A stretch of 38,512 nucleotides of DNA from a virus. This document shows positions 1 to 38,512 of this stretch, piece by piece; within the stretch, counting starts at the first letter, position 1; each line of letters opens with the position of its first letter. A program made the position numbers and the translations under genes. The stretch spans positions 1 through 38,512 of the IMG/VR virus record IMGVR_UViG_3300031578_000148. One strand, given 5' to 3'. Under the pieces are notes generated by a model that did not search any database, was not told where the DNA came from, and was given only the letters and a program-made list of their open reading frames with translations.

Positions 1-64
1 GCAGCAACAAAATTATTTGAATCAATTGTCAGGGTATTTTCCTAGAGAAAATTTAGGTATTTAG
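1..64 (+). CDS. 3' end of small virion protein gene (second copy of the end of 38006-38269)
   Basis: This is the last 20 codons plus stop of the 87-residue protein fully present at 38006-38269. It ends in the residues YFPRENLGI followed by TAG. It is cut by the window edge and not truly truncated, because the genome closes here. One synonymous change (TTG for CTG, Leu) distinguishes the two copies. Confidence 0.85.
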   Translation, partial: QQQNYLNQLSGYFPRENLGI

Positions 65-307
65 GGGTTAATATGGTGAATTTTTTGTCAAATATATTTG
101 AGAACTCTTTTTTTTCAGTTGGAAATTTAAACAATTTCAAAAATGCGTTAAATATTGTAAATGGCTTAGGAAACATGTTTGTTACTCAAAGGCAAAGATC
201 AGAGAATATTCAAAAATATTTTGCCCAAGCGCAACAATACGAAACCAGGGCTATGGAAGAAGACTACAAGTACAAGATGATTAATTCTACAATTTCCTTA
301 AAATCTG
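1..307. repeat. Terminal redundancy, left copy
   Basis: Bases 1-307 match 38206-38512 except at two positions: base 17 is T against C at 38222, and base 282 is T against A at 38487. The overlap means the sequence closes into a circle of about 38,205 bases, through circular permutation, terminal repeats or a circular assembly. Both differences are synonymous in the genes they fall in, which suggests true strain variation rather than random error. Confidence 0.95.
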
Positions 308-594
308 AATTAGATAGAAAGAACTTTTTGGCGAGAAGTGCTTCGGCGGGACTAGAATGGAGTGGATCTATTTTGGATATCTCTAGTCAGATTAGGAATG
401 TTTCAATTAATGAATCAAAGTACAATGATATAGTTAGGAATAGACTAGTTAATAGTTTGCAGGAAAGTTCATATAATTATGTTAAAATCGGAACGAAGGC
501 AGCAAAATACGGGATTGTTGAAGATCTCGTTAACTCTTCAAAACTATTAGCAACTGGATTTTTTTACGATTTTCAAAAAGGCGGTAAAAAGTAA
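73..594 (+). CDS. Internal virion protein (T7 gp14-like)
   Basis: A 173-residue, mostly helical protein. It begins at an ATG behind an AGGGG ribosome-binding site at 63-67. It lies right after a small tail-associated gene and just before a 744-residue ejectosome-like protein. That is the place and size of the T7 internal virion protein gp14, which helps build the channel that carries DNA across the cell envelope. The central part is rich in Gln, Arg and Glu, as in these helical proteins; the N-terminal 40 residues are more hydrophobic. No catalytic motif is visible. The role rests on gene order and general character, not on a motif. Its stop overlaps the start of the next gene (TAATG at 592-596), so the two are probably translationally coupled. 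Bases 73-307 are repeated at 38278-38512. Confidence 0.6.
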   Translation: MVNFLSNIFENSFFSVGNLNNFKNALNIVNGLGNMFVTQRQRSENIQKYFAQAQQYETRAMEEDYKYKMINSTISLKSELDRKNFLARSASAGLEWSGSILDISSQIRNVSINESKYNDIVRNRLVNSLQESSYNYVKIGTKAAKYGIVEDLVNSSKLLATGFFYDFQKGGKK

Positions 595-2828
595 TGGGAC
601 AGCAAAATATTCCTGAAATAGCTAATGTGCAATATTTAAATGGTCCAAATAGTCAAACAGATATGCCTTCTGATTTTGCAATAAATTCTTTGAAAGGGGC
701 TTTTAAAGGTGTCGAAGAGATTGGAAATATTTTTAAAAATGTTGAAGAACAGAAGAAAACGGATTTTGTAAGAAATTATGAGGTTGGCTTAAATCAATTA
801 AACACAAGATTTAGCATAGATGCTTCTAGTAAGTTTGGTAATGACGCAAATGGTTTAGCTGAAAAATACGAAAAAAGTGTTCAAGAATATTATAATTCCA
901 TAGGTGATCTCCCGACTCGAGAATTACAAACAGCAATTGACAAAATAACCGAAAACACAATTCAAACCGGAGTTAGGCAGTATTCTGCTTATGAGCTTCA
1001 ACAATCTGTTAATTCTAGAGAAGATGGGTTCAAATTATATTTAACTTCTTTGAAAAACAGCGTTTTCGCTAATTCGAATCAAGATAATTATTTAAAAAGC
1101 TTAAGTGATCTTGAAGCTAATATTGCTTCATTACCAAGAAGTGCAGAAGACAAAATGCTTTTATATTCTGCGTCGCTTAATGACTTGTCTCAAACGTCGC
1201 TTAAAGGTGCAATCCTTAAGGATCCGTATGATGCGATCAATAGGTTTTACAATAACGAGTGGAAGTTCGAAGGAGATTCTTTAGTAACGGCCACATATTT
1301 TGTTAAGGCGGAAGAAAAAAGATTAAAGGCTTTAGAAGAAGCAGCGCAAAGAGAAAGAAAATTGTTTTCAAATGCTTTAGTTTCTCAGACTCAAGATAAA
1401 TTAGTTGAATATTTAAAAAGAGCTGAAGAACAAGGGGACCCAATTCCAATGGAATTGATAGAACAATACCAAGTTGTTTCTCCAGGCAAAGTCCCAAAAG
1501 TAGTTGACGATTATTTGAAAAATTCTGAAAAACTTGGGTATAAATCAGAAAATTTTGAAGATAGTTTTCACAAAGAATTAGGCTATAAATATTCTCCGGC
1601 GATGGAAAAAATATTGATGGTGAATGAGATCGCGCTAATGAAGTATAAAGACAATGTTAATTTATTTGCGGGGTCATTTGAGCAGGGAAACGAATATGTA
1701 AATTCGTTAAAATCTGATCCATATAGACAAAGTATTGCTATGGCAACGCACGATAATTATATTTCTAAAGTTTTAAATGATCCAGCAGAAATGTTAGCAA
1801 ACGATGCAAATAAAATGGCTTTAGAAAATAATATTAACTATGTTGAAGCTTTATACCAAACGCAAAAAAGCAAAGGGTTAACCGATTCTCAAATTAGAAT
1901 TGTTCCTAAAAAAACTGCCTTAGAAGTATTTAAAGCAATTGACGATGAAAACTTAAGTGGCTTTGAAAAGTTTGACCAAATGGATAGATTCGTTAAGCAA
2001 TATGGAAAACATGGTGAGCAAGTTCTAAATGAAGTTTTTGGCAATAGTGCTTATTCAACTATATATAGGGTCGCTAAAAACGACAAGCTTTTAGCATCTA
2101 AGTATTTAGATGCAGTGAAAATAGATATAAAAAAATATAATTTAACAACTAAAGATATAAAAGATACGAGAAAAGATGTTTTAAGATTATCTGATTCGGG
2201 ATCAAATATTTTATCGGTGTACCGGGCGTATGATGACATATATGGAACCGCAAAATCTGTTCCTTTAGTAGACTTAATAACAAATTATAGCATTAAGAAT
2301 AATGTTAGTGCAGATGTTGCATTAAATGAATTAGATGAAACATACGGAAGAAAATTATATGTGGACGATGATATTATTTTTAGTTCAAGTCAGTCCAACA
2401 GATTTAATTATGCGCATCAAATGAAAGAAATCATAAAAGATGATGTATTAGAAAATCCAGCAATATCAAGTGACGCAAAAAAAACAATTAAATTAGGGAG
2501 TAAATTGATTGTGAATGATGGAGGAGCTTATTTTGTAAACAATGCGGGAGTTGTTTTCGCGTATTATACTCCTGAACAATACGATTTAGCCAGAACGGAT
2601 TATAAAGAAAAATATAAAAAAGTATCCAAGAAAAAATTACAAGAATTCGGAAGCAGATATTTAGGTACGGTTGGAAGTTTACGTACTGCAGCGGGTAATA
2701 TGACTCAAGATCAGCTTGCTAAAAAGCTATTAAAAGAAAAAGAAAAATATGTAAAAAGATCTTCCGAGACAGAATTAGAATTACAGTTAGAAAGTGATGC
2801 TGTTGAACCAGTAAAAATATCGGAGTGA
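594..2828 (+). CDS. Internal virion protein (T7 gp15-like, ejectosome)
   Basis: A 744-residue, highly charged helical protein with no signal peptide or membrane segment. In T7-like phages the second ejectosome protein (gp15) is about 750 residues and lies between gp14 and gp16. Length and position fit closely here. The N-terminal region has Gln/Asn-rich helices, the middle is Lys/Glu-rich, and the C-terminal 100 residues are strongly basic and acidic in turn. Its ATG overlaps the stop of the upstream gene by one base, and only one base separates its TGA from the next ATG, so it is part of a compact late operon. The product is probably packed in the capsid and ejected into the host envelope at infection. 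The assignment is by synteny; sequence similarity to gp15 could not be tested. Confidence 0.55.
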   Translation: MGQQNIPEIANVQYLNGPNSQTDMPSDFAINSLKGAFKGVEEIGNIFKNVEEQKKTDFVRNYEVGLNQLNTRFSIDASSKFGNDANGLAEKYEKSVQEYYNSIGDLPTRELQTAIDKITENTIQTGVRQYSAYELQQSVNSREDGFKLYLTSLKNSVFANSNQDNYLKSLSDLEANIASLPRSAEDKMLLYSASLNDLSQTSLKGAILKDPYDAINRFYNNEWKFEGDSLVTATYFVKAEEKRLKALEEAAQRERKLFSNALVSQTQDKLVEYLKRAEEQGDPIPMELIEQYQVVSPGKVPKVVDDYLKNSEKLGYKSENFEDSFHKELGYKYSPAMEKILMVNEIALMKYKDNVNLFAGSFEQGNEYVNSLKSDPYRQSIAMATHDNYISKVLNDPAEMLANDANKMALENNINYVEALYQTQKSKGLTDSQIRIVPKKTALEVFKAIDDENLSGFEKFDQMDRFVKQYGKHGEQVLNEVFGNSAYSTIYRVAKNDKLLASKYLDAVKIDIKKYNLTTKDIKDTRKDVLRLSDSGSNILSVYRAYDDIYGTAKSVPLVDLITNYSIKNNVSADVALNELDETYGRKLYVDDDIIFSSSQSNRFNYAHQMKEIIKDDVLENPAISSDAKKTIKLGSKLIVNDGGAYFVNNAGVVFAYYTPEQYDLARTDYKEKYKKVSKKKLQEFGSRYLGTVGSLRTAAGNMTQDQLAKKLLKEKEKYVKRSSETELELQLESDAVEPVKISE

Positions 2829-2829
2829 T

Positions 2830-4104
2830 ATGTCAGATTTGTTTTCAATGCAAGATATTCAGCCTAATGATATTCAGCAAAATTCGTATGAATTAATTCC
2901 TAGTACTGAAGAGGCTAAAATTAAAGAATTAAGCACGGTATCTCTTTTGGCGGATGAAACGGCATATTTAGAAAGGAAATATGATCCTGAAAAATTCAAT
3001 AGTCAACTAGAGTATGACGCTTGGAGACGTGGGGATGATCCTTCGTGGATGCAACAATTTGTTGCAAATACATTGTTAACATTTAAGAATTTTAGTCCAT
3101 TGCAGTCAGTAAATATAGCTTCGACAAAAATGTTTAAATCGGAAATAGATGAATTAGATGTAAGGATGACCCCTCAGGAATATCAACATAGTGAATATTT
3201 CAGAGAAGGTTTAAATTATTACGATGGCATGACTAGAGCACAAGCATTTTTGTTGAGTGAAGAATATGATGAGCGAGAAGATTTAAAATTTCTTTCGTCG
3301 AGAGGGGGCTATGCTTCAGCGGCGATAGGGGGATCTATCACAGGATTTTTAGTTGATCCAATTTTACATGTTGGTGTCCCATTTTTAAACAAGATTACTC
3401 AAATAAATAAATTGGCAAAAGTTTTTAAAGCATCTAAAAAACTTTCTATTTTATCTAATGCAGTTACCGGAGGAATAGAAAATACGGCATTTGTTACTGC
3501 TCAAGCACCATTTGCAAAATATAATCAAGAAACTTTTGGAGATGTATATGGCTGGAGTGAGTTTATTGATTCAACAATAGATGGAGCGCTATTAGGATCG
3601 GTAATGGGAGCAGCTTCAGGAACTTGGAATTATTTTAGTAATGTTCACATAGAAAAAAAACAACAAGCCTATAAAGGGGTTAAAGCTTTAGGGAGAGAAC
3701 TTGGAGATATTGAAAGTCAGGTTAAATATCCAGATTCATTGGCTGCGTCACAAAAAGATGCGTTTAACGATATGATTGATTCACTTAAGGGTCCAGAAGG
3801 GTCCGAAGAGGTAGCGGCAAATATAAAAAATGAATTTGCTAAAACATTTGATCAAAATATTTATAATTCAAATAAAAATTTAAAGCAAAATGAATACGTT
3901 AATATAGATCAGGCAAGAGCAAATAAGTTAGAAGAGTTGAAAGATATTGATTACATTAATGAGGTGAAAAAAATAAGTGAGAATGAATCGTATCCAAAAG
4001 ATTTAAAAGGAAAATTGTCTAAAGATATTGAAGACGCCGAGGTATGGGAAAGTTTATCTAAAGACGACAACATATTAAATGAGTTAGCTAAATGCATAAT
4101 TTAG
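2830..4104 (+). CDS. N-terminal ejectosome protein (T7 gp16-like, first half)
   Basis: A 424-residue protein. A helical, charged N-terminal part is followed by a Gly/Ala-rich, partly hydrophobic stretch around residues 155-270, with sequences such as GGYASAAIGGSITGFLVDP and ALLGSVMGAASG. That kind of stretch suits a protein that inserts into or crosses the membrane during DNA ejection. The C-terminal 100 residues are charged and helical. It sits where T7-like phages have gp16, the largest ejectosome protein (about 1318 residues). Together with the 896-residue ORF at 4542 it sums to 1320 residues. The lysozyme gene lies between the two and overlaps the end of this one by 13 bases. I infer that a gp16-like gene has been split around the lysozyme. 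An N-terminal transglycosylase motif like that of T7 gp16 is not evident. Confidence 0.5.
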   Translation: MSDLFSMQDIQPNDIQQNSYELIPSTEEAKIKELSTVSLLADETAYLERKYDPEKFNSQLEYDAWRRGDDPSWMQQFVANTLLTFKNFSPLQSVNIASTKMFKSEIDELDVRMTPQEYQHSEYFREGLNYYDGMTRAQAFLLSEEYDEREDLKFLSSRGGYASAAIGGSITGFLVDPILHVGVPFLNKITQINKLAKVFKASKKLSILSNAVTGGIENTAFVTAQAPFAKYNQETFGDVYGWSEFIDSTIDGALLGSVMGAASGTWNYFSNVHIEKKQQAYKGVKALGRELGDIESQVKYPDSLAASQKDAFNDMIDSLKGPEGSEEVAANIKNEFAKTFDQNIYNSNKNLKQNEYVNIDQARANKLEELKDIDYINEVKKISENESYPKDLKGKLSKDIEDAEVWESLSKDDNILNELAKCII

Positions 4105-4538
4105 ATTTAGAACACCTCAAATTATCTATCGATTTAATTAAACATTTTGAAGGATTTTCTTCGAATATATATTGTTGTCCAGCGGGAATAAAAACTATCG
4201 GATATGGCCATGCGATAAAAAAAAATGAAAAATTCAATAAAGCTATTTCTATTGATGAGGCAGTTAAATTATTGATTTTTGACATAAAATATATTTTAAA
4301 GAGATTAAATCATTATATTTATGTTAAATTAAACAACAATCAATTAAATGCTATTATATCTTTTTGTTATAATCTGGGGCTTGGAGCGTTTCAAAGATCT
4401 ACGTTAAGGATGAAGGTGAACGAAGAAGAATTTACTGATGCTTCTGATGAATTTGAAAAATGGTGTTATATTGGAGCTATTAAGTCTAGAGGATTGTTGA
4501 GAAGAAGGTTAGCCGAAAAAAAAATTTTTTTAGGATAA
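4092..4538 (+). CDS. Endolysin, T4-type lysozyme (GH24)
   Basis: A 148-residue muramidase that would cleave the glycan strands of peptidoglycan. The family hallmark is near the N-terminus: HFEGF with the catalytic Glu, then YCCPAGIKTIGYGH around residues 27-40. The usual catalytic Asp (YxDxxGxxTIGYGH) is a Cys here, a substitution I recall in several phage GH24 endolysins, together with the following Thr. The later helices with FCYNLGLGAFQRSTL and the C-terminal GLLRRRLAE also fit the family. No signal peptide or SAR membrane anchor is seen, so release would need the holin at 10182. The start overlaps the upstream ejectosome ORF by 13 bases and the stop is 3 bases before the next. It may serve lysis, or virion entry given its place inside the ejectosome genes. 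Confidence 0.9.
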   Translation: MHNLDLEHLKLSIDLIKHFEGFSSNIYCCPAGIKTIGYGHAIKKNEKFNKAISIDEAVKLLIFDIKYILKRLNHYIYVKLNNNQLNAIISFCYNLGLGAFQRSTLRMKVNEEEFTDASDEFEKWCYIGAIKSRGLLRRRLAEKKIFLG

Positions 4539-4541
4539 GAA

Positions 4542-7232
4542 ATGCCAATAGATTACAAATGTGTAAGTGATGTTTTAAAAAAGAATAATTTAGATCAAGA
4601 AAAAGTGAATGAATATGTAGATACTTTAGATTCTTTAGTTGGGCAATCTAAAGATTTGTCCGCGGATGACATTCTTGCATTAAAAAAAAATGCATTTGAG
4701 GATATTGCTTTAGCAAAAAGAGAAAATTTAGCGGATGTATATTATAATAATTTAGCTAAAGAAGGTGTGTACTCTAATATTAAAAAATATGTAGGTACAG
4801 ATGAAGCAACTTCAATTAAACCTAGATTTGATAAATATATATTATCTTTAATAGAAGGAGCAAGAGGGGAAAAGTACGGAGGATTAAGCGCGTCCGCCAT
4901 CGGTAAAGGCTTGGCTTCTAGTGAGGGAGCGAGGCTGTTGAGTGAAGTAAGGGCGATTGGATTTAACCCAAAAATATTGGCGGCTGGTGTAGATAAAGCC
5001 TTAGAAAAAAAAGTTACAACCGAATTGGTGACCGGAGTGAAAGGGGTCACGCAAGACCCTAGGGCAGTTCAGCTTGCAGGAGTAATAAAGGGAGCCCTCG
5101 AAAGGGGAAGGGAAAATTTAAAATCTTTTGGAGTTAACATTGGGTATTTAGAAAATTATTATCCAAGAAATCATAATCGTTACAAGATTTCTACGAACAA
5201 AGATTCTTGGATAAGCTTTATGGAAAATAACTCCAACATAAACAATAGAGACGTTTTGAATAATATTTTTAATGATATTGTTTTTGGTGATTATGAAGGA
5301 TCGTCTGGCAAGGGTGGCGCTGGACAAAGTATAGCTGGAAAAAGGGCTAAAAAAAGAGTAATTGAGTTCAATTCTCCTGAAGCAGAATTTCAATATTCAG
5401 AAAAATTTGGAGATGATTCTGTTTTTCAATCAGCGTTAAGATATGTAGATGACATAAATTATAGATCGGGTATTGCATCATTCTTCGGAGTTAATCCAGA
5501 AAAAAACCTTTTAGATGTTGTTAATGATTTTTACAAAAAGGCTTATAGTACAAACAACGAAGCTGTTATGAAAAACATAAGATCTTTTTATGATCCCAAC
5601 ATAAGGAACAAATATAATGGAACTGGAGAATTTACTGGAAAAGTTAAAGCGTCTTTGAGTAAATTGCTAAAGCAAGATTTTCCAGATAATCCGGGGGATA
5701 TAACCAGTACGTTAGCGGCTAATTTGAAGGTTATAACAAATCTAACTGCTTTGTCAGGATCAACATTAAAGGCATTGGTTTCAGATTTTTATACTAGAGC
5801 AGCAAATTTAACTTATCAAGGTCAAAGTTTTTGGCCTGCACTATCTAAGACGATTATAGATACGTTTAAACCAATCCCGCCTGAAATAAGAGAAACTTTA
5901 CTGGTACATCTAGGAATTGAGTCTGAAGGATTATTACATGAGTGCATGAAATATGTTCAGCGAGGGGATAGTCCTTTAGTTTCCAAGGGGCTTAAAACCG
6001 CTGAAACATTAATGTTTAAATATAATTTAATGAATTATGTAACAAATAAGGCAAGAAATTTACAGGCTTTACATATGTCTGAGTTTTTAGCTAGAGATTT
6101 GATTAATTATTCGTTTAACGATTTAAACAAAGAAGCAAAAAGGCATTTTACTTCTTATGGAATTGGAGCTGAAGAATGGGAAATATTAAGAAGTCAGGCA
6201 ATAATGAATAAATCTCATTATTTTAATTCACCGTACCACGACTCAGTTGAAGGGATTGGTGCTAAGCCAGAATTATATGAAAATGCCATCAGAGTAGTTT
6301 CCGATAATGCCATCAGAGTAGTTTCCGATGGGGAAGAATTGGCCGCGATAGATAGTTTAAGTGAGCAGCGTGGCAAAGCAGAACGCGTAAAACATAAAGA
6401 AACAAAAGTAAATTATGTTGATCCAACGCTACTTGGTCCAGAGAATAGAGAATTATATTTAAAATTGATAACAATGTTTAATAAAGAAGCTGATCTTGCA
6501 GTGTTACATCCTGATTTAGCAATTGAAAGATTAAAATCTTTTAATACGGATATGAAGCGAGGAAGTCCGGCGTATATAATTTCAGATTTAATGTTTCAGT
6601 TTAAGACGTTTTCTGTTTCTTATATGAGAAATTACATGATGCCTATGGGAAAAAAAGCTTTTGGTCCTGATAAAGATTGGAGGGTGTTAAGTGATCTTAT
6701 TGCTGGTTCATTTGTGGTTCATTATAGCTATATGGTTTTAAACAATTTAATAAAAGGAAAGCCGATTCCTACGTTAAACAACAAAAAAGATTTGTTGAGT
6801 TTACTATACCATAGCGGAATAGCTGGGATTGGTACTGACATCATAACATCGGCTCTTAACGAATCTCCATATGATAATTTTGCGATGGAAATGGTCCCGG
6901 CGTCGTTTCAAAAAGCAGTTACGGCAGTTAGAGCGATAAAGGATGCGATAGGTGCAACAGGACTTGGAATGGAAGAGGAAGACGAAAAGCCAAAAAAGAA
7001 AAAAGGTAAAGGTAAAAGCAAAAGAAAAAGCAAAAGCAAAAAAGAGAAAGATATGGAATTCTTAAAAGTTCAAGCAGTAAAAGGTGCGTTAGATGTTATT
7101 CCTGGATTGGCAACGGTATATAAATTTATGGGGTTAAATGCTGTGTGGGATTCTTTATTAATAGATGGATTATACAATTACTTATCTCCGGGATATATCC
7201 AGAAGAAACAAAAAAGATTATCTAAGCAATAG
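4542..7232 (+). CDS. Large ejectosome protein (T7 gp16-like, second half)
   Basis: An 896-residue protein of mainly helical character. It has Gly/Ala-rich segments (residues 100-190), a long middle region, and a hydrophobic segment around residues 705-725 (LIAGSFVVHYSYMVLNNLI). A strongly basic Lys/Ser/Gly tract near residues 815-835 may bind DNA. The C-terminus resumes ordinary sequence. With the 424-residue ORF at 2830 it makes up the size of T7 gp16, the last and largest internal virion protein, which forms a trans-envelope DNA conduit. It starts at an ATG 3 bases after the lysozyme stop. A perfect 24-base tandem duplication (6282-6329) repeats NAIRVVSD twice in frame. The assignment is by position and size. 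Confidence 0.55.
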   Translation: MPIDYKCVSDVLKKNNLDQEKVNEYVDTLDSLVGQSKDLSADDILALKKNAFEDIALAKRENLADVYYNNLAKEGVYSNIKKYVGTDEATSIKPRFDKYILSLIEGARGEKYGGLSASAIGKGLASSEGARLLSEVRAIGFNPKILAAGVDKALEKKVTTELVTGVKGVTQDPRAVQLAGVIKGALERGRENLKSFGVNIGYLENYYPRNHNRYKISTNKDSWISFMENNSNINNRDVLNNIFNDIVFGDYEGSSGKGGAGQSIAGKRAKKRVIEFNSPEAEFQYSEKFGDDSVFQSALRYVDDINYRSGIASFFGVNPEKNLLDVVNDFYKKAYSTNNEAVMKNIRSFYDPNIRNKYNGTGEFTGKVKASLSKLLKQDFPDNPGDITSTLAANLKVITNLTALSGSTLKALVSDFYTRAANLTYQGQSFWPALSKTIIDTFKPIPPEIRETLLVHLGIESEGLLHECMKYVQRGDSPLVSKGLKTAETLMFKYNLMNYVTNKARNLQALHMSEFLARDLINYSFNDLNKEAKRHFTSYGIGAEEWEILRSQAIMNKSHYFNSPYHDSVEGIGAKPELYENAIRVVSDNAIRVVSDGEELAAIDSLSEQRGKAERVKHKETKVNYVDPTLLGPENRELYLKLITMFNKEADLAVLHPDLAIERLKSFNTDMKRGSPAYIISDLMFQFKTFSVSYMRNYMMPMGKKAFGPDKDWRVLSDLIAGSFVVHYSYMVLNNLIKGKPIPTLNNKKDLLSLLYHSGIAGIGTDIITSALNESPYDNFAMEMVPASFQKAVTAVRAIKDAIGATGLGMEEEDEKPKKKKGKGKSKRKSKSKKEKDMEFLKVQAVKGALDVIPGLATVYKFMGLNAVWDSLLIDGLYNYLSPGYIQKKQKRLSKQ
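6282..6329 (+). repeat. 24-base in-frame tandem duplication
   Basis: Two perfect, adjacent copies (6282-6305 and 6306-6329) encode NAIRVVSD twice within the large ejectosome protein. Because the unit is eight codons the reading frame is kept. Perfect identity suggests a recent slippage event. Confidence 0.95.
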
Positions 7233-7261
7233 TTGACGTATTGCGTGTTAAGTGGTGCAAT
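7233..7261 (+). promoter_or_regulatory. Possible promoter before tail fibre gene
   Basis: TTGACG at 7233-7238 starts right after the preceding stop codon. It is followed by 17 bases and then TGCAAT at 7256-7261. The -35 matches consensus at 5 of 6 positions and the -10 at 4 of 6. The 64-base gap it lies in is one of the longer ones in the late operon. Only suggestive. Confidence 0.35.
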
Positions 7262-7296
7262 TAGGTGAGAAAAATTTTTAAAAAAAGGTTTAAAAT

Positions 7297-9306
7297 TTGA
7301 GCATTAATACATCTAAAACTTACACAAGGGTAAATTGTGATATTTTACAAACTGAGTATGATGTAGGATTTCCTGTAGAATTTTCCGAAGATTTAAAAGT
7401 TTTTAAAAAGGAAATAGCAACTGGGGTTGATACTGAATTATTTTTCAATACGGATTTTATATTAAGTAATTTGGGGTTTGATTTTTCTGATCCTTTATCT
7501 ACAAAAACTGCTTTGCTAACCATACTTGCTCCTTTAGATTCTGATTATGACTTGTTGTTTATTTCAACAAAAGTGTATATTTTAGCATTTAAGTTTGCGA
7601 GTACCAATTATTTCGACCAAGCTACATTTCAAAAAAAATTATTTGAGCTTGAGAGACAGGTTCAGCAGTTAAATACTCTTTATCAAACATGTTTGTCGAT
7701 TGATATAAAAAGTTTAGAAAATGATTTTACAACTACATTGGTATTAACTATTCCAGAACTTGAAGCGTATAAATATTTTAGGGTAAATGGCACTGAAGAT
7801 GGAATTGAGTTAGCCGAATATGTCTTAGATTTTGATCCATTACAATATGTCATTCCTACTAATCCAGATTGGATAATTTTAGGAGATACTTCTGATTCAA
7901 CAAAACTTAAAAAAACAACTGTTTTAGATCTAATAAATTTGTTGAGTAATTCGATTGATTTTAATGGTATCCCTGCCGACACACCTGAATTAGCTGATAA
8001 TTGTGTTTTTGGAGATGTTTCAGATTCTGATGGAACCAAAAAAGCTACTTTTTCAACTTTAAATACTATTTTAGATCATAATAATTTATTGAATTATGTT
8101 TCGGATGAACATACTGATCACAGCGCAATTGATGTTCAAGGAAAATCAAATAGTTTAATTTCGTCAACAAATTCGGATTTAACAAGTACCGTAGAATTTT
8201 ATTTAGATGAATCTAATGGTTTGGGTAAATCTCCACCTGAAGATAATGATAAATTAATTATATTTGATTCTTCTGATTCAAACAATCCAAAAACAACTTT
8301 AGTTTCTGAATTTAAAACCGCAATTATCGAAACCGCGAGTGCAAAAAATTTTATTATTAATCCGTGTGGGTGCGTAGCGAGAAGATTAATTAATACATTT
8401 AATACAGGTGTACAGGATAGCGGAATTCAAAAAGGTGAAACAGAAAGGTTTGCTGGTAGAGTTTTTTCTGCTTCGGCAAATATTGGTGGAGGAAGTTTGA
8501 GGCAAGGGACAAATGCAATTACTAGTGTACCTCAAAGATCACATAGATTTTTTAATGTGACTTTAACTGGTATTGGTTCATTTATAGAATTATTTTACAG
8601 AATGCCAAGCGAAGACGCTTCACAATTTTATAATCAAACAGCAAGTTTTGCAATTTCTACGGCGCATAACAAAGGTTCTGATATTCCATACGAAATAATA
8701 ATAAATAAAGCAGATGCTGAAAATAATTTTACAACAGTTACAAATATAGATACAAGTAGTTCTATTTTAGTTCCTGATGCAGGATCGAAAAATACGATAA
8801 AATTTGAAAATATTGATATGGGTGATTGTAGAAATGGAATTGAAATAGTTGTAAGGGCAAATTGCGATACAATAGCAGGAACAACTTTTGAGTTTTCGGA
8901 AGCCCAATTTAATTTAGGAAGTATTGTTAATCAGTTTTCGTATCAAAAAACGTATGGTGATATGAGGCAAGAATGTTCTAGATATTTTTATAAAACGTAT
9001 GATGATGGCGTAGATCAAGGAACGGTTTCGACTCTTCCTGGCAGTATAAATGTATATTCAGCAACTACAACATGGTTACAATATGGCACAAATCGTATAA
9101 ATATGAGATCTGCTCCAACGATAAGTTTATATTCTCCAATAACAGGTTCATCTGGTAAGATAGCAGATGATAATTTGGGAATTGATAAAAATGGTGTTGT
9201 AGCAGATATAGGTATGAATGCATTTCAGGTCAAGGCTGGCCTTGGTGGTATAATTGCGGGTAATCGTTATGTGTATCATTGGGTAGCCGATGCAGAATTA
9301 TATTAA
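7297..9306 (+). CDS. Tail fibre protein
   Basis: A 669-residue protein. The N-terminal ~130 residues follow the pattern of the T7 tail fibre connector domain: short beta-strand repeats with Thr, Phe and Asp, then a helical FDQATFQKKLFELERQVQQL. That domain attaches the fibre to the tail. The middle holds repeated motifs of the type GDTSDSTKLKKTTVLDLI, GDVSDSDGTKKATFSTL and FDSSDSNNPKTTLVSEF (about residues 195, 248 and 326), typical of short fibre shaft repeats. The C-terminal 300 residues are beta-rich and probably bind the receptor. The start is TTG at 7297, chosen because AAAAAAGG lies 8 bases upstream and no in-frame ATG fits. It ends the virion block and is followed by a small tail-type protein. 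Confidence 0.8.
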   Translation: MSINTSKTYTRVNCDILQTEYDVGFPVEFSEDLKVFKKEIATGVDTELFFNTDFILSNLGFDFSDPLSTKTALLTILAPLDSDYDLLFISTKVYILAFKFASTNYFDQATFQKKLFELERQVQQLNTLYQTCLSIDIKSLENDFTTTLVLTIPELEAYKYFRVNGTEDGIELAEYVLDFDPLQYVIPTNPDWIILGDTSDSTKLKKTTVLDLINLLSNSIDFNGIPADTPELADNCVFGDVSDSDGTKKATFSTLNTILDHNNLLNYVSDEHTDHSAIDVQGKSNSLISSTNSDLTSTVEFYLDESNGLGKSPPEDNDKLIIFDSSDSNNPKTTLVSEFKTAIIETASAKNFIINPCGCVARRLINTFNTGVQDSGIQKGETERFAGRVFSASANIGGGSLRQGTNAITSVPQRSHRFFNVTLTGIGSFIELFYRMPSEDASQFYNQTASFAISTAHNKGSDIPYEIIINKADAENNFTTVTNIDTSSSILVPDAGSKNTIKFENIDMGDCRNGIEIVVRANCDTIAGTTFEFSEAQFNLGSIVNQFSYQKTYGDMRQECSRYFYKTYDDGVDQGTVSTLPGSINVYSATTTWLQYGTNRINMRSAPTISLYSPITGSSGKIADDNLGIDKNGVVADIGMNAFQVKAGLGGIIAGNRYVYHWVADAELY

Positions 9307-9315
9307 AGGATATTT

Positions 9316-9543
9316 ATGGTAATATATAAAAAAATATATTTAAAAAAAAATGATGAAACAATTTTAGCTGAAATCTTACAGTTTGTTGAAGTTGTGAAAT
9401 TTCCAATAAGTGAGGTTGAGACGGAAGATCGCGAAATCATTAGTAATATTCCTATGGACGAAAATAATAGAGATTATCAAAAATATTTATTATGGAGAAA
9501 CAATGGTGGAATCGAGTCCGAAGAGACAATTTTCGAAGACTAG
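9316..9543 (+). CDS. Small tail-fibre-associated protein (possible assembly chaperone)
   Basis: A 75-residue protein just after the tail fibre gene, with AAAGGA as ribosome-binding site. It carries NRDYQKYLLWRNNGG near the C-terminus. That pattern (N-x-D-Y-x-x-Y-x-x-W followed by Gly) is common in small proteins encoded beside phage tail fibre genes. The rest is an acidic mix of strand and helix with no catalytic motif. The 3' end overlaps the start of the thymidylate kinase by 41 bases in another frame. A role in fibre assembly is inferred from position and this motif only. Confidence 0.5.
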   Translation: MVIYKKIYLKKNDETILAEILQFVEVVKFPISEVETEDREIISNIPMDENNRDYQKYLLWRNNGGIESEETIFED

Positions 9544-10162
9544 TAAAAAAGGGTTTTTAATCACTATAGAGGGGATAGATAAAGTTGGAAAAACTACTCA
9601 AAAAAGAAATATTGTAAAATATTTAAGAGATTTAAAGCAAGAAGCGGTACCTCTTTTTGAGCCAGGGAATACATATCTTGGAGAAGAAATCAAAAGGTTA
9701 ATTCTTTTCAGCAAAATAGATGTTTGCAATGAAGCGGAATTGTTTTTGTATATGGCGGATAGGTCTCAACATTTTTTAGAGAAAATTCAACCAGCGTTAA
9801 AAGCAGGATATATTGTTGTGATGGATAGATTTGTTGACTCAACGATTGCGTATCAAGGCTATGGACGCGGCTTTAATGTTGAGCTAATCAAAGTCTTAAA
9901 CAAGTACATAATTGAAGGATATGAGCCCGATTTGACATTTTTGTTGGATATTCCAATTAACAAGATGCTTGAAATTAAATCGGAAAGTTTTTCTTACGAT
10001 AGCATTGAGCGGGAAAATGACAGTTTTCACATTAACGTTTGCAATGGTTACAGAAAATTAGCCTTACAAAATCCTACAAGGATCAAAACTATAAAGTATA
10101 ACGAAGACGAAAAGGTTGTTTTCAACCAAATCAAAAAGCATTTGCATAATTTTTTCAAGTAA
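9503..10162 (+). CDS. tmk: Thymidylate kinase (dTMP kinase)
   Basis: Phosphorylates dTMP to dTDP for DNA synthesis. The 219-residue product has the P-loop GIDKVGKTTQ (consensus GxDGxGKST), then the DR-x-x-x-S motif in DRFVDSTIAYQGYGRG, which binds substrate. A LID-like Arg/Asp/Glu-rich segment (YDSIEREND) comes near residue 175. Length fits the family (about 205-220). I set the start at ATG 9503, with GGAG 5 bases upstream. The open frame extends to 9410, but the upstream residues are just the other-frame reading of the preceding gene. It overlaps that gene by 41 bases. With the thymidine kinase at 16289 it forms a thymidine salvage route to dTDP. It is odd among the lysis and tail genes, but clearly in the late operon. 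Confidence 0.88.
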   Translation: MVESSPKRQFSKTSKKGFLITIEGIDKVGKTTQKRNIVKYLRDLKQEAVPLFEPGNTYLGEEIKRLILFSKIDVCNEAELFLYMADRSQHFLEKIQPALKAGYIVVMDRFVDSTIAYQGYGRGFNVELIKVLNKYIIEGYEPDLTFLLDIPINKMLEIKSESFSYDSIERENDSFHINVCNGYRKLALQNPTRIKTIKYNEDEKVVFNQIKKHLHNFFK

Positions 10163-10181
10163 TTCACAAGGAACTAGTGGT

Positions 10182-10577
10182 ATGATTTTTTCAGGATATG
10201 TAGTTAATTTTTTGACTGGATTTTTAAGTTCAGGAATAGTTGGAATTTTAAAACTTTTGAATAAAAAAGAAGACACAAAACGCGAAATTAAAATTTTAGA
10301 AATGCAACTTGAACAACAAAGATTAGGATATGCCCAAAGGCTCGAGGAAATAAAAACTAGCGGTGAAGTAGATGTGGCTAAAGAGTCATATAGTTTCATG
10401 AATTTTAAGTCTGGAATTAAATTGATCGATGCTCTTTCGTGCTCAGTTAGGCCAGTCTTGGCGTATGGTGCCTTTTATATAGTTTTATTTCACACGGACA
10501 TGGAAACAAAAAAAGAATTATCGACGTTGATTATTTCGTTTTGGTTTGGCGGAAGGGTGTTTGGAAAGATGAAATAG
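10182..10577 (+). CDS. Holin (three-helix GTA/phage type)
   Basis: A 131-residue membrane protein. It has a hydrophobic N-terminal segment (MIFSGYVVNFLTGFLSSGIV), a Lys/Glu-rich coiled-coil linker of about 45 residues, and then a C-terminal membrane part, SVRPVLAYGAFYIVLF and STLIISFWFGGRVF. The SVRP...YG...FWFGxR signature is typical of the holin family first described from gene transfer agents. Holins make pores that let the endolysin reach the cell wall. The start at ATG 10182 has AAGGA 9 bases upstream. The open frame runs further up but only in the shadow of the tmk gene. The lysozyme at 4092 is its likely partner. No spanin genes were recognised. Confidence 0.75.
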   Translation: MIFSGYVVNFLTGFLSSGIVGILKLLNKKEDTKREIKILEMQLEQQRLGYAQRLEEIKTSGEVDVAKESYSFMNFKSGIKLIDALSCSVRPVLAYGAFYIVLFHTDMETKKELSTLIISFWFGGRVFGKMK

Positions 10578-10631
10578 AGAAAACTAAAAATTAAGTTGAT
10601 TTCTTTTTCGTAGATTTGCTATTTATTTTCT

Positions 10632-11591
10632 GTGAGCGAAAAAACATTTTCAGCTAAATTAAAAAATAACTGTTTAAATTTATTTTTGTTTTTTCCAATT
10701 TTTTTAAATTTATTTTTTTCATCTTATTTCATTACAAATTGGATTGTTATTTTTTCATTAAGCGCAATTTGTATTTTTTTTTGTTTGTTTTGTTCTATAC
10801 AGAAAATAATCAATAAATTTTGTGAAAATAAGTCTAACTATTTGGACAATTTTTTATTTTTTAATAGATTTTTTCCACTAAAAAATATTCAAGATTTAAC
10901 ATTGTTAATTCTTGGAGTTTTCTATTTAGGTGAAATACTAAAGTTAAAAGCGAAAATTGTTTATTTTTCATTTCTTTTCGTTGCGAGTGCCTTTTTTTTG
11001 GTGAGTATTTTTTCCGTCGGTTATGAGCTTTTTAAGTTTTTAAGTTTGGAAAAAACAAATAAGTTTTGGTCGGAAGAGAGGTACAAAAAGTTTTCAGTTT
11101 TTTTGAATGAAATAGCATCGGTGTTGAAAAACTCATCTTACATTTTGGTTTTAATATCTAAAACAATTTTTAAAAAAAATAATCCATATTATTTTGTAGT
11201 AATTTTGTTTTTATATTTTTTTTGTCATTTGTTAAAAATAATGAAAGATTTGTTCCATAGAAGATTTAAAATAATGGGAAGAAATGTCAAAAGAGTAACC
11301 AAAAATGACATTGTAAAATTTTTTACAAAAGAATTACTGTTTAATTTGACGTTTTTTTTATCAAAATTGACATTGTTAAGTTTCATACTAAATGAAGCAG
11401 TATTTAAAAAATTTAATTATATTTTTTTGCCAATTTTTTCGTTTTGTATCTCTGTAACAACGTTTTTATTGGGTTTACGATTACTTATCATATTGTATGA
11501 TAAAAAAGAAAAATCAAGAATTGAAAAAGTGAATAAAATTAGAAATAGTAGTATTATTGAAAAATTAAAAATTGCACACACGAAATTATAA
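10632..11591 (+). CDS. Multi-pass membrane protein of unknown function
   Basis: A 319-residue, very Phe/Leu/Lys-rich protein. At least six hydrophobic segments can be seen, for example near residues 12-30, 34-55, 90-120, 165-195, 235-255 and 260-285. No conserved motif is recognised. The only reasonable start is GTG at 10632, since the next Met is far inside. It is followed 15 bases later by two paralogous membrane proteins, and the three may work together in the host membrane. The DNA is even richer in T than its neighbours, as expected for many Phe codons. Possible roles such as superinfection exclusion are speculation. Confidence 0.65.
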   Translation: MSEKTFSAKLKNNCLNLFLFFPIFLNLFFSSYFITNWIVIFSLSAICIFFCLFCSIQKIINKFCENKSNYLDNFLFFNRFFPLKNIQDLTLLILGVFYLGEILKLKAKIVYFSFLFVASAFFLVSIFSVGYELFKFLSLEKTNKFWSEERYKKFSVFLNEIASVLKNSSYILVLISKTIFKKNNPYYFVVILFLYFFCHLLKIMKDLFHRRFKIMGRNVKRVTKNDIVKFFTKELLFNLTFFLSKLTLLSFILNEAVFKKFNYIFLPIFSFCISVTTFLLGLRLLIILYDKKEKSRIEKVNKIRNSSIIEKLKIAHTKL

Positions 11592-11606
11592 AAATAAAGG
11601 AAAAAC

Positions 11607-12068
11607 ATGAGCGACAATGATACAACGGAAATGTATAGAGAATTCGTGCCAAACTTACAATATTTCAAAAATCCATGTATTTTTCACAGTGGATTTCCAG
11701 AGAAAGAAGAGATATACAATACAGGAACTAAAATTTTTTTTGTTATTCTGGCTGCGCCTATTATTCTTCCAATCGCAATTATAGGTAGTCCGTTTCTTGG
11801 TGGATATATCGCGTATCTCGCTTATAAAGAAAAAAAATATAAAAAAGAACATCCTAATTGGGAAGAAGAAAGAGAAAACGAAAGAAGAGAAATGCACGAA
11901 AAGATAAGTAAGGAAAGAGAAAAATTAATGGAAAACCCAGAAAATGTTTTCTATTGTCCGAATTGCAAAAAAAATAAATTAAAAGATTTTGAAACATTCA
12001 AAAGATTTAAAAGCTACCATCCGGGATGGGAACCTGAATTTAAAAATAACGAATTCAGATTAAAATAG
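11607..12068 (+). CDS. Membrane protein with C-terminal CPNC motif, paralogue 1
   Basis: A 153-residue protein. It has an acidic N-terminus with FKNPCIFHSGF, then a hydrophobic hairpin at about residues 44-72 (IFFVILAAPIILPIAIIGSP), a charged helix of about 40 residues, and a C-terminal YCPNCKKNKL motif. The next gene (12087) has the same layout: N-terminal NPCYYHG, hydrophobic pair, basic helix, then FCPNCKKDKL and a similar tail. The two are therefore a tandem duplication that has diverged. Two Cys at NPC...H and two in CPNC could bind one zinc ion. A good ribosome-binding site (AAAGGA) precedes the ATG. The function is not known. Confidence 0.65.
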   Translation: MSDNDTTEMYREFVPNLQYFKNPCIFHSGFPEKEEIYNTGTKIFFVILAAPIILPIAIIGSPFLGGYIAYLAYKEKKYKKEHPNWEEERENERREMHEKISKEREKLMENPENVFYCPNCKKNKLKDFETFKRFKSYHPGWEPEFKNNEFRLK

Positions 12069-12086
12069 AAAAAGGAATATAAAATT

Positions 12087-12542
12087 ATGGTCGACTTTAT
12101 GTATGATTTTGACCCAGCTGATTATAAAATTGAAAGAGTGAAATTTCATGAGGACAAAAATCCAAAATTGGATGAATTTAAAGAAAATCCATGTTATTAT
12201 CATGGATTGAAAAGAAAAATCTTTAAAAAGAGAAGAGACATGCAGAATAATATTGCTGGTGTCAGTGCATTCATTATGTCTGCAATAACAATATTCACGT
12301 TGCCTATTGTAATTTGGGCTTTGTACGACGAATATCAAGCTAATGCAGAAGCGAAAATCGAAAGAAAAAATTTAAGAAATGAATTAAAAAAAAATCCAAA
12401 TAATTTATTTTTTTGTCCAAATTGCAAAAAAGATAAACTTAGGTACGAAAAATATTTCAAAAGGTTAGACCAACACTATCCGGAATATAAAGCGGTATTT
12501 GAAAATCAAAAATTTGAATTAAAGCTCAAAGGAAAAATGTAA
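12087..12542 (+). CDS. Membrane protein with C-terminal CPNC motif, paralogue 2
   Basis: A 151-residue paralogue of the preceding protein. It shares the N-terminal KENPCYYHG, a hydrophobic region near residues 53-77 (IAGVSAFIMSAITIFTLPIV), a Lys/Glu-rich helix and the C-terminal FCPNCKKDKL. The ATG has AAGGA upstream. The gene stops 11 bases before the first hairpin repeat at 12554, so it marks the left edge of the accessory block. The function is not recognised. Placement after the holin could mean a lysis-related or membrane-modifying role, but the sequence does not show this. Confidence 0.65.
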   Translation: MVDFMYDFDPADYKIERVKFHEDKNPKLDEFKENPCYYHGLKRKIFKKRRDMQNNIAGVSAFIMSAITIFTLPIVIWALYDEYQANAEAKIERKNLRNELKKNPNNLFFCPNCKKDKLRYEKYFKRLDQHYPEYKAVFENQKFELKLKGKM

Positions 12543-12553
12543 CAAATGCGTGA

Positions 12554-12597
12554 AGAAGCCCCGACTATAGCGCAAGCTTAGTCGCGGGAGTATTCAC
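12554..12597 (+). repeat. IS605/omega-RNA-type right-end hairpin, copy A
   Basis: A 44-base element identical to 16141-16184 at the end of tnpB. It folds as CGACTA paired with TAGTCG, extended outside by CCC/GGG with a bulged C and inside by AGC/GCT around a GCAA tetraloop. It ends in GAGTATTCAC. Such hairpins form the scaffold end of TnpB omega-RNAs and the right end of IS200/IS605-type elements. This copy is solitary, between the membrane protein gene and glyS. The bases after it (AGATAAAAAAATAG) would be its guide. ATTCAC at its end can also pair with GTGAAT at 12612-12617. Confidence 0.85.
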
Positions 12598-12618
12598 AGA
12601 TAAAAAAATAGTGAATTT

Positions 12619-14802
12619 ATGGGAACATTACTTTTTGAAATAGGCACCGACGATCTACCAAATTGGTGCCAAGAAATTATATCGCAAGAAATAAATTATA
12701 GTGAATACTTTGATCAAACATACAAAGAGTATCCTATTGTCTGTACAAAAGTATACACAACTCCTCGTCGGATTGCATTTCTGATAGATCTAAAATCTAA
12801 CATGACTAACGAAACCCCTATTTATGGCCCGTCGCATAATTTAATAAAAGATAAAGATGGGAATTATACACCCACAGCACACGGATTCGCCAAGAAATAC
12901 AGCGTATCTGTCGAAGATATACTTAAAGAAAATAATCTTGCATTCATCAAAATACCGTCAAAGCCCATCTTAGGGACAATACAAGAATTTTTAAAACAAA
13001 TATTAAATTTTATAAATGCTCAAATATATAAATTTGCCGAAAAAAAATATTTGTCTAATACTAATTCATTAATAATGCGCTGGGAACGCTCCAAAATAAA
13101 ATTTAATCGCCCAATTCGCTGGCTTGTCGCCATGTTGGACGACCAAGAAATAGATTTAAGCAATTTAGTAAAATCTCTTAATCTCAATTTGTTGAGTCCT
13201 AATTTTAAAACAACTTTTGGACATAGACTTATAACCAGTAATAAAAAAATAATAATAAATCATGCAAGTAACTACGAAAAATTACTACTAGATCATTATG
13301 TTATTTTAGACAATCAAAAAAGATTTACACATCTTGTTCAACAAATAAAAATCAAAAAAAAAATTAAATTTCAATGGGAACAGTTTGAGCGATCTAGTTT
13401 TCTCTCAACAGAATATCCAATTCTCGTTATAGGAAAATTCGATAAAAAATATCTCAAGTTACCTCCAGAATTAATTAATACTATACTTGTATTTCACCAA
13501 AAATGTTCTAGTGTCATAAATAATCAAAATGAATTAATTCCAGAATTTGCTTTCGTAATTGATTGTCAAAAATCAATAGAAGATGCAAATAAAAATCCAA
13601 ATATAATTAAACATCTTGAAAAAACTATTGGGGCTCGACTCGAAGATGGTTTATTTTTTTATAATAAAGATCTAGAGAATGGATTTAAACATTGGGAAGA
13701 AAAAATTAATAACCTGACTTTTTTGAAGGGACTTGGAACTTACGGAGACAGAATAAAGCGCCTATCTAATATTGTTAAAGCCCTTGAGAATATGATCCCC
13801 GATAAACAAATACAAGAAAACTTACAGCTTGCTATTAAATATTATAAATTGGATTTATGTTCGTATATCGTTGATGAATTTCCTGAATTGCAAGGTCAAA
13901 TAGGAGCGCATTATGTTGAAAAACTAAAAACCCTGCCAGATGATGTTATTGAGGCAATTAGAAATCAAAATAATCCTGGTTTTAATGATACTAATCGTTG
14001 GCTATGGCTCTTTGACGCCTTTGACACAATAGTTGGATGTTGGCTAATAGATGAAAAGCCTACAGGGTCTTCAGATTTATTCGGGTTGCGATCTAAAATT
14101 AAAGTGTTTTTTAATTTATTTATGGAAACAAATAACATTGTTAATACGAAATTCTTAGAAATGATTGATCTTAAAAAGATAGTGAGTGTTACTCTCAAAG
14201 AGTATAATTTTACAAAAGTAATGGCAAATAGCTTTATGAATAGTTATACAAATGATATATTAAAATATTTATTTAATTACTTTAAAAATTCATATGTTTT
14301 TCATGAAAACAGTAAAGAATTCAATATTATATATAATTCACTAGGGAAAAAATTTTCAAAAATAAGTAATTTTCACAACAGTCTTTCCGCTTTGATTAAT
14401 TTTTATGAAAAAAAAAATGGTGTTTCTGTCCAACAATTTGAAAAACTTGAAACAATACTAAGTAGATGTAGAAACATTTTATTAAAAAATAATTTATTTT
14501 CAAATCAAATTTGTATTGATGAAGCACTTTTCACTGAACCTGAAGAAAAAAATCTTTATAATGTGTATATATATTTATTTGAGAAATATTCTAATAATGA
14601 TATTCACGAAATGTCAGATTACGAAGAATTTTTAAATGATATGTGCGAATTGTTTGATCCAATTGAAAATTTCTTTAAAAATATTATCGTTATTTGTGAT
14701 GACGAAAAAATAAAAAACAATAGGTTAATGCTTTTGCAAAAAATATTTAACTTCACTTCGCAAGAAGACCCCGACTATAGCATAAGCTTAGTCGCGGGAT
14801 GA
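12619..14802 (+). CDS. glyS: Glycyl-tRNA synthetase beta subunit
   Basis: A 727-residue homologue of the bacterial GlyRS beta chain, which binds tRNA-Gly and works only with the alpha chain (GlyQ). Recognisable blocks: N-terminal LLFEIGTDDLP (family LxEIGTEELP), TPRRIAFL, GFAKKYSVSVEDI, MRW...FNRPIRWLV, GHRL, then RLEDGLFFYNKDL, LGTYGDRIKRL and EFPELQGQIGAHY. Near residue 480 the usual DPFALRR reads SDLFGLRSK, so it is divergent. No glyQ lies in the window, so it would need the host alpha subunit or do something else. The last 17 codons (from 14751) are made of hairpin repeat copy B. Arg codons CGC/CGT and Leu codons CTT/CTC are frequent, whereas the phage genes prefer AGA and TTA, suggesting recent capture from a bacterium. 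No clear ribosome-binding site precedes the ATG. Confidence 0.88.
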   Translation: MGTLLFEIGTDDLPNWCQEIISQEINYSEYFDQTYKEYPIVCTKVYTTPRRIAFLIDLKSNMTNETPIYGPSHNLIKDKDGNYTPTAHGFAKKYSVSVEDILKENNLAFIKIPSKPILGTIQEFLKQILNFINAQIYKFAEKKYLSNTNSLIMRWERSKIKFNRPIRWLVAMLDDQEIDLSNLVKSLNLNLLSPNFKTTFGHRLITSNKKIIINHASNYEKLLLDHYVILDNQKRFTHLVQQIKIKKKIKFQWEQFERSSFLSTEYPILVIGKFDKKYLKLPPELINTILVFHQKCSSVINNQNELIPEFAFVIDCQKSIEDANKNPNIIKHLEKTIGARLEDGLFFYNKDLENGFKHWEEKINNLTFLKGLGTYGDRIKRLSNIVKALENMIPDKQIQENLQLAIKYYKLDLCSYIVDEFPELQGQIGAHYVEKLKTLPDDVIEAIRNQNNPGFNDTNRWLWLFDAFDTIVGCWLIDEKPTGSSDLFGLRSKIKVFFNLFMETNNIVNTKFLEMIDLKKIVSVTLKEYNFTKVMANSFMNSYTNDILKYLFNYFKNSYVFHENSKEFNIIYNSLGKKFSKISNFHNSLSALINFYEKKNGVSVQQFEKLETILSRCRNILLKNNLFSNQICIDEALFTEPEEKNLYNVYIYLFEKYSNNDIHEMSDYEEFLNDMCELFDPIENFFKNIIVICDDEKIKNNRLMLLQKIFNFTSQEDPDYSISLVAG
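14751..14800 (+). repeat. IS605/omega-RNA-type hairpin, copy B (inside 3' end of glyS)
   Basis: The stem CGACTA/TAGTCG and the outer CCC/GGG are kept, but the tetraloop is ATAA instead of GCAA. It is preceded by CTTCACTTCGCAAGAAG, which can itself form CTTC-GCAA-GAAG, as in copy D. The usual ending GAGTATTCAC is replaced by GATGAATTGCG. It supplies the final codons and stop of glyS. Confidence 0.8.
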
Positions 14803-14851
14803 ATTGCGTTGCTGTCCTTATTTTGTCGCCAAAACTAAATGATATTGTAAA

Positions 14852-14882
14852 TTGTAGACACAATAATTTTTTGAAGTATAAT
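14852..14882 (+). promoter_or_regulatory. Weak promoter candidate before tnpB
   Basis: TTGTAG (14852-14857) and a perfect TATAAT (14877-14882) are 19 bases apart, in the 130-base AT-rich gap between glyS and tnpB. Spacing is long and the -35 is weak. The gap also holds whatever left end the tnpB element has; no clear left-end hairpin was recognised. Confidence 0.3.
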
Positions 14883-14932
14883 TAATAAAAATTTCTCTTG
14901 TAAAAAATAATATAATTAAATATATTGTTTTT

Positions 14933-16168
14933 GTGCAAGTAGAATATGCTTTCTCATATAAATACCAGATTAGACCAACAAAAAGTCAGATTACAAAATT
15001 GGAAAATACTTTTAGTATGTGTCGCCATTTGTACAATTGGTATTTAAAAGAAAAAATTGAATTCTACGAAAACGAAAAAATATCAATTTCAAAATATGAT
15101 CAATTTAAAAAATTGCCACAATTAAAAATTGAACGTCCTCATTTTAAATTTGTACATTCACAAGTATTGCAAAATGTAATTGATAGAATGCATGTTGCGT
15201 ACAAAAACTTTTTTAGACGAGTAAAAGAAGCTAAATTACCAGCAAGTGAATATGGATTTCCAAAGTTTAAAAAACGTGGACAATGGAATTCAATTACATA
15301 TCCGCAATTTCGCTCAATTCCAAAAAATAAGTTAATCACTATTCCAAAAATTGGTGATATTAAAATGATATATCATCGCGATTTACCAGATAATTGTCAA
15401 ATTAAAACATTAACCATTGTTAAAGAAGGTCAAAAATGGTTCGTTTGTTTCTCTTTGATTGTAAAAAAATGTATCACAGAGCTTAAACAAACCTTTAACA
15501 ATGGAAAATTTGTTGGAATAGATTTAGGAATTTCTGAATTTTGGACAACATCGTCCAATGAAACTTGTGGTGAAACTATTGAATTTTTTACAAAATTAAA
15601 ACTTTTAGAAAAGAAAAAAGATAAAATCAATAAAAAATTATCGAAAATTCCAAAAAGAACTAAAAAATATTTAAAATTTCTTAGAATTCTTCAAAATTGC
15701 CATCACAAAATTAAATGTTTTCGAAATGATTTTTTGCATAAACAAGCTAACAAATTGTTGCAAATGTATGATTTAATCATCTTTGAAAGCTTAAATATTA
15801 AAAAAATGGTTCGTAGACCAAAGAAAAAACCTAATGATGATGGAAGTTTTGCTCCAAATGGTGCTAAAGAAAAATCGAAATTGAATAAAAAAATTCACAC
15901 ATTTTCTTGGGGTATTTTTTTAGAAATTCTAAAATATAAAGCAAAAATTTTTGGTAAACAAATTGTTGAGGTTAATCCATTTTTGACTTCGCAAAAGTGT
16001 TCTAATTGTGGAGAAATCATACGAAAAACTCTTTCAACAAGAACACATATGTGTAGTGAATGCGGTTTTGTCGCAAATAGAGACCATAACGCCGCTATAA
16101 ATATTTTGAGACTGGGGATACAGTCTTTGGGAATTTCCCTAGAAGCCCCGACTATAGCGCAAGCTTAG
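14933..16168 (+). CDS. tnpB: TnpB RNA-guided nuclease (IS200/IS605 OrfB family)
   Basis: A 411-residue TnpB, the ancestor-type of Cas12 nucleases, which uses an omega-RNA made from its own 3' end to cut DNA. All three RuvC acidic residues are present: Asp in FVGIDLGISEF (about residue 198), Glu in LIIFESLNIKKM (about 285), Asp in FVANRDHNAAINIL (about 382). A four-Cys zinc ribbon CSNCG...CSECG lies before the last. The N-terminal YKYQIRPTKSQITKLENTF helix is typical. The start is GTG at 14933 without a clear ribosome-binding site, common for tnpB. The last codons (EAPTIAQA) are the scaffold hairpin copy C. No tnpA transposase is present, so the element could not move on its own. Downstream is a guide region matching the phage tail gene. 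Confidence 0.93.
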   Translation: MQVEYAFSYKYQIRPTKSQITKLENTFSMCRHLYNWYLKEKIEFYENEKISISKYDQFKKLPQLKIERPHFKFVHSQVLQNVIDRMHVAYKNFFRRVKEAKLPASEYGFPKFKKRGQWNSITYPQFRSIPKNKLITIPKIGDIKMIYHRDLPDNCQIKTLTIVKEGQKWFVCFSLIVKKCITELKQTFNNGKFVGIDLGISEFWTTSSNETCGETIEFFTKLKLLEKKKDKINKKLSKIPKRTKKYLKFLRILQNCHHKIKCFRNDFLHKQANKLLQMYDLIIFESLNIKKMVRRPKKKPNDDGSFAPNGAKEKSKLNKKIHTFSWGIFLEILKYKAKIFGKQIVEVNPFLTSQKCSNCGEIIRKTLSTRTHMCSECGFVANRDHNAAINILRLGIQSLGISLEAPTIAQA

Positions 16169-16184
16169 TCGCGGGAGTATTCAC
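16141..16184 (+). ncRNA. omega-RNA scaffold 3' end (hairpin copy C), overlapping tnpB end
   Basis: The 44-base hairpin element, identical to copy A, covers the last codons of tnpB and ends at GAGTATTCAC (16184). In TnpB systems the RNA continues past this point, and the next 16-20 bases are the guide. The omega-RNA probably begins within tnpB, but its 5' end cannot be set from sequence. The stem has about 12 pairs with a GCAA tetraloop. Confidence 0.75.
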
Positions 16185-16218
16185 TCAGGCGATTAATTGG
16201 AATTGTTGTAGGGTTATC
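16185..16218 (+). other. Guide/spacer region with 29-base match to tail tubular A gene
   Basis: Bases 16186-16214 are identical to 34603-34631, inside the gene for tail tubular protein A, on the same strand. The first base after the scaffold (T at 16185) differs from the tail gene (C at 34602). Upstream of the match the tail gene reads GTTAT, resembling known TnpB target-adjacent motifs. A guide made here would recognise the phage's own, or a relative's, tail gene. Confidence 0.85.
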
Positions 16219-16274
16219 TTCACTTCGCAAGAAGACCCCGACTATAGCGCAAGCTTAGTCGCAGGAGTATTCAC
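16219..16274 (+). repeat. IS605/omega-RNA-type hairpin, copy D
   Basis: A second full scaffold-like copy 34 bases after copy C. It begins with the CTTCACTTCGCAAGAAG leader shared with copy B and ends in GAGTATTCAC. One change (GGG to AGG) weakens the outer stem; the inner CGACTA/TAGTCG stem and GCAA loop are intact. Confidence 0.85.
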
Positions 16275-16278
16275 AGTT

Positions 16279-16292
16279 CGGGGAGTATTCAC
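16279..16292 (+). repeat. Truncated right-end remnant, copy E
   Basis: CGGGGAGTATTCAC repeats only the last 14 bases of the element. It overlaps the stop codon of the thymidine kinase gene on the other strand. TATTCAC here can pair with GTGAATA directly after it. Confidence 0.65.
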
Positions 16293-16864
16293 CGTGAATA
16301 TTTTTTCCCTTTTTCGTAACATTTTTTACAAATTACCTTAAAAAATCTTTTGTTTTCAAAATCTTCATCTAAACCTATTTTTGCGAATTTCCTAGAAAAT
16401 AAATCAGAAATTGTATATTCTCCATTGTTTGATCCACAAGTTTCGCATTCGGTGAACATGTATTTTAAATTTTTTTCAAATAAATTTTTTGATTTTAGAA
16501 CATCTCGAATAAGCTCATAATTTTCAAAATATTCTCCGCTTGAATCTCGGTCTAATCCTGCGAAATATATCGTTGCATCTAGTTTTAAAAATTTTTTGAT
16601 AATTTCAATATCAAAAAAATGGAAATGTTCGATTAAAATCACTTCGTAAGAAGTTAAACCTTCAAAAGAATAATCGCTAAGCGGCATGCAAAAAATATTG
16701 CGTTCGATTCCGTTGGAATGGATGAATCTTTTTTTGTAAAATGATGGTTTAAGGGCGACGTAATTGATTAGAGGGCCAACAGAATTTAGCAGTTCTAAAC
16801 TTTTCCCGCTGTGCATTGGCCCACAAAAAAAATATTTGTTCTTTAAATTAAATCCACCTCCCAC
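16289..16864 (-). CDS. tdk: Thymidine kinase (TK1-type), altered active-site motif
   Basis: A 191-residue protein of the type II thymidine kinase family (thymidine to dTMP). P-loop GPMHSGKS lies at about residues 15-22 (consensus GPMFSGKT). GLDRDSSGEYF at about 101-111 matches the family GLD...F segment. A zinc-binding CETCG and a C-terminal CKKCY follow. The usual Walker B/catalytic DEAQFF reads IEHFHFF here, so the catalytic Glu position holds His if aligned without a gap. Activity is therefore uncertain. The GTG start at 16864 has AGGA 6 bases upstream. It lies 30 bases after nrdD on the - strand and would feed thymidylate kinase (9503). Its last codons and stop lie in repeat copy E, suggesting that the repeat block inserted at its 3' end. 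Confidence 0.82.
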   Translation of the reverse strand: MGGGFNLKNKYFFCGPMHSGKSLELLNSVGPLINYVALKPSFYKKRFIHSNGIERNIFCMPLSDYSFEGLTSYEVILIEHFHFFDIEIIKKFLKLDATIYFAGLDRDSSGEYFENYELIRDVLKSKNLFEKNLKYMFTECETCGSNNGEYTISDLFSRKFAKIGLDEDFENKRFFKVICKKCYEKGKKYSR

Positions 16865-16894
16865 AATACATCCTAGTTTTTTTAAAAAAAATTT

Positions 16895-18697
16895 TCAATG
16901 ATTAAATTCATCGTCGTATAGGTATCGAAGTTGTTCGTCCATTCGTTTCCCAGTATTCCATCTTGAAATTGGTCTAAAATATCCAACAATTCGCGAATAT
17001 ATTTCTGTTTCCTGACCGCAAATATCGCACTTAAGCTGTTTTCCCATTCTATATCCGTGGGTTCTACAGATCGAAAACGTAGGAGTAATCGTTATTGTCG
17101 GTAAATTTGTTTCAGTGAATATTTTAATTATTATTTTTTTTAATGCCTCCAAATTAACCACTTCGTGTCCTAAAAATACGTGAAACACGGTCCCACCGGT
17201 GTATATCGGTTGTAAATCTTTTTGGTGATCTATTGCAGAAAAAAGATCAATTTCTTGTTCAGGTTTTAACAATGTTGAATTCGTATAGCTGAATGCATTT
17301 TTTGTATTTGAATTTTTTTCAAAAATTGAAAACTTAGAAAAAACCCTTTTTTTAGAATCTATTTTAGCTAACCGGTAAGATGCACCTTCGGCTGGTGTTG
17401 CTTCTAAATTATAAAGATTTCCTGTTTCAACTTGAAACTGTTCTAATGTGTTAGACAAAAACTTTAATGTTTTAACGAGAAACGCTTTGCCTTTTTCAGA
17501 TTCTATTGGAAATTTTTCACCAAGAAGTTTTTCGCAAGCTTCGGCTCCGGAAATTACGCCAATCGTACTGAAATGATTTTTAAATTTACTTTTAAGGTAT
17601 CTTTTTGTGTAAGGATAGAAATTTTCATCAAAAAATTTATCTAATAATTTTCTTTTAAATTCCAAAGAGTCTTTAGCTATCTTTGCAACTATGTGTAAAA
17701 TTTTGAAAAATAAATCAGGGTTGTTCTTTGAATAATAGGCGATTTTAGATAAATTCAGTGTTACTACGCCTATAGATCCGGTTAAATCTCCTGAACCAAA
17801 AAATCCTCCGCCCTTTTTTTTAAGTTTAGTTAAATCTAACCTTAGTCTGCAACACATGCTTCTAATGTCATCGGGGTCTAAATCGGAATTTATGAAGTTT
17901 TGAAAATATGGGGCTCCGTATTTAGCGGTTACTTCAAGTAGTTTTTGGCCAACTTCATTATCCCAATTGAAATCTTTTGTTATGTTATAATTTGGAATCG
18001 GATAAGAAAAGATTCTGCCATTCATGTCGCCATCAAGCATCACTTCAAGGAAAGCAAAATTAAACATATCTATTTCTTTTTGGAATTCTCCGTAAGTGTA
18101 GTCTAGTGTTTTTCCTGAATGTATAACTGGTTTTTGAGAAAGCTTTTTTGTTGGAGTAACGTCAAAGCTAAGATTTGTAAACGGAGTTTGCCCGCCCCAC
18201 CTGGAGGTTGTATTTAAATTATATATAAATTTTTGAATTGCTTGTTTCACTTCAAAATATGTAAGATTATCGAATCGAATAAATGGAGCAAGCAATACGT
18301 CTACATTGTTTAACGCCTGAGCCCCGGCCCATTCATTTTGAAGGGTACATAAAAAATTAACGATTTGATTTAAGGCAGAATCGAAATGTTTTGGAGGGTG
18401 AGACGAACAACTACTTTCTAAATTAAATCCTTCTAAAAGAAGATCTTCTAAGCTCCAACCAGAACAGTACGGGGCTAATCCAAATCCTAAATCGTGAATA
18501 TGTATGAACCCATGTTTATGTAAAAGTCTCGGAAGAAAAGGGTATAATCCCAAAACATATTTAGATTGTATTGTTGTTGATGTATGAAGAACCAATCCTT
18601 GAAATGAATATGGCAGACTTGAGTTTTCTTTGACGCGCCAATCTGTTTTGTCGATATACCTATTTATAATTTTTTTTAAATTAATATTTGAATTCAC
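16895..18697 (-). CDS. nrdD: Anaerobic ribonucleoside-triphosphate reductase, large subunit
   Basis: A 600-residue class III (glycyl radical) reductase that makes dNTPs without oxygen. Visible family features: SRWGGQTPFTNLSFD near residue 180, SMCCRLRLDL with the active-site Cys near residue 290, NHFSTIGVISGAEACEKL near 375, the zinc-binding CDICG with nearby Cys residues at the C-terminus, and the glycyl radical loop RIVGYFRPISRWN near residue 577. There is no N-terminal ATP-cone, as in phage T4 NrdD, so allosteric control is probably reduced. The start is GTG 18697 with GAGG upstream, 8 bases after the preceding gene. No NrdG activase gene was found, so the host's activase would have to load the radical. 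This is the best evidence for an anaerobic host. Confidence 0.93.
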   Translation of the reverse strand: MNSNINLKKIINRYIDKTDWRVKENSSLPYSFQGLVLHTSTTIQSKYVLGLYPFLPRLLHKHGFIHIHDLGFGLAPYCSGWSLEDLLLEGFNLESSCSSHPPKHFDSALNQIVNFLCTLQNEWAGAQALNNVDVLLAPFIRFDNLTYFEVKQAIQKFIYNLNTTSRWGGQTPFTNLSFDVTPTKKLSQKPVIHSGKTLDYTYGEFQKEIDMFNFAFLEVMLDGDMNGRIFSYPIPNYNITKDFNWDNEVGQKLLEVTAKYGAPYFQNFINSDLDPDDIRSMCCRLRLDLTKLKKKGGGFFGSGDLTGSIGVVTLNLSKIAYYSKNNPDLFFKILHIVAKIAKDSLEFKRKLLDKFFDENFYPYTKRYLKSKFKNHFSTIGVISGAEACEKLLGEKFPIESEKGKAFLVKTLKFLSNTLEQFQVETGNLYNLEATPAEGASYRLAKIDSKKRVFSKFSIFEKNSNTKNAFSYTNSTLLKPEQEIDLFSAIDHQKDLQPIYTGGTVFHVFLGHEVVNLEALKKIIIKIFTETNLPTITITPTFSICRTHGYRMGKQLKCDICGQETEIYSRIVGYFRPISRWNTGKRMDEQLRYLYDDEFNH

Positions 18698-18705
18698 TTA
18701 AAACC

Positions 18706-19320
18706 TCACGTTCTTTTTAAGAAATTATTTATTTTTTGAATTTTTTCCCATAGCGATTTGTTGTCGTATTCGGTTATCAATATTCCTGTCACTAATTTTA
18801 AACTCAATTTATATTGTACATTGAATTTTCTTTTGATCAACAGGTAGAATAAATTTTTAACCCGTTTGTAGGCGTTATTTTTAAATTCTGAGTCTTCATC
18901 AATGAAATATACGTTTATTGTTTTATCTAATATCGAGAAAAAATCTATATCTACTTCGGATTCTATTAAGATATCTAAAATATTATTTAATTTTCTACTA
19001 ATACCTTTTTTTAAAGTTTTTTCAGAGTATGCCTCAAGTGTCTTGATAGTTTCTAAAATGATTAATATTTTGTTAAATTCAATTGTTTTTAAATTTGCCA
19101 AGAAGTAATTTCCTGATTTATTATATTTTAAAAAAATTTTATTTAAATTTTTTAAGTATATGACGTTCAGGTAAACTCTTGTAAGAATATGCGTAGAGTT
19201 TAGTTCCAATATTTCAAAGTATTGTTCTACGTTTTTCCTATATTTTTCTTCGATGGTTTCTTCTGTTTCAATTTCTCCTAAAACCTTAAAAAATATTTCT
19301 TTTGTATTTTCATTTCCCAT
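18706..19320 (-). CDS. Hypothetical helical protein upstream of nrdD
   Basis: A 204-residue, Lys/Glu/Ile/Leu-rich, predicted all-helical protein without Cys, signal peptide or known motif. It starts at ATG 19320, diverges from the helicase gene (36 bases apart) and ends 8 bases before nrdD, so it is the first gene of the nrdD-tdk operon. It is not NrdG: the CxxxCxxC iron-sulphur motif is missing. A TATAAT directly abuts the ATG, so the mRNA may be leaderless or the real start may be further in. The function is unknown. Confidence 0.6.
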   Translation of the reverse strand: MGNENTKEIFFKVLGEIETEETIEEKYRKNVEQYFEILELNSTHILTRVYLNVIYLKNLNKIFLKYNKSGNYFLANLKTIEFNKILIILETIKTLEAYSEKTLKKGISRKLNNILDILIESEVDIDFFSILDKTINVYFIDEDSEFKNNAYKRVKNLFYLLIKRKFNVQYKLSLKLVTGILITEYDNKSLWEKIQKINNFLKRT

Positions 19321-19356
19321 ATTATATATTTCAGCATATTAAGGTAAAAATAATCA

Positions 19357-20229
19357 ATGGAATCTATTAAAAATATTTTTTTTACGTTCGAAGATCTAAA
19401 AGGTGATGTTTTTTCTCAAATTGAAAGAAATATTGAAGATAAAGAAAGCAACTATGGTGTAAAAACTGGATTTAAAAGTTTAGATCAAATAACTTTAGGG
19501 TTACAAAAAACAGATTTGGTACTTTTAGCTGCTAGACCAAGTGTTGGAAAGACTGCTTTTGCATTAAATATTGCGGTCAATGCTTCTATTTATTCCAAAA
19601 AAAAAGTAGCGTTTTTTTCATTAGAAATGTCTAAAGAACAACTTGCACTTAGATGTGTGTCTTTAGTATCGAAAATACCAATAATGGATATCAAAACTGG
19701 AAATTTAAAATCTAAGGATTTAAAATTAATTGGCAAAGCATATGAAAAGTTATTAGAAGCAAAAATATTTATTGATGATTGCACTAGCCAAACAACAGAC
19801 GAGTTAATTTCAAAGTTAATTCTTTTAAAAAAAGAAGATTCATTAGATATTGCATTCATAGATTATTTGCAATTGATTAAACCAGTGAAATCAAAAGAAA
19901 TTAGAGAATTTGAAGTTTCTGAAATATCTAGGAATTTAAAAATAATTGCAAAAGAATTATGCATTCCCGTAGTGGCTCTGTCGCAGTTAAATAGAAAGGT
20001 CGAAATAAGAAATGACAAAAGACCAATGCTATCTGATTTGAGGGAGTCTGGGGCGCTAGAACAGGATTCAGACGTAGTAATTTTTTTGTATAGAGAAAGT
20101 GTGTACGGCAAAACCAAATATAAATCAAAAAGCAATACCGAAATAATTATTGCTAAACACAGAAATGGTTTGGTTGGAAATGTGTTTTTGGATTTTAATC
20201 CTGAAATCATGGAGTTTGTTGAAAAATAG
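19357..20229 (+). CDS. DnaB-type replicative helicase, RecA-domain only
   Basis: A 290-residue hexameric-helicase motor that would unwind DNA at the phage fork. Motifs in order: ARPSVGKTAFALN (Walker A, about residue 60), FFSLEMSKEQLALR (H1a), IAFIDYLQLIKP (Walker B), ALSQLNRKVE, and LRESGALEQDSDVVIFLYR near the C-terminus. DnaB proteins are usually 430-470 residues. The N-terminal primase-interaction domain is absent; only about 30 residues precede the core, so loading and priming likely depend on host proteins or unusual contacts. TTGTAT and TATATT, 17 bases apart, lie upstream as a possible promoter in the divergent gap, and AAGG precedes the ATG. It is the main replication gene seen here besides SSB. 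Confidence 0.88.
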   Translation: MESIKNIFFTFEDLKGDVFSQIERNIEDKESNYGVKTGFKSLDQITLGLQKTDLVLLAARPSVGKTAFALNIAVNASIYSKKKVAFFSLEMSKEQLALRCVSLVSKIPIMDIKTGNLKSKDLKLIGKAYEKLLEAKIFIDDCTSQTTDELISKLILLKKEDSLDIAFIDYLQLIKPVKSKEIREFEVSEISRNLKIIAKELCIPVVALSQLNRKVEIRNDKRPMLSDLRESGALEQDSDVVIFLYRESVYGKTKYKSKSNTEIIIAKHRNGLVGNVFLDFNPEIMEFVEK

Positions 20230-20264
20230 TTGGAAAAATATTTTTTTACAATTACATTTGAATC

Positions 20265-20474
20265 ATGGTTAAATATAGACGAATCTACAAAAAAAGTAAA
20301 AATGGAAGTTTAGATTTAATTAAAATCGACAAATATGACGAAAAAGAAAAAAAAATATCTGAAGTTGAAATTGATTTAAATGTTTATGAGTACATTGCTT
20401 TTTTGGAGTGGCTTAATGTTTCGACAAATATTCCAAAAGATGAAATTATTGAAAGTGAAGAGGGATCATACTAA
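20265..20474 (+). CDS. Small hypothetical protein
   Basis: A 69-residue charged protein: basic N-terminal half (KYRRIYKKSKNGSLDLIKIDK) and acidic C-terminal half. It follows the helicase gene by 35 bases, in the same direction. No motif is recognised. Its size and place suggest an early accessory or regulatory protein, but nothing in the sequence shows this. Confidence 0.5.
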   Translation: MVKYRRIYKKSKNGSLDLIKIDKYDEKEKKISEVEIDLNVYEYIAFLEWLNVSTNIPKDEIIESEEGSY

Positions 20475-20499
20475 TTTAAAAAATATTGGAGTTAAAACA

Positions 20500-20892
20500 A
20501 TGGCGATTGATATTAAAACGGCGTGTGCTGTTGGGCATTTGGCAAAATCTTTTGACATTTTGAATCAAGAAATATCCATTTCAAGAGAAAAAGTGAAAAA
20601 AGGACTGATTGACGGAAGAGATGGTCTTGAAGAGGTGGTGGGTTTTTTTCTAGATCTTTTCTCAAGTTTAGAATCTTTGCTAGTAATGGCTAAAAAATTC
20701 ACAAATCGAGCAAACGTAATCAGCGACTTCCAAAAATTCGTTGATACTGAACTAATGAAAGAAGTACAGCAAGAAATTTTAATACCATTTAAAAAATATT
20801 TGACTGTCTTTGGTTTAATACTTCAGTATCAAATGAAGAAGCATAACATTATAGAAGAATTAGAATTAGAGGAAAAACATGACGAATTTTAG
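20500..20892 (+). CDS. Hypothetical helical protein downstream of helicase
   Basis: A 130-residue protein, mainly helical, with the pattern AVGHLAKSFDILNQEISISREKVKK in its first half and an acidic C-terminus (EELELEEKHDEF). The start at ATG 20500 is chosen because GGAG lies 9 bases upstream; the open frame continues to 20380 but overlaps the previous gene. It is convergent with the TnpB-like gene, with 41 bases between stops. It could be a helicase partner or a small terminase, since no small terminase was recognised elsewhere, but there is no direct sign of either. Confidence 0.55.
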   Translation: MAIDIKTACAVGHLAKSFDILNQEISISREKVKKGLIDGRDGLEEVVGFFLDLFSSLESLLVMAKKFTNRANVISDFQKFVDTELMKEVQQEILIPFKKYLTVFGLILQYQMKKHNIIEELELEEKHDEF

Positions 20893-20907
20893 CCAACACT
20901 AGAGGGA

Positions 20908-20954
20908 GCCCCTTGGAATTGGTAGAAATGGCCTTACAATCCAATTTTTTTGAG
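20908..20954. terminator. Possible terminator between convergent genes
   Basis: AATTGG (20917-20922) can pair with CCAATT (20941-20946), followed by a run of T. AGGG/CCCT nearby makes a second short stem. The loop is long and the stems short, so this is only a weak candidate. Confidence 0.25.
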
Positions 20955-22466
20955 TTGAGATTGCGTTAACAATGCCGGGGTTGAAAGTTTTATTGTATTT
21001 AGAGAATCATTTTTATTTATTTTTATTGTTATGAAAAAAATATCTCCAACATTAAAATTTTCTACCCACTTTCCTTCTGCACAGAAAGTCTCTTCGTGAC
21101 CAGTAATGTCTAATCCATCTTTTAAAAGACTAGAATCTACAACTTTTATTTTTACTCTTTTGAAAAGTTTTTCGTTAATTTCTTTATGAAATTTATCAAT
21201 AATTTGAATTTTTATAATTGGGCGCGATTTTGAAGTGTCCTTCACAATTTTTTTTGGTTTATTTTTTACAGTTTTCGTTATATTTTTTTCGTGAAGTAGT
21301 TTTAATTGATGTAAACCTCTTCGTTTAATATTAATAGCAGCATTAATATCAGCGTTTATTTCAAATCCGCAATCAAGGCACTTGAAACTTTCATCAAATT
21401 TAACACGATTTTCAATATTTCGCTGACGGCAATTGGAACAGGTCAAGCTTGTGAATTCTTTTCTAACTTCAACTGTTATTATTTTATGGTTTTCGGCTAC
21501 TTTTTTAAATTTTTCATGAAATTTTTTAATAATATATATTTTATTTTTTGGTAAAATTGAATCTTCGTTTATTTGTTTACCAAAATTATTTTGTAAATCT
21601 GAAAAAATATTTTTCTCATAGAAAATTAAATTAAAGTTTTTTGTGTAATTAACTAAATCTTTCAAGAATTTTTTTTTCATTTCTCGGACAACATACAGAT
21701 TGTGTTCTGATTTTAACTTTAAGTTAACTAAAGTTTCATTAGCGAAAAATTCTTTACGATCAAGAAGACTATTTTGATTAAGGGTTTCCTTTATGTCATA
21801 AAATTCAGTCAATAGCTCTGCTTCTTTTTTTGAATCATAAGAAAATATTTTACCATCACTAAATGTAGCCGTGTTTCTATATCCTAAATCCATCGCCACA
21901 CAATGAATTTCTCTAGACGGAGTTATTTCGTCTACGGTTTTGACCGAAAATACTTGTATTTTGAAATTTTTAGAAAAAGTATTAACCAATTTAACTTTGT
22001 ATGCAGGACATAAAGAAATATTTTCATTATTTTTAAATTTAATATTTTTAATCTTTGAAAGATCAATTGTGTTATTTGAGAAATCAATTTTAAAGTTTTT
22101 TTTATAGGTTACACCTTCACATGCGAAAAGACTTTTAAGCATAGGGGGATTAAAGTGGGACGGGTTTTTTCTAGAAGATTCAATTGCAGTTATAATTTCA
22201 GTGAAAAAATCGCTATATTCATGCTTAGTGAAACATCTTGTAACGGCATTTGGGTTTTTAAAAAAAGGATTGGTACCATGCCAGTAAAATCTTTTACACT
22301 GGTAGCGAAAAGCACCCATTGTTATTTCGGTATTCTTGTGAAAAATTTTGATCAATTGATTCCGAATGTAACTATAATCCTTGATAATTGAATATACTTC
22401 TTTAAATTTTTCTTCGTCTAAATCTAAATCAAATTCTTTACTAAAAAAAATTGCTTTTTTAATCAT
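20934..22466 (-). CDS. Divergent TnpB-like (Cas12-related) nuclease with C-terminal extension
   Basis: A 510-residue protein with the RuvC/zinc-ribbon core of TnpB and Cas12. Asp in VAMDLGYRNTATF (about residue 193), Glu in LIFYEKNIFSDL (about 285), and Asp in FEINADINAAINIKRRG (about 377) form the DED triad. CSNC and CLDC form the zinc ribbon. The N-terminal ~185 residues do not resemble ordinary TnpB, and about 120 residues follow the last motif, where ordinary TnpB ends within about 30. The gene is last in a five-gene operon and overlaps the upstream HNH gene by 8 bases. No copy of the hairpin repeat lies near it, so any guide RNA must differ from that of the TnpB at 14933. It may be a domesticated RNA-guided nuclease; cleavage of competitor or host DNA is inference. 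Confidence 0.8.
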   Translation of the reverse strand: MIKKAIFFSKEFDLDLDEEKFKEVYSIIKDYSYIRNQLIKIFHKNTEITMGAFRYQCKRFYWHGTNPFFKNPNAVTRCFTKHEYSDFFTEIITAIESSRKNPSHFNPPMLKSLFACEGVTYKKNFKIDFSNNTIDLSKIKNIKFKNNENISLCPAYKVKLVNTFSKNFKIQVFSVKTVDEITPSREIHCVAMDLGYRNTATFSDGKIFSYDSKKEAELLTEFYDIKETLNQNSLLDRKEFFANETLVNLKLKSEHNLYVVREMKKKFLKDLVNYTKNFNLIFYEKNIFSDLQNNFGKQINEDSILPKNKIYIIKKFHEKFKKVAENHKIITVEVRKEFTSLTCSNCRQRNIENRVKFDESFKCLDCGFEINADINAAINIKRRGLHQLKLLHEKNITKTVKNKPKKIVKDTSKSRPIIKIQIIDKFHKEINEKLFKRVKIKVVDSSLLKDGLDITGHEETFCAEGKWVENFNVGDIFFITIKINKNDSLNTIKLSTPALLTQSQLKKIGL

Positions 22467-22773
22467 TTAGTTTTTCTACGAGGACCTCGAAATTATTTTT
22501 CTTTTTTTTATTTTCAACTGATTCCAAATATTGTAAATTCCGCAAAACATGTAGGCCGCGCGTAGCTACTCCTTGCAAAGGGAAAATATGGTCAACATCA
22601 TATCCTTTTGGACAATTGCGGTAAAATGTTTTAATTTCTGATGTTTCTGACCATATTGGTATATATTTTTTTTTTGAAGCTCTGTATTTTGCCGCTTTAA
22701 ATCTAGAATTCGAATATTGTTTTAAAGTTGGCAGTTTTCTTAATTTTTTAATTGCTTTAATATTTAGTTTCAT
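22459..22773 (-). CDS. HNH endonuclease
   Basis: A 104-residue basic protein with the HNH fold signature YDVDHIFPLQG (about residue 67), followed by GLHVLRNLQYLESVENKKKKNN (given here in full only as key residues His, Asn, Asn). A basic N-terminal half would bind DNA. Proteins of this type are free-standing phage nucleases used in homing, packaging or host DNA breakdown. It overlaps the upstream gene by 17 bases and the downstream TnpB-like gene by 8, so the pair is likely co-translated. A nuclease pair in one operon could act together. The family assignment is firm; the role is not. Confidence 0.85.
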   Translation of the reverse strand: MKLNIKAIKKLRKLPTLKQYSNSRFKAAKYRASKKKYIPIWSETSEIKTFYRNCPKGYDVDHIFPLQGVATRGLHVLRNLQYLESVENKKKKNNFEVLVEKLND

Positions 22774-23002
22774 TTATTTCGATAATAATAGATTTTAAAA
22801 TAGAATTCAACTCGTGAATTGTTTTAAATCCCGAAATCTTATATTTTGGTTTATTTTTATTTAGTACAATGAATGTTGGAACGCACAAAGGATTAAAACT
22901 GAGTGCGTTGTCGAAATGTATTATTTTTTCTATTTTCAAAATTAATGAATTTTTTTCAATATTCCAGAATGGCAAAAGATCGTCGCTAACGATTAAAATC
23001 AC
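22757..23002 (-). CDS. Thioredoxin-fold-like protein lacking CxxC
   Basis: An 81-residue protein. The C-terminal half, CVPTFIVLNKNKPKYKISG followed by a helix, follows the thioredoxin pattern with the cis-Pro after Val and before Thr. At the place where the CxxC redox site should be (after the first strand, near LPFWNIEKN) there are no Cys residues. It is therefore unlikely to be a normal oxidoreductase. It could instead be a structural partner, as thioredoxin is for T7 DNA polymerase. It overlaps its upstream neighbour by 4 bases and the HNH gene by 17. The fold call is a weak inference from pattern. Confidence 0.5.
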   Translation of the reverse strand: MILIVSDDLLPFWNIEKNSLILKIEKIIHFDNALSFNPLCVPTFIVLNKNKPKYKISGFKTIHELNSILKSIIIEINETKY

Positions 23003-23358
23003 TGAAAATATGTTGAAATTTTGTCCAAGTCTTGTTCAAAAGAGAGAACTCTAAAAGTGTCGAATAAGTATTTATTTTTGTATACCTCAACGGAATTACG
23101 CAATTGAATAACGGCAGCGTTGACACTAGAATTGTCTATACCATTTTCTTTAATTTTTTGTTTCAGAGTGTCTAATTTTATTTTTATTAAAGATAAAGAT
23201 TCAGATCTTAATTTTTTCTCAATTAAAGTATTTATTTCTGAAAGAATCTTATCCTTGATGTTTTGGTTTTTTTCTAATTCTAATGTGGTATTTAACTCTG
23301 CTATTTTTTCGTCGATTAAAACGTAATCTTTTTTGTTGATGTCAAAAATTAGTGCCAT
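22999..23358 (-). CDS. Hypothetical coiled-coil protein
   Basis: A 119-residue helical protein. Residues 15-75 have a heptad-like distribution of Leu and Ile with many Lys and Glu, suggesting a coiled coil. The C-terminal part (VNAAVIQLRNSVEVYKNKY) is less charged. No motif is recognised. It overlaps the previous gene by 17 bases and the next by 4 and is part of the operon ending in the TnpB-like nuclease. The function is unknown. Confidence 0.55.
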   Translation of the reverse strand: MALIFDINKKDYVLIDEKIAELNTTLELEKNQNIKDKILSEINTLIEKKLRSESLSLIKIKLDTLKQKIKENGIDNSSVNAAVIQLRNSVEVYKNKYLFDTFRVLSFEQDLDKISTYFQ

Positions 23359-23920
23359 TTTTTTGTCTCCTTAAGTTAATAATGAATGTTTCCCAAAAAG
23401 TAATGAAATATTTTTTATACCGGTTTTCAGGTGAATAGCGTGTTACGGGGAATGTTTTTTCAAAAATTTTTCCTGTCTTTGAATTGACGAGTAATGAGTT
23501 TTTTTTATATTGTTCGGCAACATATATGAACTCAGGTATTTCGCTCTTTAGAGATTCATAGTATTCCATTTTCATGAATTCGTTTTTCAGATGGCTTTGT
23601 ATGTCAAATTTAATTAATTGAACAATACTAAATCCAAAAAACTCGAGGTACAGTTTAAGTAAATAGTTATATATTTTTTCAAGTGCAGATAAAGAAAGAT
23701 GTTTTTGTGCAATACATTCTTCTAAAGCCTCTAAATATTTTTTTATATTTTTTATATATAAATTGAATAGTTCAATCTCTTCTTCTTCTATGTATTTATC
23801 AATTAAATATATTTGTGACCAAAAGGCATTTTCTTGGGAAGGTTTTTCTACCACTTCTTTAGATGTTTTTTTTTCTTGGGAAGGCGTTTCTATTACTTCT
23901 TTAGATGTTTTTTTTTCCAT
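23342..23920 (-). CDS. Hypothetical protein with N-terminal KKTSKEV repeats
   Basis: A 192-residue protein, first gene of the - strand operon. The N-terminal 30 residues consist of two tandem 14-residue units (KKTSKEVIETPSQE and KKTSKEVVEKPSQE), a flexible tail. The rest is helical with many aromatic residues. No family is recognised. A good promoter (TTGACG, 18 bases, TATATT) stands upstream with only 7 bases between the -10 and the ATG, and there is no ribosome-binding site. That suggests a leaderless mRNA. Confidence 0.6.
   Translation of the reverse strand: MEKKTSKEVIETPSQEKKTSKEVVEKPSQENAFWSQIYLIDKYIEEEEIELFNLYIKNIKKYLEALEECIAQKHLSLSALEKIYNYLLKLYLEFFGFSIVQLIKFDIQSHLKNEFMKMEYYESLKSEIPEFIYVAEQYKKNSLLVNSKTGKIFEKTFPVTRYSPENRYKKYFITFWETFIINLRRQKNGTNF
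23831..23914 (-). repeat. 42-base tandem repeat, two copies
   Basis: Units 23831-23872 and 23873-23914 differ at a few bases and encode the 14-residue repeats at the N-terminus of the preceding protein. The length is a multiple of three, so the frame is kept. Confidence 0.85.
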
Positions 23921-23927
23921 TAACTTA

Positions 23928-23957
23928 AATATAGGAAAAATTCTATTTTAGCGTCAA
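23928..23957 (-). promoter_or_regulatory. Promoter for the 23920-20934 operon
   Basis: On the - strand TTGACG (23957-23952) and TATATT (23933-23928) are 18 bases apart. The -10 ends 7 bases before the ATG at 23920, so the transcript would start at or next to the start codon. Confidence 0.6.
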
Positions 23958-23975
23958 CATAATATGTTAAAATCT

Positions 23976-24032
23976 GTGAATATTTTAAATTCACAAGAAG
24001 ACCACGACTATAGCACACAGCTTAGTCGCGGA
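23976..24032 (+). repeat. IS605/omega-RNA-type hairpin, copy F (diverged)
   Basis: The CGACTA/TAGTCG stem and inner AGC/GCT pairs are intact, but the loop is ACACA instead of GCAA and one C of the outer stem is A. It is preceded by GTGAAT (23976-23981), which can pair with ATTCAC (23989-23994), and followed by the palindrome AAGCAATTGCTT (24032-24043). It has the same orientation as the other copies and lies between two - strand genes. Confidence 0.75.
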
Positions 24033-24041
24033 AGCAATTGC

Positions 24042-24644
24042 TTAAAGTCCAATTTTTTCTTCAGTAGACAAGAGTTCAACCAATTTGAAAAAAGCACCCC
24101 ATAATGCCGTGAATGTCTCAGTATATTCCACAAGGTTTCTATCCTTATAGGAAAGAACTGATTTGACATGGGCCATGTCTATTCTATCAAGATGATGGAG
24201 TTGAAGAATTAAATTTTCAAAGGTGAAAAGAAAGTCGTCTTCGTTTAAAAGGCAATTATATGATTTTGCATGGAGCAAAAATTCATGAATCAGCAACTTT
24301 GCGCGGCAACAAAAGTTTAAAATATTAGTATAAAATTGATTTAAGTCTTGAGGGTATTTTAAAAATTGATGATCGCTGTGTTCGATCTTTTCTAAATCTA
24401 AAGCGGTATCACAAAGATGTATTCGGCACATATCGACAAATTGCTGGGAGACACGAAGAAACAAAAAATTTAACTCACGGACAAAATCGTCTATTTTCTC
24501 GTTTAGAATGTCGGGCGACGTTAAAACATCATTAAGGATGTAGTTTTTGTGAAATCTGACAGATTGCTCTATTTCGCAAATAGTTTCAATTATTAAACAT
24601 TCTGGGTTGAGTGCTAGAAAATTCTTGGTATCATTGATAATCAT
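24042..24644 (-). CDS. Hypothetical helical protein, possibly acquired
   Basis: A 200-residue, all-helical protein with several Cys and His residues (CRIHLCDTALDLEKIEHSDH, FCCRAK, LHHLDRID) but no known motif. Unlike its neighbours it has a very strong ribosome-binding site (AAGGAG, 6 bases before the ATG at 24644), and its base composition is less AT-rich, suggesting another origin. Its stop codon lies in the palindrome that follows hairpin copy F. It stands alone between that repeat and the 650-base gap with structured islands. The function is not recognised. Confidence 0.6.
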   Translation of the reverse strand: MIINDTKNFLALNPECLIIETICEIEQSVRFHKNYILNDVLTSPDILNEKIDDFVRELNFLFLRVSQQFVDMCRIHLCDTALDLEKIEHSDHQFLKYPQDLNQFYTNILNFCCRAKLLIHEFLLHAKSYNCLLNEDDFLFTFENLILQLHHLDRIDMAHVKSVLSYKDRNLVEYTETFTALWGAFFKLVELLSTEEKIGL

Positions 24645-24724
24645 ACATTCTCCTTTTTATTGTTATTGCTGAAAACACAATAAAAAAATAAAAATAATAT
24701 TGCAAACTAAATTTAAATGTTTAC

Positions 24725-24811
24725 TTAATATTTAAAATTGTTTAAAAAATTAGTATAAAGAGAAATGAGGAGACAAAGTAGCAACAATGCTATTGCTACC
24801 TTGTCAGCCAT
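24725..24811 (-). CDS. Possible 28-residue membrane peptide
   Basis: The frame from ATG 24811 to TAA 24725 encodes a short peptide with the hydrophobic core VAIALLLLCLLISLY, charged MADK before it and a polar tail after it. This is the form of a single-span membrane peptide (small toxin, holin-like or regulator). There is no ribosome-binding site, and the hydrophobic codons coincide with a hairpin, so it may be chance. Confidence 0.3.
   Translation of the reverse strand: MADKVAIALLLLCLLISLYTNFLNNFKY
24772..24805. repeat. Long inverted repeat
   Basis: GACAA-x-GTAGCAA (24772-24784) faces TTGCTAC-x-TTGTC (24793-24805) with an 8-base loop and a single A/C mismatch. That is 12 pairs, strong for this AT-rich region. 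Confidence 0.8.
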
Positions 24812-24989
24812 TTTTGTTCTCACTAGTGAAGAAGAGGAAACTTACTCCCTCGATGGGAATATTATTTTTAGCTATATTTTGTTAAATTTTTCTGTCTCAA
24901 AAACATTCACAGGTGCTTTTACTTTATATATTTAACATTACAGATGTCTAGTTTTATTTTTTAAGCTTAAAAGGTTTTTTCTTTGTTCA

Positions 24990-25079
24990 CTGGCCGCGTT
25001 GCGGCTTCTGCTTCTCCCCACAGTCTTAGCTCGCTGGCTGCGACCTTGCAACTGTGGGCTCGTCACGTTCGCGGTCCAG
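24990..25079. ncRNA. Candidate structured RNA or DNA element in GC-rich island
   Basis: CTGGCCGCG (24990-24998) pairs with CGCGGTCCAG (25070-25079), leaving one bulged T. Inside, CCCACAG (25017-25023) pairs with CTGTGGG (25052-25058). The two stems are nested around short linkers. GC content is near 60% in a genome near 30%. No tRNA arms are seen. The strand is unclear; neighbouring genes are on the - strand. Confidence 0.5.
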
Positions 25080-25223
25080 ATTTCGTATGGGCCGTGGATT
25101 TAAAATGTGTGTTGAATAATAAAAATTAAAGATTAATATTGATTTAATTTTTTATAATTGCTAAATTGGTTTTATAATCGCCGCTCGGTAATTACGTTGA
25201 TCATCATGACTATCCTCTTTTTA

Positions 25224-25302
25224 ACGGGGGGGGGACCGGTCTTGATTCAAAAGATTTTTAGGGGGGTGGGGCCAAAGGGCCAGGCGTAGCCGGAGATAGG
25301 GG
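25224..25302. other. G-run segment
   Basis: A run of nine G (25225-25233), then six G (25261-25266), four G (25268-25271) and four G (25299-25302) on the + strand. Short inverted repeats such as GGCC-AAAG-GGCC and GGC-GTA-GCC lie in between. Such spacing could allow a G-quadruplex on + or a C-rich RNA on -. It is unlike anything else in the window. Confidence 0.55.
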
Positions 25303-25318
25303 TTTTAACAAGAAATAA

Positions 25319-25762
25319 TCAATCAAAGATGATCCCTTCATGTTTTTTTACTTTGGTGAAAAAAAATAATTTTCTATAATAGATATATATAGTTGGAACG
25401 CATCTTATATTTGAATTTTTATGTTTTATTATATTGAAATATTTTATTTTTTCATTTAAAAAATTATATTTATACTTAAATTTAGCGTATAAATTGTCAT
25501 TCGCGTGATAAAATATAATGTATTTAACTTTTTTATATTTAAAATTTTTTAAATTTAAAGACCTATGTGTATTGAAATAATTATTTTTTTTTAGGTTTTT
25601 CGTTTTAGATAAAATTTGAAGATTGTTTTCACAGTGTAGCCCGTGTACATATTTTGACTGAAGAGGTATCACGTGGTCAACATGTTGATTCTTTTTTCTT
25701 TTTTTATAAAAATTTTTTACTATTTTTTTATTTGACCACTGCGGGGTTAGTTTTTTTTCAGA
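25319..25762 (-). CDS. HNH endonuclease ORF without a normal start
   Basis: The open frame (25762-25319, 147 codons) contains KLTPQWSN, then QHVDHVIPLQSKYVHGLHC and ENNLQIL, the classical phage HNH signature with its His, Asp-His and Asn residues. The nearest usable start, GTG at 25672, falls inside the HNH motif and would cut it off. No ATG, GTG or TTG lies upstream in frame. The frame begins inside the end of the 70-residue ORF at 25747, which carries eight A in a row (25751-25758). A -1 slip there would join the two. It may thus be made as a frameshift fusion, be a decayed gene, or use a rare start. The C-terminal 80 residues are very rich in Lys, Tyr and Phe. Confidence 0.65.
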   Translation of the reverse strand, partial: SEKKLTPQWSNKKIVKNFYKKRKKNQHVDHVIPLQSKYVHGLHCENNLQILSKTKNLKKNNYFNTHRSLNLKNFKYKKVKYIIFYHANDNLYAKFKYKYNFLNEKIKYFNIIKHKNSNIRCVPTIYIYYRKLFFFTKVKKHEGIIFD

Positions 25763-25959
25763 TTATTCCTGTCCAATTTTTCTTGAAACCTCATTTCGTA
25801 TGTTATTTTTTCTAGTTCTTGAATCTGAGATCTTAACGTTTTTATTTCTATAGCATTATCTTGTATTTGAGAATATGTTATTCCAAATTTACAAATTATT
25901 GCAATAATAGATATTATTAAGATACCATATGGCGCATATTCTTTTATGTATTTAAACAT
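25747..25959 (-). CDS. Small membrane protein with coiled coil
   Basis: A 70-residue protein. One hydrophobic segment at about residues 12-28 (GILIISIIAIICKFGITY) is followed by a helical, heptad-like part (IEIKTLRSQIQELEKITYEM). This layout is seen in spanin-like and XhlA-like phage proteins, but nothing more specific can be recognised. Its ATG overlaps the SSB stop codon (TAATG), so it is translationally coupled to SSB. It ends on CTG-AAA-AAA-AAC-TAA; the eight A may allow a -1 frameshift into the HNH frame. Confidence 0.6.
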   Translation of the reverse strand: MFKYIKEYAPYGILIISIIAIICKFGITYSQIQDNAIEIKTLRSQIQELEKITYEMRFQEKLDRNNLKKN

Positions 25960-26438
25960 TAAAATGGGGCCTCGTCATCAGAAACAGTTTTATCAATTAT
26001 TTTATTATTTTTTTTCTCTTCGCCTATTTCTTTAACTTTTTCGCTAATGAATTCCAAAGTTTTTTTATCGTCTTCGTAAGTTGAAAATGGTGTTCTGTCT
26101 GATTTTTTTCTTAAAATTTGGATAAAATAAGGAATTAAGTTATGCGACATGCATTCTTTTCCAGTTTCTTTTTGAGTATATTTATTCAAAGATAGATTTC
26201 CTTCGATAAGAACTTTGTCCCCTTTTTCTATTCCGATAGCTGTTTCAATTAATGATTCTTTAAATGTTAATACATTAAACCATATAGTGTGATCTTGTTC
26301 TTCACTGGATAAAATTTCTTTAGATTGATTCGGTGTTACTGCTACTGAAAATTTAATCATTTGTTTATTGCTTTTTGTGTAAAACTCTTCGGCGTCTCTA
26401 CCGCAAAAACCTTCTAAATTAACTTTTAATGTGCTCAT
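25959..26438 (-). CDS. ssb: Single-stranded DNA-binding protein
   Basis: A 159-residue SSB. The N-terminal OB-fold (about residues 1-110) shows the familiar order: LKVNLEGFCGRDAEEF, a beta-strand IKFSVAVTP, WFNVLTF, then KGDKVLIEGNLSLNKYTQKETG. The linker is acidic and Lys-rich, and the C-terminus ends in SDDEAPF, the acidic tip by which SSB recruits replication proteins. It protects ssDNA at phage forks and would work with the helicase at 19357. It is the first gene of a short - strand operon. The promoter (TTTACT, 17 bases, TAATAT) ends 6 bases before the ATG and no ribosome-binding site is seen, so the mRNA is probably leaderless. Confidence 0.9.
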   Translation of the reverse strand: MSTLKVNLEGFCGRDAEEFYTKSNKQMIKFSVAVTPNQSKEILSSEEQDHTIWFNVLTFKESLIETAIGIEKGDKVLIEGNLSLNKYTQKETGKECMSHNLIPYFIQILRKKSDRTPFSTYEDDKKTLEFISEKVKEIGEEKKNNKIIDKTVSDDEAPF

Positions 26439-26444
26439 AAGAAA

Positions 26445-26473
26445 ATATTATGAAATAAAAATTTAAAAGTAAA
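26445..26473 (-). promoter_or_regulatory. Promoter for ssb operon
   Basis: On the - strand TTTACT (26473-26468) and TAATAT (26450-26445) are 17 bases apart, ending 6 bases before the ssb ATG. Region is AT-rich, so chance is possible. Confidence 0.45.
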
Positions 26474-26595
26474 CATAAAATTTTATTTTTTGCAAAAATT
26501 TTCATTTTGTGTTTTTTCTTTCGTGGCTTCACTATGGAAAAACGACTATTGGATTTTGAATTTTCTTTTGAAAGCGCAGCTTTCCCTTTTAGGGA

Positions 26596-26619
26596 GGTTT
26601 TAAGGTTTTAAGGTTTTAA
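26596..26619 (+). repeat. Three tandem GGTTTTAA units
   Basis: Perfect 8-base repeats at 26596, 26604 and 26612. The inverted form AAAACCTTAAAAC occurs at 26861-26873, directly after the -10 box of the late promoter. A protein binding both is possible. Confidence 0.7.
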
Positions 26620-26656
26620 GTTTTGGAAAATTCAAAAAAGGGTTTCATGCTGATTA

Positions 26657-26705
26657 GCGCCTTAAAAATGAATTGCACGAATTTTGTGCAAGAAAAATAA
26701 GGCGC
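26657..26705. repeat. Nested inverted repeat, copy 1
   Basis: Outer arms GCGCCTTA (26657-26664) and TAAGGCGC (26698-26705) pair perfectly. Inner arms TTGCAC (26673-26678) and GTGCAA (26686-26691) enclose a 7-base loop. The central 29 bases (26667-26695) recur exactly at 26754-26782. Confidence 0.9.
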
Positions 26706-26741
26706 GGCTGAGTAGAGGTGTTCATTATTGGCAGTTAATAC

Positions 26742-26793
26742 CATTTTTTTAAGAATGAATTGCACGAATTTTGTGCAAGAAAGATAAAAAATG
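26742..26793. repeat. Nested inverted repeat, copy 2
   Basis: It has the same inner hairpin as copy 1 (TTGCAC 26760-26765, GTGCAA 26773-26778). Its outer arms are of different sequence: CATTTTTTTA (26742-26751) and TAAAAAATG (26785-26793), pairing with one bulged T. Pairing is kept while sequence changes. Centres are 87 bases apart. Confidence 0.85.
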
Positions 26794-26831
26794 AGTTGTG
26801 TTAATTTAATGTAAAAAAATAAAAAAAGGGG

Positions 26832-26860
26832 TTGCGTTTAAATTTACATCCTTATATAAT
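26832..26860 (+). promoter_or_regulatory. Strong sigma70-type promoter for the late operon
   Basis: TTGCGT (26832-26837) and a perfect TATAAT (26855-26860) are 17 bases apart. Transcription would start near 26867 and run through a leader of almost 400 bases to the terminase gene. The first part of the leader (to about 26920) is less AT-rich and may hold further control signals. It is the best promoter found on the + strand. Confidence 0.7.
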
Positions 26861-27262
26861 AAAACCTTAAAACAACCCGAAAGACCTTGGGAGAGAGGGT
26901 AAACCTTTCCTAGTACCATCTAGAAATATATTTGTCAATAAATATTTTTTATATTTTTTTTAATCTATCTTTGATTTATATATATGGGCAATTAATCTAT
27001 ATTTTTTATGATTTATATGTAACTACATGAAATAAAAATGGGTTTTGCGGTTTTTCAAAAAAATAATTTTGAGTGTCTTTTTATACCTTTTTTAATGTTT
27101 TTTGCATTTTCTTAAAAAAAGGAGCATTTTTTTAGTGATTTTTTTGTGATTTTTAGTTTTTTTTTTGAGTTTTTTTTTTACCTGTTTAGTTTTTTATGGG
27201 ATTTTTAAAGATTTTTCACATTTACTTTGTCTTTTTTAATGCAAAAATGTTAATAGATTAAA

Positions 27263-28672
27263 ATGGCTTCAAATATTTTTGAAAAAGATAAAATAGATTT
27301 TTACAAGAACAATTTGGACGTTTTTATTGAGGATAATTTTAATGGTATCAAACTTTCTGATGTCCAAAGAAAAATACTAAAAGCTTTCTCTAAAAAAAAA
27401 TCTAGAGTGTCTGTTCATGCTGGGCGAGGGGTTGGAAAATCGTTTCTAATTTCTTTAATAGTTATGAGTTTAATATTATTGTACGACGAGATAATGGTCT
27501 CGATAGTAACAAGTAATATTGGGACTCTTAAAGATTCTGTTTTTCACCATATGTATAAAAACCAAAAAAAAATGGGAAAAGAATTATTAGAAAAAATAGA
27601 AATACTATCTGAATTAGTTAGACAAAAAAATAATTTTGCTTCTGTAGCTAAAATTGTTGGTTATAAAGACGGTGCAGAAGATTCAATCAAAGGTAGGCAC
27701 GATAAAGAATTAGTAATGATTATTGATGAGGCAGCGAATGTGTCTCGTAAGGCGATGGACGCGGCATACTTTTCTTTAACAGAGGGGAACAATAAGATGC
27801 TTTTGTTGGGGAATCCCAATAAATCTCATGGTTATTTTTACGATACGCTCTACAAAAGGAATTTTAAAAATGCTTGGGATGGGATAATTTTTTCTATTTA
27901 TGACGCAAAAGACTATGTTGATGCGGTTTCTATAGCAGAAATGGAGGCTATGTATCCGGAGAATTCTGATACTAGAAGAGTTAACATGTTGGGCCTTCCT
28001 CCAACTAGGAGTAAAAATGCATTTTTTGCATCTTCAGATATTGAGGGAAAATATAACCTAAGAGATGTTTCATTGGAAAACATATTAAACGATCCTTTTA
28101 TTAAAGGAAAAATTTTAATTGGGATAACGATTGGAGATTCGTGGAATCCAACTGTCATATCTTATAGGTATGAAAATTTATGTTTTCCAACAAAACATAT
28201 CATTGAACCGGATAATAGAAAAATAGTGCAATTCGTAGCTAACAATATTAAGGTGGAAAATATTAAATGTATTGTTATCGGGTTTAGCAGTATTAATATT
28301 TTTTTAAAAAATGAATTAAAAAAAATAAGTAATAAAATAATATTCTTAGAAGAATATGCAATTACGCAGAAAAAGATAAGGAATCAAAAAACATTATGTT
28401 ATCACAATATGCAACAATGGATATATTCACTAGAAAGTGGGGCAGATGTTACAATAAACGACTTAGATGTAATAGACAGCATAATTGCCATTGAAGGAGA
28501 ATATGACACTAATGGTGGCTTAAAAATAAGAGATTCAGAAGAATATAATGAACATGGAGGAAATACGTTTAATTTTTCTGATTCACTTGCGTATACATTT
28601 CTATTTGGTAATAATAAAGTGAAAAATTTAAAAGAAAGTAAACATTATAGCTCTATGGGGGGAATGGTTTGA
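27263..28672 (+). CDS. terL: Terminase large subunit
   Basis: A 469-residue packaging motor that pumps DNA into the prohead and cuts it. N-terminal ATPase: Walker A AGRGVGKS at about residue 54, Walker B VMIIDEA near 155, and the coupling motif LLLGNPNKSHG near 175. The C-terminal RNase H-like nuclease half has acidic residues in IGITIGDSW, then in the IVIGFSS segment, and finally FSDSLAYTFLF near residue 450. Length is normal for phage TerL. The ATG at 27263 has no good ribosome-binding site. Its stop overlaps the portal TTG start. No small terminase was recognised next to it, which is unusual. Confidence 0.88.
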   Translation: MASNIFEKDKIDFYKNNLDVFIEDNFNGIKLSDVQRKILKAFSKKKSRVSVHAGRGVGKSFLISLIVMSLILLYDEIMVSIVTSNIGTLKDSVFHHMYKNQKKMGKELLEKIEILSELVRQKNNFASVAKIVGYKDGAEDSIKGRHDKELVMIIDEAANVSRKAMDAAYFSLTEGNNKMLLLGNPNKSHGYFYDTLYKRNFKNAWDGIIFSIYDAKDYVDAVSIAEMEAMYPENSDTRRVNMLGLPPTRSKNAFFASSDIEGKYNLRDVSLENILNDPFIKGKILIGITIGDSWNPTVISYRYENLCFPTKHIIEPDNRKIVQFVANNIKVENIKCIVIGFSSINIFLKNELKKISNKIIFLEEYAITQKKIRNQKTLCYHNMQQWIYSLESGADVTINDLDVIDSIIAIEGEYDTNGGLKIRDSEEYNEHGGNTFNFSDSLAYTFLFGNNKVKNLKESKHYSSMGGMV

Positions 28673-30318
28673 CAGGTAGTAAAAGTTTAAAAACTATTGA
28701 TTATTTGATTGAGTCAAAAGTTAACAATTTAATTCAGGCTAGATCTAGTCTGGATAGTTTAAATAATCAGATTGCTTTATATTTTTCTCCATACAAAAAA
28801 GATTTTTTTGCTGAGATAGAAAAGGATGGCAGCGATTCTTATTATCAAAAACCGTTTAATGAGTCTAGCAAGAGGTATACAGGTGTTATTTTTCCTATGT
28901 TAGAAAATTTCATATCATTTATTAATGATTTAATTTGCTCTCCTACTTTAAAATGGTTCAAGTTGTCTCTATCGGCTGAGTATGAATATGAAAAAAATAA
29001 TTTAAATTCAAAAATTCCATCTTCAATGAAAAAAGAATTAGCTGATATAGAAGACTACATGTTCCACTATTTAGACAAAATGGATTTCTATAACACATTT
29101 AACAAAGCGTTAAGCGATACGATAACATTTGGATATGGTGGGTTTTCCTTATTCGATTCAGATGGATTATTTGTGAGGTATTTAGACAACACAAGTGTTT
29201 TTTTTGATTTAAATTATTTAGGCAATGTTAATTTATTGGTTTTTAGAAGCAATCCAACGAGTAGTCAAATAATTAATGAGTTTAATAAAGACGAAGATTT
29301 TGTTCCAGAATATATTATAAACGATAGCAAAGTGAATTCAGAGTCAACTTATACAATAATCAATTATTATAAAGACTGCGGTAATGGATCATATAAACAT
29401 ATAGTATATGATTTAACGACAAGAATTATTTTGAGAGAAGAAGTATGGACGGAATTAAATTTTTTCCCTATGAGATGGATTCAAAAAGGATTAAATAATT
29501 ATGGATTCGGGCAGCCTACTCAAGTTTTAGATGACGCAATGACTCTTAATTTAATCACCCGAAACGACAGATTCATGTTAATGCAAAATATAAGTCCGTC
29601 GCTAGATGTTGATTTAGAGGCGTTTGAAAATTTTGATGAAAACAATTCTTTCAAGACAGGAAGTATTACTGTTAGAAATTCTTATTATCAAGCAAAATAT
29701 GATCCAATAAGAAAAATTTTTCCAGTAACTGATTTTAGAAATATTTTAGTAGAGTATGAAGTTATATTAAATAGTATCAAAAGCGTATTTTATTCTGATT
29801 TGATTCAATTAAGATCCGGAACGAAGACAGCGACTGAGGTTGTTAGATTAAATTCGGATATGACAAGATTTTTACAGCCTATAATAATGCAGATGTACCT
29901 AGAAACAATAAGACCGTTCTTATATTCTTTGTTTGGAAAATTGGTGAAAAATAAGAAAATAAAATTAAATAATTTAACTAAGGATCAAATTAAAATCGAT
30001 TTTTCTTCTCAAATTATATATTCGAGGCAGCAAAATCAAATAACAAACATTATGAATTACATCGGTTCCGTTGGGAGTATTGCGTCTTCGGGAATACCTG
30101 GTGCAGCCGAAACTATGGATAATATAAATTTAGATACTTTAGTTACAGAATTAGGTGATTTATATAATGTTGATCGGAAAATATTTAATTCTGACGATAA
30201 AATCAAACAGATTAGAGATCAAAGAAATGAAATTATGCAGCAACAAATGCAATTAAATAATGTTAAAGAAAGCTCAGAATCTTTAAAAAATGTTTCAGGA
30301 TTACTCAATGGACAATAA
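28669..30318 (+). CDS. Portal (head-tail connector) protein
   Basis: A 549-residue T7-like portal that forms the dodecameric ring at the capsid vertex for DNA passage. It follows terL and has the usual layout: a helical N-terminal part (ARSSLDSLNNQIALYFSPYK), a central part with GYGGFSLF, WIQKGLNNYGFGQPTQVLDD and RSGTKTATEVVRL typical of podovirus portals, and a Gln-rich C-terminal tail (EIMQQQMQLNN). It starts at TTG 28669, which overlaps the terL TGA (TTGA), so the two are coupled. Identification is from order, size and these conserved blocks. Confidence 0.85.
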   Translation: MTGSKSLKTIDYLIESKVNNLIQARSSLDSLNNQIALYFSPYKKDFFAEIEKDGSDSYYQKPFNESSKRYTGVIFPMLENFISFINDLICSPTLKWFKLSLSAEYEYEKNNLNSKIPSSMKKELADIEDYMFHYLDKMDFYNTFNKALSDTITFGYGGFSLFDSDGLFVRYLDNTSVFFDLNYLGNVNLLVFRSNPTSSQIINEFNKDEDFVPEYIINDSKVNSESTYTIINYYKDCGNGSYKHIVYDLTTRIILREEVWTELNFFPMRWIQKGLNNYGFGQPTQVLDDAMTLNLITRNDRFMLMQNISPSLDVDLEAFENFDENNSFKTGSITVRNSYYQAKYDPIRKIFPVTDFRNILVEYEVILNSIKSVFYSDLIQLRSGTKTATEVVRLNSDMTRFLQPIIMQMYLETIRPFLYSLFGKLVKNKKIKLNNLTKDQIKIDFSSQIIYSRQQNQITNIMNYIGSVGSIASSGIPGAAETMDNINLDTLVTELGDLYNVDRKIFNSDDKIKQIRDQRNEIMQQQMQLNNVKESSESLKNVSGLLNGQ

Positions 30319-30634
30319 AGAAAAAGTTCATTGGTCATCTGCAGTGACAAAAGACTTAATGGTCATAGATACAGAGTTGTTAACAAGTGAAAAATTTTTA
30401 GATCTTGTTAGTCATTTAGAAAAAAAGTTTAGAATAAATAATAATCGTTTTTTTGATCCAATAGCAAACGAATTTCTTGTTCATAATGGTTTTACGATAG
30501 AACAGGTCTCGTTAATATTCGAAGGCCAAAAAAATGTAATAAATTATATCAAATATTTAATAGAAAATAATTTAGATATATTAAAATTAAAACATAAAGG
30601 GAATAAATTAAATGATCGATACAGTAGTGAGTAA
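30308..30634 (+). CDS. Hypothetical protein between portal and scaffold
   Basis: A 108-residue mixed-charge protein. The start is set at ATG 30308 (AGGA 7 bases upstream) rather than 30290, since the former overlaps the portal stop in the usual way. It has no visible motif. Its 3' end overlaps the scaffold gene by 23 bases. Other T7-like phages also carry small genes at this site. A role in head assembly is inferred only from place. Confidence 0.55.
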   Translation: MDNKEKVHWSSAVTKDLMVIDTELLTSEKFLDLVSHLEKKFRINNNRFFDPIANEFLVHNGFTIEQVSLIFEGQKNVINYIKYLIENNLDILKLKHKGNKLNDRYSSE

Positions 30635-31358
30635 TACTCAGGAAAGTAATTCAAATGAGCCAGAAGAATTAGTCAATAATGATCAGGACGAAATGTCAGT
30701 CGACAAAAATAAGGTTGAAATTTCAGAAAACGAAACTGGTTTTAATATTGATGATTATAGTTTTGATATAGATTTTGAAAAGTTAGAGTGGAGTGATAAT
30801 TTAAAATCTAAATTTAAAGAAGATATTTCGGGTTTCAAGAAAGATTTTTTTGAAAAAAAAATAGATCCCAATTCAGCAAAAGATATTTTTAGTAAAAGTT
30901 ATAATACTTTTCAAAATTTATTGAACAATGCTAATGAAGAGTTTTTAAATAAACAAAAAGAAGTTCAAAATATTTTAAGTGAAGAATATGGAGATAATTT
31001 TGAATCAAAAAAAATTTTGCTCAAAAAGCATTATGAAAAAATTTTCGATGGATCAGAAAACAAACTTGCGGATGAATTATTTAATTTATCACTTTCTAAT
31101 AAAGATTTATTTAAATCATTTCTTAAGGACGCTGAAAGCAGAAATCAAAAAATGTTTGTCGAGAGTAGCAAAAACGATTCTGGCAAAGCGAGTAATTTTG
31201 GAAAGTATAATAATTATTCGCCAAGTGAAATAATGTATGAATTGAAAGAAATAGCAAGATCAAAAGAGTATCTAGATAAAAATCATCCTAGAAATAATGA
31301 AATAATGAGAAAAGTAGAACTTTTAAAAGATATTAAAGAAAAAAAAGAAAAAATATAA
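30612..31358 (+). CDS. Scaffolding protein
   Basis: A 248-residue, very acidic protein at the N-terminal side (many Asp/Glu/Asn) that becomes Lys-rich and helical toward the C-terminus (EIMRKVELLKDIKEKKEK). This charge layout, lack of Cys, and place just before the capsid gene are typical of podovirus scaffolds, whose basic C-terminus binds the capsid protein. AAGGGA precedes the ATG. A gap of 79 bases separates it from the capsid gene. Confidence 0.75.
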   Translation: MIDTVVSNTQESNSNEPEELVNNDQDEMSVDKNKVEISENETGFNIDDYSFDIDFEKLEWSDNLKSKFKEDISGFKKDFFEKKIDPNSAKDIFSKSYNTFQNLLNNANEEFLNKQKEVQNILSEEYGDNFESKKILLKKHYEKIFDGSENKLADELFNLSLSNKDLFKSFLKDAESRNQKMFVESSKNDSGKASNFGKYNNYSPSEIMYELKEIARSKEYLDKNHPRNNEIMRKVELLKDIKEKKEKI

Positions 31359-31437
31359 GTTACATATTTGCTCTTTTTATTTTTTTGTTTTCTAACATAC
31401 ATGCTTTAAGAAATATTAAAAATTAAAAAGGATAAAA

Positions 31438-32370
31438 ATGAGCAATCAAGGGATGGATGCACTTACCGTTGCCAGGAAATACATTACTGAGTTAGAAATA
31501 GAGTATCAGCGTAAAGCGGTTAAAATTAATAGGCTTTTTACTGACGTAATGTCTATGGGGGTAACTGGCATAGGTGAAGCGTTATTTAGTTTTGGAGTTT
31601 TAGAGGATGATTTTGATTTACCTACGCCATATATCTCGGGTAATCCGGCTCCAGTAGATCAATTAAACGCAACCCAGCGACAACTATCGGCTCGGCCGTA
31701 CAATAGGGGATTTGCTTACAGTAAATTCAAAGAAAACAATGCAATAGCCGGGACAAAGTATGTTCAAACAAATGTAGAGAGATTGTACGATTCTTTTTAT
31801 AAGGGCTACGATTATTCTATATTAGATGCGTTTACAGGAGACGCAACGCAAATAAACTCAGACGGAAAAACGGAATTAATTTCTTTGCCGGTAGGAAATA
31901 TAGTTGCTGCTGCTGGAACTGCATTTACTAAAGCCAAGCTCTTAGATATGATCAATAAGTGTGGCGTGAACGAATGGAATACCAGCTTAAAGAGATATAT
32001 TTTATGCTCAGAGACGCAAATGGGATATTTATTAGACGATTTAAAAATGGATGGAGATTATGTAGCTCCAATGAAATTAGAAGAAATTAACAATGAATTT
32101 TTTGGTACGGCTTCTATGGTAATGTTTACTTGGAGAGGATTTTGGTTTATCAATACTCCAGATTCGTACTTGGATTATATTTCTACAGTTCCGGGAGAAA
32201 CAACAGCTGTTTTATGTAATGAAAAAAGTATAGTTTCTCATATGGGTATGTTTGAAATGGCGGATGGAGCGAAAATAAATCCATACGACAAGACAATTTA
32301 CTTTGGTAATAACTATGGAGCTGTAAGAAAATATGAAAAAGGTGTATTCATTTATCAACTAACAAAATAA
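31438..32370 (+). CDS. Major capsid protein
   Basis: A 310-residue HK97-fold type capsid protein. Position after the scaffold, an excellent ribosome-binding site (AAAAAGGAT), and size fit T7-like gp10 relatives. N-terminal helix (RKYITELEIEYQRKAVKINRLF), central segments YDSFYKGYDYSILDAFTG and the C-terminal FGNNYGAVRKYEKGVF are like those of other podovirus capsids. It is less AT-rich than the neighbours, as often seen in highly expressed genes. Confidence 0.85.
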   Translation: MSNQGMDALTVARKYITELEIEYQRKAVKINRLFTDVMSMGVTGIGEALFSFGVLEDDFDLPTPYISGNPAPVDQLNATQRQLSARPYNRGFAYSKFKENNAIAGTKYVQTNVERLYDSFYKGYDYSILDAFTGDATQINSDGKTELISLPVGNIVAAAGTAFTKAKLLDMINKCGVNEWNTSLKRYILCSETQMGYLLDDLKMDGDYVAPMKLEEINNEFFGTASMVMFTWRGFWFINTPDSYLDYISTVPGETTAVLCNEKSIVSHMGMFEMADGAKINPYDKTIYFGNNYGAVRKYEKGVFIYQLTK

Positions 32371-32379
32371 AGAAATTAA

Positions 32380-32838
32380 ATGACAGAAGTTATTAATTCA
32401 ACTCAATATCAAGCAAACATTGACATGAGCGCGGTAACAGCCGGTATGACACCAAAAATAAATGGAGATTCGGCATTATTAAATAGGGTTATCTCTCATG
32501 AGTTTAAAGATTTATTAACGGTTGGGGCTGTAGAATTAGATACTGGATTTATTTTTCGTCCATACGAAAAAGTAGTTCAGGCGACTATTATTTACTCAGC
32601 AGGATTTTCGGATGGAAACAATATCACATTAGGATTTGATACTACTCCCGCTTACTTTATGGCTACCGTAGGTAATGTCGCAGGGGATATAATTTTTTTA
32701 CCAGATGACGTCACAAAAGGATTATTATGGTTGGGTGAAAATATTCCAACGGCAAATGAAGAAGAAACACTAAAGATTTTTGTTGACGACGCTACAACAG
32801 GTACTATAAAAATTATTTTACAAACTAGGATCTATTAA
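32380..32838 (+). CDS. Probable head decoration protein
   Basis: A 152-residue, mostly beta-rich protein with many Thr, Gly and Ile (NITLGFDTTPAYFMATVGNV). It lies 9 bases after the capsid gene, and its TAA overlaps the next ATG. It is the first of six consecutive small genes before tail tubular A. No family is recognised. Capsid decoration or head-fibre is the likely role from its place. Confidence 0.5.
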   Translation: MTEVINSTQYQANIDMSAVTAGMTPKINGDSALLNRVISHEFKDLLTVGAVELDTGFIFRPYEKVVQATIIYSAGFSDGNNITLGFDTTPAYFMATVGNVAGDIIFLPDDVTKGLLWLGENIPTANEEETLKIFVDDATTGTIKIILQTRIY

Positions 32839-33191
32839 TGAGTTCTCCAGAAAAAAAATATACATTTACGGCGGTTAATCAGAATTCTCCAATTTGGGAA
32901 TTGAGTAGAGGTCCGTTTACTTTTATTCTTCAATCTGAAGATTTATCAAGTTTGGCTAGAGTTAGAATGTATATTAATCTTTCTGGAGAATATGGAGTTT
33001 CTAATTTACCTAGCTTCGCCGAAGGAGATACCAAGTCATATTTGGACACAGGGTGGTCTTTTTTAACGACGTATTCACCGACTTTTTTAGGTGTAAATGT
33101 GAGGAATTTCAATATAAATGGGTCTGGGTTCATAAATTTTTTTTGTAATGTTTTTGTTGATGATATTAATCTATATGTGCTACAGAAATAA
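32838..33191 (+). CDS. Small beta-rich structural protein 1
   Basis: A 117-residue protein with alternating polar and hydrophobic residues (PFTFILQSEDLSSLARVRMYINL) as in beta-sandwiches. Start overlaps the preceding stop (TAATG). One of five similar-sized genes that probably encode capsid or neck surface proteins. No motif found. Confidence 0.5.
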   Translation: MSSPEKKYTFTAVNQNSPIWELSRGPFTFILQSEDLSSLARVRMYINLSGEYGVSNLPSFAEGDTKSYLDTGWSFLTTYSPTFLGVNVRNFNINGSGFINFFCNVFVDDINLYVLQK

Positions 33192-33202
33192 AAAGGAAAT
33201 AC

Positions 33203-33574
33203 TTGTCTAGTCACATTAATTATGATTTAGCAGCGGGGTCTTTTTTTGAATATACTTTTACTTTTGTCGGTGAGAAAAGTGATATATTTTATATAAGCGA
33301 TTGCGGAATTATTTCGTTTATTGGGCCTTTCTTAACTACGGGAGGTTATTTTAATATTAGTGTTTGCCCAATACATTTTACTACTAAGCCAGAATATAAT
33401 AACGAGTGGTGGTTTACGGCAACTAAAAATTTATTAACCGTAGGATTTTTTGATAATTATACTTTAGTTAGTAAGCCGTCATGGGTTTACGTTGAGCTTT
33501 TTGTAAATTTGACTTCTCCAGTAAAATTACAAGTTATTACTGGACCTAATTTGAAAGATAGGTTTAGTTTATGA
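33203..33574 (+). CDS. Small beta-rich structural protein 2
   Basis: A 123-residue protein with beta-strand character (FFEYTFTFVGEKSDIFYISD). It starts at TTG 33203 with AAAGGA 7 bases upstream. Ends 4 bases into the next gene. Resembles its neighbours in size and style, though no clear sequence identity was seen by eye. Confidence 0.5.
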   Translation: MSSHINYDLAAGSFFEYTFTFVGEKSDIFYISDCGIISFIGPFLTTGGYFNISVCPIHFTTKPEYNNEWWFTATKNLLTVGFFDNYTLVSKPSWVYVELFVNLTSPVKLQVITGPNLKDRFSL

Positions 33575-33873
33575 AAAATTTATTGATAAATTATAGACAT
33601 GTGTTTAATGGTTTAGAGGACGTTATGATTTACATACCAGAGAGTCTTTCGGCGGTTTCTATTGGAGTAACTAACGTAAGGAATTCTGGTGGCAATATTG
33701 TAAAAATACTTAGCGGGTTGGATACTTCAATAACCAACGCTATTCAGGTCCTTGAATTTGCAAATTCAGACTTTGAATTTAAAAATTATGAACCAGAAAC
33801 AGATGTTTATTTATTTATATCATGTACGGGCTATGTTTCTCCGTTTATGGTAAATATTATTGGAGATGTTTAA
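33571..33873 (+). CDS. Small beta-rich structural protein 3
   Basis: A 100-residue protein; ATGA overlap with the gene before, one-base overlap with the next (TAATG). Strand-rich with segments MIYIPESLSAVSIGVTNV and VYLFISCTGYVSPFMV. Function unknown; probably virion surface. Confidence 0.5.
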   Translation: MKNLLINYRHVFNGLEDVMIYIPESLSAVSIGVTNVRNSGGNIVKILSGLDTSITNAIQVLEFANSDFEFKNYEPETDVYLFISCTGYVSPFMVNIIGDV

Positions 33874-34151
33874 TGATTGTAAAACATGTAGTACAATCAA
33901 CTGGAATAGTTTTTGAGGATTATTTTGTTTCGGCCGGGAGGGCATTGATTAGAAAGCCTAATACCGATACATCGATTTTATATTATTTGGTAGACGGGTC
34001 TCTTACTGGGCACAATTATGTGCAAATTGGAACAGTTACGGGGGCAAATGATAACATTAGGGTTGATTCAGGAAGGTATTTATTGATAATTAAATGCGCA
34101 GTGTTTAGCGGAATCCCATTCGAACTTTTTGTTGGGTTTAGGAGTTACTAA
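33873..34151 (+). CDS. Small beta-rich structural protein 4
   Basis: A 92-residue protein. The ATG at 33873 is preferred over 33822 because it overlaps the previous stop by one base, like its neighbours. Strands such as ILYYLVDGSLTGHNYVQIGT and RYLLIIKCAVF. No motif found. Confidence 0.5.
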   Translation: MIVKHVVQSTGIVFEDYFVSAGRALIRKPNTDTSILYYLVDGSLTGHNYVQIGTVTGANDNIRVDSGRYLLIIKCAVFSGIPFELFVGFRSY

Positions 34152-34453
34152 TGATATTACCAAAAAGAAGTGCAGACGGAATTTGGTTTTATGAGATAAA
34201 GCAAACTGGAGATTTTGGAATTGATCTTTTTGTTAATTCGCATGAATCGTTTTGGGGAGTTAATCAAAGTGGATGTATTATCGCAGCAACGCTACTTTTA
34301 GAAAATAAAACGAAGTCTATTTTTATAGATAATTTAGATTTAAATAAAAATGCATTTGTTTCTTTTCCTATAAGGGCTAAAAATTATTATGTTAGGTTTG
34401 AATGTGTCTTATTGACAGTAGATACTAATTTCATGTTTTGGATGGGGCAATGA
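34151..34453 (+). CDS. Small beta-rich structural protein 5
   Basis: A 100-residue protein, last of the series, linked by one-base overlaps on the left and ATGA on the right. It has the central FWGVNQSGCIIAATLLLENK and a C-terminal strand pair. No family recognised; position next to tail tubular A suggests head or neck. Confidence 0.5.
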   Translation: MILPKRSADGIWFYEIKQTGDFGIDLFVNSHESFWGVNQSGCIIAATLLLENKTKSIFIDNLDLNKNAFVSFPIRAKNYYVRFECVLLTVDTNFMFWMGQ

Positions 34454-35082
34454 CTGGAGCAAGCAGAGAAGCAATTTATAAAAAAGCATTGGTTAGCGCT
34501 GGGTTAAGCGTTTATGATTCGTCAGAAACATCGGGTTATACAAATAATGAAATGCTAAGTTTTTTAGAGACAGCTTATGATTTAGCTTATGATAATGTTA
34601 TCCAGGCGATTAATTGGAATTGTTGTAGGGTCATAAAAAACTTCACTGAATTAAGCGAAACAACAAAATATGGTTACAGTTTTGTATATCAGGTCCCAGT
34701 TGATTGTTATAGAATTTTATATAATTCAAATCAATTGCAGTCCAGTAGTGGCAATTATACATATTTTTCGCAAGGATACAACACAAACTATGCTCCGATA
34801 GATTTCAAAAGAATAAAAGACAAATTATATACGATGGTTGAATTAGGCGAAGTTGAGTATATAGCATTCATAGAACCAAATCAAATGAGCAAAAATTTTG
34901 AATCAGCTTTAGTAGCGTCAATTGCAATGTTTTTAGTTCAAAGATATAAAACGGATTTAGTTTACATAAAGGAAAAAGAATATAATTTGATTTTGTCAAA
35001 AGCAAAAAGCACAGAAGGTATGCAAGCAATCAAAGGTGTTCCAACAAGGTATTCAGTTATGGATTACGAAGGAGTGTTGTAG
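34450..35082 (+). CDS. Tail tubular protein A (head-tail adaptor, gp11-like); holds TnpB guide match
   Basis: A 210-residue adaptor that joins the portal to the tail tube. It starts at ATG 34450 (ATGA overlap, GGGG upstream), is helical at the N-terminus (REAIYKKALVSAGL), has the family-type aromatic segment NVIQAINWNCCRVIKNF near residues 51-67 and ends with RYSVMDYEGVL. The gene precedes a 863-residue tail tube protein, as in T7 (gp11-gp12). Bases 34603-34631 are identical to the guide region after the tnpB scaffold at 16186-16214, in the codons for the conserved NVIQAINWN segment. Any TnpB cut here would disable tail assembly. Confidence 0.8.
   Translation: MTGASREAIYKKALVSAGLSVYDSSETSGYTNNEMLSFLETAYDLAYDNVIQAINWNCCRVIKNFTELSETTKYGYSFVYQVPVDCYRILYNSNQLQSSSGNYTYFSQGYNTNYAPIDFKRIKDKLYTMVELGEVEYIAFIEPNQMSKNFESALVASIAMFLVQRYKTDLVYIKEKEYNLILSKAKSTEGMQAIKGVPTRYSVMDYEGVL
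34602..34631 (+). other. Candidate TnpB target (protospacer) in tail gene
   Basis: 29 bases (34603-34631) match the guide region 16186-16214 exactly; base 34602 is C against T in the guide. The upstream bases are GTTAT, similar to T-rich target-adjacent motifs of known TnpB proteins. Whether TnpB can use it is not known. Confidence 0.75.
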
Positions 35083-37674
35083 TTGGTTCAAAGTATAAGT
35101 ATTCTTAAAAATAATTTTTCTTCGGGTGAGTTTTCCCCGGATGCAATATATAGATCGGATATACAAAAGTATTCTGATGCCGTTCAATTATGCAAAAACT
35201 TTTACCCATCAGCGCTTGGAGGAGTCTACTCTAGGCAAGGAACTTCGTATATTAATGCATGGGCAAAATATGATGATTTGAGAGATTTTAGGTTAGTGGA
35301 TTTTATATATTCTTCGATTGATTCGTATGTTTTAGAAATAGGATATAAATACATTAGGTTTTTTACAAATAAAGAACCGGTATTAAAAAGTGCAGATATT
35401 GAAAGTATATCTCTTTCAAGTTCAATAGAAATAACATCTACGGGCCATGGTTTTAATTTAGGCACAAAGGCTTTCATTAATGGAGTTATAGGAACAACAG
35501 AAATTAATAATAAAAATTTTATCTTAGGGAATGTAAGTCCAAATACATTTATTTTATGTGATGAAATATTTGGAGTTAGGAAAATAAGTAATTCTTCTCA
35601 AGATAATCCTTGCGTTATTACAAGCGTTGAGCATGGACTGGAAACGGGCGATGTTATATGTATAGATGATGTTGTTGGAATGACTGAATTGAATGGATTC
35701 ACATATACAATTACAAAACTAGACGATGATTCATTTTCTTTAGATGGAATAGATTCTACATTATTCACGGCTTACGAAAAAGACGGAGAGATAAGATTAG
35801 CGGTAGATGGTTCAACATACACGCCATACATTTCAGACGGAATCACTATTTGTCCATATGAGGTAGCCACCGACATGGAAGAAGAAGATGTGCGCGATTT
35901 TGATTATACATTCATAAATCAAAACAATAAAATTGTTTTTGTATATGGAAAAGAACCAAAAGTATTAACAAGGAATGATTATTTAAATTGGACGTATCAA
36001 ACAATAACCTTTGGTCCGTCGATTGATCAACCGGTAAGCGTTGGTTTGACTGCCACAGGCGCAGCAGATATCGGGTATCAGTATTTTGTAACTGCTGTTA
36101 CGGAATATGGAGAGGAAAGCTTTGCAACATCAACTGCGATTGTAAATGGTCCTGATGAAATAATGACCGGATGGACAGCAACAAATAGAATGAATTTGAC
36201 AATACAAAGAGTCGATAATGCTGCTTATTATAATATATATAGAACTGAAAGTACTTCTGGGTATAAAGAAATTGGATTTATAAATTTTGTTTATCAATCA
36301 ACAGCCGGGAATATTTCATATTCCGATGCTGGATATAATGTAAAGGATAATAACAGATCTATTCCAAGGGAAGTTATTTATTTTAATGATACGTTAGGAT
36401 ATCCAAACAGATGTACAGTTTATCAGCAGCGGTTAATTTTAGCTCGAAATAGGGATTTATTTTTTAGTCAGATTAAATCTTTTTTTAATTTCAATGCTTC
36501 AAATCCAATTGGGGCAACGGATTCTTTTTCCGTCACGCTTTCTGCTTCTGGAAAAGCTTCTGATCCAATTTTATGGCTGGTTGAAAACGGGAAATATCTA
36601 TTGATAGGAACAACTTCTAAATTATACTCGATTAGCCCTTATAATAATTTTGTTTTAGAGGCAAACTCTATAAATGTTGAATCTCAGTCGATTGGTGGAT
36701 CTTCAGATATTTATCCGTTAGATATTGGAAAATATTTTTTGCATATTAAAAATTTTTCTAAACAAATAAGTGAAATATTTTATTCATTTGACGTGAATGG
36801 ATTTAATGACAAAACAATATCTTTGCTTTTTAATCATTTTTTAATAGACGGGATTAAAAGATGGAGTTTCAAAGACGATGATGATCCTTCTGTTTTTATT
36901 GTTACAAATTCTGGTAGATTCATAGTTTTGTCGTACATAAAAAATGAAAACATTTTGGGGGCTGTAGAATATGTTTTTGATGATGGAGTTGTGTATGACG
37001 TTGAAAATATTCCAGGTGATAGCGCAAGCGATACATATGTTTTCATAGAAAGAGTGGTTAATGGAAAAGCGAAAAGGTATGTTGAAATTTTAGAACCTAG
37101 ATTCTACGACAATATAAATTTTTCAGATTTTATTGGTGTTGATTTTTCTGTAAAAATTTTTTTAGGTTCTCCGAGTACATTGGTAACCGGGTTGAATCAT
37201 TTGATTGGCAAAACAGTACAGGTTGTTGCTGACGATATTTACGTTGGCGAATTTATTGTTAATGCGAACGGAGAAATAACATTAGAAAATGAAGCTTCAA
37301 AAATTTTAGTTGGTTTAAAGATAGTTTGCGAAATACAAACATTGCCAGTAGATTTGCTTTCAACTAATGTTAATATTCAAACAATTAGGAATCACGTGAA
37401 AGAGCTTCCAACCGTGCGAATAGGATACATTAATTCATTGGGAGATTTTAAAGTTGGTTTCTCCAGAGAGTCACTAGGAGAAGAAATTTCATTAAGGTCT
37501 ACTCTTGACCCATTAAATGCTACCTTAGAATTAAAAACTGGGTATAGAGATGTAAGACTTAGAGGCTCTGTAATAAATCCAGATTGTTTAGTTTATGTTC
37601 ATAAAGACAAACCATTTCCCTTGAATATGTTATATTTTTTGATGAGTATTGAAGTAAAGAATAGGTTCAAGTGA
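35083..37674 (+). CDS. Tail tubular protein B (nozzle, gp12-like)
   Basis: An 863-residue tail tube/nozzle protein, close to the 794 residues of T7 gp12. The N-terminal LKNNFSSGEFSPDAIYRSDIQKY and LCKNFYPSALGGVYSRQGT are typical of this family (the SxGE(LF)SP and GG-x-x-R-x-GT motifs). The middle has immunoglobulin-like beta repeats (EYGEESFATSTAIVNGP), and NRCTVYQQRLILA near residue 445 is also conserved. The start is TTG at 35083, directly after the previous stop. With tail tubular A it forms the short tail. Confidence 0.88.
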   Translation: MVQSISILKNNFSSGEFSPDAIYRSDIQKYSDAVQLCKNFYPSALGGVYSRQGTSYINAWAKYDDLRDFRLVDFIYSSIDSYVLEIGYKYIRFFTNKEPVLKSADIESISLSSSIEITSTGHGFNLGTKAFINGVIGTTEINNKNFILGNVSPNTFILCDEIFGVRKISNSSQDNPCVITSVEHGLETGDVICIDDVVGMTELNGFTYTITKLDDDSFSLDGIDSTLFTAYEKDGEIRLAVDGSTYTPYISDGITICPYEVATDMEEEDVRDFDYTFINQNNKIVFVYGKEPKVLTRNDYLNWTYQTITFGPSIDQPVSVGLTATGAADIGYQYFVTAVTEYGEESFATSTAIVNGPDEIMTGWTATNRMNLTIQRVDNAAYYNIYRTESTSGYKEIGFINFVYQSTAGNISYSDAGYNVKDNNRSIPREVIYFNDTLGYPNRCTVYQQRLILARNRDLFFSQIKSFFNFNASNPIGATDSFSVTLSASGKASDPILWLVENGKYLLIGTTSKLYSISPYNNFVLEANSINVESQSIGGSSDIYPLDIGKYFLHIKNFSKQISEIFYSFDVNGFNDKTISLLFNHFLIDGIKRWSFKDDDDPSVFIVTNSGRFIVLSYIKNENILGAVEYVFDDGVVYDVENIPGDSASDTYVFIERVVNGKAKRYVEILEPRFYDNINFSDFIGVDFSVKIFLGSPSTLVTGLNHLIGKTVQVVADDIYVGEFIVNANGEITLENEASKILVGLKIVCEIQTLPVDLLSTNVNIQTIRNHVKELPTVRIGYINSLGDFKVGFSRESLGEEISLRSTLDPLNATLELKTGYRDVRLRGSVINPDCLVYVHKDKPFPLNMLYFLMSIEVKNRFK

Positions 37675-37997
37675 TATCAAGTGGGATAGACGTATATTTT
37701 TTTAAGGAAAACAATATTTTAAAATCTGTTTTATTGTGTCGAATTTTTGATACAGAAAAATTAGTAGAAGTAAGTCTTTATAAAATGTGTGATTTGTCAA
37801 AAGTGTGTTTATCTTTTTTAAAATGGAGCAAAAAAACAAAAAACGAAATAATTTATAAATATAAATTTTTTAAGATATTTGCTTTAATTGACAGCAATAA
37901 TGTTAATAATAATAAATTTGTTAAGTATTTAAATTTTACATACTTTTGTAAGATTGAAAACAATAAAAATTTATATATTTTAAAAAAAAATATTTAG
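37671..37997 (+). CDS. Hypothetical protein at gp13 position
   Basis: A 108-residue, basic, very AT-rich gene product with many Lys, Asn, Phe. It begins with GTG at 37671, overlapping the previous stop (GTGA). In T7 the gene after gp12 is gp13, a small internal virion protein; position fits, sequence does not show more. The segment SKKTKNEIIYKYKFFKIFALID could be strand-helix-strand. Confidence 0.5.
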   Translation: MISSGIDVYFFKENNILKSVLLCRIFDTEKLVEVSLYKMCDLSKVCLSFLKWSKKTKNEIIYKYKFFKIFALIDSNNVNNNKFVKYLNFTYFCKIENNKNLYILKKNI

Positions 37998-38005
37998 GAG
38001 AAAGA

Positions 38006-38269
38006 ATGCAATTGGCAAGTTTAAGCACATTAGGATTGGTTTCAGGCGCACTTAATTTGGCATCGTCACTTTTTGGTTCAAAACCAAAAGCACCAAAAAT
38101 TCAAAAGCAGCCACTAGTTAGTAGCTCAACGGTTCCAAACGTAGATATACAAAGGAGGGTTGGGCTTTCTGGGTTTGGGTCATTGGTAGATCAAAACATT
38201 TTTAAGCAGCAACAAAATTATCTGAATCAATTGTCAGGGTATTTTCCTAGAGAAAATTTAGGTATTTAG
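38006..38269 (+). CDS. Small virion-associated protein
   Basis: An 87-residue protein starting at ATG with an excellent AGGAGA site. The N-terminal 25 residues are hydrophobic and small (LASLSTLGLVSGALNLASSLFG), followed by a Lys/Pro-rich part and a Gln-rich end. It precedes the gp14-like gene with 8 bases between and seems to be part of the ejectosome set. Its 3' end (38206-38269) is repeated at bases 1-64. Confidence 0.6.
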   Translation: MQLASLSTLGLVSGALNLASSLFGSKPKAPKIQKQPLVSSSTVPNVDIQRRVGLSGFGSLVDQNIFKQQQNYLNQLSGYFPRENLGI

Positions 38270-38512
38270 GGGTTAATATGGTGAATTTTTTGTCAAATAT
38301 ATTTGAGAACTCTTTTTTTTCAGTTGGAAATTTAAACAATTTCAAAAATGCGTTAAATATTGTAAATGGCTTAGGAAACATGTTTGTTACTCAAAGGCAA
38401 AGATCAGAGAATATTCAAAAATATTTTGCCCAAGCGCAACAATACGAAACCAGGGCTATGGAAGAAGACTACAAGTACAAGATGATAAATTCTACAATTT
38501 CCTTAAAATCTG
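38206..38512. repeat. Terminal redundancy, right copy
   Basis: Right copy of the overlap with 1-307 (two mismatches). It contains the end of the 87-residue protein gene and the first 78 codons of the gp14-like gene (38278-38512, cut by the window). Confidence 0.95.
38278..38512 (+). CDS. 5' part of internal virion protein gene (second copy of 73-307)
   Basis: First 78 codons of the 173-residue gp14-like protein, cut by the window end. One base differs from the left copy (ATA for ATT, both Ile). Confidence 0.85.
   Translation, partial: MVNFLSNIFENSFFSVGNLNNFKNALNIVNGLGNMFVTQRQRSENIQKYFAQAQQYETRAMEEDYKYKMINSTISLKS

What the first reader, a model, noticed from the sequence alone, without database searches (positions are those of the whole stretch)
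16141..16292. TnpB guide region matches the phage's own tail tubular A gene over 29 bases
Seen: directly after the scaffold hairpin that ends tnpB (16184), bases 16186-16214 are identical to 34603-34631 on the same strand, inside the head-tail adaptor gene. A 29-base chance match exactly where a TnpB guide should sit is very unlikely. Known: TnpB uses the bases after its right end as guide, and cuts targets next to a short T-rich motif. The tail site is preceded by GTTAT. Inference: the phage carries an RNA-guided nuclease programmed against a tail gene, either its own (regulation or self-limitation) or that of competing relatives (inter-phage weapon or homing). The first guide base mismatch (T/C) or a wrong adjacent motif may spare its own copy.
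Basis: partly seen in the sequence, partly recalled or inferred. Interest (0 to 1): 0.93.

Follow-up and report, generated by a model that had tools for sequence, protein, structure and literature searches.

The report
Phage TnpB guide matches tail gene
A small bacterial virus carries a transposon-type RNA-guided DNA cutter whose guide sequence matches the virus's own tail gene next to a plausible cutting signal, most likely because the transposon once sat in that gene in this virus or a close relative and kept a piece of it when it moved; whether it now cuts rival or sister viruses is untested.

Summary
Bases 16186-16214 equal 34603-34631 exactly. Over the 33 nt 16185-16217 there are two mismatches, both synonymous third-codon changes in the tail gene. 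Chance is about 2e-11. A covariance model built from 15 relatives, without this sequence, finds the complete omegaRNA scaffold at 16099-16184 (E about 4e-14), ending exactly where the match begins, so the match does occupy the guide position. TnpB keeps D/E/D and the zinc ribbon.

Relatives give the adjacent motif: the same element at two sites, and a disrupted xseA gene, both show TTTAT; the window's own ends follow GTTAT and TTTAA. The tail site follows GTTAT, so the motif is plausible rather than wrong.

New anatomy: 14751-14802 is the element's left end. The 33-nt flank ends exactly at a second GTTAT, followed by a hybrid left/right end (16218-16274). Best reading: an IS200/IS605-type tnpB-only element recorded a former insertion in a tail-gene allele and moved with that flank, so its guide no longer matches its location but still points at the tail gene. 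It could cut uninserted tail alleles of relatives, and its own copy less well (U.G at position 1). Activity, expression and relatives of the phage are not shown. Weapon or regulation remains unproven.

The parts
14746..14750 (+). TTTAA, motif immediately left of the element's left end
   Evidence: Sequence. Position fixed by the 31-bp identity of the left end with 16218-16248 and by the left ends of BuS5, L032 and L068/L069.
14751..14802 (+). Left end (LE) hairpin of the tnpB element; it also supplies the last codons and stop of the glyS ORF (ends 14802)
   Evidence: Parallel to the BuS5 left end GAAGACCCC...GGATGAATCGGC, with outer stem CGCAA/TTGCG.
14933..16168 (+). tnpB, 411 aa, RuvC D197/E285/D384 and four zinc-ribbon cysteines
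   Evidence: Pfam PF07282, PF01385, PF12323. 52% identical to BuS5 TnpB with these residues invariant. ISDra2 TnpB 8bf8 E 7e-31. No Y1 tnpA in the record.
16099..16184 (+). omegaRNA scaffold: three hairpins ending ...GGGAGTATTCAC (right end, RE)
   Evidence: Covariance model built without the window: 66.5 bits, E 4.2e-14. 11 of 14 pairs have compensatory changes. Fold z = -3.96.
16185..16217 (+). Guide and retained flank, 33 nt derived from a tail-gene allele; its last 5 nt GTTAT (16213-16217) are the motif for the next end
   Evidence: 31/33 identical to 34602-34634, both differences synonymous.
16218..16274 (+). Hybrid end: left-end first half (31 bp identical to 14751-14781) joined to right-end second half (...GGAGTATTCAC); lacks hairpins 1 and 2, so not a full guide scaffold
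   Evidence: No comparable second end downstream of the RE in 62 relatives.
16277..16292 (+). Fragment of a further right end, TTCGGGGAGTATTCAC
34597..34601 (+). GTTAT, adjacent motif of the predicted target in the tail gene
   Evidence: Sequence. Compare TTTAT in relatives and GTTAT before 16218.
34602..34634 (+). Predicted target inside the tail-protein gene 34438-35082
12554..12597 (+). Solo right-end hairpin, 44 bp identical to 16141-16184, 21 nt before the glyS start; no complete scaffold
   Evidence: weak CM hit only, 16.9 bits.
23981..24029 (+). Degenerate left-end-like hairpin, no tnpB of this type attached

Best explanation
This is an IS200/IS605-type element with tnpB but no tnpA. 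Its guide is a relic of an earlier insertion at GTTAT in the tail gene, in a closely related phage or an ancestral allele. The element later moved, or was recombined, to the 3' end of glyS together with 33 nt of tail-gene flank, because a second, hybrid transposon end now bounds that flank. The guide is therefore fixed inside the mobile unit and no longer reflects where the element sits. Shown: scaffold, guide position, target identity, motif, intact catalytic residues, hybrid end. Inferred: transcription of the omegaRNA, cleavage, and the route of relocation. Expected behaviour: TnpB-omegaRNA cuts uninserted tail alleles that have KTTAW followed by TCAGGCGATTAATTGG, fully matched in relatives with the ATT codon and, with a U.G pair at position 1, more weakly in its own tail gene. 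In mixed infections this would act as interference or biased recombination against relatives, as a side effect of transposon memory.
For: Match and synonymous differences. Independent scaffold call ending at the guide boundary and covariation. TTTAT at two sites of one element with the same GAGTATTCAC end, and in the xseA gene of BuS5, which reads through when the element is skipped. GTTAT directly before 34602 and before 16218, TTTAA before 14751. Catalytic residues and zinc ribbon. A guide normally has no second match in its own phage: 38 of 39 kin records show none at E < 0.01. Published basis: ISDra2 TnpB uses the right-end flank as guide, cuts the donor joint, and could act at ectopic sites with TAM and guide match (PMC8612924). 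TnpB acts as a gene drive in multicopy plasmids (PMC11870625).
Against: No relative phage with the other tail allele or with an element in the tail gene was found, so the donor allele is hypothetical. Two insertions 33 bp apart, or an unusual strand transfer, must be assumed. No tnpA here. The motif at the tail site is GTTAT, not TTTAT. Published TnpBs can be sensitive to a mismatch at positions 1-13 (PMC11061315), at position 1 with a weak motif (PMC11043419), or within positions 1-4 (PMC12803034). No expression data.
Confidence: 0.6

Rival explanations
1. Inert scar: the flank and ends are debris of transposition and recombination; TnpB is not expressed, or does not cut at this site, in the present phage.
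For: Several decayed ends lie around it. No tnpA. Own tail gene intact despite a near-perfect match, as expected if cutting does not occur.
Against: tnpB frame and all catalytic residues intact. Scaffold structure intact. Ends 44 and 31 bp identical, so recent.
Confidence: 0.25
2. Selected inter-phage weapon or gene drive: the tail-targeting guide is kept because it cuts the tail gene of co-infecting relatives while its own copy is partly protected by the synonymous C at 34602.
For: Target with plausible motif. Own copy differs at guide position 1 by a silent change. Guide held between transposon ends, unique among 63 loci checked. Precedents: an intron endonuclease in phage PhiPA3 mediates competition (PMC11620839) and TnpB drives in plasmids (PMC11870625).
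Against: No sign of selection can be measured without relatives. A silent T/C difference is also what drift gives. U.G at position 1 may be tolerated.
Confidence: 0.1
3. RNA-guided repressor of the tail gene (TldR-like), binding without cutting.
For: TldR proteins are phage-encoded TnpB derivatives with guides to a specific gene (PMC13418256).
Against: RuvC D/E/D intact, whereas TldRs are nuclease-dead (own knowledge). Target is 164 nt inside the coding region, not at a promoter.
Confidence: 0.03
4. Chance match or assembly artefact.
For: A single metagenomic record, no reads available.
Against: P about 2e-11 for chance. The copies differ at two silent sites and the junctions fall exactly on motif and transposon end, which chimeric assembly would not be expected to produce.
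Confidence: 0.02

Closest known systems
IS200/IS605 tnpB elements with omegaRNA/reRNA (ISDra2 TnpB and orphan tnpB 'IS1341-type' elements)
   Same: TnpB domains and catalytic residues, three-hairpin scaffold overlapping the end of tnpB, T-rich motif, guide taken from the right flank, LE/RE hairpins.
   Different: No tnpA in the record. The guide matches a different gene of the same genome and is bounded by a second hybrid end, so guide and location are uncoupled.
TnpB gene drive of insertion sequences in multicopy replicons (PMC11870625)
   Same: Guide recording an insertion site would cut element-free copies of that site.
   Different: Here the element is no longer at the recorded site, so a cut would not be repaired by copying the element in.
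Phage homing endonucleases and interference competition (PhiPA3 intron endonuclease, PMC11620839)
   Same: A mobile-element nuclease able to cut a conserved gene of relatives in co-infection (predicted here).
   Different: RNA-guided, located about 18 kb from the target gene, effect not shown.
TldR, nuclease-dead TnpB-like repressors of phages (PMC13418256)
   Same: Phage-borne TnpB relative with a gene-specific guide.
   Different: Catalytic residues intact; target inside a structural gene of the phage itself.
CRISPR-Cas12 arrays
   Same: Superficial repeat-spacer-repeat layout (scaffold hairpin, 33 nt, hairpin).
   Different: One spacer only, the second 'repeat' is a hybrid transposon end lacking hairpins 1-2, no adaptation genes seen.

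Membership tests
IS200/IS605-type tnpB (TnpB-omegaRNA) element | TnpB domains with RuvC D/E/D and zinc ribbon | tested here: met
IS200/IS605-type tnpB (TnpB-omegaRNA) element | Structured omegaRNA scaffold overlapping the 3' end of tnpB and ending at the right end | tested here: met
   (model trained without the window).
IS200/IS605-type tnpB (TnpB-omegaRNA) element | Left- and right-end hairpins with T-rich motif left of the element | tested here: met
IS200/IS605-type tnpB (TnpB-omegaRNA) element | Guide equals the flank of the current insertion site | tested here: inconclusive
   The flank is physically adjacent, but it derives from the tail gene and ends at another transposon end; no empty site is available.
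IS200/IS605-type tnpB (TnpB-omegaRNA) element | Y1 transposase tnpA (autonomous elements only) | tested here: not met
   many known tnpB elements also lack it (own knowledge).
IS200/IS605-type tnpB (TnpB-omegaRNA) element | RNA-guided cleavage activity | not testable with these tools
   Needs biochemistry.
TldR RNA-guided repressor | Degenerate RuvC active site | tested here: not met
   D197, E285, D384 invariant in the alignment with TnpB relatives and in register with ISDra2 TnpB.
CRISPR-Cas12 | Array of identical repeats with several spacers | tested here: not met
   Only one complete scaffold; other copies are partial ends.
Homing endonuclease / gene drive | Nuclease gene inserted at, or beside, its own target site | tested here: not met
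   tnpB at 14.9-16.2 kb, target at 34.6 kb.

The most novel reading that the evidence does not exclude
A natural TnpB whose guide has been locked between transposon ends, so that it is inherited independently of insertion site and targets a conserved tail gene of related phages: an RNA-guided phage-phage interference module arising directly from an insertion sequence, and a possible intermediate between insertion-site guides and fixed guides.
Probability: 0.15. Interest if true: 0.85.

Novelty: new variant of a known kind. Interest (0 to 1): 0.6.

Why it matters
TnpB guides are thought to point at the element's own empty site. Here the guide points, with a plausible motif, at an essential-looking structural gene elsewhere in the same small phage genome. 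If active, it shows how a transposon nuclease can become a heritable weapon or liability without dedicated guide-acquisition machinery, and it gives a direct test of whether phage-borne TnpBs shape tail-gene exchange between relatives. If inactive, it is still a readable fossil of a tail-gene insertion.

Tried and rejected
Relatives of this phage: terminase, tail proteins, TnpB alone and the guide in viral contigs and the tail protein in phages gave none; the portal gave only about 20%-identical Vibrio/Alteromonas phages. A degenerate search for the AINWNCC-coding DNA found only chance hits outside tail genes. The scaffold loop pattern in viral contigs gave chance hits unrelated to TnpB and nothing in genome contigs. 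TnpB alignment A1 in genome contigs found nothing, probably because the chosen peptides were too narrow. The genome search 'relatives' and 'of' are not available for a virus record. My first idea, that CTTCAC at 16218 was tail-gene sequence with a 6-nt gap, was dropped once left ends from relatives showed it to be the start of a transposon end. My first idea that TTCAC is the motif was also dropped: TTCAC is the right-end terminus, and TTTAT is the motif in relatives. Rfam found nothing. Solo ends at 12554 and 16218 as extra guide RNAs: rejected, because they lack hairpins 1 and 2.

Full report
OBSERVATION. The repeat is real: 16186-16214 and 34603-34631 are identical over 29 bases on the same strand. 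Extended to the nearest sensible boundaries (16185-16217 against 34602-34634) the two agree at 31 of 33 positions. The two differences, T/C at 16185 and T/C at 16215, are both at third codon positions of the tail gene and silent (IQAINWNCCRV in both). With the base composition of this genome, 29 identical bases to a given guide are expected by chance 2e-11 times. The only longer repeats are the contig ends, which repeat over about 307 bp with two mismatches, and the transposon-end hairpins; one other, local, repeat (26667/26754) is also 29 bp.

WHAT SITS THERE. ORF 14933-16168 is a TnpB of 411 residues: Pfam Cas12f1-like TNB, OrfB_IS605 and HTH, phmmer to ISDra2 TnpB 8bf8 (E 7e-31). The RuvC residues D197, E285 and D384 and the four zinc-ribbon cysteines are invariant in an alignment with five relatives. 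The closest relatives are on a Desulfosarcina sp. BuS5 plasmid (52% identical) and in a 238-kb virus contig, L032 (53%). The record holds no Y1 transposase.

GUIDE POSITION. The 3' ends of tnpB in relatives fold into three consecutive hairpins followed by GAGYAKTCAC. In 17 aligned sequences, 11 of 14 consensus pairs show compensatory double changes. A covariance model built from 15 relatives without this window finds a single complete scaffold here, 16099-16184, 66.5 bits, E 4.2e-14, and the same RNA behind nearly all other relatives tested. So 16185 is the first base after the scaffold, and the tail match does lie in the guide.

ADJACENT MOTIF. L068 and L069 carry the same element (99.8% identical) at two different sites. 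The shared sequence begins with TTTAT and ends with GAGTATTCAC, the same right terminus as here. In BuS5 the element interrupts xseA; skipping it joins TTTAT to TTGGCTGATTCT and restores the frame ...FKIYL-ADSTVQG. L032 has TTTAT before a left end starting CTTCCCC. In the window, the left-end sequence CTTCACTTCGCAAGAAGACCCC occurs twice, preceded by TTTAA (14746-14750) and by GTTAT (16213-16217). The tail target is preceded by GTTAT (34597-34601). The motif is therefore plausible. It differs from TTTAT only in its first base and equals one that precedes an end of this family in the window.

By comparison with BuS5, 14751-14802 is the left end, with an outer stem CGCAA/TTGCG; it overlaps the end of the glyS ORF. 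The copy at 16218-16274 begins as a left end (31 bp identical to 14751) and finishes as a right end, a left/right hybrid as expected from recombination between the two hairpins of one element. A further right-end fragment lies at 16277-16292, a solo right end at 12554-12597 and a degenerate left end at 23981-24029. The 33-nt flank thus lies exactly between a right end and a motif-plus-left-end junction. None of the 62 relatives checked has a comparable second end downstream of its right end.

HOW IT PROBABLY AROSE AND WORKS. In IS200/IS605 elements the guide is the right flank of the insertion site, and TnpB cuts the vacated donor joint; action at ectopic matching sites was proposed by Karvelis et al. 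(PMC8612924). The simplest reading is that an element was once inserted at GTTAT in a tail-gene allele carrying ATT and GTT codons (a relative, or an ancestor of this phage), and that a unit ending at the hybrid end later arrived at the glyS locus. This fixes a tail-gene guide inside the mobile unit. Its own tail gene would pair everywhere in the guide except position 1, where guide U faces target-strand G. Published TnpBs range from strongly impaired by single mismatches at positions 1-13 (PMC11061315) or by mismatches within positions 1-4 (PMC12803034), to tolerant when the motif is strong (PMC11043419), so self-cutting cannot be predicted. TnpB drives insertion sequences through multicopy plasmids (PMC11870625), and an intron nuclease in phage PhiPA3 contributes to competition in co-infection (PMC11620839). 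An effect on co-infecting relatives is possible but not shown.

HOW UNUSUAL. I searched the guides of 53 relatives in one query against 39 virus records. Every record showed its own flank. Only one showed a second match of its own guide at E < 0.01: L100's record, 28 nt at 89%, with the first 20 nt exact and preceded by TTTAC. That site appears to belong to a dispersed intergenic repeat, so it is ambiguous. Many of these records are fragments. A guide matching a coding gene of its own phage is therefore rare in this family.

LIMITS. No relative of this phage was found in any searched collection, so the donor allele, the order of events and any selection are inferred. Expression and cleavage are untested. 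The host is unknown.

VERDICT. Confirmed observation; partly supported interpretation; a new variant of a known kind (a tnpB element whose guide is uncoupled from its location), worth a simple cleavage assay.

Noticed in passing
window 12554-14802: A glycyl-tRNA synthetase beta-subunit gene (727 aa) lies in a 38-kb podovirus-like genome, bracketed by a solo right end 21 nt before its start and a left end that supplies its stop codon. GC skew drops to about zero there, suggesting a host gene carried in between transposon ends.
   Followed up: partly
window 20934-22466 (-): A second, very diverged TnpB-like protein (510 aa, TNB domain, D/E/D residues apparently present, C-terminal extension); no scaffold of the first type was found near it.
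   Followed up: partly
L100 5122-5151 and L112 (G036:12749-12776, minus strand): Another phage's TnpB guide has an exact 20-nt second match preceded by TTTAC in its own genome, after which the sequence is displaced by about 195 bp relative to the guide flank. It may be a dispersed intergenic repeat, or a scar at a TnpB cut position.
   Followed up: partly
window 1-307 and 38206-38512: The contig ends repeat each other over about 307 bp with two mismatches, so the record is probably a complete genome with terminal redundancy or a circular map.
   Followed up: no
window 23981-24029: Degenerate left-end-like hairpin without tnpB, possibly an older insertion.
   Followed up: no
window 16277-16292: Fragment of a third right end directly after the hybrid end; the locus seems to have received elements repeatedly.
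   Followed up: no
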